From contig NC_090283.1 of NCBI RefSeq assembly GCF_037392515.1, positions 18,942,501-19,006,500 of the forward strand: a stretch of 64,000 nt of DNA. The letters are read 5' to 3'. Of this stretch, positions 1 through 64,000 are shown piece by piece. Both the position numbers and the translations under genes were made by a program. Source of the stretch: Haliotis asinina. Its lineage: Eukaryota > Mollusca > Gastropoda > Lepetellida > Haliotidae. Numbering within the stretch: the stretch's first letter is position 1; every line of letters begins with the position of its first letter. Below the pieces are notes generated by a model. It ran no database searches. It had not been told where the DNA came from and saw only the letters and a list, made by a program, of their open reading frames with translations.

Positions 1-973
1 TCTGGAATATAATTTTGTACACACTGTAAAGCTAACTTTAAACGGCGCTGCTCACGAGATGGCTCATTAGCCTCAGCGTACAGGCTCTCAACAGGTGAAG
101 TTCGAAAGGAGCCAAGACAAAGTCTTAGACCTTGATGGTGAACAGAATCTAAAAGTTTTAGGCTGCTTTTACAGGCTCCACCATATACAATGGAGCCATA
201 TTCAAGTTTTGTCCGGATCAGTGATCGATAAAGCTGCAGGATGGTAGCTTAGAATTTGAAACGACTTTCAACAAGTCAAGTGCTTTCAGGCACTTAGTTT
301 TGAGGGATTCGATATGTGGTAGAAACGTTAAATGTGAGTCCAAAAGGATTCCCAAGAACTTGGCCTCCTTTCCAACCTTAATGGGAGATCCATTTAGAAA
401 CAGTTCAGGATCTTTATGCGGTTTATATTTTCTACAAAATGTATACAATTAGATTTGGATTTAGAAACTTTAAAGCTGTTTTCAAGACACTATCTATTTA
501 TATTGTTTAAACAGAGCTGCATTTGCCGTACAATTGTATTCATATTTTTACCACGGCAAGAAATATTAAAATCATCCACAAATAACGATCCATCAATTGA
601 ATCATTTAAAACTTTTGACAAACTATTTATCTTGATACTAAAACGTGTTACAGACAAAATGCTGCCTTGTGGAACACCCTGATCCTGATTGTAATGATCA
701 GACAGGGTAGAATCTACGCGGACTTGAAGTTGTCTGTCATTTAAAAAGTTTAATATGAATTCAGGCAAACGACCTCGCAAACCGAAATCTCTCAAAATGC
801 CATATTTCCAGGTTGTGTCATATGCTTTTTCGAGATCAAAAGGATAGACACAGCATGTTGTTTATTAATTAGTGCGTTTTTCACAAATGATTCCAGTCGC
901 ACTAGGTGATCGACAGTACTTCTGTTTTTACGGAAACCACACTGTATATCTGTCATGAGGTTATTAGTTTCCA
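1..973 (-). pseudogene. C1 ORF2, reverse transcriptase part
   Basis: Minus-strand remains of the reverse transcriptase. The fragments at 792-974 (fingers, ITDIQCGFRKNRS-like), 490-795 (motif B as GVPQGSILSVTRF and motif C as LFVDDFNIS) and 218-448 (thumb, KFLGILLDSHLTFLPHI) lie in different frames, so frameshifts separate them. Motif A, normally FFDLEKAYDTTW in this family, is damaged around 830-850. The sequence runs off the window start before the RNase H domain. At 961-973 it is cut by C2 and it resumes at 1246. Family membership is certain from alignment with the intact copies; this copy makes no protein. Confidence 0.85.
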
Positions 974-1232
974 CCCCATGGTCCCTAGTATGGTGATATA
1001 CTTTCAGTTGTTGGCAATCTAAAGCCTGAATTTATGTATTATTGTCCGATAGTGATATTAGTTTTAACTTTCCACGCTAGTTTTAATTCAAATTGTGATA
1101 TTCTAATTGTTTTACTGTCCTTCGCCGAAGATTTTATAATAAACATGTAGTCCTTTTCTCTGCTAAATGTTCTCGTCACGATACGACTGAGATATTGCCG
1201 ATGTGACGTTAAATATTAACTCACTCACTCAC
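974..1232 (+). mobile_element. LINE copy C2, very short 5'-truncated 3' UTR insertion
   Basis: A plus-strand fragment of only the last ~260 bases of the family: the 3' UTR, the terminal hairpin (CGTCACGATACG ... GTGACG) and CTCA repeats. It sits in C1 and is flanked by ttattagtttcca (961-973) and ttatttgtttcca (1233-1245), a 13-bp target duplication with one mismatch. Severe 5' truncation with an intact tail is the normal outcome of abortive target-primed reverse transcription. Confidence 0.85.
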
Positions 1233-1879
1233 TTATTTGTTTCCAAATACCAAACAAGTCGATTATTTATCATGTCTTCCATGGTCTTGCAAACACAGTT
1301 TGTTAATGAGTGAGTGAGTTAATATTTAACGTCACATCGGCAATATCTCAGCCATATCGTGACAAGAACATTTAATACTGAAATGAAATATATGGATGCT
1401 ATAAAAACCTGTCAACGAGGGATAGTTAAACAACTAGAATATCACAGAGTAGAGTATAAACCTAGTAACTATACCTAAAACAATTTATCTATAGAGGACA
1501 ATACAATATAAAAATGGGCTATAGGTTGCCAACAACTGAAGGTAGATCACCATACTAGGGACCATGGGGACTTACAGTATATTTGCTTCCTGCATGGACC
1601 CTAGTTGGATTTACATCATCCCTTCGGCTGTTAGCAATTTAGACAAATCTAGCCATAAAGTAGAAACACACTTATTCTACGATTAAAAAGCTGGAAAACT
1701 GAATTTTACTTGAAATGTTTTTGGACTTAAGTACCCTCTCTGGAGGACAATAGTTTTACGGTACTTCAACCGCCTTTAAGGGTACAGCCACAAACGATTT
1801 AAGTTACTAATTTAATCTTCCAATTGTAAAATATTTATCCATTTACAATTCAGTTAACGAATCTAATTCCTTTAAAAAT

Positions 1880-4037
1880 GCAATGATTAAATAAAATCTA
1901 ATATTGCTAAAAAGATCCTTCATAGATTGTGAATTAAAATACTGATCCCTTGTGATGGAATACTCAACACTTTTAACAAATCAAGTGCATTCAGACATTT
2001 AGTTTTAAGGGATTTAATGTGGGGTAGAAAAGTTAGATGTGAGTCGAAAGTAAGACCCAAGATCTTGGCCTCCTTTACTACTTTGATGGGGGTGCCATAT
2101 AAAAATAATTCTGGATCAGAAATGCAAAACAATTTGTTTTTGTTATAGAAAATTTAAACCCGTTTTCAAATGACCATTTTTCAATTTTATTGAGACAAAT
2201 TTGTAATTGCCTCTCTATTGTATGCATATTTCTACCTCTACAAGAAACATTAAAATCATCCCCAAATAGTGATCCATCTACCGAATCACTTAAAACCTTA
2301 GAAAGACTATTGATTTTAATACCAAATAAAGTCATAGACAAAATACTGCCTTGTGGAATACCCTGATCTTGATGAAAGTAGTCTAAGAGGGTTGATCCCA
2401 CACGCACTTGAAACTGACCCAAAAGAATATAAATCTTTTAAAATACCATGCTTCCAAGTAGTATCATATGCTTTTTCGAGATCAAAAAAGATTGATACTG
2501 CATGTAGTATTTTAATGAAAGAATTATTAACAAATGATTCCAAACGAACCAGGTGGTCAATTGTGCTTCGGTTTTTACGAAAACCACATTGTATATAAGC
2601 AATCAGATTGTTGGTTTCCAAAAACCAAACGAAGCGATTATTCACCATTCGCTCCATGGTTTTGCAAACGCAGCTAGTTAAGGAAATAGTCCTGTTGCAG
2701 TGTCGTGAGCCTGTGATAGCGCAGTATGATAGCGCAGTTCATGTAATGAAAATACCTCATTGTAATCTTCACCATTATCAGATTTAAAATTCACTGGTTT
2801 CTTCTCTTGGTGTGTTTGGTAAGTCTGGAAGTTTGGATGATAATTTGAGGAGGACGAATGTTTAGCCAAAGTTTCACCCAACTTGTTTGCAATATCAGAT
2901 TTTTCAGTTAGCATGTTATTATCATTTTTGAGATGCTGAATACTACTGGATTTGGAACCCTTGCCTTTAATGTTTTGGATCATATTCCATGCCCTTGACA
3001 TAGGAGTATGGGAATTTATTTTGGAAACGTAATTTTTCCAAGTATGACGTTTAATGTGTTTAAACGTTCGTCGAGCTTTATCGTAACTGATTTTTACATT
3101 ATTTAAGTTATGAACAGTTGGATGAAAACAAAAGTATTTTTCTGCTTTCTTCCTCATTTTCCTAGCCTGTTTACATTCATCATTAAACCATAGTTTACGG
3201 ATGTGCGGATTTACAGAGGACTTAGGAATAGTTTCATCAGCTATATGTTTCAGTTTGTCCGAGAACATTTTAATTGGATCAGGTACGTCCATGAAAAGGT
3301 CTGGTTTAGTTTCCTTAAGGCAGGTGGCCTGAAACAATGGCCAACTGGCCTTTGAAAAATTCCATCTTGTTACAGGCGGATCATCGGAAGGGTTCATTGC
3401 TGTAAGTACTGTTGGAAAATGGTCACTACCACAAAGATCATTATGAACTGACCATTCAAACTCATTATAAACGTTTGAATCAGTGAGTGACAGGTCTAAG
3501 GAAGAATATGTTCCCGTTGCAGGATGTAAATATGTGTCAGAGCCATTGTTGAATATACATAAATTATTATCAGATATAAACTCTTCAAGAACTTTCCCTT
3601 TACTGTTAGTATCAGGACTTCCCCATAATGGGTTATGTCCATTGAGATCACCCATTATGATACAGGGTTTTGGTGATTGGTCATGCAAATCTTGAAGATC
3701 ATTCTGATGGAGAATGGAAGAAGGAGAGATATACAAGGAACAAAGAGTAAGGGTTATATGTAAAGTAAGACGAACAGCAACAGCCTGAAGATTGGTTTTA
3801 AGAGGAACAGGGCTATGAATAATACCTCACCATGTCTCACCAATATGGAAGATGCACCAGACTCTTTATCACCAGGGGGAGAAAAAGAATGATAAGAATG
3901 GTATTTACGCAATTCGAACAGTACGTTTCTTGAAAACTAAATGCTGATGGTTTAAAATCCTGTGCTAGTAATTGTACTTCATTAAAATTGATCCTAAGTC
4001 CTCTGCAATTCCATTGGATTAAGGAATTATTGTTCAT
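1880..4037 (-). pseudogene. C3 ORF2, fragmented endonuclease-reverse transcriptase
   Basis: ORF2 starts at the ATG at 4037 (MNNNSLIQWNCRGL), overlapping the ORF1 stop in ATGA. The endonuclease is mostly recognisable (MGDLNGHNPLWGS, GSDHFPT in 2678-3736), but it is frameshifted around 3830-3900. A deletion near 2695 joins the linker to the end of the finger region. The reverse transcriptase follows in two overlapping frames (2316-2657 with FFDLEKAYDTTW; 2078-2422 with GIPQGSILSMTLF and LFGDDFNVS). Motif C reads FGDD instead of FVDD. A second deletion then joins the thumb start to the extreme C-terminus. Nothing functional is left. Confidence 0.85.
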
Positions 4038-5237
4038 TTAACAGCAGCTGTTAGTACTGGGGACCTACATTTCCCCTTCCCAGGCGAACTGCTTCTGTTT
4101 CGCGCACGGAGATGAGGAGAGACGTCCATGTCTTCTAAAAGTTGAAACTTGTTATAGACTTGTACAGGATCACGTGATCCCTTTTGTACTCGATCAGATT
4201 TTTGTCTATAATCTACTTTATGACAAGGATTTTTCACTGCAGGAGATATTGTTTGTGATTCAGTCTGGCAAGCTGATGTGGCATGATTCTTATCACCAGC
4301 AGAATCTGATGTACTTAAAGTTTGTTTGTCAGCTTTAACCCAGGTGATATCTGTCTGACATGAAACAGACAGCACAGATTTAGCATGAGGGCGAGCAACG
4401 ACAGCAGAGTATGTTATACTTGATGACTGAGGCGAGGCTGCATTTACTAAACGTTTTGCCTCATGATAGGTGATATTCTATTGAGTTTTGATTTTGATAA
4501 TTACATATTCACGTTTCCATATTTCACATGACTTTGATGAAGACATATGGTCTCCAAGACAATTAACACATTTTGGAGAAGACAAACAGTCAGAACCTTG
4601 ATGATCTTCACCACATCTGTAGCATGTTGCACGATTACTGCAAGATTGGGCACCGAGACTAAACTTTTGACACTTGTAACAACGAAGTGGATTTGTAATA
4701 TATTGCTCCACTTCGATATTACAATATCCAGCTTTGATATACTTTGGGTGTTTCGGTTGTGAAAAAGAAATCAAATAAGTGTTTGTATTTAAAGTTTCTC
4801 CATTTTTCTTAAAAGTGAATCGTTTGACATGAGTGACTCCTTGATTTTGTAGTTCAGTGGCGATGTCTGTTTCACTCATGTGGGCAAGCCACTGGTCTCT
4901 CTCAAGATGCCTTTGCTGCTGTTCAGAGACTTATGTGGAGAAACAGATACTACAGTATTTGCAAGCTGTTTTGTAGCTATGAGGGTAGCTGATTGTTTCG
5001 CTGTTTTACACTCTATGATGAGAAACCCAGATCTAATTTTTGAAACAGCTTGGACATCCTCAAGCATTCCATAAATTGCTTTTGCTGTGGCAAATGGATT
5101 GCGTTTTAGAGGTTCACCGTCAATAGAAGATACAACCAAACATCTACTCCATGATCCGCTAATCTGTGTGTAGCACTGTCCTCGTCAGAGGACAAACACT
5201 CATTTAGTGCTCGTTTATGTTTTTTGTGTTGAGTCAT
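4034..5237 (-). pseudogene. C3 ORF1, nucleic-acid-binding protein, frameshifted
   Basis: ORF1 begins at the ATG at 5237 (MTQHKKHKRALNECLSSDED) and ends at 4034. It is split into at least four open stretches (5106-5237, 4876-5139, 4478-4879, 4034-4375). The middle stretch keeps the zinc knuckle region, with CYKCQKFSLGAQSC (one His lost), CYRCGEDHQGSDC and CVNCLGDHMSSSKSC. The Ser/Thr-rich C-terminal part with a basic end (SSSPGKGKCRSPV) follows. In I-superfamily elements this protein coats the element RNA; this copy is inactive. Confidence 0.82.
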
Positions 5238-5737
5238 GGTTAATAATAGAAAGTTCACCATCCCACCTCCCCACCCTCCACCGAGTATCACATGGACAAC
5301 GCTATATACCAGTGGCTCTTCGACTGGCAGCACCAAGGATACTGGAATGGTATACTCCAGCAGAAGATTAATTCAAAATTAATCAATCCACCAGACTGAC
5401 CCATGAGCCACCGCCTTCTGGGCATAAGACTCTAGGCAAAGTTAATAACATCAGTTTTCAAATCTAAAAGTGTTATGTGAAAGAAACAGCCAAGGCCAAA
5501 ATTGAAACAGTACAAAATCAAATCTGTGCAATTACATGAATAATCCACGCACAGGGCTTGGCGTGACCACCCGTCTAGGCGAAGTCAGGGCCAAAGTGGT
5601 GTATTGAGCAACAGGAACACGGTTACAGGTCCCTATTGCCCTCAACCACCAGGATCCCCTCCGCCGACACAGGGCCGCAACTGACGGCAAACGGGTTGGT
5701 GGACCAAATATTCTCCCGGGTCCACTACGGGGGTGTC

Positions 5738-5853
5738 GGCGAGCTCTTCGCCTTACCCAACACCCACCACGAGGAGGTGGCTCGCCACGGGTGCCCCACG
5801 AGGAGGTGGCTCGCCACGGGTGCCCCACGAGGAGGTGGCTCGCAACGTGTGCC
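5738..5853 (-). ncRNA. C3 5' end: HDV-like ribozyme fold plus two extra 29-bp units
   Basis: The core fold is 5738-5795 on the minus strand: P1 GGCACCC with GGGTGTT, P2 GGCGAG with CTCGCC, P3 with loop CTCCTC, and the joining strand GGGTAAGGCGAAGA. Upstream of it two further partial copies of the first 29 bases (5796-5824 and 5825-5853) extend the element, and the outermost is mutated (GGCACACG). The insertion boundary still begins with GG. The extra units probably arose when reverse transcriptase repeated the end of its template. Confidence 0.6.
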
Positions 5854-5865
5854 GTCTGTTAATGA

Positions 5866-7437
5866 AATTTGACGGATCCGAATGATCACGTCCAGGTTTA
5901 GGTATTGGTACTACTACAGCGTGACGATGAAGAAGGAAAGTCCCGGAAGTCTAAATATCATCAAATATAAACAACATCGTCTCTAAACAGGATTCTGGTA
6001 AGTGCTTCAGGAGTTGATAATGTATGTTATCAGTTCCTGTAGCAGTGTCATGAGCTTGATAAAGAGCAGTATGGAGTTTATGTTTCATTATACTCTTCCC
6101 TATTATCTGAATTGAAATTAACAGTTTTCTTTTCTTGTTGTTTTTGGTACTGATGGAATTTAGGTATATAATTATAAGTGGAAGAGTGTTTAGCGAGAGT
6201 TTCGCCCAGTTTATTTGCACTATCTGATTCATCAGTTAGTAATTGATCTCCATGTTTAAGATGATGGACAGTAGATTTAGTACCTTTACCTTCAATTTTC
6301 TGGACCATGTTCCATACCTTGGACATGGGTGTCCGAGAATTTATTTTAGATACATAATTTTGCCAAGATTGGCGTTTGTTCTGTTTAAAAGTACGCCGTG
6401 CTTTAGCATTTAAAATTGTAAATTTATTTAAGTTATGAACCATAAGATGGCGACGGAAATAATGTTCTGCTTTTTCCCCTGCCTTCCTAGGTCGTTTGCA
6501 GTCATCGTTGAATCATGGTTTTCGAATACGTGGAACTCCAGAGGGATTTGGTATACACTCATCAGCAATGGAATTCAATTCATCAGAAAAGTATTTAATA
6601 GCATCAGGAACGTCAATAAAACGTTCAGGTTTACGTTTTTCAGCACACAGTGTTTCATATAAAGTCCAGTTAGCCTTTTTAAAATTGCGCCTTGATGATG
6701 GAGGCACATCAAATGGAGTTATGTTTTACTATAGTAGGAAAATGGTCACTTCCACAGAGGTCATCGTGGACTGACCATTCAAATTCATTGAGTCGTTCTG
6801 AATTTGTGAGTGACAGGTCGAGGTGTAAGTATGTGTTGGAACCATCATTATAAATACATAAATCATTATCAAAACAAAAATCCTCCAGTAATGTAACTTT
6901 AGCGTTTGTAGTCACACTTCCCCAGAGTGGATTGTGGCCGTTTAAATCTCCCATTATAATACAGGTCTTCGGGAGTTGGTCATACAGAGCTTGAAGATCG
7001 GTTTTGTGAAACGTCAAAGACGGAGAGATATAGAGAGAGCATAATGTAAACACAACGTGCAAATTTAGTCGCACTGCAACGGCCTTAAGATTAGTAGTAA
7101 GTAAAACAGGGCTTTAAATAACGTTTTGTCTGACTAGAATGGATAATCCTTCTGTGGCCTTATCACCCGGAGGTGAAAAACAATGATTAGCATTAAAACG
7201 ACGAAGATCAAATGCATCTGTCTGTTTTAAATATGTCTCTTGGAGACAGATCGCTGAAGGTATAAAATCATGGTCTAATAGCTGTACTTCATGTACGTTA
7301 GTCTTCAGTCCTCTGCAATTCCACTGTATAATATTGTTGGAATAAACTATCTTTTGGGGGCATTTATTGGGGATCTACCCCGCACTTTTTAGAGGGCGAC
7401 AAGCTATGTGCCCTAGAATGGACGTTTTCAGATACGT
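5866..7437 (-). pseudogene. C1 ORF2 endonuclease and linker, and ORF1 end
   Basis: Continuation of C1 on the right of C3. Open pieces at 5951-6232, 6078-6443, 6513-6707 and 6709-7074 encode the RT-proximal linker, the basic RTFKQNKRQSWQNYVSKINS stretch and the endonuclease (IIMGDLNGHNPLWGS, GSDHFPT). Several frameshifts separate them. The start of the endonuclease near 7310-7335 reads IIQWNCRGLKTN. The ORF1 end (…APKR, stop) lies at about 7344-7380 in the overlapping frame, with no AUG for ORF2. C4 interrupts the sequence after 7437. Confidence 0.82.
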
Positions 7438-8352
7438 GAGTGAGTGAGTGAGTGAGTTAATATTTAACGTCACTTTCAGCCATATCGTGACGGGAACACA
7501 ACACTGAAATGGAATATATTAGCATTATAAAAACCCGTCCACAAAGGACAGTAAAACAACTAGAGTATGAGAGAAAAGAACGTAAAACTAGCAATTATAC
7601 CTTAAACAGCTTATCTATAGAGGAGAATACAATATAAAAATGGGCTATAGATTGCCAAGAACTGACGGTAGATCACCATACTAGGGACCATGGGGACTTA
7701 CAGTACTTTTGTTACATGCATGGACCCTAGCTGGATTTACACCACCCCCTCAGTGGCTAGCAATTTATGTGAGTGAGTGAGTTAATATTTAACGTCACAT
7801 AGCATCCATCTAGCCAGACATTTAAAAGAACACGTATACTAAGATAGCGGACAATTGTTTTACAGTACTTGAACCCCCTTTGAGGATACAGCCACTAACA
7901 AGCACAGTTACGAATTTAAACTTCCAATAATAAAATATTTATGTATTTACAATTCAGTTAATAAATCTAATTCTTTTAAAATTGCAATGATTAAATGCGA
8001 CCTCGTGTTATTAAAAAGATCCTTCATAGTTTGTGAATTAAAATAGTTATCCCTTGTGATGGAATATTCAACACAGTCAAACAAAACATGCTTGACTGTG
8101 ATTGTTTCATCACAAGAGGTACAAAACGGAGGATCCTCACCTTCAAACAAATATTAATGTGTATATCTTGTGTGGCCAATACGACATCTTCGTAAAATAA
8201 CCTCTTCAAATCTGGACTGACAACCCAAGTAGGTGTAACCAATGTACGGTTTTATTTCATGTAATGTATTTACACCCACCTGGGCGTCCCACTTTTTCTA
8301 CATCAGATCACGGATGTAAGTTGTAATGCTGACTTTGAAATCAGAGTATGGA
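7438..8352 (-). mobile_element. LINE copy C4, 5'-truncated, inserted in C1 ORF1
   Basis: A 915-bp minus-strand copy holding the 3' tail, 3' UTR and the ORF2 C-terminal end (7947-8242, with GEDPPFCTSCDETITVKHVL). It is flanked by a perfect 12-bp duplication tttcagatacgt (7426-7437 and 8353-8364). Its 5' end is truncated within the RNase H linker. Around 7768-7800 a second (TGAG)n-TTAATATTTAACGTCAC tail is embedded in its 3' UTR, possibly a minute later insertion. Confidence 0.87.
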
Positions 8353-8364
8353 TTTCAGATACGT

Positions 8365-9015
8365 CCATGTCTTCAAGTGATCCATATTTTTCACCCAAGT
8401 TACGTCTGTCTGACAGCTGGCAGATACAGTAACTATGCTAGATGTTGTTTCAGGAGTTCTTTTGGCAATGGAAACATAGCTTTTGTTTGTCACGAGCTTA
8501 GAACTTGTCTATTTGCATCAGCAAAGCTGATGTTTTGAGTGAACTTTATTTTATTAATTGCCATTTGCTGTTTCCAAACAGGACAGTCCTTAGAGTACGA
8601 TGGGTGATTCCCTGTACAGTTGACACACTTTTTAACATTACTGTTACAATCTTCTGTTGTGTGGGTCTTTTCACTGCAGTGAGCACATACAACAGACAAG
8701 GTGCACGAGTTTACTCCATGGCCAAACTTTTGGCGTTTGAAGCACCTGGGAGGATTGGGAATGTATGTGTCAACATTTAGATTGCAGTAGCCTGCCTTGA
8801 GTGTTTTTGGAACAGAAGGTAAAGAAAAAGAAGACAGATATGTGTTGGTGTTAATGGTTTCATTTCTACGAGTTGAAAAATGTTTCATATAGAGTACACC
8901 CTGATCTCTCATCTCAGAAGTGATGTCTAATTCCGACATGTCAGCGAGTAATCGATCATGGTCTCTTACAATTCCTTTACTCGTGTTGAGTGTTTTCTGG
9001 GCTGTGATGGTGACG
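8365..9015 (-). pseudogene. C1 ORF1, C-terminal two thirds
   Basis: The minus-strand frame 8490-9311 contains the family ORF1 from KTLNTSKGIVRDHDRLLADM onward: the KAGYCNLNVDTYIPNPPRCF segment and the zinc knuckles CFKRQKFGHGVNSC (second Cys lost to Arg), CAHCSEKTHTTEDC and CVNCTGNHPSYSKDC. The N-terminal part of that open frame is not ORF1. It comes from the 5' UTR, fused by a deletion at about 9015, and from flanking DNA beyond 9138. Between 8365 and 8490 the Ser/Thr-rich tail is decayed. Confidence 0.8.
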
Positions 9016-9081
9016 GGAATGCAACCCACAGCAAACGGGTTGGTGGACCAAATATCCCCCCAGGTCCACAACGGGGGTGTT

Positions 9082-9138
9082 GGCGAGCTCCTGGCGTTAC
9101 CCAGCACCCACCACGAGGAGGTGGCTCGCCACGGGTGT
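9082..9138 (-). ncRNA. C1 5' end: HDV-like ribozyme fold, 5' terminus damaged
   Basis: On the minus strand the strands CACCC/GGGTG (P1), GGCGAG/CTCGCC (P2), the P3 hairpin with loop CTCCTC and the joining strand GGGTAACGCCAGGA are present. The first two G residues that begin other full copies are replaced here (CAACACCC), so the cleavage-site pair is lost. Confidence 0.5.
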
Positions 9139-9889
9139 TGTTTAGGAGCAGTTTGGACAGTTTTATGATATGAATAGATAGAGTATGAGTGATTATTGTT
9201 CCATGCTCCATCACAACTCACATTTAGCCATTCCAAGCTAACGGTCTCCCAAACGTAATGGCTGCTTTTGTTCCTGAGAAAAGGAAGGACGGTTGCCCTG
9301 TTTTCTTGCAAACCGTTCTCTTTATTTGTGAAATGTCTAAATCCTTTATTTATGTTGAGCAGGTTTTTATTAATGCTAGTGTGATCTTCAATTATCCATG
9401 GGAAAGTGAAAACATGAAAAGTTATTTCTGCAAGGTTTTAATGCACAGGTACGTCTCCGGACCTCCAGAGAAGCTCATGATCAGGAGCTTCATTGCACAG
9501 GATGCGAAACCCAATAATCCCGTAAAGAGTAACAATATACAGCATGGCGTGTATGACAACATTTAAGCAACTGCTAAACGGCTCAAAATGTGACTGAAGC
9601 CCTTTTCTACTTCTCATATTACCTGTAAAATTGGCAGTGGGTTGAAGAAAACAACGCGTTTGTTTAACGGAAGGTTAGATGGAAACGTGCTGAGGTAGTA
9701 TGAGCCGTGATGTCAGTGGCTGAAATTATTGTGAAAACAAACCCACGAGAACCCAGTATTTCATATCATAGAAAAGTCTTTTGGTACATACAATATGAAT
9801 ATATATCCTTGATATATGGAACCATAGACAATTATTTAAGCACGACGACATTTGAAAATTTAAACTTAAGAGTCAGTGTGTCAGTCGGT
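9139..9889. other. Unannotated flank of C1
   Basis: No gene, RNA or repeat is supported. Short open frames exist (for example 9258-9566 plus) but have no recognisable domain, codon signature or splice context. The sequence is AT-rich and ordinary. Confidence 0.5.
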
Positions 9890-10545
9890 ATTATACTAGC
9901 CGCCACATTACGACTTTCACAAGTAATACAGTAAAGTAGGTTTGGAAATAGCATGCAACCAAAAAAGAAATCATCAAAATTAACAATGCAATAGAAAAAC
10001 CAGGCAGCACCTGAAGGTAAATCACCATGTCAAGGACCAAGGGGACATACAGTCCTGCAAGGACCCCAGCTGGATTTACACTGGATTTGATTCTCTTCAG
10101 CCGTTTGCGATTGTGCTCCAAATTAGCTAAACATGAAAGTACACATATTTTGCGATGAAAACACTCTCTCTGGGGTACCATCATTTTACGCTAGTTCAAC
10201 CCCCTTTGATGGTATAGCGAAAAAATCAAATCTAGTTTTCATTCGACTTATTAATTACCTCACACAGTCAGAATGCACGAATCAAATCAATTTCTTTCAG
10301 AAATGCAGCACCTAGTGTTAGTGTTAAAATCCTTCAGAGATGCTCATTTCAAATCTAGGAATGTCAGTACAGTTGAACAGGAAATGCTTAGCTCGGATTC
10401 TCTCATCACAATGGGAACAGAACGGAGGATTTCCGTATTTAATAAATGTTCACGTGTACATGTCGATTAATCAATACAACGATCACCTCAAATCTGGACT
10501 GACAGCCCAAGTAGTAGTAACCAATAGTTACCGGAGATAGTGTTC
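9890..10545 (-). mobile_element. LINE copy C5, decayed relic of the same family (3' end)
   Basis: Minus-strand remnant of the family 3' end. The 3' UTR core is recognisable but diverged at about 10010-10085 (ACCTGAAGGTAAATCACCAT ... CCCCAGCTGGATTTACA). So are the paired 'stop region' blocks (TTCAACCCCCTTTGATGG at 10195-10212) and the C-terminal Cys/His coding region with the CAAATCTGGACTGACAGCCC block at 10489-10508. Many substitutions and indels make it the oldest copy here. The terminal hairpin and CTCA tail are not visible and the ends are approximate. Confidence 0.7.
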
Positions 10546-12788
10546 TGGGACAAATGATAGTGGAACTAGCACCTGTTGGATCACCATTCTTGGAACCTTT
10601 ACGTGCTTTCCAGCCTTAATCACGTTTGGAGCGGATGTATACTCTCTATAGTTTGGGGAGGGTTTTCTGATCACCTACCCATCCTCTAGTTTGAAACAAC
10701 ATTTATGTTATCAAGTGTCATTTGGGCATGTATTCCTCAGATGGTTATATATGACCAGGAGCTTAAATGCTGATCGCGTACAAGTTGTTCTAATGAGAGA
10801 GAAAAAAAGAAAAGAAAAGAAAAAACAAAAACAAAGGCAGTTTGGATCGCTGAAATAACTGGCAACAAGATCAGACTATTTCCACAATTAACTTTAAACT
10901 GGCGTGGTAGGAAGTCGTCTTTGAGGTACTGCGGTTAACTTTCATTGCTAGGCTAGCACACCTCCGGATCATCAACAGAAAAGGAAGAATGTAGACTCTT
11001 AACTCACCAAGCTATTGTAGAACAACCTCTATCAACCCAAGCAACGTACCTGTTCAAGATTTAATTTCATTAGACCAAATATTGACGGTTTTCTCTGTTG
11101 TAAATCCATTTTGGAAAGCTGTGTTTACTACTGTCGATGTAAACAGTCCAGGTTTATCATATGAAACTGATATGCGAAAGGTGTCCTTTTAATAAAGGCC
11201 TCTGTAACTCAAATGGGGTGCTCTCCCATGAAGAATTTGAAAGTAATTATGGAATGATAGGTTCATAAAATAAAATGTCAAAATACCTTGGAGGTGAGCA
11301 GACATAAAACGACGTTCTTTCAGTGGTTCACTCAAGTGAAAATAACTTAAATTGTAAACCAAAAGTTAATGTGTTCTGTAATCTGATTGGTTGAAAAACA
11401 TGATTAAATGGTATTAGATTCCCGGAAACTGAAAGACTATTCACTGCGTATTGACACGTAAACAATTGTTTTGTTGTGTTATCAACAGTGGAGACGTCAT
11501 TCAAATCATATTGTGACGTAAAGTTAGAATGACGTCACAAATGAGCAACTCCAGATGCTACCATGAGAACCAGCTGAAACGGCCAGCTGATGACACTTCA
11601 CTGCTGTGTCCGTATTCGATGTAAACGAGTGCTGACGCCGTCGGTTCCAAATGCATTCCCGTGCTTCAAATACTCAATAACACCCGGAAATTGGCCAACA
11701 CATGATGTTTATCTCCTAAAAAAAACGGAGCTGATGAATGTACGGTAGAATTCTTAGAATTCTTATGGATAGATCTGGACAAACATCTTGTATGTTTGTA
11801 TGAATCATATAGACAAGACATGCTACCAACATAACTACGAAGAGGCCTGCGTACTTGCATATCAAAAGGAAACAGACCAAAACAATATATCAAAGACTGG
11901 GAATCAATATCTTTGCTTTCTGTTTTCAACAAAAATGGCAGTCGCCAAGAGAATAAAACCTGTTCTTGAAAGCATCATAAACAAAGATAAAAATGAATTA
12001 ATGACAAGAATTTATATAGGTGAGAACAAGACTTGTGTAATTCAATTTCGGAAGTTCTATTCGAAACTGGGTGAAAACGTTTAATAATGTTAAACCATTT
12101 TATTAAACATTTTATGATTACATACTTTGCATAAGCGGATTTCACTCTAATTTCTCCAAAACTTCAAGTGGCCGTCGACAAAGCGGCTCTTTCTCCCCAT
12201 TACCTGTTCATATTATGTGTGGAGATACTGGGGAAAATGACCACAAATAACTCGAACATCCATGGCCTAAAGGCAAAGATAATATTGAATATCTCTTAGC
12301 ACAGTTTACGGATGATGCCACGTGTATGCGCGATAGCTCTGAACATTATCTTCATGCTGTAATGCGAACATCAGAACAATTTGTCCTCTTCTTTGGACTG
12401 AGGGGGAAATGTGGATAAAAGTAGGATCTTGTCATTAAAATGTCAGGACTTGATGAATCGCCAGTAACCTCGACTCCTTCGGTAAAAAGAAATAAAAAGT
12501 ACGATCTTAAAACGAAAAAAAACCCATATATTAAGTCACTTTGAAATATAGAAATAAATCTAAGACATCTCTGTACAGACAACAAAGGGTCAAGGTATCA
12601 ACACTTATTGCGAAACACGTATCTAAGACCAACACAGCTATAAGTGGGATCATGAGTTGCAGTGTAACATCCCTGTCAAAACAAGGACCAAGTATGACAT
12701 GATACCTCTCCAGTGCACTAATCATTCAAACAGCCAGTGGTTCCTGTACATAATTATACACCATATCATAGCAACTTATATCTTTACA
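10546..12788. other. Unannotated DNA with an A-rich tract and CRE-like sites
   Basis: No gene is supported. There is a purine-rich simple tract at 10799-10840. A cluster of three ACGT-core sites lies at 11491-11537, including a full TGACGTCA. The frame 11788-12084 plus (98 codons, MAVAKRIKPVLESIINKDKN inside) has no recognised domain and no splice signals I can defend. Confidence 0.45.
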
Positions 12789-13352
12789 AGAAATGTACTA
12801 GTGAGTGAGTTAGTGAGTTAATATTTATCGTCACATCTGCAGTATCTCAGCCATATCGTGACGAGAACAATACAAAAAAACATGATATATATCAATAATA
12901 CTTGAAACAATCTAAAATCTGTTGACAAAGAACAGCAAAATCACTAGTATATCACAGACATTCATTTAAATCTAGTAATGATATCTAAAACAGTTTAATT
13001 ACTGAGAACACTACAATATAAAAACGGGCTATAGATTGCCAACAACTGAAGGTAGATCACCATACTAGGGACCATGGGGACTTACAGTACGTTTGCTACC
13101 TGCATGGACCCTAGCTGGATTTACATCATCCCTTCAGCCGTTAGCAATTTCGTCATATCTAGCCATATATTAAAACTACACGTATGCTACGAGTAAAACA
13201 GTGGAGAGCTTTAATTTACTTCGAATGTTATGGGGCTTATGTACCCTCTCAGGAGGACAATAATTTCACTGTACTTTAACCCCCCTTGAGGATACTGCCA
13301 CTAACAATGTCAGTTACTAATTGAAACTTCCAGTCGTAAAATATTTATCTAT

Positions 13353-14211
13353 TTACAGCTCAGACAACAAATCTAACTCTTTTAAAAAAGCAATAGTTAA
13401 ATGAGAACTATGATTAATAAAAAGATCCTGCAAAGTTCGTGATGTAAAATATTTATCCCTTGTGATGGAATACTCAACACAGTCAAGCAAGAGATGCTTG
13501 ACTGTGATTCGTTCATCACAAGGGATACAAAACGGAGGATCTTCACCTTTCAATAGGTATTGATGTGTATACCTGGTGTGGCCAATACGGCATCGTCGGA
13601 TGATGACCTCTTCAAATCTGGACTGACATCCCAACTAGGTGTAACCAACATAGGGTTTTACCGCATGTAATTTATTGATACCTACTTGAGTGTCCCACCT
13701 CTTCTGCATGATATCCCGGATATAAGATCTGATAACAGCTTTATAATCAGATTAGGGGATAAGAAGTGGTGTCACAGATTTGTTGAGTGCTACCTTCGCA
13801 GCACGATCGGCCATTGTGTTCCCAGTAATACCAAAGTGGCTGGGTAACCAACAAAAGACGATGTCGTACTGGCCAGTAGCAAGATCATTATATAATTCAA
13901 TAATTTCTATTAAAAGTGGATGTTTACATGATACGTTTTTAATCGCCTCAAGGCAAGAAAGAGAGTCTGAATAGATTATATATGGTTGATGTTTAGGGTG
14001 TCTTTGAATATATTTAAGAGCCATCAATATGGCGTTTGCTTCAGCCGTGAAAATTGAACTGCTATCGGGTAATCTAGAAGATATTGTTTTAGATCCAATG
14101 ACAGTAGCACAAGCCACTGCGCCACTGTCCTTGGATCCGTCTGTAAATAAGGATTTGTAATTGCTATATTTATTTTTTAGTTGATTATATTCTTGTTTAT
14201 ATTGTAATTCA
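13353..14211 (-). pseudogene. C6 ORF2 C-terminal part: RNase H and Cys/His motif
   Basis: Frame 13752-14117 has most of an RNase H domain: the FTAEANAILMALKYI segment with the Glu, IIYSDSLSCLEAI with the second Asp, and the CWLPSHFGITGNTMADRAA segment with the last Asp. The first Asp region (LFTDGSKDSGA) lies just upstream in the reading direction, around 14120-14160. Frame 13353-13634 has the C-terminal motif CIPCDERITVKHLLLDC, a Cys-x2-Cys-His-Cys pattern often seen at the end of I/R1-type ORF2 proteins. An in-frame stop lies between the two at about 13634-13640. In the intact element this would form one protein with the reverse transcriptase. Confidence 0.85.
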
Positions 14212-17046
14212 TTAGTTTCTGATTTTTTTAAATGTAGTCAGTGTAAGGTCTACTTGTGGCCTAACCAACTGCCAAGGAGGAGAGGAAATCAGACGGGAGG
14301 GAGCTATGTTGTCTAGCGCTATGCCAGTAGCAGAAAGGAAAGGTTTCACTCTTAGTCCAAGAGGCGGAACAAGGGAAGACTTCTTGTTATACAAATCCTC
14401 ATACAGAGGTTTAAAGACACAGTTAAATGCAGGGTTTGACTCGTTGGAATATAATTTGGTTATATACTGTAAAGATAATTTTATACGGCGTTGTTTAAGA
14501 GATGGTTCATCAGCCTCAACGTACAGGCTGTCGACGGGTGAAGTTCGAAATGAGCCAAGACAAAGTCTTAGACCTTGATTGTGAACAGAATCTAAAAGTT
14601 TTAGGTTGCTTTTGCAGGCTCCGCCATAGACGATGCAGCCGTAATCAAGTTTTGAACGTATCAATGATCGATAAAGTTGCAGGAGAGTAGCTTGATCCCC
14701 TCCCCACTTACATTTAGAAATGACTTTCAACAAGTCAAGGGCCTTCAGGCATTTAGTTTTAAGGGACTTAATATGCGGTAAAAAGGTTAAATGCAAGTCA
14801 AAAACTATACCTAAGAACTTAGCTTCCTTTACCACTTTGATGGGAGTGCCATTGAGAAATAGTTCAGGGTCCTTATGCAGTTTATATCTTCTACAAAAAT
14901 GTATACAATTAGTTTTCGATTTAGAAAATTTAAAACCGTTTTCAAGACACCACTTGTTAATTTTGTTTAAACACAACTGCAGTTGTCTTTCAATAGTACG
15001 CATATTTTTACCGCGACAAGAAATATTAAAATCATCAACAAAAAGTGATCCATCAATCGAATCATTTAAAACCTTAGATAAACTGTTGATTTTAATGCTA
15101 AATAAAGTGACAGATAAAATACTGCTTTGTGGGACACCCTGATCCAGATTATAATGATCAGACAGGGTAGAACCCACTCGGACTTGAAATTGTCTGTCAT
15201 TTAAAAAGTTGGAAATAAATTGAGGCAATTGGCCTCGCAGTCCAAAGTCATGCAAATCTTTCAAAATGCCATATTTCCATGTAGTGTCATAGGCTTTTTC
15301 TAAATAAAAAAATATAGAGACTGCATGTTGTTTATTAATTATAGCGTTTTTGACAAATGATTCTAAACGCACTAAGTGATCACTGGTACTTCTGTTTTTA
15401 CGAAAACCACACTGAATATCTGTTATGAGGTTATTGGTCTCTAAGTACCAAACTAGTCTATTGTTTATCATTCGTTCCATGGTTTTGCAAACACAGCTTG
15501 TGAGAGAAATTGGTCGATAATTTGAATGATCAGTATGATCATGTCCAGGTTTAGGGATTGGGACTACAATAGCATCTCGCCATGAAGACGGAAATTTTCC
15601 CGAAGTCCAAATGTCATCAAATATATTTAAAAGGGTTTCTAAGCAAGATTCTGGTAAGTGTTTCAGGAGTTGATGATGTATATGATCAGCTCCTGTAGCA
15701 GTATCATGAGCTTGTTCAAGAGCAGTATGAAGCTCATGAATAGAGAATATTTCATTATAATCTTCACCATTATTTGAACTGAAATTTATAGCTTTCTTTT
15801 CTTGCTGACTTTTATATTTCTGAAATTCAGGCACATAATTTGAAGAAGAGGAGTGTTTGGCGAGGGTTTCACCTAGTTTATTTGCGATGTCGGATTTGTT
15901 TGTCAGTAGCTGATCACCATCTTGAAGGTGTTGAATGCTGGATTTAGTGCCCTTACCCTTGATTTTCTGAATCATGTTCCATACTTTTGATATCGGCGTA
16001 CGTGCATTGATCTTTGATACATACGTTCGCCAAGTATGGCGTTTACTTTGCTTACGCCGAGTACGCCGAGCTTTAGCATTAAGAATTTTATATTTGTTCA
16101 AATTGTGGACCATAGGATGGCGGCGGAAATAATGTTCAGCTTTTTTCCGTGCCTTCCGAGCCTGTTTGCAATCATCGTTGAACCACGGTTTTCTAATATG
16201 TGGAGTTGCAGAGGACTTAGGGATACACTCATTGGCAATGTTGTTCACCTCATCAGTAAAACACTTTATAGCGTCAGCAACATCAGTGAAAAGTTCAGGT
16301 TTAAGTTTGTCAGCACAGAGAGCTTCATATAAAGGCCAGTTAGCCTTCTTAAAATTCCATCTGGATGACGGAGGAACATCAGAAGGGGTTACAGATGTTA
16401 GAACTGTAGGAAAGTGATCACTTCCACAAAGATCGTCATGGACGGACCATTCAAATTCATTCAGGAGGATTGAGTCAGTGACAGATAAATCAAGACTAGA
16501 ATAAGTACCATTCCCAGGATGTAGATAAGTGTGAGAGCCATCGTTATAGATGCATAAATCATTATTTGAAATGAACTCTTCAAGTAACCTTCCTATATTG
16601 CTTGTATGCACACTTCCCCATAGTGGGTTATGACCATTGAGATCACCCATAATGATGCAGGGCTTTGGAAGTTGGTCGTAAAGTGCTTGAAGATCAGTTA
16701 ATTGAAGCAACGATGCTTGGGAAATGTAAAGAGAGCACAAAGTAAAAACAATGTGCAGCGTTATTCTAACTGCAACAGCCTGAAGATTGGTATGAAGTAA
16801 AACAGGGCTATGAATCACACCCTGTCGAACGAAAATTGAAGATCCACCAGTAGCTTTAGTCCCTGGTGGTGAGAAGGAATTGTAGGTACTGTACTGACGT
16901 AAATCAAAGTTATCAGTTTCTTTAAGGTAAGTCTCCTGCAGACATATTGCTGATGGCTTATAATCTTGTATCAATAAATGCAAATCATTGAGATTGGTCC
17001 TAAGACCTCAGCAATTCCATTGAATAATTGAACTAGAAACGCTCAT
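14212..17046 (-). pseudogene. C6 ORF2: APE endonuclease and reverse transcriptase
   Basis: Nearly intact 2.8-kb frame. The start is taken as the ATG at 17046, which overlaps the ORF1 stop as ATGA; the frame reads MSVSSSIIQWNC and then TGA where other copies have CGA (Arg), a CpG-type transition. After that stop it is open for over 920 codons. Visible motifs are QETYLK, MGDLNGHNPLWGS and GSDHFPT (endonuclease), FFYLEKAYDTTW (motif A, with Tyr where others have Asp, so one catalytic Asp is lost), GVPQSSILSVTLF (motif B) and LFVDDFNIS (motif C). It ends in KKIRN where a run of seven A residues shifts the frame away from RNase H. Confidence 0.9.
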
Positions 17047-18308
17047 GTTAAAGGTGGCTGTACAGGGGATCTGTGTTTCCCTTTTCTAGGCGAATTACTG
17101 GTGGTGCGCCGATGAGGGAGAGGAGATACATCCATGTCCTCTAAGGTTTGAAAACGATTCTGTATCCGTACAGGGTCACGCTGACCCTTTGGAATACGAT
17201 CAGAACGATTAGAATGGTCAGAGTTTTTGGTTGTCGTTTTCAAATCAGACGATGGTTTCGGTACCGACTGCAGGTTCACTGTTGAAGTCGTCGGCGAGTG
17301 TGAGACAACTGTAGATGGATCATCCGTTTGAGATGAAGAACTAGATGACTGTCGAGGAGATGTAGTAAGGATCGGAGCAGTGGATTCCATCCATGTATAA
17401 TCAGTTTGACAACATACGGACTGATATGAAACCGATCTAGAAGTTGGAATTGAGACTGAAGCAGCAGCTGCATAAGATGGGCCTGGTTTTTCAAGAGCTA
17501 GTACAAGTTTCCTTGCTTCTAGGAAAGAGACATTTCGTTCATGTTTTATTTTCGAAATTTTTGACTGGAGTTCCCATGTAGGGCATGTTCTGGACGACGA
17601 AGGATGATTTCCAGAGCAGTTTACACACGCTTGAGGTTTATCACAGAGTTTGCCATCTTCACAGGTGCCTCCACATCGATGACAAGCAGCCGGACTACGG
17701 CATGATTTAGAACCATGGCCATATTTCTCACATCTGTAGCACCTCAGGGGATTTGGGATGTAAGTATTAACCCTTAAGTGACGATAACCAGCCTTCAATG
17801 ATTCCGGACGTGTTGGAAGACCAAATGTAAATAAATAGGTATTGGTCTTTACGATGTAATTTTCTCTTTTGTAAGTGAACCGCTTAACAGCAGTTACACC
17901 TTGTGAGCGTAATTCTGAACTGATGTCACTCTCATCCATATCTGAAAGGCAACGTCCCACATCACGGACAATGCCTTTACAACTATTGAGTGTTCTGTGA
18001 GGGGACACCTCCACAGGAACATTAGCCAGTGATTTGGTTGAAAGAAGTATTTGTGACTGGCTTTTCTTTTTACACTCGATCAGAAGAGATCCAGAACGTA
18101 GCTTCTTGATTTCTTTGACATCGCCAGCTAAACCTTCTATACCTTTAGAAATGGCTAAAGGATTCAATTTTAGTGGACCATCATTTGGTGCACACATGAC
18201 CAAAAAGCGTGACCAATGATCAGGATTTGGGAGAACTTCTTGAATTTCATTCTCAGAAGATACTGAATCATCAGATTCATACGAACGTTTTTTCAGTGGG
18301 GGTGCCAT
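17043..18308 (-). CDS. C6 ORF1, intact nucleic-acid-binding protein (421 aa)
   Basis: An uninterrupted 421-codon ORF1 starting MAPPLKKRSYESDDS, the conserved start position in all copies (MA plus a basic patch KKR). Residues ~30-170 form the N-terminal domain (FLVMCAPNDGPLKLNPLA, LRSGSLLIECKKKSQ), probably RRM-like as in many LINE ORF1 proteins; that fold is inferred, not seen. Three Cys/His knuckles follow (CYRCEKYGHGSKSC, a CHRCGG... variant, CVNCSGNHPSSSRTC), then a Ser/Thr-rich region and a basic tail. Its stop overlaps the ORF2 start by four bases. It would bind element RNA. It is the best-preserved ORF1 here together with that of C9. Confidence 0.9.
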   Translation of the reverse strand: MAPPLKKRSYESDDSVSSENEIQEVLPNPDHWSRFLVMCAPNDGPLKLNPLAISKGIEGLAGDVKEIKKLRSGSLLIECKKKSQSQILLSTKSLANVPVEVSPHRTLNSCKGIVRDVGRCLSDMDESDISSELRSQGVTAVKRFTYKRENYIVKTNTYLFTFGLPTRPESLKAGYRHLRVNTYIPNPLRCYRCEKYGHGSKSCRSPAACHRCGGTCEDGKLCDKPQACVNCSGNHPSSSRTCPTWELQSKISKIKHERNVSFLEARKLVLALEKPGPSYAAAASVSIPTSRSVSYQSVCCQTDYTWMESTAPILTTSPRQSSSSSSQTDDPSTVVSHSPTTSTVNLQSVPKPSSDLKTTTKNSDHSNRSDRIPKGQRDPVRIQNRFQTLEDMDVSPLPHRRTTSNSPRKGKHRSPVQPPLT

Positions 18309-18854
18309 GGTGGTATTGAATATGATTCACCCTCCTAGCTCCCCACCCACCACGGAGTGTCAACGAGGACAATGCCTACTGTATGCGGGTCTCCAGCACA
18401 CGGCACCAAGGATACTAGGAGGGTATACTCAAGCAGGAAAATATCCCAAAGAGATAAATCCTACCAGATTGGCCCTTGAGCCATCGCCTTCTGGGCATGT
18501 AAGACTCTAGGCAAATTTATATGTGACATATTTCTATTCAAGTAAAGTTTAACAAATAAAAAGAGTCGAAGCCTAAAAGTAACAATACAGTTCATTCAGA
18601 ATATAAGTTTTTTTGTGCAATTATAAGTAATGCACAGGGCTCGACATGACCAGCCGATTGGTTGAACCGGGCCCATTCAACCACCCGTCTAGGCGAAGTC
18701 AGGGCCAAAGTGGTGTATTGAGCAACAGGAACACGATTACAGGTCCCTATTGCCCTCAACCACCAGGATCCCATCCTCCGCCGACACAGGGCCGCAACCC
18801 ACGGCAAACGGGTTGGTGGACCAAATATCCCCCAGGGTCCACTACGGGGGCGTC

Positions 18855-18912
18855 GGCGAGCTCTTAGCGTTACCCAGCACCCACCACGAGGAGGTGGCTC
18901 GCCACGGGTGCC
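18855..18912 (-). ncRNA. C6 5' end: HDV-like ribozyme fold
   Basis: The first 58 bases of the element RNA can form the nested double-pseudoknot layout: P1 GGCACCC/GGGTGCT with a G-U pair at the first base, P2 GGCGAG/CTCGCC, P3 CCAC/GTGG closing loop CTCCTC, and the joining strand GGGTAACGCTAAGA. The element starts exactly at the first G, next to the 12-bp target duplication, as expected if the RNA is cut there. No P4 stem is visible. Confidence 0.65.
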
Positions 18913-18924
18913 AGAAATGTACTA

Positions 18925-19694
18925 TACCAAATCAGATACATGTGACTGTTGCACCTAGATGTGACGTTGGCTCCTACAAAACATTGCACCATTAATTTTG
19001 GGTGAGTGACAATGTACAGTCACCGTGGATAGGGTTTTGTGTATCAAGGCACTGGTGGCATGGGTCACATGGCAGCAGTTTTTTTTCAGCCAATCCCCAG
19101 GGGCTAGGTTGGCAAGAGGGAGCGTGGGACCCCAAGCTCGGAATCTTCTTCTTTCTGTCTGAACTCTCTAGATGACAAAAAGCCGTCTAACCTCTGTTTG
19201 CCTCCAAATTGCTGCTAGGTCTTCCGTATTCGGTTATGATATATGTTGATAACAGGATGAGTGCGGGTTTCACATTATTACATTTATTATTGTTTAATTT
19301 TAATAAATCAAAATTCAAAACACGTATTTGGGTGACTGTCATCAGTTGTTGGTAATGTGCCAAACTGGCAAAATGTCACTCATCTGTGACTGTCCAAATG
19401 TGCACTCGATGGCAGGAATATCTGACATGTACTCATTGTAAAATACTTTCCTCTGGAAATTAATTTTAGCAAAGTACTTATTAGAATTTTGATTAGAATT
19501 GTGATTAGAATTGTAACTTGCTTATTTGATGTGCTTGTCAAAATTGTGTGTAGCTCATTACAAAATTCAAAATTCCATTTTATTTAATTCTTGTTGTTGG
19601 TGACAACTGACCTCTTCTGCCTTATTATGCCACATTGGCTGCAAGAGGCTGCATGACTGTCCCTGTTTCCAAACTATGCTCTTAGTAAAGTATC
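18925..19694. other. Unannotated AT-rich DNA
   Basis: No gene or family repeat is supported. There is a short imperfect repeat of GATTAGAATTGTGATTAGAA type at about 19480-19515. Confidence 0.5.
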
Positions 19695-19930
19695 GACCCG
19701 TGAAGGTCCCGGAGTAGAATAGGCCTTCAGTAACCCATGCTTGCCACAAAAGACGACTGTGCTTGTCGTAAGAGGCGACTAACGGGATCAGGTGGTCAGG
19801 CTCGCTGACTTGGCTGACACATGTTGTTGATTACTGGATTGTCGTGTGCAGACTCGATTATTTACAGACCGCCGCCATATAGTTGGAACATTGCTGAGTG
19901 CGGCGTAAAACTAAACTCACTCACTCACTC
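19695..19930 (+). mobile_element. SINE S1, LINE-tailed short repeat
   Basis: A plus-strand short element starting GACCCGTGAAGGTCCC and ending in the 3' hairpin CGCCGC ... GCGGCG followed by TAAAACTAAACTCACTCACTC. Two more copies (S2, S3) share the order of blocks. It contains a TGGTCAGGCTCGCTGAC stretch that could be a pol III box A and a weaker box B candidate, so a tRNA-like origin is possible but not shown. Its last ~55 bases resemble the LINE 3' end, so it is probably mobilised by that LINE. The target duplication is unclear. I recall this repeat as abundant in abalone. Confidence 0.8.
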
Positions 19931-20520
19931 AGTATGACGGTGTCATCTGGAGGCAACAGTAATTTCTTGCTAAATATGGAGTATTTCTACATGTTGCTAT
20001 GTCAGTCATATTTTAGGATGTTTCCCCAGTTGACGTGAACGCGAAGTCACTGTTTATTCAACAATAATATGACATTATAGTATATTATCATACAATGGAT
20101 AGTGTTTTCGGCAGGATAAAGCCAACGGATATTTTGGCATTCATTTGGGTCATATACAAATTAGGGAGGTCACATGCAAATTTTAAGGACTGTTTTCACA
20201 GTATATTCAAACATGGCGTCTCCCGATCAAAATAGAATCTATATCAACTACCATTTATATTCATCGCATACATTTTAATTTACTAAATAATGCTTCAAAA
20301 GCTTTAAATAAAACTTCACGGCTATTTTGCTGATGCACTTGAAAGGAGTTTCACATATGAGGTCAATTCCAACAAAATCAATGTAATGAACTCAGTTTAC
20401 AATCAAAACAAGCACCAAGGATATTCCACAGTCACCTCAAACCGTTTGTGTGTTCATGGCAAAGGTGTATAGTCTAATGATTAAGGTGTTCACTCACCTA
20501 TCTTCTGATACTATGCTGTG
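19931..20520. other. Unannotated DNA
   Basis: No coding, RNA or repeat feature is supported between the SINE and the minisatellite. Confidence 0.5.
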
Positions 20521-20536
20521 ACATTCCAGTCCGGGA

Positions 20537-21335
20537 ACTTTGCCCACAAGGATCTGTGCCCGCTAGAGACTATGCCCACAAGGTCCTTTGCCCACAAGGA
20601 TCTGTGCCCACTAGAGACTATGCTCACAAGGTCCTTTGCCCACAAGGAGCTCTGCCCGCTAGAGACTATGCTCACAAGGTCCTTTGCCAAACAAGGATTT
20701 CTGCACGCTAGAAGCTGTGCTCACAAGGACCTTCGCCCACGAGGAACTCGGTTCGCTAGAAGCTGTGCTCACAAGGTCCTTTGCCCACAAGGATTTCTGC
20801 CCGCTAGAAGCTATGCTCACAAGGACCTTTGCCTGCGAGGAACTCTGCCCGCTAGAAGCTGTGCTCACAAGGACCTTTGCCAAACAAGGATTTCTGCCCG
20901 CTAGAAGCTGTGCCCACAAGGACCTATGTCCACGAGGAACTCTGCCCGCTAGAAGCTGTGCTCACAAGGACCTTTGCCAAACAAGGATTTCTGCCCGCTA
21001 GAAGCTGTGCCCACAAGGACCTATGTCCACGAGGAACTCTGCCCGCTAGAAGCTGTGCTCACAAGGACCTTTGCCAAACAAGGATTTCTGCCCGCTAGAA
21101 GCTGTGCCCACAAGGACCTATGTCCACGAGGAACTCTGCCCGCTAGAAGCTGTGCTCACAAGGACCTTTGCCAAACAAGGATTTCTGCCCGCTAGAAGCT
21201 GTGCTCCCAAGGACCTATGTCCACGAGGAACTCTGCCCGCTAGAAGCTGTACTCACAAGGACCTTTGCCAAACAAGGATTTCTTCCCGCTAGAAGCTGTG
21301 CTCACAAGGACCTATGTCCACGAGGAACTGTGCTC
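20537..21335. repeat. 48/49-bp minisatellite with 97-bp higher-order unit
   Basis: About 16 monomers of a motif like TTTGCCCACAAGGATCTGTG + CCCGCTAGAAGCTGTGCTCA + CAAGGACC. The first three monomers are 48 bp. The rest are pairs of a 48-bp and a 49-bp monomer (the 49-bp type reads GCCAAACAAGG), which gives an almost perfect 97-bp period from about 20680 to 21330. All three plus frames, and a minus frame, are open across much of it because the period is not a multiple of three. That explains the overlapping open frames and argues against a real repeat protein. Confidence 0.9.
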
Positions 21336-21844
21336 AGATTCACTACATGATTTTATGTGAACCATCTGTTCTCAATATGTCGTTTGTCACAAAAACCTGT
21401 GATGTGGCAGACGTTGAAATTGATTCTAACTGACTAATTTGACTCTAACTGATATTACATATAGTCACTGAGGACATTTTATCGCACTGCTTAACGCGAT
21501 ATAAATCATATGTTATATCACAGATACACCGCAAAAACATTACGTGGAGTTTTAACATATTTTATTGCTCTGTATGTATTATTGAAATGTATACACTCAA
21601 TATCCCTATTTCAAAGGAGTGACAGATTGAATATTGCTTAAAGTCACATCAGAAGGAAATCGTACAGCTGTTAGTGGCTGTTGTCTCGTGGAAATAAGGT
21701 TTCCAACTTTTAATGAGTAAAATGAAGACGGTGCCCATTTTTCTTACAAACTGTTTTTTTTTTTTCGTGATGAAATGGCACACACAAAAATCCTGTTCAC
21801 AGTTTTTAGCCTGGTTAAAATTCTATGACCTTTTAGTTATAAGG
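21336..21844. other. Unannotated DNA
   Basis: AT-rich single-copy-looking sequence with a T-run at about 21757-21766. Nothing is supported. Confidence 0.5.
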
Positions 21845-21855
21845 TGATGAATGAG

Positions 21856-22316
21856 TGAGTTAATATTTATCATCACATCGGCAATATTTCAGCCACATCG
21901 TGACGAGAACAAATAATTATCAGTAAAAAGTAATATAATAAAGAGTTATAAAACTGTTTGCGATGAACAGTAAAACTACTTGGACATAACAGATAGTGAT
22001 ATGTAACTAGCATGTATATAAATACACATACTACACTGCAAGACTATTGGTAGAAAGAAAACAGGGCTATATTTCACCAGCAACTGAAGGTAGATCACAA
22101 TATACCAGGGCTGTGTCCAAGAGAGCATAGGGACCTATGGTACTTTGATTACATCCCTAGACGGACTAATACCATCCCTCAGCCATTGGTGATTGTAGTA
22201 AAATTTAGCCATCACCTAAAAACACACACAAAAAAAACCAACTAAGTGTTAAAAACTTGGTAATTTTCATTTACCTTGAGTGGTTTGGGACTTACGTATC
22301 CTCACAGGATGCAAGT
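21856..22316 (-). mobile_element. LINE copy C7, 5'-truncated divergent 3' UTR
   Basis: A 461-bp minus-strand insertion of the family 3' end: tail, terminal hairpin region, the AACTGAAGGTAGATCACAAT core and the CTTACGTATCCTCACAGGAT block. It is flanked by an 11-bp perfect duplication tgatgaatgag (21845-21855 and 22317-22327). Its 3' UTR differs more from the other copies than they do from each other, so it is an older insertion or a related subfamily. Confidence 0.82.
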
Positions 22317-22327
22317 TGATGAATGAG

Positions 22328-23465
22328 TATTTATGATATTTGATAACTGTTTTATTATATTAAATGTGGAAAGGCTACGATAATGTTTTACAGTAAGACA
22401 TTCGTGACAATACGTGTGTCTTCATTGTAATGTTAGCCCATGTGCTTGTGTGATCCCTTATTGGGCATTACGTGACCTGGGAACGTATCCACGGGGTGTG
22501 GAATCAACGAAAGGGTTTGCCTCCTTTGGCTGAGCACGGAGGTACAGGTGAAAAAATCGCTCCGAGAAAAAAATATCACAAACTGAAACTCTGAGACATA
22601 AATTATATGGATTACCAATAAGGGTACGGACATTTGCTATTGCATGATAAATACGCTGTGTTAAGATTATATGTCAAGGCCTGAATATTTTGTGACACCT
22701 GTAATCAACTTCGAGATCAAAGGGCAACGTACCATACACGTGTTAAGTTATGTTATATGTTATTGTTGAAAATTGTCGGGGCAAAAGTTTAAGAAATCTG
22801 AATATTTTGTGCCTCATTGCCCATAGAAAACTCAGTGACACCTGTAATCAACGTCGAGGTCAAATGGCAACGTGCAAGACACGTGTTAAGTGATTCCGCT
22901 ACAACACCAAACATGGGCCCAAAAGAATGATTTGTCGAAATTAACAAACGATATAAGAAGCCACAGGCCCTCGTGTCATCGCGAGGATTAAAGATTAAAA
23001 AAATACAAAACACAACAAAACATTTGAGATGACCCCAGACTTGAAACGCTTTACAGAACAATATATCTAGACGAGGCCGGACACTTCAGTGTACACCACC
23101 GGCCTGCTATCGTCGCATCCAACCGATTAAAACTTCATTTAAACATAGTCATGGGTACTGGGCCTGTCGATCACCACCCATGACACATTCAGTTCTTTAT
23201 TGTTATTTCTACAAGTTGAGTGAAAACCGATTTTGACCCTCAACTAAACGATCTTGGCACAAATGGCGGACGATAGTAAGGACGATAAGTCCGCATAAAC
23301 CGGGTGTGGTCACAACTTGCTATCTTGCTATTAGGCGAATTAAGACAAGAATTATTTCATTGTTTTGTTATAACACTTATAAACAGACTTTCATTCATTT
23401 ACAACCTCCAAAACAATAGAAACAACTTATGTATTTTGTGTGCAAGTACACATTCTTGTTATTGT
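22328..23465. repeat. Unannotated DNA with a local direct duplication
   Basis: Two diverged direct repeats are present: 22681-22750 and 22798-22893 share CTGAATATTTTGTG, TGACACCTGTAATCAAC, GAGGTCAAATGGCAACGT and ACACGTGTTAAG blocks. No coding potential is supported. The rest of the stretch shows nothing recognisable. Confidence 0.6.
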
Positions 23466-23795
23466 TATGAATGTACTTAATACACGACATGTACATATTC
23501 AAGAAATATGAAATGAATGAGGAACCTTGCACAGTTTAAATGTAAGCTAGATACGTAACTTTCGTTGTGATAGTATATAAGCGTCTGCCTATACACTGGC
23601 TTCTTTTCCATTGTTTGATTTAAACACTTTCATTCAATATGTGAGATTGGTGAACAAGCTATTACAGCTTACATCAGTTTTTGTTATATCACCGCTCGGT
23701 GATGCTGTTTCGTGTTGGGTAACATGTAACATGTTGTATCTGTAATGAAAATTGATTCTTTGACAGCTGTTTAACTTGTGCGATTCAAAAGACAT

Positions 23796-23985
23796 CGAAT
23801 GGTTTCGGGTGGTTAGGCTTGCTGGCTTGGTTCACACATGTCATCGGTTCCCAATTGTGCAGATCGATGTTCATGTTTTTGGTCACGAGGGATTGTATGG
23901 CCCGGACTCGATTATTTACAGACCGCCGCCATATAGCTGGAATATTGCTGAGTACGGCGTAAAACTAAACTCACTCACCCATGCT
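23796..23985 (+). mobile_element. SINE S2, partial
   Basis: Plus-strand partial copy of the same short element: GGTGGTTAGGCTTGCTGGCT, ACACATGTCATCGGTTCCCA, GACTCGATTATTTACAGACC, then the hairpin and TAAAACTAAACTCACTCACC. It lacks the first ~80 bases of S1. One base of the 3' arm of the hairpin is mutated (TACGGCG). Confidence 0.8.
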
Positions 23986-24349
23986 GTCTAAGGCTTGACA
24001 TACACTATAGAAATACGATTTTATTCAAACTCTAAAATTAAAAGTCATATATTTTATTCTATTATTAATATAATATATAACGTATAAAGTAATATAGGAA
24101 TATTATATTGTCCCACAGTTTTCATCAAATGGCTACGGTCCCACAGATCAAGAGGAGCGGCGACCGTCCCATAGCACAGCAGGATTTGCACACAATCCGT
24201 TTGCGACCAATTCCAGGGAGAAACGGATCAAGGAAATGTGCTCCATGTACTTCTCTCTCGTCGATAACTTATAACATCAGGTTATGTCATGGCTGACATA
24301 ACTCGTATTTTCAAACTCAACATGTGAGCAACAAGACAAAAATCGTGTC

Positions 24350-24652
24350 TCATCTCAAAGCAATACCGTCATCACTCTGGTTGGTACTGGTCGAAGCTGA
24401 TGCAGCTCCTGCCGTTTCTGACTCTGTAGGTCTGATTACTGTCGACACAGCCGGGCATGTAGTTTCACTAGGTTTTCTCTGAATGATGCCACCAACACGG
24501 ATTCCTTCTCTGCTGAGGTCCTCTGTGAAGGAATGCAGGAATGAATTAAGATTCATACACCCATGAAACATATTTAAATACACAGTCGTGTGTTCTTTTA
24601 CGTCAACACCCCCCTGACAGACAGACCGCAAGCTGTACTTGATAAGTTCCAC
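24350..24652 (-). CDS. Possible exon or small ORF of unknown function (100 aa)
   Basis: A minus-strand open frame starting MELIKYSLRSVCQGG and ending DDGIALR, with a polar Ser/Thr-rich C-terminal third. I do not recognise it. In its favour: the same sequence occurs in block B' (26030-26340), and this segment is the best-conserved part of the duplication. Against it: the second copy has a frameshift at about 26180-26205, no clear splice sites are visible, and one reading could be accidental in a repeat. It may be a terminal coding exon of a duplicated host gene. Confidence 0.3.
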   Translation of the reverse strand: MELIKYSLRSVCQGGVDVKEHTTVYLNMFHGCMNLNSFLHSFTEDLSREGIRVGGIIQRKPSETTCPAVSTVIRPTESETAGAASASTSTNQSDDGIALR

Positions 24653-25049
24653 TCTTTATTTAAGAGATCCCAGTTCCCAAATGAATGCACTTAATACACT
24701 ACGTATACCAGAAATATAAAATGTATGAGTAACTTTGCACAATTTACATGTAAACTAGATACGTACCTTTCGTTGTGACAGTATATAAACTTGTGCCTAT
24801 ACACTGGCTTTCTTTACATTGTTAACTTTTAACACTTACATTCGATATGAGAGATTGGTGAACAAGCTGTCAGAGCTTAAGTTAGATTTTGTTATACGCA
24901 GCGCGAGGTTGGATAACATGATTCATCTGTGAAAAAATTGATTCTTTGACAGCTGTTTAACTAGTGCAGTTCAAAAACAGATTAGACATCTGTCGCCTAT
25001 CCTGATGACGTCTTATTGTGCAATTTCGTACAATAACCAGTATTTTGAG

Positions 25050-25287
25050 TGAGGTGATCTTTACGTTGCACTCAGCAATATTTCAGCGGTCTGTAAATAA
25101 TCGATACTGGGTCTGACAATCAAATGATCAACAGCACGAGCATCGATCTGCGCAACTGGTACTTGATGACATGTCAACCAGGTCAGCGAGCCTGAACACA
25201 CGATCCCGTTAGTCGCCGCATACGACAAGCATAGTCGCCTTTTATGGCAAGGATGAAGGCCTATTCTACCTCGGAACTTCACGGGTC
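25050..25287 (-). mobile_element. SINE S3 with 14-bp target duplication
   Basis: Full-length minus-strand copy, 238 bp, from GACCCGTGAAG at 25287 to the tail at 25050. It is flanked by accagtattttgag at 25036-25049 and 25288-25301. It includes the ATAGTCGCCTTTTATGGC block and GTTAGTCGCC. The 3' tail is short. The target duplication shows that it inserted by target-primed reverse transcription like the LINE copies. Confidence 0.85.
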
Positions 25288-26029
25288 ACCAGTATTTTGA
25301 GACCAACTCATTCAACTACATTTAGAAATATTAGTCGGTATTATTTGATAATCTAATCGCTTCTTTATTGCAACACTACGTTCCTTCTAATCCTTGCAAT
25401 CGCGTTGTGCAGATGGCTCTGTCGTAAGACTGCCTAACAAAGAGAAAATGTGGAAATCGCAAAACGAGGCTCGGACGCTGGAAAAGTTTGCCGGCCTTGT
25501 AGGACTTTGGTTTTAAATCAGTGGCATTGTAGAATACAAAAAATACACACAATAAGCGCAAGGAACACATAGCAGGTATAACCAGTGAGCTAGGTGAATT
25601 GTTAATCAATGTGTGACATCTTCAATGTGACGTCTTAATTAACATCATGCTGTCTATGACTTGACATAAACTATAGAAATACGATTTTAGTCACACTTTA
25701 ATATTAAAATCCATATATTTTATTGGTAATATAATATATAATATATAAATTGATATAGGAATATTAAAACGTCCCATAGTTTTCATCAACTGGCTACCTT
25801 CCCACAGTTCAATAAGAGCAGTGACCGTCTCATAGTACAGCAGGATTTGCACACAGTCCTTATGTGACCAATTCCAGGGAGACCTTGCACCAGGAAATAT
25901 GTTCCATGTTAACTGTCGTCAACAACATATAACATCAGATTATGTCCTGGCTGCCATAACGTGCAGTTTCAAACTCAACATGTGAGCGACAAAACAGCGA
26001 CGTCCTTCAAAACCAGTTTTAAAATCGCG

Positions 26030-26340
26030 TCTCATCTCAAAGCAATACCGTCATCACTCTGGTTGGTACTGGTCGAAGCTGATGCAGCTCCTGCCGTTTC
26101 TGACTCAGTAGGTCTGATTACTGTCGACACAGCCGGGCATGTAGTTTCACTAGGTTTTCTCTGAATGATGCCATCAATACGGGCTTCCGTCTCTGCTGAG
26201 GTCCTGTGTGAAGGAATGCAGGAATGAATTAAGATTCATACACCCATGAAACATATTTAAATACACAGTCGTGTGTTCTTTTATGTCAACACCCCCCTGA
26301 CAGACAGACCACAAGCTGTACTTGATAAGTTCCACTCTTT
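26030..26340 (-). pseudogene. Second copy of the 24350-24652 exon-like ORF, frameshifted
   Basis: The minus strand reads MELIKYSLWSVCQGGVDIKE, then matches the first copy up to SFTQDLSR. One extra base near 26195 then shifts the frame and stops it early. Only a few substitutions separate the two copies over about 310 bp. Function unknown. Confidence 0.35.
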
Positions 26341-26440
26341 ATTTAAGAGATCCCAGTTCCCAAATGAATGCACTTAATACACTACGTGTACCAGAAATAT
26401 AAAATGTATGAGTAACTTTGCACAATTTACATGTAAAGGA

Positions 26441-28221
26441 ATGCAGGAATGAACTAATGCAATTAATCATACAGACGTGTTGCAGTAGTCGCCCTCAGTA
26501 AGTGGTTTGAATAAAATCCACTAACTCATGCCATTTTAAACAAACGCGCGACAGAGCCTCTTAAAGGGTACACTGCAACAGGGACATCAGCACATCATGC
26601 ATCTTATTGAATAAATTTCAGGGTCCTCAAGTAAAATGCGATGCATGTTCAGTCGTTAGGTCTGAAAATAACATAACATTTTAAAATGTAATTACTGTCA
26701 AGACACGTGTTCAATATCTCAAGCATAATTGAGTAATGGCATTGTCCCTTCCAAAGGGTTAAGCAATTCATTGTGATTGTACCTTAACCCCCTGGATGCC
26801 GAGCTTTTTTTCAGGCGCACATTTTCGTAACGTATGAAAAGTGAACGTTGTGCGAGAATTGCGCTCGCGTGGTCCTGGATCTGAGTACGGCTATAAAATT
26901 GCACACAAATGTAGAATATTTAATTTCCTATCCGTTGGTATAAATATAACTGCGACTACCTCAGAGGTTTGAGAAATAGACATTGCTAAAAGTTCTCGGA
27001 AACGTTTTGTGTGTGTTGAAACACAGTAAATGTCTCCGTTTTTTATGGTGCACCAATAAAAGCAGTCTGCTACGATTTTTTTAAATTTGGCATCTTTACG
27101 GAAAATGTGAGCGAAGAAAATATAGCTTGATATCTGAACGACATAAGTGTATATGAAATGGATGTATGTGCTAATGCATAACGTCATACTCACAAAATCA
27201 AGAATGACCTGCAATAAATGTCAAAAATCGATTTTCTTCTGTGACGTCAAACGTCGACAGAGAGGTCATGCAGGTATAAAGATAAGGAGGCATAACTCCG
27301 CTATAGTTTACGTTAGGTCCATGTAACTCAGATCACATGGAGAGAATTTGCTGTGGATACGGACAGTATATTTTCGTTATGTTTTGTTGACAGTGAACGA
27401 AACTATTCCAATACAAAGTTCCCCAATGTGATAGGATACCTTTTGGTAGTTTCACAATTTGTAAGAAAAGATGCCAATGTACTACATCAAAAAGCAGGTA
27501 AAAGCGATTTGGATGTCCCTATCCGATACATAATTTAGTTCTTAGATTCCCATATTCTCCTGTTTGTGTAGATGTATTTTGATTAATTTTACATCATTAT
27601 TAACAGAATAACTGCCACGTTTTCAAATGGCCTATAGTGAAAAATTACGATTAAATTGGAACTTACGATTTCTGCGCACTGTGCTGCCTCGTGCCTCCTA
27701 CTGCGCATGTACGGGAGGAAGTACCACCATACACTTTCGGAGAGAGTGTTGACATTTGTCACGGATAAGTTACGTGTGAACTTTGTGTGCAAAGGACGGT
27801 AAACCGCCGGACATATTTTTCATTCCTGGATTTATGCGTTCACGTGCTTCAGATTCTATTCGAATTGGATGTGATATTCAAGGAGCCGGATTGAATGCAC
27901 AAGCGACCGGGGTAAGTGCATTTCGTTTGCTTGGCTGCTTTTAGACACTGGTGTGCGGTGCACTTTTAGCGGATTGCAGTGTTGTAGAAACTGTTGAAAG
28001 ACAATCACATTTTAATTGCACAACTCGTGTGGCAGTATTTGTACGCTTCACGCTTGCTCACGCTTTTATATTAACACTGCTTGTAGTGTTTTAACAATCG
28101 CCTCTTCAGAATTATGGGGAGTGGTTTGAGTATTTGTTTTTTCCGTTCGCTCCGGAAGAGAGCATAACTATCCATTAGTTTCAGTAGTGATATACCCTGG
28201 TGATCTTATTTAATAATAACC
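26441..28221. other. Unannotated DNA upstream of the Gypsy gag-like ORF
   Basis: No gene is supported. The last several hundred bases (about 27540-28190) would be where a 5' LTR and leader of the Gypsy element lie, but I could not match them to any 3' LTR, because the right end of that element is lost. No primer-binding site could be assigned with confidence. Confidence 0.4.
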
Positions 28222-28839
28222 ATGTTTTGCCGGAAGATAAGGGTGAACTTGGACATGCCTGCAGACATGAAAAACAAGGGGCTGTCTGAGAGACAAATAG
28301 GGGGTCTGACAGATATAAGAGAGCAAGGATATAATGTGACTAGGGATGATGTGTTTGCTATGGAGGAATTTCGTGGCGAGAGTGACATATGGGCGGTATT
28401 GGACTTTCAGCCCAATGACCATAGGCGAACCCCACACCCCATGAATGTTGCGTCTGGCGGAGAGGCCGACGGGTCAGAGGCAGGGGACATAGCTGGGCTT
28501 TCCCAAGAGGCTGAGGGTGATGACCCCGACTATCAGGGCCATTTGTCCGGTGGGGAGGAGTGTGCCGGTGACAACCCCCCGAGACGGAGGCAGGGGACAC
28601 CCGAGGGTTTAGCAGTGGTGTTTGCAAAAATGATGAACACCATGCAAGGCCTAGATCGCAGAAGTGAGGAAACAGCTTCTCAGATGCTGGAGACTGAGCG
28701 GAAGTATGATTGGATGATGCACGTCATGGAGAACATGGACAAGAGGTGGTCAGCTGACAAGGAGGACATGATGTCAGCCATGTCCCTCTTGCAGCAAAGG
28801 TCGGAGGACCAGTCAGTAAGGGCCTTGAGGGACCGTTAG
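28222..28839 (+). pseudogene. Gypsy gag-like ORF, N-terminal part (205 aa)
   Basis: An open frame starting MFCRKIRVNLDMPADMKNKG with an acidic middle part and a predicted helical C-terminal segment (residues ~140-200: METERKYDWMMHV-like heptads, many Met and Gln) that could form a coiled coil. No zinc knuckle or capsid motif is seen. The frame ends at a stop at 28837, 12 bases before the C8 target duplication. The sequence continues at 33157. The gag assignment rests on its position upstream of the protease and matching base composition, not on homology I can name. Confidence 0.5.
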
Positions 28840-29405
28840 TCAGTGGGGTACCCAGAGGAGTGAGTGAGTTAATATTTAACGTCACATCGGCAATATCTCA
28901 GCCATATCGTGACGAGAACATTCAATACTAGAATGAAATATATGTCTATTATAAAATCTGTCAGCGAAGGACAGTAAAACAACTAGGATATCACAGATTA
29001 TAATATAAAACTAGTAACTATACCTAAAACAATTTATCTATACAGGACAATACAATGTAAAAATGGGCTATAGATTGCCAACAACTGAAGGTAGATCACC
29101 ATACTAGGGACCATGGGGACTTACAGTACTTTTGCTACCTGCATGGACCCTAGCTGGATTTACATCATTCCCTCAGCCGTCAGCAATTTGTGAAATCTAG
29201 CCATACAATAAAAAGACATTTATTCTACGATTAAAAACCTGGAAATTTAGAATTTACTTTCACTGCTTGTGGACTTACGTACCCTCTCAGGACGACAATA
29301 ATTTTACAATACTTCAACCCCCTTTGAGGGTACAGCCACTAACAATTCTAGTTACAAATCTAAACAACCAAGAATTAAAATACATCTATTTACAGAACAT
29401 GTTAT

Positions 29406-31516
29406 TCAAAATTCAATCAAAAAATCAATTTCTTTTAAAAAACCTATAATTAAATGAGAATTAATGTTTGTAAAAAGATCCTTTACAGTTTTGACATTGA
29501 AATATTTATCCCTTGTGTTGGAGAATTCAACACAGTCAAGCAGAATATGCTTGACCGTGACTCTCTCATCACAAGGGATACAAAATGGAGGATCCTCACC
29601 TTTTAAAATATATGAATGAGTATATCTACTATGGCCAATACGACATCGTCGTAAAATAACCTCTTCAAATCTGGACTGACAGCCCAAGTGGGTATAACCA
29701 ATGTAAGGTTTTATCTCATGTAATTTATTTATACCCACTTGCGTGTCCCACTTCTTCTGCATCAGATCACGGATATAAGATCTAATGCTCGCTTTGTAAT
29801 CACTGTAAGGAATAAGCAATGCTGTCACAGATTTGTTGAGTGCTGCCTTAGCAGCAAGGTCAGCCAATGTGTTACCAGAGATCCCTACATGGCTGGGTAA
29901 CCAACAAAAGACGATGTCGTATTGGCCAGTTGCAAGATCATTATACAATTCAACAATTTCAATTAAAAGTGGATGTTTGCAAGAAATGTTTTTAATAGCC
30001 TGAAGGCAAGAAAGAGAATCGGAATAGATTATATACTGTTTACGTTTAGGGTGTCTTTGAATATATTTGAGAGCTGTTAATATGGCGTTAGCTTCTGCTG
30101 TAAAAATAGAACTATTATCTGGTAATCTAGAAGATATTGTTCTGGATCCAATGACAGTGGCACAAGCAACTGCGCCACCGTCCTTGGATCCATCTGTAAA
30201 TAAGGGTTTGTAATTGCTATATTTATGTTTTAATTGATGATATTCTTGTTTATATTGTAAGTCATTTGTTTCTGATTTTTTAAATGATGTTAATGTTAGG
30301 TCCACATGTGGCCTAACCAATTGCCAAGGAGGAGAAGAAAGAAGACGGAAAGGCGATATACGTTCCAGCTCAATGCCGGCAGAAGAAATAAATGGTTTAA
30401 TTCTGTGCCCAAGAGGTGGAACAAGAGAAGATTTTTTGTTATACAAATCCTCATAAAGGGGATTGAACACACAGTTAAAGGCAGGGTTAGATTCATTAGA
30501 ATATAATTTAGTAATGTATTGTAAAGACAATTTTATACGACGTTGAGTAAGAGATGGTTCATCGGCCTCAACGTACAAACTATCAATAGGTGAAGTTCTG
30601 AAAGACCCAAGACAAAGTCTTAAGCCTTGATGGTGGACAGAATCAAGAAGTTTAAGGTTGCTTTTGCAGGCTCCACCATATACGATGGAGCCATAATCGA
30701 GTTTCGAACGCACGAGTGATCGATATAGATGTAAGAGGGTTGCTTGATCCCCTCCCCACTTTGAGTTGGAAACAACTTTCAACAAGTCAAGAGCCTTCAG
30801 GCATTTAGTTTTAAGGGACTTAATATGAGGTAGAAATGTTAAGTGGGAGTCAAAGATTAGTCCCAAGAACTTGGCCTCCTTTACAACTTTGATGGGAGTG
30901 TCATCTAGAGATAGTTCAGGGTCCTTATGTGGTTTATATTTTCTGCAGAAATGTATACAATTAGTTTTGGATTTAGAAAATTTAAAGCCGTTTTCAAGAC
31001 ACCATTTATTTATTTTGTTTAAACACAACTGCAGTTGCCGTTCAATAGTATGCATGTTTTTCCCACGACAAGAAATATTAAAATCATCAACAAATAACGA
31101 TCCATCAATTGAATCGTTTAAAACTTTTGATAAACTATTTATCTTTATGCTAAAAAGTGTAACAGACAAAATACTGTCTTGTGGAACACCCTGATCCTGA
31201 TTGTAATGATCAGACAGGGTAGAATCCACTCGAACTTGAAACTGTCTATCATTTAAAAAGTTGGCTATAAATTGAGGCAAACGACCTCGCAAACCGAAGT
31301 CAGGTAAATCTCTTAAAATACCATATTTCCAGGTTGTGTCATATGCTTTTTCTAGATCAAAAAAGATAGACACGGCATGTTGTTGATTAATTAGTGCATT
31401 TTTAACAAATGATTCTAAACGCACTAAGTGATCAACAGTACTTCTGTTTTTGCGGAAACCACACTGTATATCAGTTATAAGGTTATTTGTTTCCAAGTAC
31501 CAAACTAGTCGATTAC
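29406..31516 (-). CDS. C8 ORF2 fragment: reverse transcriptase-RNase H, one open frame
   Basis: The only copy here in which reverse transcriptase, RNase H and the C-terminal Cys/His motif are in one uninterrupted frame (696 codons from the first Met). Motif A is FFDLEKAYDTTW, motif B GVPQDSILSVTLF (Asp for the usual Gly), motif C LFVDDFNIS. The linker reads TSFKKSETNDLQY. RNase H has LFTDGSKDGGA, FTAEANAILTA, IIYSDSLSCLQA and CWLPSHVGISGNTLADLAA. The end motif is CIPCDERVTVKHILLDC. It proves that RNase H belongs to the same protein. No endonuclease or start is left, so it is not a functional gene. Confidence 0.85.
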
Positions 31517-31751
31517 AGGCCCCCCCCTAAGTAATTGAAGGAATTACAGCAAATTTGAAGGAATTGCATCTCAAATGTAAACAAACGCAGCCCACTCGCG
31601 AAACAATTGCAACGATATCGGTAGTTTAGCGGTAATAACAGAAACACATCAGCCCTATCGGAAGCAATGTCGGTAATACTGGAAACACGATCGGCCATCT
31701 TCGGAGATTTTTCGGTCGCGAGCGGAAACTCACGCAGCAAAAACGCAGTTT
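31517..31751 (-). other. Foreign segment inside C8, possible captured transcript end
   Basis: About 235 bp with no counterpart in any other LINE copy, lying exactly between the reverse transcriptase and ORF1. On the minus strand (LINE sense) it includes AGATGGCCGATCGTGTTTCC, which looks like a translation start context with a short open frame following, and a G8 run at its downstream end. There are no terminal repeats or duplication around it. It could be a piece of host RNA joined by template switching. The origin is unknown. Confidence 0.5.
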
Positions 31752-32552
31752 TTTGGCCTCCGAAAAAGAGATATTTTGGGTAAATTTTATTTTATTGATC
31801 TCCATTTGCTCTTTCCAAATAGGACACTGTTTAGAAAATGAAGAATGGTCGCCTGAGCAATTGGTGCATTTTTTATAATCACTGTCACAATCTTCTGTTG
31901 TGTGTGTCTTCTCACCACAGTGAGCACACACAACAGACAATGTGCAAGTATTTACGCCGTGTCCATATTTCTGGCATTTAAAACACCTGAGCGGGTTGGG
32001 AATGTATGTATCAACTGGAATGTTACAGTAGCCTGCCTTCACTGATTTGGGTGCATTTGGAGATGAAAACGTAAACAGGTACGTATTCGTTTTGATGGTT
32101 TCATTTTTTCTCGGCGTTGGAAAGCGCTTGACATAGAACACACTTTGATCCTTCATTTCAGATCCTATATCAAGTTCCGGCATATCATCCAACAATCGAT
32201 CACGATCTCTCACAATACCTTTACTTGTATTCAAGGTCTTGTGAGAAGAGACCGTGACCGGAATGCCCACGAAAGATTTCATGTTCATCAGGTTCGTTGC
32301 TTGTTGTTTTTTCCCACATTCAACTAGCAGGGCACCCGAACGCAAGCGTCTAATGTTTTTCACCTCCCCTGCAATACCTTGAATACCCTTGGACACAGCA
32401 AAGGGGTTCAGTTTTAACGGTGTCTTGTCAGGTGTCTCAATCACAATGAAACGTGGCCAATATTCAATCGATGCAGATGGTCTCAGGTCAGTATCAACAG
32501 GGTCAATATCAAGTGGACGTTTTGTTTTTTTAAGTGGTATTTCGTAGGCCAT
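31752..32552 (-). pseudogene. C8 ORF1, C-terminally truncated
   Basis: The frame starts at the ATG at 32552 (MAYEIPLKKTKRPLDIDPVD). It has the full N-terminal domain (WPRFIVIETPDKTPLKLNPF, RRLRSGALLVECGKKQQ) and all three knuckles (CFKCQKYGHGVNTC, CAHCGEKTHTTEDC, CTNCSGDHSSFSKQC). After NISFSEAKKL it runs into the foreign segment, which replaces the Ser/Thr-rich tail and the ORF2 junction. The domain part is intact and readable. Confidence 0.85.
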
Positions 32553-33086
32553 GGTTAAGGTAATATGGTTCATCATCCGAGCTCCCCACCCACCACGGAG
32601 TATCACAAGGACAATGCTAAAGCAAGCGGGCCTCCAGTTTGCAGCACCAAGGATACCCGGATGATATACTCCAGCAGAAGAATTAAAAGATTAATAATTC
32701 TACCAGATTGGCCCATGAGCCACCGCCTTCTGGCATAGGACTCTAGGCAAAATACAGAACAACATATTTCAAATTCAAAAATGTTTTAGATTATAAAGCC
32801 AAGTCCAAATTTACAACAATTCCAAATGGTATATGTGCATTGATAAATATAATAATACCCCATGCACAGGGCTTGGCATGACCAGCCGATTGGTCGAACC
32901 GGGCCCATTCGACCACCCGTCTAGACGAAGTCAGGGTCAAAGTGGTGTATTGAGCAACAGGAACACGGTTGCAAGCTCCTATTGCCCTCAACCACCAGGA
33001 TCCCCTCCTCCGCCGACACAGGGCCGCAACCCACGGCAAACGGGTTGGTGGACCAAATATCCCCCCGGGTCCACTACGGGGGTGTC

Positions 33087-33144
33087 GGCGAGCTCTTAGC
33101 ATTACCCAGCACCCACCACAAGGAGGTGGCTCACCACGGGTGCC
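33087..33144 (-). ncRNA. C8 5' end: HDV-like ribozyme fold
   Basis: Same 58-nt layout: P1 GGCACCC/GGGTGCT, P2 GGTGAG/CTCGCC (a G-U wobble replaces one G-C), P3 CCAC/GTGG with loop CTCCTT, joining strand GGGTAATGCTAAGA. The element starts at the first G directly against the 12-bp target duplication. Confidence 0.6.
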
Positions 33145-33156
33145 TACCCAGAGGAG

Positions 33157-33719
33157 GAGTGCAGGGATGGCCCATACAGGGGAGTGATTTTGATAGGCCC
33201 TGGGAGGAAGCAGTGGATAGATCAAGTCAGAAGTCAAGGGCGACCATGCTGTTCAAATCGGAACCCATAACTCCCACCCTGCCCCAAGTAGGGAATGCAT
33301 CATAGCCAAGACTGTCACAAGGGGAGGCTAGGGATACGGATGTTCGCCCGAAAGCCCGAGCGGATCAGGCAGACGCCAAGACACAGTGCATGGGTATGGG
33401 CCCAGTTACTGACATGATCAAGGAGCAGAATGCTAAGAAGTCAGCGCGCTATGCACCCCCGCTAGAGGCACTGGGGTGTAGAGTGGGCCTGCCCCACCGG
33501 GATTCAGGGCTCGGGCAGGAAGCGCAAGGGGAGGGTCAGGATGGTGCGACGGAACCCTTTACGGGTGGACAGGGCCGGCGACATAGGAGGCAGGAGCCCC
33601 GTCAGGGTGCAGTACAGCACCACCAGGACGAGATGTACCCAGGCACCCCTAGAGGACGGCGGAACCCGGCAGATCAGACGGGATCCCGGATAGCCTCCTC
33701 AGCACTGAGCACATAAACC
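33157..33719 (+). pseudogene. Gypsy gag/pol linker region after C8
   Basis: Continuation of the Gypsy coding strand. Open stretches 33160-33305 and 33390-33716 are in one frame, separated by a TAG at 33303-33305. The protein is Gln/Arg/Gly-rich (GGQGRRHRRQEPRQGAVQHH), as expected of a nucleocapsid-like or linker region, but no CCHC knuckle is visible. Assignment is by position only. Confidence 0.45.
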
Positions 33720-33814
33720 AGGTGGCTCGCCCCTAGAAGGATACAGATAAGGTTAAGGGTCTGCCTCCCTGGCCACCAGATACTAGCGGCACTAGTCAGA
33801 ACCAAGAGTGCACT

Positions 33815-34171
33815 GTGAGTGTGGCCCACAGTAATTCGGGACTAGACACTCCGGGTTTGCCGCCATGGCCGCCACATGCTGGTGCTGGGACCGACAGTAC
33901 CCCACCTTTAGAAAAGGGGGGAGAGGTGGATGAGGAGACTGGATGGCCAATAATCACGATTAAGGCGTTGGATGACGGGACCTCTTATCTGATACCCGTG
34001 ACATTTCAAGGGACTGACACTCAGGGGGTGGTAGACACAGCAGCCCAGAACACCATAGTGTCTGACTTGTTTCTTGAGCAGCTGCAGGATAAACCACCCA
34101 TATCTAGGCTGGTGATAGTAAACAACGCCGGTCGAGACCTAAAAATGAAAGGGTGGATAACTGACATGGCT
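33815..34171 (+). pseudogene. Gypsy protease (retropepsin-like), 3' end lost
   Basis: The frame 33815-34174 contains IPVTFQGTDTQGVVDTAAQN followed by TIVSDLFLEQL, the flap-less start of a retropepsin. VDTAAQ matches the DTAA/DTGA active-site form of Ty3/Gypsy proteases and the next strand is hydrophobic as expected. The sequence stops abruptly at about 34171 (…KGWITDMA), where C9 begins in mid-reverse transcriptase. The Gypsy reverse transcriptase that should follow is absent. Confidence 0.65.
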
Positions 34172-36413
34172 TAGAACGAACGAGAGATCGATATAAATGG
34201 AGAAGGGTAGCTTGATCCCCTCCCCATTTTAAATTTGAAACCACTTTCAACAAGTCAAGTGCTTTCATGCATTTAGTTTTAAGTGATTTAATTTGCGGTA
34301 AAACGTTAAGTGTGAGTAAAAAATGAGACCAAAGAACTTAGCTTCCTTCACAACTTTAATTGATGTGTCATCTAGAGATAGTTCAGGGTCTTTATGTGGT
34401 TTATATTTACGACAAAAATGTATACAGTTAGTTTTCGATGTAGAAAATTTAAAGCCGTTTTCAAGACACCATTCATTTATCTTGTTTAAACACAACTGTA
34501 GTTGTCGTTCAATGGTATGCATATTTTTACCACGACAAGAAATATTAAAATCATCCATAAATAACGATCTATCAATTGAATCGTTTAAAACTTTTGATAA
34601 ACTGTTTATCTTTATACTAAAAAGTGTGACTGACAAAATACTGCCTTGTGGAAAACCCTGATCCTGATTGTAATGATCAGACAGGGTAGAACTCACTCTG
34701 ACTTGAAATTGTCTGTTATTTAAAAATTTGCCTATGAATTCAGGCAAACGACCTCGCAAACCGAAATCATGTAAATCTTTCAGAATGCCATACTTCCAGG
34801 TTGTGTCATATGCCTTCTCCAGGTCAAAAAAGACAGACACAGCATGTTGTTTATTAATCAGCGCGATTTTCACAAATGATTCTAAACGTACTAAGTGATC
34901 GACAGTACTTCTGTTTTTACGGAAACCACATTGTATATCTGTGATAAGGTTATTTGTTTCCAAGTACCAAACTAGTCGATTATTTATCATGCGTTCCATG
35001 GTCTTGCAAACACAACTAGTTAATGAAATCGGAGGATAATTGGATGGATCCGTATGATTACGTCCAGGTTTAGGTATGGGTACTACTATAGCATTACGCC
35101 ATGAAGAAGGAAATTTCCCGGAAGTCCAAATATCATCAAAAATTGACAAGAGCGTCTCTAAACAGGATTCTGGTAAGTGCTTCAGGAGCTGATAATGGAT
35201 GTCATCAGCTCCAGTAGCACTGTCATGAGCTTGATCAAGGGCAGTATGGAGTTCATGAATAGAAAACGTTTCATTATAATCTTCTCCATTATCAGAATTG
35301 AAATTAATAGTTTTCTTTTCTTGTTGTTTTTGATATTGCTGAAATTTAGATGTATAATTCGAAGAGGAAGAGTGTCTAGCGAGGGTTTCATCCAGTTTAT
35401 TCGCAATATCTGATTTATCAGTAAGTAATTGATCTCCATGTTTAAGATGATGGACAGTAGATTTAGTACCTTTACCTTTGATTTTCTGGACCATGTTCCA
35501 TACCTTGGACATGGGTGTCCGAGAATGTATTTTGGATACATAATTTTGCCAAGATTGGCGTTTGTTCTGTTTAAAAGTACGCCGTGGTTTAGCATTTAAA
35601 ATTTTAAATTTATTTAAATTATGCACCATGGGATGGCGACGGAAATAATGTTCTACCTTTTTCAATTCATCAGAAAAGCATTTAATAGCACCAGGAACGT
35701 TAATAAAACGTTCAGGTTTAAGTTTCTCCGCACACAGGGTTTCATATAAAGCCCAGTTAGCCTTTTTAAAATTCCGCCTTGATGATGGAGGAACATCAGA
35801 TGGAGTTACACATTTTAGCATAGTAGGAAAATGGTCACTTCCACGTAGGTCATCGTGGACTGACCATTCGAATTCATTTAGTAGTTCTGATTTTGTGAGT
35901 GACAAGTCAGGAGCAGAATACGTCCCTGACCCAGGGTGTAAATATGTGTTGGAACCATCATTATAAATACATAAATCATTGTCAGAACAAAAGTCCTCCA
36001 ACAATTTTCCTTTAGTGTTTGTAGTTACACTACCCCAGAATGGGTTGTGCCCATTTAAATCTCCCATTATAATACAGGGCTTCGGGAGCTGATCATATAG
36101 AGCTTGAAGATCAGTTTTAGTGAACGTCGAAGACGGCGAAATATAAAGAGAGCATAGCGTAAACGCTACATGTAAAGTAATTCTCACAGCAACAGCCTGC
36201 ATATTAGTATTAAGTGAAACAGGGCTTTGAATAACTGACTAAAACGGATGACCCGCCAGTAGCTCTATCACCCGGAGGTGAAAAACAATGATATGCATTA
36301 AAATGACGAAGGTCAAATGTATCTGTTTGTTTTAAATATGTCTCTTGGAGACATATCGCTGAAGGTGTAAAACCTTGGACTAATAACTGTAATTCATGTA
36401 AATTAGTCCTCAA
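34172..36413 (-). pseudogene. C9 ORF2: endonuclease-reverse transcriptase, truncated
   Basis: The frame 34265-36202 is open for 645 codons with MGDLNGHNPFWGS, GSDHFPT, FFDLEKAYDTTW, GFPQGSILSVTLF and LFMDDFNIS (Met for Val in motif C). An in-frame deletion near 35660 removes about 35 residues of the linker, joining DELKK directly to VEHYFRRH. The N-terminal piece 36210-36413 is in another frame. The end at 34172-34265 is frameshifted and then cut off. Confidence 0.85.
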
Positions 36414-36438
36414 TCCTCTGCAGTTCCACTGTACAATA

Positions 36439-37728
36439 TTATTGGAAAAAACTATCTTTGGGGGGATTTATTGGGGATCTACCCCTCACTCTTTTGGAGG
36501 GCGACAAGCTATGTGCCCTAGAATGGACGTTTTCAGAAACGTCCATGTCTTCAAGAGACCCATATTTATTGAGCAATTGAATTTTATTTTGTGACCATTC
36601 AGGAGCTCTGCCACTTTGTTGTTTTGAAACATCAGGCTTAGGCTTAGATTTACCTTTAGCAATTTGTTGTCTATCAGTTGTAGATTGAGACTCAGTGCGT
36701 GACTGCGAAGACGATTTATTATCAGAAGAAGACTTTGATGTTCCAGGAGGTGATTCTTCAGTCTGTGATGACATAGCTGGGTATAGAAGTTGTGGAGAGT
36801 CACTGTTGACCCAAGTCAAGGTAGTTTGGCAGCTTGTAGATGACTGTGTTATTTTAGAGCTGCGCACAGATGATGCGTTTGCTACTGTAGCATAGCTTTC
36901 TGTAAGGTCAGATCTCTTCACCAGTTTTTTTGCTTCAGAAAAAGAGATGTTTTGGGCATATTTTATTCTGTTTCTTTCCATTTGCTCTCTCCAGATTGGA
37001 CACTGTTTCGATGAAAATGAATGGTCACCTGAGCAGTTGGTGCATTTTTTAAAATCACTGTCACAATCTTCTGTTGTGTGTGTTTTCTCACCACAGTGAG
37101 CACACACAACAGACACTGTGCAAGTATTTACGCCATGCCCATACTTTTGGCACTTGAAGTATCTCGATGGATTTGGAATGTAAGTTTCCACTTTGAGTTG
37201 ACAGTAACCAGCCTTTATTGATGTAGGAGCAGTCGGAGTAGAAAAAGAGAACAAATAGGTGTTTGTTTGTTGGATCTCATTGTTTTTCCGGGTAGTGAAA
37301 CGTTTTACATATAGCACACCTTGTTCCTTCATTTCTGAGGCAATATCAATCTCCAGCATATCAGCAAAAAGGCAGTCTTGGTCTCTCACTATGCCTTTGC
37401 TGGTGTTAAGTGTTCGGTGGGCAGAGACTGATATGGGAATGCCGACAAACGATTTAGTTGACAGGAGATTAGTTGCTTGTTGTCTCTTACTGCATTCAAT
37501 AAGAAGAGACCCTGAACGCAAACGTCTAACGTTTTTAACATCTCCTGCTATGCCTTGTATGCCTTTTGAAATGGCAAAAGGGTTCAGCTTCACGGGTGTC
37601 TTGTCAACGATCTCAAGTACTATGAAACGTGGCCAATGGTCAATAGATGTGGAGGGTCTTAGTTCATTAATATCAGGTTCTGTGTCAAGAGGACGTTTTT
37701 CCTTGGTGACAGGGGTTTCGTAAGCCAT
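36439..37728 (-). CDS. C9 ORF1, intact nucleic-acid-binding protein
   Basis: Starts at the ATG at 37728 (MAYETPVTKEKRPLDTEPD); the open frame extends further upstream into the 5' UTR, but this ATG matches the start in other copies. The N-terminal domain (WPRFIVLEIVDKTPVKLNPF, RRLRSGSLLIECSKRQQ) is followed by knuckles YFKCQKYGHGVNTC (first Cys changed to Tyr), CAHCGEKTHTTEDC and CTNCSGDHSFSSKQC. A Ser-rich linker and the KRVRGRSPINPP basic end complete it. A one-base loss at the end (CCCAAAGATAG) replaces the usual KR-stop with DSFFQ. Confidence 0.85.
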   Translation of the reverse strand: MAYETPVTKEKRPLDTEPDINELRPSTSIDHWPRFIVLEIVDKTPVKLNPFAISKGIQGIAGDVKNVRRLRSGSLLIECSKRQQATNLLSTKSFVGIPISVSAHRTLNTSKGIVRDQDCLFADMLEIDIASEMKEQGVLYVKRFTTRKNNEIQQTNTYLFSFSTPTAPTSIKAGYCQLKVETYIPNPSRYFKCQKYGHGVNTCTVSVVCAHCGEKTHTTEDCDSDFKKCTNCSGDHSFSSKQCPIWREQMERNRIKYAQNISFSEAKKLVKRSDLTESYATVANASSVRSSKITQSSTSCQTTLTWVNSDSPQLLYPAMSSQTEESPPGTSKSSSDNKSSSQSRTESQSTTDRQQIAKGKSKPKPDVSKQQSGRAPEWSQNKIQLLNKYGSLEDMDVSENVHSRAHSLSPSKRVRGRSPINPPKDSFFQ

Positions 37729-38292
37729 GGCTAGTGCTTTAAGGTTCATCATCCAAGCTCCCCACCCACCACGGAGTATCACAAGGACAATGCTAATAAC
37801 AAGTGGGTCTCCAACTTGCAGCGCCAAGGATACTCGGATGATATACTCCAGCAGAAGAGCTATAAATAACAAATCTACCAGATTGGCCCATGAGCCACTG
37901 CCTTCTGGCCATAAGACTCTAGGCAAAGTTCAAAACATGAGTTTGAAAAATCGTGAACATTTGATATAAACAAATGTACCAAGTCCAAAAGTAAAACATT
38001 TGCAAATTAAATTTGTGTAATGACATACAAGTCCATACACTGGGCTTGGCGTGACCAGCCGATTGATAGAAACGGGCCGATTCTACCACACGTCTAGGTG
38101 AAGTAAGGGCCAAAGTGGTGTGTTGAGCAACAGGAACACGGTTCAGGCTCCTACTGCCCTCAACCACCAGACTACCGTCCTCCACCGACACGGGACGCAA
38201 CCCACGGCAAACAGGTTGCCCAATTCGGTCACTCCTTGCGACCAGCAATGGGATGCTATGGACCTAGTTGACCCGGGTCCACACGGGGGTTT

Positions 38293-38350
38293 GAATGGCT
38301 CTTGGCGTGACCCAGCACCCACCACGAGGAGGTGGCCGTTCACAGGTGCC
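38293..38350 (-). ncRNA. C9 5' end: HDV-like ribozyme fold, alternative P2
   Basis: P1 GGCACCT/GGGTGCT, P2 GAACGG/CCATTC with one mismatch, P3 CCAC/GTGG with loop CTCCTC, joining strand GGGTCACGCCAAGA. The P2 sequence differs completely from that of C6, C8 and C11 but both strands changed together, as in C12. Confidence 0.55.
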
Positions 38351-39355
38351 CCTTGTGGATGAGGCTCCATGCGACAGTTACCGGCGATTTGTGGATCTGC
38401 GGGACCTTCCCTGTGGGGGCTGCAGATACTGCCAGAGAGCCCACCAGCAGTGGGTGCAGTTCCATGAAGAGGTGGACTATGCGGTCCCGTTGGCAGGTCG
38501 GCCACGAATGATCAGGGCACTGTCAATGGCAGAAGGAAACACCCACGCGGCGTCAGGGCGTGGGGGAAAGGACTCCCAGGAAACAAGTGAGGATCAGGCA
38601 GAGGAGTCTGCTCACTGGTTGGAGGTGCACCGAGCAGGAACCACTTTCTCGGTTAGGACTCTAGCAGTGCCGGAAACCCCACAGAAGGGAGTAGAGGATC
38701 CCTGGAAGGGTACAGGGTGATCCTTGGCCATGGCTCAAAATGAAGACAGCGACCTCGAGCACCTACGGAAGTGGTTGGATGAGGGCAGCATCCCAACTGA
38801 CTCAGAGCTCTACCTGTCCAGCCCAGCTGCAAAATCTTATTGGGTGGATAGGGATTTGTTCAAAAGAAACGGGGAGAGGGTGCTGGTGAAGAAAGAGATC
38901 CCACAGATACAAGCCTCAGAGAAACTACTGATCCCGAGAAGTTTGCAAGGAGAGGTCTTGGGACATGTCCATGACATACCCATTAGTGGACATATAGGAG
39001 TGGCCAAAACCAAGGAGAGACTAAAGGAGTGGTACTATTGGTATCGATGCGGGCAGGACGCCAAGGACTACGTAGCCGGCTGCGCAGTGTGTAGCCGAAA
39101 TAAGAAACCATCAAGACATGCCTGGTTGAAGATGACTTCATTCCATGCAGGTGCTCCAATGGAAAGGGTGCACTTGGATTTCATCGGCCCACTACCAATG
39201 AGCAAATCCGGAAACCAGCATATACTGATGAGGGTGGACCAATTCACCAAGTGGGTGGAATGTATACCCCCTTCCGAGTCAGAAGGCCGAGGTGACAGCC
39301 CGGGCAGCAGTCAATGAATTCTTTGCCAGATTCGGCTTCCCGTTCCAGATACTAT
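38351..39355 (+). pseudogene. Gypsy integrase: linker, zinc-binding domain and partial core
   Basis: The frame up to 38720 has the pre-integrase linker (CRYCQRAHQQWVQFHEEVDY). The frame 38724-39317 has the integrase zinc-binding domain, His-x8-His in HVHDIPISGHIGVAKTKERL (~residues 80-99) and Cys-x2-Cys in GCAVCSRNKK (~119). The core start MERVHLDFIGPLP (first catalytic Asp, ~151) and VDQFTKWVECIPP follow. A frameshift at about 39285 leads to FFARFGFPFQILC, after which the sequence breaks off where the second catalytic Asp (DxG) should be. The core is therefore incomplete and dead. Confidence 0.82.
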
Positions 39356-39365
39356 GTAAAAGCTA

Positions 39366-40260
39366 TGTCCCGTGTGGAGGGGGCCCTATCTGATCGGATG
39401 AAGTTGTGTCAAGACCGCGTCTTGCCACGATGGCTAGACAGGAAGAGGAAGCGGGAGGGGAGCCCCGCTCCGAAGAGGTAGCAGGCAGATCCAGAGAAAG
39501 CAGAGGAAGGGGAGGAGATAGGACCCGTCTACTGCCATTGCCGCCAACCAGACGATGGGGGGGTTCATTATTGCTTGTGATGGATGTGACGAATGGTTCC
39601 ATGGAGACTGCGTCGGGGTGACTTAATCCATGGCAGAAACCATGGGGGATTACCATTGCCCCAGGTGCACATCCCTGGAGGCTGCGGAGGCAGCACAGGA
39701 GTGTTAGCACTTTCCCATAAAGGGTGGGAGGGGTTAGGTCGGCTTGGAGTCACTCATGGGAGTGGGTGGATGCGGAAAGATCTAGGTCGGAGGGTGCTGT
39801 TGTCCCCGTCGGCGTGGCGATGGGGAGGGCGCAATACCGATGGCCTGTTCTTGTTGTTTCAGGAATCCGCGTTTGACTCACCCAGAGAGATCATCTCAGA
39901 AATGGAAAAGAAGTTGTCAGTCCGGAGAAGAGAGAGGAGAGGCGACCCAACCTCTGGCGAGGCTAAACGCCCCACCTACGCGGAGGTGGTGGCCCGGGGG
40001 TTGGGAGGATGGCGGGAGGAGCCCACCCCGGGTGAGACCAGCCGCCCCACCTATGCGGAGGTGGTAGTCCGGAGAACTGGAGCGAGGAAGGTGGAGTTTA
40101 GGCCTGCCGGCGAGGAGGTGAGGTTATATGCCGGAGACGGAGGAGGACACCCTCAAGCCCCAGGAGAACTGTGCGGCGGAGGGTACAACAGGCAGCGAAG
40201 GCAGACCGGAAGAGGCCAGAGTTCCCCAAAGGGGGAGGGACAGTGGAGACCTCTCAAGGA
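39366..40260 (+). pseudogene. Gypsy 3' region with PHD finger and TYAEVV repeats
   Basis: After the integrase break a frame reads MSRVEGALSDRMKLCQDRVL, a basic RKRKREGSPAPKR, then a PHD finger. Its eight zinc ligands are all present: Cys-x-Cys (39533, 39539), CDGC (39576-39587), HGDC (39600-39611) and CPRC (39657-39668). A seventh G at 39557-39563 shifts the frame inside it and a TAA follows VGVT at 39623. Downstream, 39840-40260 has two near repeats RPTYAEVV(A/V)R and a Gly/Arg-rich end. A TTCTTGTTGTTTCAG at about 39847-39861 looks like a splice acceptor. The role is inferred: PHD fingers bind histone H3 tails, so it may direct integration. Confidence 0.6.
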
Positions 40261-40808
40261 GTGAGTGAGTGAGTTAATATTTAACGTCACATCGGCAATA
40301 TTGCAGCCATATCGTGACGAGAACGATTAATTATAAAAATACAAATGAATTAATACCACGGACATTGCAAAACCCTGTCAGCGAAGGACAGTAAAACTGA
40401 CTAGAATATCACAGAATAGAATATAAAACTAGTGAATAGACCTACAACAATGTATCAAAGAGGACAGTACAATATAAAAATGAGCTATAGGTTGCCAACA
40501 ACTGAAGGTAGATCACCATACTAAGGACCATGGGGACTTACAGTACATTTGCTTCCTGCATGGACCCTAGCTGGATTTACATCATCCCTTCAGCTATTAG
40601 CAATTTAGACAAATCTAGCCATAAAGTAAAAACACACTTATTCTACGATTAAAAGGCTGGAAAACTGAAATTTACTTCAAATGTTTCTGGACTTACGTAC
40701 CCTCTCAGGAGGACAATTGTTTTACGGTACTTCAACCCCCCTTGAGGGTACAGCCACTAACGATTTGAGTTACAAAATTAATCCTCCAATTTTAAAATAT
40801 TTATCTAT

Positions 40809-41636
40809 TTACAGTTCAGTTAACAAATTTAATTCCTTTAAAAATGCAATAATTAAATGAGGACTAACACTGTTAAAAAGATCCTTCATAGTTTGTGAAT
40901 TAAAATACTGACTCCTTGTGATGGAATACTCAACACAGTCAAGCAAGATATGCTTGACTGTGATTCTTTCATCACAAGGGATGCAGAACGGAGGATCCTC
41001 ACCTTTCAAAAGGTAGTCATGTGTATATCTGGTGTGGCCAATACGACATCGCCGCATAATGACCTCTTCAAATCTGGACTGACAACCCAAGTAGGTGTAA
41101 CCAATGTAGGGTTTTATTGCATGTAATTTATTTATACCCACTTGGGTGTCCCACTTCTTTTGCATCAGATCACGGATATACGTTCTAATAGTAGGTTTAA
41201 AATCTGAGTACGGAATACGAAGTGGTGTGACAGATTTCTTGAGTGCCGCCTTGGCAGCAAGATCGGCCATCACATTCCCAGAAATGCCTACATGGCTGGG
41301 TAACCAACAGAAGACGATGTCGTATTGGCCAGTAGCAAGAGTATTATACAATTCAATAATTTCAGTTAAAAGTGGATGTTTACAAGAAATATTTTTAATA
41401 GCCTGAAGGGAAGAAAGAGAGTCTGAATATATTATATACTGTTTACGTTTCGGGTGTCTTTTAATATATTTAAGAGCTGTTAATATGGCGTTAGCTTCAG
41501 CTGTGAAAATAGAGCTGCAATCTGGTAATCTAGAAGATATTGTTCTGGATCCAATGACAGTGGCACACGCAACTGCGCCACCGTCCTTGGACCCATCTGT
41601 AAATAAGGATTTGTGATTGTTATATGTATGTTTCAA
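40809..41636 (-). pseudogene. C10 ORF2, RNase H and Cys/His end
   Basis: Open for 275 codons: LFTDGSKDGGA, FTAEANAILTA, IIYSDSLSSLQA, CWLPSHVGISGNVMADLAA (all four RNase H acidic residues) and the C-terminal CIPCDERITVKHILLDC. It is intact in itself but separated from the reverse transcriptase by a frameshift at 41680 (five T residues on the plus strand where the open copy C8 has six). Confidence 0.85.
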
Positions 41637-43432
41637 TTGATTATATTCTTGTTTATATTGTATTTCATTCGTTTCTGATTTTTAAATGATGTTAATGTTA
41701 GGTCAACATGTGGCCTAACCAACTGCCAAGGGGGAGAGGAAAGAAGACGGAAAGGAGCTACGTTGTCCAGCTCAATACCAGCAGCAGCAATAAACGGCTT
41801 TATTCTGAGCCCAAGAGGTGGAACAAGTGAAGACTTTGTGTTATACAAATCCTCATAAAGAGGATTGAAGACACAGTTATATGCAGGGTTAGATTTGTTA
41901 GAGTATAGTTTTGTGATATATTGTAAAGACAATTGTATACGGCGTTGTTTAAGAGACGGTTCATCAGTCTCAACATAGAGACTGTCAACAGGTGAGGTTC
42001 TGAAGGACCCAAGACAAAGTCTGAGACCTTGGTGGTGGATAGAAGCAAGAAGTTTCAGGTTGCTTTTACATGCTCCACCATATACGATGGAGCCATAATC
42101 AAGTTTAGATCGTACTAATGATCTGTATAAGTGAAGGAGGGTAGCTTGATCCCCTCCCCACTTTGAATTTGAAACAACTTTTAGCAAATCTAGTGCCTTC
42201 AGGCATTTAGCTTTAAGGGATTTAATGTCTGGTAAAAATGTTAAATGAGAGTCGAAAATTAAACCCAGGAACTTGGCCTCCTTTACAACTTTGATAGGGG
42301 TGCCATTTAAAGATAATTCTGGGTCCTTATGAGGCTTATATTGTCTACAAAAATGTATACAATTCGTCTTGGATTTAGAAAATTTAAAGCCGTTTTCAAG
42401 ACACCATTTGTTTATTTTGTTTAAACATAGCTGCAGTTGCCGTTCAATTGTATGCATATTTTTACCACGACAGGAAATATTAAAATCATCGACAAATAAT
42501 GATCCATCAATTGAATCGTTTAAAACCTTGGATAAACTGTTGATCTTGATGCTAAAAAGTCTGACAGACAAAATACTGCCTTGAGGGACACCTTGATCCT
42601 GATTGTAATGATCAGACAGGGTAGAACCCACACGAACTTGAAATTGTCTGTCTTTTAAAAATTCTGATATGAAAAGAGGCAAACGGCCCCTCAAACCAAA
42701 ATAATGCAAATCTTTCAAAATGCCATGCTTCCAGGTTGTATCATAAGCTTTCTCAAGATCAAAGAAAATTGATACAGCATGTTGTGTATTTACTATAGCA
42801 TTTTTAACGAAGAATTCTAAACGTACCAAATGGTCAGTGGTACTACGATTTTTCCTGAAACCACACTGAATATTGGTTATTAGGTTATTGGTTTCAAGAT
42901 ACCAAATTAATCTATTATTCACCATACGTTCCATGGTTTTACAGACACAGCTAGTTAGGGATATTGGTCTGTAGTTTGACAGATCTCTATGATTCCTGCC
43001 AGGCTTTGGTACTGGGATTACAACAGCATTACACCATGATGGAGGAAATTCCCCAGACGTCCATATTGTATCAAATATATCTAAAAGGGTCATCAAGCAT
43101 GGTTCAGGTAAGTGTTTCAGAAGCTGGTAATGGATATTATCGTCACCGGTAGCAGTGTCATGAGCTTGCTCAAGAGCAGTTTGTAGCTCATGTAATGAAA
43201 ACACTTCATTGTAATCTTCACCGTTATTTGATTCGAAATTAAGTTTTGTCTTTTCCTGTTGTTTCTGATATCTCTGAAACTCAGGAACATAATTTGTTGA
43301 TGATGAATTTTTGGCAAGAGTTTCTCCGATTTTATTCGCAATTTTAGACTTATCAGTAATTAAATTATCACCATCTTTGAGATGGTGTATGGCAGATTTG
43401 GAACCTTTGCCTTTAATTCTTTGAATCATGTT
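41633..43432 (-). pseudogene. C10 ORF2, reverse transcriptase part
   Basis: A long open frame with FFDLEKAYDTTW, GVPQGSILSVRLF, LFVDDFNIS and KFLGLIFDSHLTFLPDI. The open frame seems to begin further right (to 43606) only because it runs into the antisense of the C11 5' UTR; the true sequence enters from 49422 across the C11 insertion (KVWNMIQRIKGKG joins RTPMSKVW). It ends in NQKRMKY after the linker frameshift. Confidence 0.87.
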
Positions 43433-43444
43433 CCAGACCTTGGA

Positions 43445-43502
43445 GGCACCCGTGGCGAGCCACCTCCTCGTGGTGGGTGCTGGGTAACGCCAAGAGCTCG
43501 CC
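43445..43502 (+). ncRNA. C11 5' end: HDV-like self-cleaving ribozyme candidate
   Basis: P1: 43445-43451 GGCACCC with 43475-43481 GGGTGCT (first pair G-U). P2: 43454-43459 GGCGAG with 43497-43502 CTCGCC. P3: 43460-43463 CCAC with 43470-43473 GTGG, closing the loop CTCCTC. Joining strand 43482-43495 GGGTAACGCCAAGA, in which C43490 is the candidate catalytic C. This matches the HDV-like layout (nested pseudoknot, GG after P1 able to pair with C residues of the P3 loop), except that no P4 stem is visible. HDV-like ribozymes at the 5' ends of R2, RTE and L1Tc elements are established. Cleavage here is inferred. Confidence 0.7.
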
Positions 43503-44015
43503 AACACCCCCGTAGTGGACCCGGGGGATATTTGGTCCACCAACCCGTTTGCTGTGGGTTGCGGCCCTGTGTCGGCGGAGGAGGGGATCCTGGTGGTTGA
43601 GGGCAATAGGGGCCTGCAATCGTGTTCCTGTTGCTCAATACACCACTTTGGCCCTGACTTCGCCTAGACGGGTGGTCGAATGGGCCTGGTTCGACCAATC
43701 GGCTGGTCATGCCAAGCCCTGTGCATGGAGTATTGTTATATTTTTCAATGCACACATATCATTTAGAATTGTTATAACTTTGGACTTGGCTATATTAACT
43801 AAAACATTTTTGATTTTGACATATGTTGTTCTGAAATTTGCCTAGAGTCCTATGCCAGAAGGCGGTGGCTCATGGGCCAATCTGGTGGAACTATTAATCT
43901 TTTAATTCTTCTGCTGGAGTATATCATCCGGGTATCCTTGGTGCTGCAAGCTGGAGATCCGCTTGTTTTTAGCATTGTCCTTGGGAGCTCGGATGATGAA
44001 ATCTCAACACTAAAT

Positions 44016-45281
44016 ATGGCTTATGAAATCCCCACAAAACAAAACAAACGTCCTCTTGAAAATGATGTTGATGATAATGACCTTCGACCGTCCAGATCAA
44101 TTGAGTTTTGGCCACGCTTTCTTGTTATTGAATCTGCTGATAAAACGCCTCTAAAATTGAACCCGTTCGCAGTTGCCAAAGGTATTCAAGGTATTGCCGG
44201 GGAAGTAAAGAACATTAAACGGTTACGTTCAGGTGCACTGCAGGTTGAGTGTGGGAAACGGCAGCAGTCAGTCAATTTGATGAGCATAGAATCGTTTGTT
44301 GGAATTCCGGTTACTGTATTTGCTCATAAGACGTTAAACACGAGCAAAGGGATCATCAGAGACCGTGATCGGTTGTTTTCTGACATGACAGAACTTGACA
44401 TCATGACTGAAATGAAAGATCAAGGTGTGCTTGACGTCAAACGCTTTTCAGTCCGTAAAAACAATGAAAGTGTTCCAACCAATACTTATCTGTTCTCCTT
44501 TTCATCTCCGACAGCTCCAAAATCATTGAAGGCTGGTTACTGCAACATCAAGGTTGACGTGTACATTCCGAACCCGCTGAGATGTTTTAAATGTCAGAAG
44601 TACGGCCATGGTGTAAATACTTGTACATTGTCCGTTGTGTGTGCCCACTGTGGTGAGAAGACACACAGAAGATTGTACCAGCGATTTTAAGAAATGCACC
44701 AACTGCTCAGGCGACCATTCCTCATTTTCTAAACAATGTCCTGTTTGGAAAGAACAAATGGAAATAAATAAAATCAAATTCACTCAAAATATCTCTTTTT
44801 CTGAGGCCAAAAATATAGTAAAAAGATCTGATTTTCCAGAAAGTTATGCTGCAGTAGCAAAAACAACATTGGAGTCACGCTCCAAAATAACAAAATCATC
44901 CACAGGCTGCCAAACTACCTTGACTTGGGTAAATTGCGATTCTCCACAGCTTTTGTATCCTGCTATATCATCACAGACTGAGGAACCACTTCCTAGTACC
45001 TCAAAGTCGTCTTCTGATCACAAATCATCACCATCTCAGTCACATTCAAGGTCTCAATCAACATCTGATCAAACGGTGAAAAGTAAACCGAAGCCAAAGC
45101 CTGATGCTTACAACACAGTAGCAGAGCTCCTAAGGGGTCACAAAATAAAATTCAATTGTACAATAAATATGGGTCTCTTGAAGATATGGACGTTTCTGAA
45201 AATGTCCATTCTAGGGCACATAGCTTGTCGCCCTCCAAAAGAGTGCGGGGTAGATCCCCAATAAATCCACCCAAAAGATAG
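44016..45281 (+). pseudogene. C11 ORF1, frameshifted
   Basis: Starts at ATG 44016 (MAYEIPTKQNKRPLENDVDD). It is intact through the N-terminal domain and the first knuckle (CFKCQKYGHGVNTC), then loses five bases inside CAHCGEKTH at about 44660, which shifts the frame. The remainder is read in frame 44635-45264 (CTNCSGDHSSFSKQC, Ser-rich tail) with a further shift before the end. The ORF1 stop position is TAG at 45279-45281 in AAAAGATAG, shared with C1 and C10. Confidence 0.83.
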
Positions 45282-47830
45282 TTTATTCCAATAATATTGT
45301 ACAGTGGAACTGCAGAGGATTGAGGACAAATTTACATGAATTACAGTTATTAGTCCAAGATTTAACACCTTCAGCGATGTGTCTCCAAGGGACATATTTA
45401 GAACAAACAGATACATTTGACCTTCGTCATTTTAATGCATATCATTGTTTTTCACCTCCGGGTGATAGGGCCACTGGCGGATCATCCATTCTAGTCAAAC
45501 AAAACGTTATTCAAAGCCCTGTTTCACTTCATACTAATATGCAGGCTGTTGCAGTGAGAATTACTTTACATGTAGCGTTTACGCTATGCTCTCTTTATAT
45601 TTCACCATCTTCGGCTTTTGCCAAAACCGATCTTCAAGCTCTATATGATCAGCTCCCGAAGCCCTGTATTATAATGGGAGATTTAAATGGGCACAACCCA
45701 CACTGGGGTAGTGTAAATACAAACACTAGAGGTAAATTGTTGGAGGACTTTTGTTCTGACAATGACTTATGTATTTATAATGATGGTTCCAGCACATATT
45801 TACACCCTGGTACAGGGACCTATTCTGCTCTCGACTTGTCATTGACAAATTCAGAACTATTAAATGAATTCGAATGGTCAGTCCACGATGACCTCTGTGG
45901 AAGTGACCATTTTCCTACTATATTAAAAGCTGTAACTCCATCCGATGTTCCTCCATCATCAAGACGGAATTTTAAAAAGGCTAACTGGGCTTTATATGAA
46001 ACACTGTGAAAAACTAAACTAAAACTAAAAAGCCAGAACGTTTTATTGACGTTCCTGATGCTATTAAATCTTTTTCTGATGAACTGAATTCCATAGCTGA
46101 TGAGTGTATACCAAAGTCCTCTGTAGTTCCACACATAAGAAAACCATGGTTCAACGATGAGAGCAAACAAGCTAGGAAAGCAAGGAAAAAGGCAGAACAT
46201 TATTTCCGTCGCCATCCTATGGTGCATAATTTAAACAAATATAAAATTTTAAATGCTAAAGCACGGCGTACTTTTAAACAAAACAAACGCCAATCTTCTC
46301 AAAATTATGTGTCCAAAATAAATTCTCGGACACCCATGTCCAAGGTATGGAACATGGTCCAGAAAATTAAAGGTAAAGGTACTAAATCTACTGTCCATCA
46401 TCTTAAACATGGAGATCAATTGCTTACTTATAAATCAGATATTGCTAATAAACTGGGTGAAACCCTTGCTAAACACTCTTCCTCTTCAAATTATGTACCA
46501 AAATTCCAGCAATATCAAAAACAAGAAGAAAAGAAAACTATTAATTTCAATTCTGATAATGGGGAAGATTATAATGAAACGTTTTCTATTCATGAACTCC
46601 ATACTGCTCTTGATCAAGCTCATGACACTGCTACAGGAGCTGATAACATACATTATCAACTCCTGAAGCACTTACCGGAATCCTGCCTAGAAACTCTTCT
46701 CAATATTTTTGATGATGTTTGGACATCGGGTAACTTTCCTCCTTCATGGTGTGACGCCATAGTGGAACGCATGATAAATAATCGACTTGTTTGGTACTTG
46801 GAAACAAATAACCTTATCACAGATATACAATGTGGTTTCCGTAAAAACAGAAGTACTGTCGATCACTTAGTGCGACTGGAATCATTTGTTAAAAACGCAC
46901 TAATTAATCAACAACATGCTGTGTCTATCTTTTTTGATCTTGAAAAAGCATATGACACAACCTGGAAACATGGTATTTTGAGGGATTTACATGACTTTGG
47001 TTTGCGAGGTCGTTTGCCTCAATTTATTGCCAACTTTTTAAATGACAGACAATTCCAGGTCCGTGTGGGTTCTACCCTGTCTGATCATTACAATCAGGAT
47101 CAGCGTGTTCCACAAGGCAGTATTTTATCTGTCACTCTTTTTAGCATCAAGATCAACAGTTTATCAAAGGTTTTAAACGATTCAATTGATGGATCGTTAT
47201 TTGTGGATGATTTTAATATTTTTTGTCGTGGTTAAAATATGCATACAATTGAACGGCAATTGCAGTTGTGTTTAAACAAAATAGATAAATGGTGTCTTGA
47301 AAACGGCTTTAAATTTTCCAAATCGAAAACTAACTGCATACATTTTGTCGTAAATACAAACAGCATAAAGACCCTGAACTGTCTCTAGATGGGACGCCCA
47401 TTTAAGTTGTGATGCAAGCCAAATTCTTGGGCCTAATCTTTGATTAACATTGAACTTTTTTACCACATATTTAATCTCTTAAAACTAAATGCCTGAAAGC
47501 ACTTGACTTGTTGAAAGTGGTTTCAAATTCAAAATGGGGAGGGGATTAAACTACCCTTCTCCATCTATATCGATCACTCGTTCGTTCTGAACTTGATTAT
47601 GGCTCCATCGTCTATGGTGGAGCCCGCAAAAGCAATCTTAAACTTCTTGATCCTGTCCATCACCAAGGTCTAAGACTTTGTCTTGGATCCTTCAGAACTT
47701 CACCTATTGACAGTCTTTACGTTGAGGCCGATTAACCATCACTTGCACAATTATCTTTACAATATATCACAAAACTATACTCTAACGAATCTAACCCTGC
47801 ATATAACTGTGTCTTCAATCCTCTTTATGA
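45282..47830 (+). pseudogene. C11 ORF2: endonuclease and reverse transcriptase, broken
   Basis: The ORF2 frame enters without an AUG (IVYSNNIVQWNCRGLRTNLH), overlapping ORF1 in the -1 frame. The first Met is 45320, past the conserved WN of the endonuclease. The endonuclease (MGDLNGHNPHWGS, GSDHFPT) ends at a stop at 46009 caused by an extra AAACT-rich stretch. The frame 46219-47235 has the linker and reverse transcriptase with an in-frame ~30-residue loss (CDAIVERMINNRLVW), FFDLEKAYDTTW, RVPQGSILSVTLF and LFVDDFNIF, then TAA. The thumb, 47236-47830, is heavily frameshifted. Confidence 0.85.
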
Positions 47831-47834
47831 GGAT

Positions 47835-48875
47835 TTGTTTAGCAAAAGGTCTTCTCTTGTTCCACCTCTTGGGCTCAGAATAAAGCCGTTTATTGCTGCT
47901 GCTGGTATTGAGCTGGACAATATAGCTCCTTTCCGTCTTCTTTCCTCTCCCCCTTGGCAGTTGGTTAGGCCACATGTTGACCTAACATTAACTACATTTA
48001 AAAACTCAGAAACGAATGAATTACAGTATAAACAGGAATATAATCAATTGAAACATATATATAACAATTACAAATCCTTATTTACAGATGGGTCCAAGGA
48101 CGGTGGTGCAGTTGCTTGCGCTACTGTCATTGGATCCAGAACAATATCTTTTAGATTACCAGATAATAGTTCTATTTTTACAGCTGAAGCTAACGCCATA
48201 TTAACAGCTCTTAAATATATTAAAAGACACCCGAAACGTAAACAGTATATAATATATTCAGACTCTCTTTCTTCCCTTCAGGCTATTAAAAATATTTCTT
48301 GTAAACATCCACTTTTAATTGAAATTACTGAACTGTATAATGCTCTTGCTACTGGCCAATACGACATCGTCTTTTGTTGGTTACCCAGTCACGTAGGTAT
48401 TTCTGGGAATGTGATGGCCGATCTTGCTGCCAAGGCAGCACTCAGGAAATCTGTGACGCCACTTCTTCTTCCATATTCAGATTACAAAGTTAGCATTAGA
48501 ACGTATATCCGTGATCTGATGCAGAAGAAGTGGGACACTCAAGTAGGTATCAATAAATTACATGAAATAAAACCGTATATTTGCTACACCTACTTGGGTT
48601 GTCAGTCCAGATTTGAGGAGGTCATCATGCGACGATGCCGTATTGGCCACACAAGATATACACATAAATATTTGCTTAAAGGTCAGCAATCTCCGTTTTG
48701 TATCCCTTGTGATGGAAGAATCACAGTCAAGCATATCCTGCTTGACTGTGTTGAGCATTTTATTACAAGGGATCAGTATTTTAATCCACGAACTCTGAAG
48801 GATCTTCTTAATAACACAAGCTCTCATTTAATCATTGCATTTTTAAAAGAATTGGATTCATTGACCGAATTGTAA
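47835..48875 (+). pseudogene. C11 ORF2, thumb end, RNase H and Cys/His motif
   Basis: Open for 346 codons through the linker (TTFKNSETNELQYKQEY), RNase H (LFTDGSKDGGA, FTAEANAILTA, IIYSDSLSSLQA, CWLPSHVGISGNVMADLAA) and the C-terminal motif CIPCDGRITVKHILLDC. It has the linker in frame, like C8 and C12. It is not a gene on its own; its upstream part is broken. Confidence 0.85.
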
Positions 48876-49111
48876 ATAGATAAATATTTTATTATTGGAA
48901 GTTTAAAGTCATAACTGTGCTTGTTAGTGGCTGTATCCTCAAAGGGGGTTGAAGTAATGTAAAACTATTGTCCTCCTGAGAGGGTACGTAAGTCCACAAA
49001 CATTCAAAGTAAATTCTAAATTTCCACCTTTTTAATCGTAGTATAAGTGTTTTTTATTGTATGGCTAGATTTCCCAAATTGCTGACGGCTGAGGGGATGA
49101 TGTAAATCCAG

Positions 49112-49161
49112 CTAGGGTCCATGCAGGTAGCAAAGGTACTGTAAGTCCCCATGGTCCCTAG
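49112..49161 (+). promoter_or_regulatory. LINE 3' UTR hairpin (conserved core)
   Basis: CTAGGGTCCATG (49112-49123) can pair with CATGGTCCCTAG (49150-49161) over 11 of 12 positions with a central T-T mismatch, around a 26-nt loop. The block and the GATCTACCTTCAGTTGTT that follows it are conserved in all copies that keep the 3' UTR, and are still visible in the old relic C5. It is probably an RNA structure used in reverse transcription or export; the role is inferred. Confidence 0.55.
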
Positions 49162-49350
49162 TATGGTGATCTACCTTCAGTTGTTAGCAATCTATAGCCC
49201 ATTTTTATCTTGTATTGTCCTCTGTAGATAAATTGTTTTAGGTATAGTTACTAGTTTTATATTCTCATCTGTGATATTCTAGTTGTTTTACTGTCCTTCA
49301 CTGACAGGTTTTATAATAGACATATATTTCATTTCAGTATTAAATGTTCT

Positions 49351-49409
49351 CGTCACGATATGGCTGAGATATTGCCGATGTGACGTAAAATATTAACTCA
49401 CTCACTCAC
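49351..49409 (+). promoter_or_regulatory. LINE 3' terminal hairpin and CTCA tail
   Basis: CGTCAC (49351-49356) pairs with GTGACG (49380-49385) around a 23-nt loop with GATATGGCTGAGATATTGCC, followed by TAAAATATTAACTCACTCACTCAC. The last bases of the element are the simple repeat on which target-primed reverse transcription ends or starts. The SINE copies carry the same arrangement with a different but paired stem. Confidence 0.7.
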
Positions 49410-49421
49410 CCAGACCTTGGA

Positions 49422-50448
49422 CATCGGCGTGCGTGAATTAAGTTTGGAGACATAATTTCTCCAAGATTGTCGTTTGTTTTGTTTAAACGTACGACGCGCC
49501 TTTGCATTCAGTATTTTGAATTTATTTAAGTTATGGACAGTTGGGTGACAGCGAAAATAATGTTCTGCCTTTTTCCTCGCTTTTCTGGCCTGTCTGCAAT
49601 TTGCATTGAACCATGGTTTTCGTACATGTGGAGTCGTAGAGGACTTTGGTATACACTCATCAGCTATTTTATTTAAAATGTCAGAAAACGTTTCAATGGG
49701 GTCAGTTATATTAGTGAAACACTCAGGTCGCAGTTTTGATTCACACATAGTTTGATATAAAGACCAGTTAGCCTTCGAAAAGTTCCATCTTGTAAACAGA
49801 ATCAGATGGAGTAATTTGTGAGAGGATAGTTGGGAAGTGGTCACTTCCACAAAGGTCATTATGAACAGACCAATCAAATTCATTGAGGAGGTTAGAATCT
49901 GCCAGAGATAAGTCTAGAGAAGAATAAGTGCCAGTTGCAGGATGCAGATAGGTGCTTGAATCATCATTAAATATGCACAGATCATTATTTGAAATGAAAT
50001 CTTCAAGTATTTTGCCCTTAGCATTAGTGTTAGTACTGCCCCATAATGGGTTGTGACCGTTTAGGTCACCCATAATAATACATGGCTTCGGGAGTTGGTC
50101 ATATAGTGATTGAAGATCAATCTGTTGTAGTGTTGAAAAAGGCGGAATATACAGAGAGCATAGTGTAAATGCTACTCCCAGAGTCAGTCGCACAGCAACA
50201 GCTTGTAGATTAGTTTTAAGTGTAACAGGGCTGTGAATAACATCCCGTCGTATGAGGATAGTGGAACCTCCAGTGGCCCTATCACCTGGAGGGGAAAAAT
50301 AATGATACGCTTCAAAATGATGTAAACTAAAGTTATCTGTCTGTTTCAGATATGTCTCTTGCAGACAGAACGCTGATGGTGCTAAATCCTGGATTAACAA
50401 CTGTATTTCATTAAAATTTGTTCGTAGTCCTCTACAGTTCCACTGCAC
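49422..50448 (-). pseudogene. C10 ORF2, endonuclease and linker part
   Basis: The minus-strand frame 49768-50448 holds the endonuclease: QWNCRGLRTNFNE, QETYLKQTD, MGDLNGHNPLWGS and GSDHFPT. A frameshift at about 49790-49800 separates it from 49422-49883, which carries the linker (CRQARKARKKAEHYFRCHPT, RTFKQNKRQSWRNYVSK) and stops at the C11 insertion site in RTPMSKVW. The ORF2 frame has no AUG before QWNC. Confidence 0.85.
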
Positions 50449-50465
50449 GATATGCTGAGATGGAC

Positions 50466-50968
50466 CTATCTTTTAGGTGGATTAATAGGGGATCTACCCC
50501 GTACCTTCTTCGAGGGCGACAAGCCATGTGCCCTAGAATGGACGTTTTCAGACACGTCCATGTCCTCAAGCGATCCGTATCTATTAAATAATCTGATCTT
50601 ATCATCTGACCCCTTTGGGGCCCTGCCACTTTGCTTTGTGAAAGAATCTGGTTTCGGTTTGGTTTTGCTTTTGAAAACTGGTTGAACGTTTCTGTTAGAC
50701 TGAGTCATTTGAGATGCCTGAGAAGATGTATCACAAGCAGAAGATGGTTCTGATTGGGTTTGGGGCTTGTCAGGAAGTGGTTCCACAGTTTGTGTAGATA
50801 TTACAGGCGGTAACATCATAGGAGATTCGGTTTTAAGCCAAGTCAAGTTCGTTTGACAGCTTGCAGATGACGTGGTTACTGTATGGGTTTTATCAGACGT
50901 TGTTTTTGGAATGGAAGCATACGTTTCCTTAATCTCAGAACCTAAGACAATCTTTTTTGCATCAGAGA
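50466..50968 (-). pseudogene. C10 ORF1, C-terminal third
   Basis: The frame 50466-50846 plus the preceding codons to 50968 read FSDAKKIVLGSE..., a Ser/Thr/Gln-rich stretch, then LFNRYGSLEDMDVSENVHSR and the basic end KKVRGRSPINPPKR with TAG. Upstream (to the right) the tail of C12 replaces the knuckles and N-terminal domain. The C-terminal Leu-Glu-Asp-Met-Asp-Val-Ser block is shared by all ORF1 copies that retain this region. Confidence 0.8.
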
Positions 50969-51543
50969 ATGAGTGAGTGAGTTATCATTTAATGTCACGT
51001 CGGCAACATTGCAGCCATATTGTGACGAGAATATACGTGACATAAAAAGGAATATATAGTAATATTATGACAAACTGTCGACGAAGGACAGTAAAACCAC
51101 TAGACTATCACAGTTAGTATTTAAAACTAGCGTAGAAACTTAAAAGCTAATATTATCACTATTTGGACAGTACATTATAAAAACAGGCCATAGATCGCCA
51201 ACAACCGAAGGTAAATCACCATACTAGGGACCATGGGGACTTACAGTACCTCAGCTACCTGCATGATCCCTAGCTGGATTTACACCATCCCCTCAGCTGC
51301 TGGCGACTGTATGCAAGATTAGCCACAATTTAAAATTACACATATTCTACGAATAAAAAAGTGGAAGATTAAATCTGACTTCAACTGTTTTTCCTGACTT
51401 ACGTACCCTCTCAGGAGGACAATAATTTTACGGTACTTCAACCCCCTTCGAGGATACAGCCACTAACAATCTTAGTTGCTAATTTAACTTCCAATCATAA
51501 AACATTTATCTATTTACACTTCATGTAACAGGTCTAATTCCTT

Positions 51544-52428
51544 TCAAAACGCAATGATTAAACGATAACTAACATTACTAAAAAGATCCTTCATAGTTCT
51601 TGATTTAAAAAAGTTATCCCTTGTGATGGAATATTCAACACAGTCAAGCAAGACATGCTTGACTGTGATTCTTTCATCACAAGGGATACAAAACGGAGGA
51701 TCTTCACCTTTAAGCAAATATTCATGTGTATATCGTGTGTGGCCAATACGACATCGTCGCATGATGACCTCCTCAAATCTGGACTGACAACCCACGTAGG
51801 TGTAACCAATGTAGGGTTTTATTTCATGTAATTTGTTGATACCTTCTTGAGTGTCCCACCTCTTCTGCATCAGATCACGGATGTAAGACCTAATGATAGC
51901 ATTATAGTCAGTGTATGGAATAAGAAGTGGTGTCACAGATTTGTTGAGTGCTGCTTTAGCAGCAAGGTTTGCCATTGTGTTACCAGAAATGCCAACGTGG
52001 CTGGGTAACCAACAGAAGACGATGTCGTATTGGCCAGTAGCAAGATTATTATACAATTCAATAATATCAATTAAAAGTGGATGTTTACAAGAAATATTTT
52101 TAATAGCCTGAAGACAAGAAAGGGAGTCGGAATAGATTATATACTGTTTATGTTTAGGGTGTCTTTGAATATATTTCAGAGCTGTCAATATGCCGTTAGC
52201 TTCAGCTGTAAAAATAGAACTATTATCTGGTAATCTAGAAGATATTGTTCTGGATCCAATGACAGTGGCACAGGCCACTGCGCCACCATCCTTGGACCCA
52301 TCTGTAAATAAGGATTTATAATTGCTATATCTATGTTTCAATTGATTATATTCTTGTTTATATTGTAATTCATTTGTTTCTGATTTTTTAAATGTAGTTA
52401 ATGTTAGGTCGACCTGTGGCCTAACCAA
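51544..52428 (-). pseudogene. C12 ORF2, RNase H and Cys/His end
   Basis: Open 294-codon frame with linker TTFKKSETNELQY, LFTDGSKDGGA, FTAEANGILTA, IIYSDSLSCLQA, CWLPSHVGISGNTMANLAA (last catalytic Asp changed to Asn) and CIPCDERITVKHVLLDC. The reverse transcriptase frame ends upstream at 52512 because of a short deletion near 52528, so the two are no longer one protein. Confidence 0.85.
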
Positions 52429-52511
52429 TTGCCAAGGAGGAGAAGAAAGGAGACGGGAAGGAGCTATATGATCCAGCTCAATGCCGACAGCAGAAATAAG
52501 TGATTTTATTC

Positions 52512-55178
52512 TTAAACCAAGAGGCGGGAAGATTTCTTATTGTATAAATCCTCATAGAGAGGATTGAAGACACAGTCATATGCAGGGTTTGACTCATGGG
52601 AACATAGTTTTGTGATATACTGTAAAGCTAATTTTATACGTCGCTGCTCAAGAGATGGCTCATCAGTCTGGACATAAAGGCTGTCAACAGGTGAAGTTCT
52701 GAAAGATCCAAGACAAAGTCTTAGACCTTGGTGGTGGACAGAATCTAAAAGTTTTAGGTTGCTTTTACAGGCTCCACCATAAACGATGGAGCCATAATCA
52801 AGTTTAGACCGTATCAATGATCTATATAAGTGAAGGAGGGTAGCTTGATCACCTCCCCAGTTTAATAAATCCAGCGCCTTCAGGCATTTATTTTTTAGGG
52901 ACTTGATATGGGGGAGAAACGTTAAATGTGAGTCGAAAATCAGACCCAAGAACTTTGCCTCCTTAACAACTTTGATGGGAGTACTATTTAGAAACAATTC
53001 TGGATCTTTATGCGGTTTGTATTTTCTACAGAAATGTATACAATTGGTTTTCGTTTTAGAAAATTTAAAGCCGTTTTCTAGACACCATTTGTTAATTTTG
53101 TTTAAACACAACTGCAGTTGCCGTTCAATAGTATGCATATTTTTTCCACGACAAGAAATATTAAAATCATCCACGAAAAGTGATCCATCGATTGAATCAT
53201 TTAAAACCTTGGATAAACTGTTTATCTTGATACTAAAGAGTGTTACAGACAAAATACTGCCTTGTGGAACACCCTGATCCTGATTATAATGGTCAGACAG
53301 GGTTGATCCCACTCGGACTTGAAATTGCCTGTCTTTTAAAAACTCTGATATAAAAAGAGGCAAACGGCCTCTCAAACCAAACTCATGTAAATCCTTTAAA
53401 ATGCCATGCTTCCCGGTCGTATCATAAGCTTTCTCAAGATCAAAAAAAATTGATACAGCATGTTCTTTATTGACGATAGCATTTTTAACGAAGGATTCCA
53501 AACGTACCAAATGATCAATGGTACTGCGATTTTTCCTGAAACCACATTGAATATTGGTTATTAGGTTATTGGTTTCAAGATACCAAACTAATCTATTATT
53601 CACCATACGTTCCATGGTTTTACAGACACAACTCGTTAAAGAGATTGGTCTGTAGTTAGACGGATCAGTATGATCTCGGCCAGGTTTTGGTATAGGGACT
53701 ACAATGGCATTACGCCACGAAGGTGGGAAACTCCCTGTAGTCCATTTCATATCAAATATATTTAGCAGTGTTTCCAAACACGATTCGGGCAAATGCTTCA
53801 GGAGCTGATAGTGGATATCATCAGCTCCTGTTGCTGTATCATGAGCTTGCTCAAGGGCAGTTTGGAGCTCATGTAACGAAAATAATTCGTTATAATCTTC
53901 ACCATTGTCCGAGGTAAAATTTAATCTCTTCTTTTCCTGTTGCCTCGGGTATGTTTGAAACTCAGGGAGGTAATTGGGTGAGGATGAATGTTTTGCGGGA
54001 GTTTCACCAAGTTTATTTGCAATGTCAGTTTTATTAGTTAAGACAATTTCACCATTCTTTAGATGGTGAACTGTTGATTTAGAACCTTTGCCCTTTATTC
54101 TATGAATCATGTTCCATACCTTTGAGACAGGCGTGCGTGAATTGATTTTAGCAACATAATATCGCCAAGACTGCCGCTTATTTTGCTTAAAAGTGCGTCT
54201 AGCTTTGGCATTGGAAATTTTAACTCTGTCTAGATTATGTACGGTAGGGTGTCGGCGAAAATACTTTTCTGCTTTTTTCCTACACTTTCTGGCCTGTTTA
54301 CATTCGTTATTGAACCATGGCTTACGAATATGTGGAACTGCAGAGGCCTGGGGTATAGTTCGGTCAGCAATATCATTCAATAAATCAGAAAATAATTGTA
54401 TTGGGTCATCGCTGTTCGCAAAAACATCATGTTTTAAAAGATCAGTACATAATGTTGTATGTAATGACCAATCAGCCTGGGCAAAATTCCTTCTAGATAA
54501 AGGTGGATCATCACCAGGGTTGATTGTTTTGAGAATGGTAGGGAAGTGATCACTCCCACATAGATCATCATGGACATGCCATTCAAATTCATTATATAAG
54601 TTGGAATCGGTTAGTGATAAATCCAGGGAAGAATATGATCCCGTAGCTGGATGTAGGTAAGTGGTAGAATCGTCATTGAAAATACACAAATTGTTATCTG
54701 AAATCAATTCTTCAAGTAGTTTTCCTTTAGTATTTGTGTGAGGACTACCCCAAAGCGGGTTGTGTCCGTTAAGATCGCCCATGATGACACAAGGCTTCGG
54801 AAGCTGATCATACAGATTTTGAAGATCCGATTGTTGAATATTAGAAGAAGGAGGTAAATACAAGCTGCACAATGTCAATGCAATGTGCAAGGTCAGACGA
54901 ACAGCAACAGCTTGAAGATCCGTAGTTAGAGTAACAGGGCTATGGATGACACTCTCATGTACCAAAATAGAAGCACCTCCAGTAGCCTTATCACCTGGAG
55001 GGGCAAAAGAGTGATAATCCCTGTACTGTCTCAGATTAAAGTTATCTGTATATTTAAGATATGTCTCTTGAAGACACAATGCTGACGGTTTAAGATCGTG
55101 TATGAGTAATTCTATTTCACTTAAGTTACTCCTCAGTCCTCTGCAATTCCACTGAATTAGATTTGTCAAGTGATTCAT
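52512..55178 (-). pseudogene. C12 ORF2: endonuclease and reverse transcriptase, nearly intact
   Basis: An 888-codon open frame from ATG 55178 (MNHLTNLIQWNCRGLRSN), overlapping the ORF1 stop as ATGA. Endonuclease motifs: QETYLK, MGDLNGHNPLWGS, LDLSLTDS, GSDHFPT. Reverse transcriptase: PIPKPGRDHTDPSNYRPISL, FFDLEKAYDTTG, GVPQGSILSVTLF, LFVDDFNIS, KFLGLIFDSHLTFLPHI. A short in-frame loss in the thumb (LDLLNWGGDQ, lacking KVVSNSK) and the frameshift at its end prevent a full protein. It is one of the two longest unbroken ORF2 frames in the window. Confidence 0.88.
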
Positions 55179-56411
55179 GGTGGCTTAATTGGAGTCAGGC
55201 CACGTGAATGTGAGGAGGGATTATTCCTCCGTGTGTCCTGTGAGGACAGAGTAAACTCCATATCTAGAGGTGCAAAGGTATTCTGTGTTAAAACGTTATG
55301 AGAGGAAGGGACAGTAGATTGTTTGTCTCTGTTTAATCTCTTTCCTTTCTTCTGTTTTGAACTGTCATTGACTGGTTTAGAAACAGACGTTTCAGATTGT
55401 TGCTCATGGTGATTTTCTGTTTGAGAAGCAGACGTAGAATGTGTGACTTGCGGAGTACTCTGAAGGGCTGAAGTTGAAGGAATGGGTTTATTGGATGTTA
55501 CCCATGTCACGTCAGTCTTACATGAAACGGAGGAAGTTGCTACAGAGCGAGTGACTGCAGCCGAGTAGTTCAGGTTTGATGGAGTTTGAGTTGATGGAGT
55601 CAACAATTTCTTGGCCTCGAGGTATGAAATATTGTTTAGACATTTGATTTTCATTACCTGAGATTCCCGCTGATACATGGGGCAGGACGTTGATGAAGCA
55701 GAATGGGGACCATTACAGTTTGCACACTTATATTCTCGCTCACAGTCGGAACCCTCATGTCGATCTCCACAGCGGTGGCATACTTATTGGTTTCGACATG
55801 ATTGCGATCCATGCCCGAAATGTTGACAGTTATAACAACGGAGAGGACTGGGGACATACACATCCACTCCGATGTTAAAATAACCAGCTTTGATAGACTC
55901 TGGAAGAGATGAACGGTCAAAAGTCAGTAAATAGGTGTTTGTTTTCACGATCAATCCTTCTTTCTTGATCGTAAAACGTTTCACTGAAGATATACCTTGA
56001 TCTGCCAACTCTGAAGCAATTTCCTCCTCTGACATATCAGCGAGACAGCGTGCTCTGTCACGGATAATGCCACGACAAGAATTAAGGGTTCTATGGACAG
56101 ATACAACAACCTCTATATTTGCAAATGTCTTGATTGATAAAAGATTTAGAGATTGCTGTCTCCGTGCACACTCGACAAGGAGTGAGCCACTGCGAAGACG
56201 AGTAACATTTTTAACTTCTCCACAAATTCCTGAGATGGCCTTCGAGATTGCAAAGGGATTAAGTTTAATTGGAAGGAAGTCTGAAGACTCAATAACAACA
56301 AATCTAGCCCATGAATCACTGTTAGAACACACATTTCCAGTAGAGAGATCTAAATCCTCCAAGCGTCTCTTTTTTTCGTTTCTAGAAGAACCAGAAGGTG
56401 TAAGTGCCATG
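55175..56411 (-). pseudogene. C12 ORF1, one premature stop
   Basis: Starts at ATG 56411 (MALTPSGSSRNEKKRRLEDL), N-terminal domain WARFVVIESSDFLPIKLNPF. The knuckles are CYNCQHFGHGSQSC, then a TAA at 55784-55786 right after CRNQ, and CHRCGDRHEGSDC and CANCNGPHSASSTSC continue in the same frame to the end at 55175. The single nonsense codon is the only break seen. The C-terminal part (TPSNLNYSAAVTRSVATSSV, SSQDTRRNNPSSHS) differs from other copies more than the N-terminal part. Confidence 0.85.
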
Positions 56412-56988
56412 ATGACAGGAACAATATTCAGCACCCCTGCTCCCCATCCACCACGGAGTGTCAACAAGAACAGTGTCAAATAGCACCGGATATCCAAGAT
56501 GCCAACACTAGGGATACAGGGATGTTATACTCCAGAGAAAACGACACAAACAACTGCATTTGCCTACAAATTTCATGACCGACTGGAAATTAAAAGCCAA
56601 GAAATTAAAGACATGCATTATTTGGAGGTCATCATCTCCAGATTGGCCCATGAGCCACCGCCTTCTGGCATAGGACTCTAGGCAGACATATACGATAGAA
56701 TTTCAAACACAAACATTCAGTGTCAAAAATGTACAAACATGTACAATAACTGCATAAAAAATGTTGTCCATGCACGGGGCATGGCGTGACCAGCCGATTG
56801 ATAGAATCGGGCCCATTCTACCACCCGTCTAGGTGAAGTCAGGGCCGAAGTGGTGTGTTGAGCAATAGGAACACTGGTCCTGCTCCCATGCCCTCAACCA
56901 CCAGGATCCCCTCCTACACCGACACAGGGCCGCAACCCACGGCAAACGGGTTGGTGGACCAAATATACCCCCGGGTCCACTACGGGGG

Positions 56989-57048
56989 GTGAACGGCTCT
57001 TGGCATGACCCAGCATCCACCACGAGGAGGTGGCCGTTCACGGGTGCC
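56989..57048 (-). ncRNA. C12 5' end: HDV-like ribozyme fold with switched P2
   Basis: P2 is GTGAACGGC with GCCGTTCAC, nine perfect pairs, where C6, C8 and C11 have GGCGAG/CTCGCC. P1 GGCACCC/GGATGCT has one mismatch. P3 CCAC/GTGG and loop CTCCTC are unchanged, and the joining strand is GGGTCATGCCAAGA. Both strands of P2 differ from the other subfamily and still pair, which is strong evidence that the helix exists. Confidence 0.65.
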
Positions 57049-58051
57049 ACAGGCGTGATGATCTCAGTAGACAAGAAACTGGAAAGAAAGTGTCACATAG
57101 AACAGCAGCAAAAAAAAAAACCCAAAAAACCCAAAAAGAATGAAATCCGTAAGTATATCTATTCGAATAATAACATGTAACAATTCTTCTCATTACAATG
57201 TCTGATGACAGATTCTAAGTTCCGGAAATGTACATTTAAAATGTTTATGGATTATTGCTTTTTACAATCTTAAGATATGCAACACATGATTCAGATCATA
57301 TTTTCATAAATCGCAACATAAGAATCAAGTCAGTTAATGATGATATATAAACATGTTACTACACTTCAGTGACTACATGTCACTTCAGAGCAACAGATTG
57401 TGTGTCCATAAGAAAATGGGATATGCCATTAAATGTGATAAACTGCTTAACTTCTGTTGGGGTGATTAATCAAGTGAATAATTTTTCACGAAACTTCCTT
57501 TTTAATAATTTGCAATCCATCTTGGCAATTATGGTTTATCTGTTGATTGATTTTTGTTTAATTTTCAGAAAATTGCACTGCGCATGAAAAGCCTGAAAAC
57601 TATTGACTGGCCAGATCGACGAAAGGAAAGGGGTTCAACTATACACACCCTGGAAATGACTTCACCAATTGTAAGTGATGAAGAAGATGCCAATGTATTG
57701 CTCTCTTACCCCTTTACCTGGGAATCTAAACTCAAGACGTCTGCACTGGACTCAGCCACAATTTTCAATGCCACCACCAAAGCTAAGGCCAACATGAAGA
57801 CCAGGATGCGGCATCCAACCAGAATGACAGAGATATCCGCTGAAGGATGCCCAAGTGGGCTAGTAAATAGCTAATCGATCACATGAACGTAATTTTATCT
57901 ATGATCAATTAGATTTGAATTATTCTCAATGTAAAACTTTAATAGTTTTGATATTCTGATTGTATTTCAATTAATACAATTTTATTAAATCTTATTTTTT
58001 ATCTATTTTCAAAGAGACCTATATTTACTTTAAATACATTTTTTGTAACCT
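57049..58051. other. Non-LINE segment between C12 and C13
   Basis: About 1 kb of DNA not belonging to any element here, with an A-rich tract (57108-57135). It contains the possible exon described next. An ATTAAA-type and AATACA-rich 3' flank follows it. Confidence 0.5.
57569..57874 (+). CDS. Possible terminal exon of a host gene, unknown function
   Basis: A TTTGTTTAATTTTCAG acceptor (ending 57568) is followed by an open frame to TAA at 57872-57874: KIALRMKSLKTIDWPDRRKE, then DEEDANVLLSYPFTWESKL, ending SAEGCPSGLVNS. The composition (charged, few rare codons) and splice acceptor look like a real coding exon with a short AT-rich 3' UTR after it. A GTAAGT at 57671-57676 could instead be a donor within it. 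I do not recognise the protein. The upstream exons, if any, are not in the neighbouring sequence and could lie beyond the LINE cluster. Confidence 0.4.
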   Translation, partial: KIALRMKSLKTIDWPDRRKERGSTIHTLEMTSPIVSDEEDANVLLSYPFTWESKLKTSALDSATIFNATTKAKANMKTRMRHPTRMTEISAEGCPSGLVNS

Positions 58052-58101
58052 GGCACCCGTGGCGAGCCACCTGCTCGTGGTGGGTGCTGGGTAACGCCAA
58101 G
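58052..58101 (+). ncRNA. C13 5' end: ribozyme fold with deleted P2 strand
   Basis: P1 GGCACCC/GGGTGCT and P3 CCAC/GTGG (loop CTGCTC) are present, but the joining strand GGGTAACGCCAAGA runs straight into CACCCCCATGG: nine bases containing the P2 3' strand are missing. The fold should be unable to cleave. Confidence 0.5.
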
Positions 58102-58629
58102 ACACCCCCATGGTGGACCCGGGGGATATTTGGTCCACCAACCCGTTTGCCGTGGGTTGCGGCCCTGTGTCGGTGTAGGAGGGGATCCTGGTGGTTGAGG
58201 GCAATCGGGGCTTTTGACCGTGTTCCCTTTGCCCAACACACCACTTTGGCCCTTTACTTCACCTAGACGGGTGGTAGAATGGGCCCGGTTCGACCAATCG
58301 GCTGGTCATGCCAAGCCCTGTGCGTGGATTATGTAATTGTACAAATTTGATTTTATATTGTTTCAATTTAGGTCTTGGCTTTTCACTCATATAACACTTG
58401 TAAATTTGAAAAGTGATGTTATTAACTTTGCCTAGAGTCGTATGCCCAGAAGGCGGTGGCTCATGGGCCAATCTGGTAGATCGATTAATTTTCTATTAAT
58501 CTTCTGCTGGAGTATACCATTTCAGTATCCTTGTTGCTACCAGTCGGAGACCCACTGGTGTATAGCATTGTCCATGTGATACTCGGTGGAGGGTGGGGAG
58601 CTGGGATGGTGAACTTTCTATTATTAACC

Positions 58630-59841
58630 ATGGCTCAACCCAAAAAACATAAACGAGCACTAGATGAGTGTTTGTCCTCTGATGAGGAAAGTATCACAAA
58701 CAGATATCGAGATACATGGAGTAGATTCTTGGTTGTATCTTCGACTGATGGTGAACCACTCAAGCTAAATGCGTTTGCCACATCAAAAGCAATTTATGGA
58801 CTTGTTGGTGATGTCCAAGCTGTCAGAAAAATTAGATCAGGGTTTCTCCTCATAGAGTGTAAAACAGCAAAACAATCAGCTGCCCTCATAGCCACAAAAC
58901 AGCTTGCAAATACTGAAGTTTCAGTTTCTCCTCACAAGTCTCTGAACAGTAGCAAAGGCATCTTGAGGGACAGAGACCGCTGGCTTGCCCACATGAGTGA
59001 AAAGGAAATAGTTACTGAACTGCAACACCAAGGAGTCACTCATGTTAAAAGATTCACGTTTAAGAAAAATGGAGAAACTTTGAATACCAACACATACTTA
59101 ATTTCTTTTTCTCAACCCCAACACCCAAAGTACATAAAAGCTGGATATTGTAACATCGAAGTGGAACAGTATATTCCAAACCCACTTCGTTGTTACAAGT
59201 GTCAAAAGTTTGGTCACGGTGCCCAATCCTGCAGAAATCGTGCAACATGCTATAGATGTGGTAAAGATGATCATGAAGGTTCTGACTGTTTGTCTTCTCC
59301 AAAATGTGTCAATTGTCTTGGAGATCATATGTCTTCGTCAAAGTCATGCCATGTCTAGAAACGTGAATATGAAATTGTCAAAATCAAAATCCAAAAGAAT
59401 GTCACATATCATGAGGCAAAACGTTTAGTTAATGTAGCCTCCCCTCAGTCATCAGGTGTACCATATTCTACAGTTGTTGCTCGCCTCAATACTAAGTCTG
59501 TTCTGTCAGTTGCATGTCAGACAGATCTCACCTGGGTTGAAGCTGACAAACACACTTTTATTGCATCAGATTCTACTGTTGATAAACACCATGCAACATC
59601 AGCTTCCCAGACTGAATCACAAACAATATCTCCTGTTGTGAAAAATCCTTGTCAAAAAGTGGATTACAGACAAACAACTGATCGAGTACCAAAGGGATCA
59701 CGTGATCCTGTTCAAATCTATAACAAGTTTCAACTTTGAGAAGACATGGACGTCTCTCCTCATCCCCGTGCGCGAAATAGAAGCAGTTCGCCTCGGAAGG
59801 GGAAAAGTCGGTCCCCAGTATTACCACCTGCTATAAAATGA
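58630..59841 (+). pseudogene. C13 ORF1, two nonsense codons
   Basis: Starts at ATG 58630 (MAQPKKHKRALDECLSSDEE). N-terminal domain WSRFLVVSSTDGEPLKLNAF, LIECKTAKQ; knuckles CYKCQKFGHGAQSC, CYRCGKDDHEGSDC, CVNCLGDHMSSSKSC. TAG at 59356-59358 follows CHV (other copies have Trp-Lys there) and a TGA occurs at about 59738 in FQL-stop-EDMDVS. Otherwise the frame is continuous to the TGA at 59839-59841, which overlaps the ORF2 ATG. Confidence 0.87.
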
Positions 59842-62630
59842 ACAATAACTCCTTAATCCAGTGGAATTGCAGAGGACTTAGGACCAATTTTAATGAAGTA
59901 CAGTTACCAGCACAGGATTATAAACCATCAGCATTTAGTTTTCAAGAAACGTACCTGAAACAAAATGATAAGTTCGAATTGCGTAAATACCATTCTTATC
60001 ATTCTTTTTCACTCCCTGGTGACAAAGCCACTGGTGGATCTTCCATATTGGTGAGACATGGTATAATTCATAGCCCTGTTCCTCTCAAAACCAATCTTCA
60101 GGTTGTTGCTGTTCGTCTTACTTTACATATAACCCTTACTCTTTGTTCCTTGTATATCTCCCCTTCTTCCATTCTCCATCAGAATGATCTTCAAGATTTG
60201 TATGACCAATTACCGAAACCCTGTACCATAATGGGTGATCTCAATGGTCATAACCCATTATGGGGAAGTCCTGATACCAACAGTAAAGGGAAAGTTCTTG
60301 AAGAGTTTATATCTGATAATAATTTATGTATACTCAATGATGGCTCTGACACATATTTACATCCTGGAACGGGAACATATTCTTCCTTAGACCTGTCACT
60401 CACTGATTCAAACGTTTATAATGAGTTTGAATGGTCAGTCCATAATGATCTTTGTGGTAGTGACCATTTTCCAACAGTACTTACAGCAATTAACCCTTCC
60501 GATGATCCGCCTGTAACAAGATGGAATTTTTCAAAGGCCAATTGGCCATTATTTCAGGTCACCTGCCTTAAGGAACTTAAACCAGACCTTTTCATGGACG
60601 TACCTGATCCAATTGAAATGTTCTCGGACAAACTGAAACATATAGCTGATGAAACTATTCCTAAGTCCTCTGTAAATCCGCACATCCGTAAACCATGGTT
60701 TAATGATGAATGCAAACAGGCTAGTAAAAACAGGAAGAAAGCAGAGAAATATTTCCGTCTTCATCCCACTGTTCATAACTTAAATAATGTAAAAATCAGT
60801 TACGCTAAAGCTCGACGAACGTTTAAACACATTAAACGTCATACTTGGAAAAATTACGTTTCCAAAATGAATTCCCGTACTCCTATGTCAAGGGTATGGA
60901 ATATGATCCAAAAAATTAAAGGCAAGGGTTCCAAATCCAGTAGTATTCAGCATCTCAAAAATGATAATAACATACTAACTGAAAAATCTGATATTGCAAA
61001 CAAGTTCAGTGAAACTTTGGCTAAACATTCGTCCTCCTCAAATTATCATCCAAAATTCCAGACTTATCAAACACACCAAGAGAAGAAACCAGTGAATTTT
61101 AAATCTGATAATGGAGATTATAATGAGGTATTTTCTTTACATGAACTTCATACTGCGCTATCACAGGCTCACGACACTGCAACAGGACCTGATGATGTCC
61201 ATTACCAACTCGTAAAACACTTGCCTGAATCATGTATCGAAACGTTACTTGGCATTTTTGACCATATTTGGACAACACAACATTTTCCCTCTTCATGGCG
61301 AAAAGCCACAGTTGTTCCTATTCCAAAGCCTGGGAGGGATCATACAGATCCATCAAATTACCGACCTATTTCCTTAACTAGCTGCGTTTGCAAAACCATG
61401 GAGCGAATGGTAAATAATCGCTTAGTCTGGTTTTTGGAAACCAACAATCTGATTACTGATATACAATGTGGTTTTCGTAAAAACCGAAGCACAATTGACC
61501 ACTTGGTTCGTTTGGAATCATTTGTTAAAAATTCTTTCATTAAAAAGCAACGTGCAGTATCAATCTTTTTTGATCTTGAGAAAGCATATGATACTACTTG
61601 GAAGAATGGTATTTTGAAAGATTTACATTCTTTTGGGTTGAGAGGTCGCTTGCCTCAGTTTATATCTAATTTTTTAAATGACAGACAGTTTCAAGTACGT
61701 GTGGGAACAACCCTCTCAGACTACTTTCATCAAGATCAGGGTGTTCCACAAGGCAGTATTTTGTCTGTGACTTTATTTAGTATTAAAATCAATAGTCTTT
61801 CTAAGGTTTTAAGTGATTCAGTAGATGGATCACTATTTGTGGATGATTTTAATGTTTCTTGTAGAGGTAGAAATATGCATACAATAGAGAGGCAATTACA
61901 AATTTGTCTCAATAAAATTGAAAAATGGTCACTTGAAAACGGGTTTAAATTTTCTATAACAAAAACAAATTGCTTGCATTTCTGCAGAAAGTATAAACCG
62001 CATAAAGATCCAGAAGTCTTTTTAAATGGCACCCCCATCAAAGTAGTAAAGGAGGCCAGGTTCTTGGGTCTTATTTTCGACTCACATCTAACTTTTCTAC
62101 CCCACATTAAATCCCTTAAAACTAAATGCCTGAAGGCACTTGATCTGTTAAAAGTTGTTTCCAATTCAAAGTGGGGAGGAGACCAAACTACCCTACTCCA
62201 TTTATACAGATCTCTCATCCGTTCGAAACGCAACCTCAAAATACTTGATTCTATCCACCATCAAGGTCTAAGACTATGTCTTGGGTCATTTAGAACTTCT
62301 CCTATTCACAGTCTTTACGTCGAGGCCGATGAGCCATCTCTTACTCAACGAGGTATAAAACTCTCCTTACAGTATATAACAAAACTGTATTCTAATGAGG
62401 CCAACCCTGCATTTAACTGTGTTTTTAATCCTCTTTATGGGGATTTATACAATAAAAAGTCTTCTCTTGTTCCGCCTCTGGGACTTAGGGTGAAACCTTT
62501 TCTGTCTGCTTGCGGCATTGAGCTAGCCAATATATCTCCTTCCCGTCTACTTTCGTCTCCACCTTGGCAGTTAGTTAGACCCGAAGTTGACCTAACACTG
62601 ACGAGGTTTCAAAAAATCAGAAACAAATGA
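59838..62630 (+). pseudogene. C13 ORF2: endonuclease and reverse transcriptase (930 aa open)
   Basis: Starts at ATG 59838 in ATGA with the ORF1 stop. Endonuclease: QWNCRGLRTN (~8-17), QETYLK (~36), MGDLNGHNPLWGS (~131) and GSDHFPT (~206). Reverse transcriptase: FFDLEKAYDTTW (~576), GVPQGSILSVTLF (~634), LFVDDFNVS (~664), FLGLIFDSHLTFLPHI. A small in-frame loss occurs in the thumb (RSLIRSKRNLK, lacking LDYGSIVYGGACKS). It ends at RFQKIRNK where one extra base at the linker A-run separates RNase H. Nicking and copying at the target site would be done by this protein in an intact copy. Confidence 0.9.
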
Positions 62631-62631
62631 A

Positions 62632-63522
62632 TTGCAATATAAACAAGAATATAATCAATTAAAAGGTAACTATAATACATACAAATCTTTATTTACAGAT
62701 GGGTCCAAGGATGGTGGCGCAGTGGCTTGTGCCACTGTCATTGGATCTAGAACAATATCATTCAGATTACCAGATGATAGTTCTATTTTCACAGCAGAAG
62801 CAAACGCTATATTAACGGCTCTTAAATATATTGAAAGACATCCTAGACATAAACAGTATATTATCTATTCCGATTCTCTTTCTTGCCTCCAGGCAATTAA
62901 AAACCTGTCATGTAAACATCCACTTTTAATAGAAATAATTGAATTATTTAATAATCTTGCAACTGGCCAATACGACATCGTCTTTTGTTGGTTACCCAGC
63001 CATGTGGGCATTTCTGGCAATGCTATGGCCGATCTTGCTGCCAAGGCAGCACTCAACAAATCTGTGACTCCACTTCCTATCCCATACTCTGATTATAAAA
63101 CTACAAGTAGATCGTATATCCGAGATCTGATGCAAAAGAGGTGGGACACCCAAGTGGGTGTAAATAAATTACATTCAATAAAACCTTATATTGGTTATAC
63201 CCACTTGGGTTGTCAGTCCAGATTTGAGGAGGTCATTATGAGGCGATGTCGTATTGGCCATACGAGATATACTCATGAATACCTTTTGAAAGGTGAGGAT
63301 CCTCCGTTCTGCATCCCTTGTGATGAAAGAATTACAGTCAAGCATATCTTGCTTGACTGTGTTGAGTGTTCCATCACAAGGGATCAGTATTTTAATTCAC
63401 AAACTATGAAGGATCTTTTTAGCAATATTCGCCCTCATTTAATTATTGCATTTTTAAAGGAATTAGATTTGTTAATTGAACTGTATATAGATAAATATTT
63501 TAAAATTGGAAGATTAAATTAG
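62632..63522 (+). pseudogene. C13 ORF2, RNase H and Cys/His end
   Basis: An open 296-codon frame directly after the linker frameshift: LFTDGSKDGGA (Asp ~23), FTAEANAILTA (Glu ~55), IIYSDSLSCLQA (Asp ~80), CWLPSHVGISGNAMADLAA (Asp ~132) and CIPCDERITVKHILLDC (~226-243). All four RNase H acidic residues are kept. Compared with C8 it is simply the second half of ORF2 in another frame. Confidence 0.88.
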
Positions 63523-64000
63523 TAACTCAAAGCGTTAGTGGCTGTACCCTGGAAGGGGGTTGAAGTACCGTAAAATAATTGTCCTCCTGAGAGGGTACGT
63601 AAGTCCAAAAACATTTGAAGTAAATTTCAGTTTTCCAGCTTTTTAATCGTAGAATAAGTGTGTTTTTAGTTTATGGCTAGATTTGTCTAAATTGCTAACA
63701 GCTGAAGGGATGATGTAAATCCAACTAGGGTCCATGCAGGAAGCAAATGTACTGTAAGTCCCCATGGCCCTTAGTATGGTGATCTACCTTCAGTTGTTGG
63801 CAACCTATAGCTCATTTTTATATTGTACTGTCCTGTCCTGTATAGATACATTGTTGTAGGTCTATTCACTAGTTTTACATTCTACTCTGTGATATGCTAG
63901 TTAATTTTACTGTCCTTTGTCGACAGGGTTTTACAACGTATGTGCTATTAATTCATTTGTATTTTCATAATTACTCGTTCTCGTCACGATATGGCTGCAA

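Follow-up and report, generated by a model that had tools for sequence, protein, structure and literature searches.

A predicted HDV-like ribozyme lacking P4 at the 5' end of a LINE family in the abalone Haliotis asinina

The LINE family and its 5' junctions

The DNA analysed here, a 64-kb stretch of the Haliotis asinina genome referred to as the window, contains eight 5' ends of one LINE family. All eight carry the fold described below, some of them in damaged form (Table 1). The copy at 43445–49409 opens with GGCACCCGTGGCGAGCCACCTCCTCGTGGTGGGTGCTGGGTAACGCCAAGAGCTCGCCA, and its first base, 43445, is position 1 of the fold numbering.

Table 1. Features of the LINE family in the window. Numbers in brackets are fold positions; all ribozymes are predicted.
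Feature	Position	Strand	Remarks
LINE copy with ribozyme	43445..49409	+	CCHC knuckle in ORF1; separate open frames for APE endonuclease, RT and RNase H
Target-site duplication CCAGACCTTGGA	43433..43444	+	Second copy beyond the LINE 3' end, near 49410
Predicted HDV-like ribozyme, P4-less, 59 nt	43445..43503	+	Predicted cut directly 5' of 43445
P1 5' strand GGCACCC	43445..43451 (1–7)	+	Partner GGGTGCT at 43475–43481 (31–37); 7 bp, first pair G-U
P2 5' strand	43453..43460 (9–16)	+	Partner at 43496–43503 (52–59); 8 bp
P3 ACC/GGT with L3 TCCTCGT	43462..43474	+	P3 at 43462–43464/43472–43474 (18–20/28–30); L3 at 21–27
P1 3' strand, then GG	43475..43483	+	GG partners CC of L3 (P1.1)
Joining strand GTAACGCCAAGA (GTAAC-G-C46-CAAGA)	43484..43495 (40–51)	+	Predicted catalytic C at 43490; without P4
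Ribozyme, copy 33144-	33085..33144	-	12-bp TSD
Ribozyme, copy 18912-	18853..18912	-	12-bp TSD
Ribozyme, copy 5795-	5736..5795	-	Preceded by tandem partial repeats of its own first 29 nt
Ribozyme, copy 57048-	56989..57048	-	P2 type TGAACGGC/GCCGTTCA; one P1 mismatch
Ribozyme, copy 38350-	38291..38350	-	P2 TGAACGGC/GCCATTCA, one mismatch
Ribozyme, copy 9139-	9080..9139	-	First two bases AA instead of GG
5' end, copy 58052+	58052..58111	+	P2 3' arm deleted

According to Pfam, APE endonuclease, RT and RNase H domains lie in open frames of several copies, and ORF1 CCHC knuckles were found by pattern in two. The combination of APE, RT and RNase H in ORF2 with CCHC in ORF1 is typical of, but not exclusive to, I-superfamily LINEs. 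The predicted domain make-up agrees with the I superfamily, whose clades across molluscs are reported to be Nimb and ingi, beside one unknown clade (PMC10294476).

In a collection of 5.8 billion proteins, the closest proteins were 63% identical, and most of the best 120 of 251 matches were unnamed; one named relative is from the limpet Patella caerulea. A protocadherin encoded in the abalone assembly is 93% identical to one of Haliotis cracherodii, and COX1 gave no match in the assembly. In viral contigs, scanned twice, no relatives were found. Genome contigs, scanned once, yielded four related loci: three came from assemblies of two Solemya gill symbionts and the fourth from a Sulfurovum bin. 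L070 alone of these seems to hold a whole 5' leader; L072 starts inside the leader, and L069 and L071 start at or within ORF2. No ribozyme was found in L069–L072 using Rfam, our own descriptor or a covariance model built from the family (best E 0.34). The 5' leader of L070 resembles the abalone leader further down, yet no ribozyme was found in it. The L070 element (L070:5363-10657) is a complete-looking animal LINE in a 537-kb Solemya velum gill symbiont contig, to be explained either by host sequence that entered the assembly or by a transfer. The motif GTCGTAAGAGGCGACTAAA of the 5' leader is common to one abalone subfamily (L080) and the Solemya element (L070, near 5010).

To sample the family, we searched the genome DNA with window copies and kept the best 40 of 2842, 40 of 4242 and 41 of 3577 first-look candidates; the family seems to be large in this genome. 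The 121 listed places gave 68 excised loci and 73 starts. A genome search with RF02682 listed a further set of 35 places, none above the cut-off and the best at 37 bits, all of which were added. Together with the window copies, the pooled set comprised 108 copies with distinct surroundings, biased in that its members were picked either by likeness to window copies with a start in the first three bases or by RF02682 score. P2 pairing was seemingly not selected for, because the RF02682 alignment has pairs for P1 and P3 only. The pooled set held 65 distinct 60-mers; three without the P2 3' arm (58052+, L073 and L075) were omitted, and the remaining 62 were aligned, including L029, whose P2 3' arm is partly replaced. 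Two internally deleted copies were also noted: L073 keeps the ribozyme start (about nt 1–45), and L077 seems to fuse the ribozyme start to endonuclease-coding sequence, the coding part having been read by eye.

The 5' junction was examined in the 105 pooled copies with distinct upstream flank, one copy with a 9-nt flank having been dropped. Pairwise identity was 0.24–0.30 at positions −10 to −1 versus 0.93–0.98 at +1 to +7. Homology ends sharply at the first P1 base across these 105 chosen copies, a start among the first three bases having been a condition for the choice of most. Target-site duplications were sought in six of the eight window copies. An exact 12-bp TSD adjoins G1 in three of the six (43445+, 33144- and 18912-). 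For 5795- and 57048- the search found none, and 58052+ runs to the window end. The claim of the initial annotation that the element begins directly against its target duplication is borne out for three of the six. Copy 43445+ is nested inside an opposite-strand copy of the same family, the halves of which overlap by 12 element positions (2895–2906), in agreement with the 43445+ TSD.

On the minus strand at 5796–5853, tandem partial repeats of the element's first 29 nt directly precede the 5' end of copy 5795-. This was the sole case among the 105 flanks when three exact strings were sought within 60 nt. The repeats stop after the 3' strand of P3; a reverse transcriptase that jumped close to the RNA 5' end could have left them.

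The fold, its detection and its covariation

The 59 nt at 43445–43503 fit an HDV-type nested double pseudoknot with the strand order P1-P2-P3-P3'-P1'-P2'. J1/2 is a single nucleotide, G8, and the two P1.1 pairs join 43466–43467 to 43482–43483 (positions 22–23 and 38–39). The G-C of the joining strand lies at 43489–43490; across the family, the next base is C, T or G, followed mostly by AAG. From the usual layout of HDV-like ribozymes and the alignment with RF02682, we take C46 to be the counterpart of the catalytic C of HDV J4/2. The fold has no P4 stem, and 5 nt (GTAAC) separate the GG of P1.1 from G-C46. The initial annotation had anticipated most of this anatomy, and its elements were located as described: an HDV-like fold at the exact LINE 5' end, with a G-U pair opening P1, P2, P3 and a GG after P1, a joining-strand GC followed by C/U/G and purines, and no visible P4. 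Its P3 with a CTCCTC loop falls at the same place in another register, CCAC/GTGG having been proposed where we find ACC/GGT around L3 TCCTCGT.

Rfam models recognized the locus weakly. RF00094 and RF02682 gave the two best-scoring matches within 43300–43800, starting at 43443 and 43445, respectively. The RF00094 match scored 26.3 bits against a cut-off of 50, with its 3' part spread to 43591; that of RF02682 spanned 43445–43501 and scored 22.7 bits against a cut-off of 44. A piece of the ribozyme was matched by drz-agam-1 (RF01787; 14.5 bits, cut-off 37). No Rfam family reached its cut-off anywhere in the window. Over the genome, RF02682 was the better of the two models tried (37 versus 33.1 bits for RF00094), both remaining below the respective cut-offs of 44 and 50. 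Because these scores lie below the curated cut-offs, we do not file the ribozyme under either family.

A covariance model built from the family, with all eight window copies except 58052+ in its training set, gave the eight copies scores of 71.5 to 86.6 bits; the match that ranked next, with 15.4 bits, lay in the tandem repeats preceding copy 5795-. Our own loose HDV-like descriptor, run on both strands of the window, recovered four of the eight copies (43445+, 33144-, 18912- and 5795-) and no other loci, and missed the other four; it also matched copy 5795- from the repeated start at 5824. Among 20000 dinucleotide shuffles of the 100-nt 5' end, 9 were matched by the descriptor at position 1; in a separate set of 20000, 43 carried a match at any position. 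When ten shuffled windows were searched on both strands, 19 tile hits resulted, some of which may be double-counted as the tiles overlap. By these rates, an isolated descriptor match is not rare; what is rare is that several copies are matched at the first base of the element. A nested energy model gave no signal (z −0.29); such a model is unable to represent a pseudoknot.

Directly 3' of the ribozyme, at 43507–43540, lies a candidate H-type pseudoknot (CCCCCG/CGGGGG and GTGGACC/GGTCCAC). It was present in 61 of 71 distinct regions, yet also in 321 of 710 shuffles, and four real examples were equalled by 39 to 56 of 500 shuffles. It is a weak candidate.

Across the 62 distinct aligned copies, 94.9% of cells of the whole structure form standard pairs; shuffling gives 88.8%, and sliding the strands gives 33 to 46%. 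The P1.1 pairs 22-39 and 23-38 are present in 96.8% of cells. For P2, 93 cells are changed on both sides, where shuffling gives 39.5 and sliding no more than 9, and the covariation score was 0.466 versus 0.218 and at most 0.088, respectively. Measures that count P2 pairs or pair types did not exceed shuffles (4 versus 4.2 and 10 versus 12.3), and other P2 covariation measures are inflated by relatedness among the copies. P1 and P3, taken alone in the 62 aligned copies, showed nothing beyond shuffles and no detectable covariation because both hardly vary. Of the covariation expected in the initial annotation for P1 and P2, that of P2 is found, and P1 is neither supported nor contradicted. On this comparative evidence, the pairing of P2 is supported by compensatory change.

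Exact P2 5' arms sort 106 copies into subfamilies A (24 copies), B (56), B2 (4) and C (7), with 15 bearing other arms. The majority arms are TGGCGAGC/GCTCGCCA in A, TGAACGGC/GCCGTTCA in B, TGAACAGC/GCTGTTCA in B2 and TGAAGAGC/GCTCTTCT in C. These four majority sequences can be joined by double changes at the adjacent pairs 11-57, 12-56, 13-55 and 14-54. A path A–C–B2–B, in which pairing-preserving double changes affect two pairs in the first step and one pair in each of the next two, is our own reading of the four sequences and involves no tree. The outermost P2 pair, 9-59, is lost in subfamily C. P1, P3 and P1.1 are identical across the four majorities except for one G-U in one subfamily. C46 is conserved in 102 of the 106 copies, as is the GG of P1.1, and in 71 of the 106, P1, P3, P1.1 and C46 are all retained and no more than one of the seven pairs 10-16/52-58 is missing.

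Predicted function and alternative explanations

The order of the fold, its core residues, its exact 5' position and the covariation of P2 together point to an HDV-like ribozyme where the LINE begins. We consider it very probable that 43445–43503 is a self-cleaving ribozyme and that its cut defines the start of this abalone LINE, cleavage being a prediction from sequence. Points against this reading are the lack of covariation in the nearly constant P1 and P3, the two P2 measures that stay within shuffles, the Rfam scores below cut-off, the energy model without signal and the related Solemya L070 element, in which no such ribozyme was found. We infer the transcription from outside, the cleavage and the use of the cut RNA in retrotransposition. 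In the proposed mechanism, transcription would start in upstream DNA and run on into the element, which would then be part of a longer RNA. Synthesis of the 3' arm of P2 would allow the fold to form, C46 would act like the catalytic C of HDV J4/2, and the chain would be cut at the border between flank and element, just before G1. As the 3' product, this would yield an element RNA starting exactly at G1 with the ribozyme retained, such that each new insertion would carry the ribozyme and the same first base.

The same bases might instead form a structured 5' leader that serves protein binding, reverse transcription or translation without cleavage, resembling HDV in shape only. Leader roles are known for element RNAs, such as the R2 5' pseudoknot (PMC8256844), and the weak candidate pseudoknot directly downstream would suit such a leader. 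Nevertheless, a leader fold would not need C46, the GG of P1.1 and L3, which are kept in nearly all copies, nor would a mere leader need to start at the insertion junction. We regard this explanation as unlikely.

Two further possibilities carry less weight. An internal promoter acting at the DNA level in the first 60 bases would explain both the conservation and the fixed start. The ribozyme segment of L1Tc doubles as a promoter (PMC8256844), so promoter and ribozyme can coexist; the compensatory changes in P2, however, are expected of RNA pairing and not of protein–DNA contacts, which makes a promoter by itself very improbable. Chance resemblance within a GC-rich segment is the least credible explanation: the loose descriptor does occasionally match shuffled windows, as the 19 tile hits illustrate, but it matched position 1 in 9 of 20000 shuffles, and P2 covaries.

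The site offers a compact natural ribozyme candidate that exists in many sequence variants and whose compensatory evolution can be traced in them. It also suggests a way for a dispersed LINE to keep an exact 5' end.

Comparison with known HDV-like ribozymes

The closest precedent is an HDV-like ribozyme of Haliotis discus in which 5 nt replace P4 (Webb & Luptak 2011, as cited in PMC3774820). H. discus belongs to the same genus as the host of the present LINE, and 5 nt likewise stand in the place of P4 in the H. asinina fold (GTAAC). The two were compared by description only, and the position at a LINE 5' end is demonstrated for the H. asinina genome only; on these grounds, the H. discus ribozyme and that at 43445–43503 are probably the ribozyme of the same family. 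The LINE thus probably supplies a genomic home for the known P4-less abalone ribozyme. We did not meet a tie between the abalone ribozyme and a LINE 5' end in the open-licence literature; Webb & Luptak 2011 may state it. A joint reading that goes further is offered as tentative: in an animal LINE family, a 59-nt P4-less HDV-like ribozyme with a 1-nt J1/2 would be fixed at the 5' end, and stepwise double substitutions in its P2 would have produced at least four subfamilies. The start of this LINE would be the abalone ribozyme of 2011, and the 29-nt repeats would reflect copying by the reverse transcriptase of RNA cut at G1.

The ribozymes of silkmoth R2 also lack P4 and process the 5' end of a retrotransposon, and their catalytic C has been tested (PMC3774820). 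They differ from the abalone ribozyme in J1/2, of 216–498 nt versus 1 nt, and in that P1 consists partly of 28S rRNA sequence and the element is site specific (PMC3774820). The initial annotation suggested, from the lack of a visible P4, that the abalone fold may be a minimal variant; the newness of such a variant is weakened by these P4-less reports from silkmoth R2 and abalone (PMC3774820).

As predicted for the abalone LINE, the ingi-clade L1Tc/ingi elements of trypanosomatids carry 5' HDV-like ribozymes (Pr77); set beside it by description, they differ in their hosts and in a 77-nt segment that doubles as a promoter (PMC4035085). The ingi clade, to which the L1Tc named in the initial annotation belongs, is placed in the I superfamily (PMC4035085 and PMC10294476). 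The minimal drz and theta ribozymes, with which we group Rfam RF02682, lack P4 as the abalone fold does; in the searches of PMC10879173, nearly 99% of the minimal ribozymes were in phages, mostly of the gut, with the theta subgroup beside tRNAs.

The P3/L3 letters of drz-agam-1 (RF01787), ACC-TCCTCGT-GGT, are identical to those of the abalone ribozyme. The drz-agam-1 ribozyme has a P4. Overall, HDV-like ribozymes of retrotransposons, and a similar one in abalone, are already known, and what is added is the tie to an APE-RT-RNaseH LINE. The present data extend, without changing it, what is known of HDV-like ribozymes in non-LTR elements.
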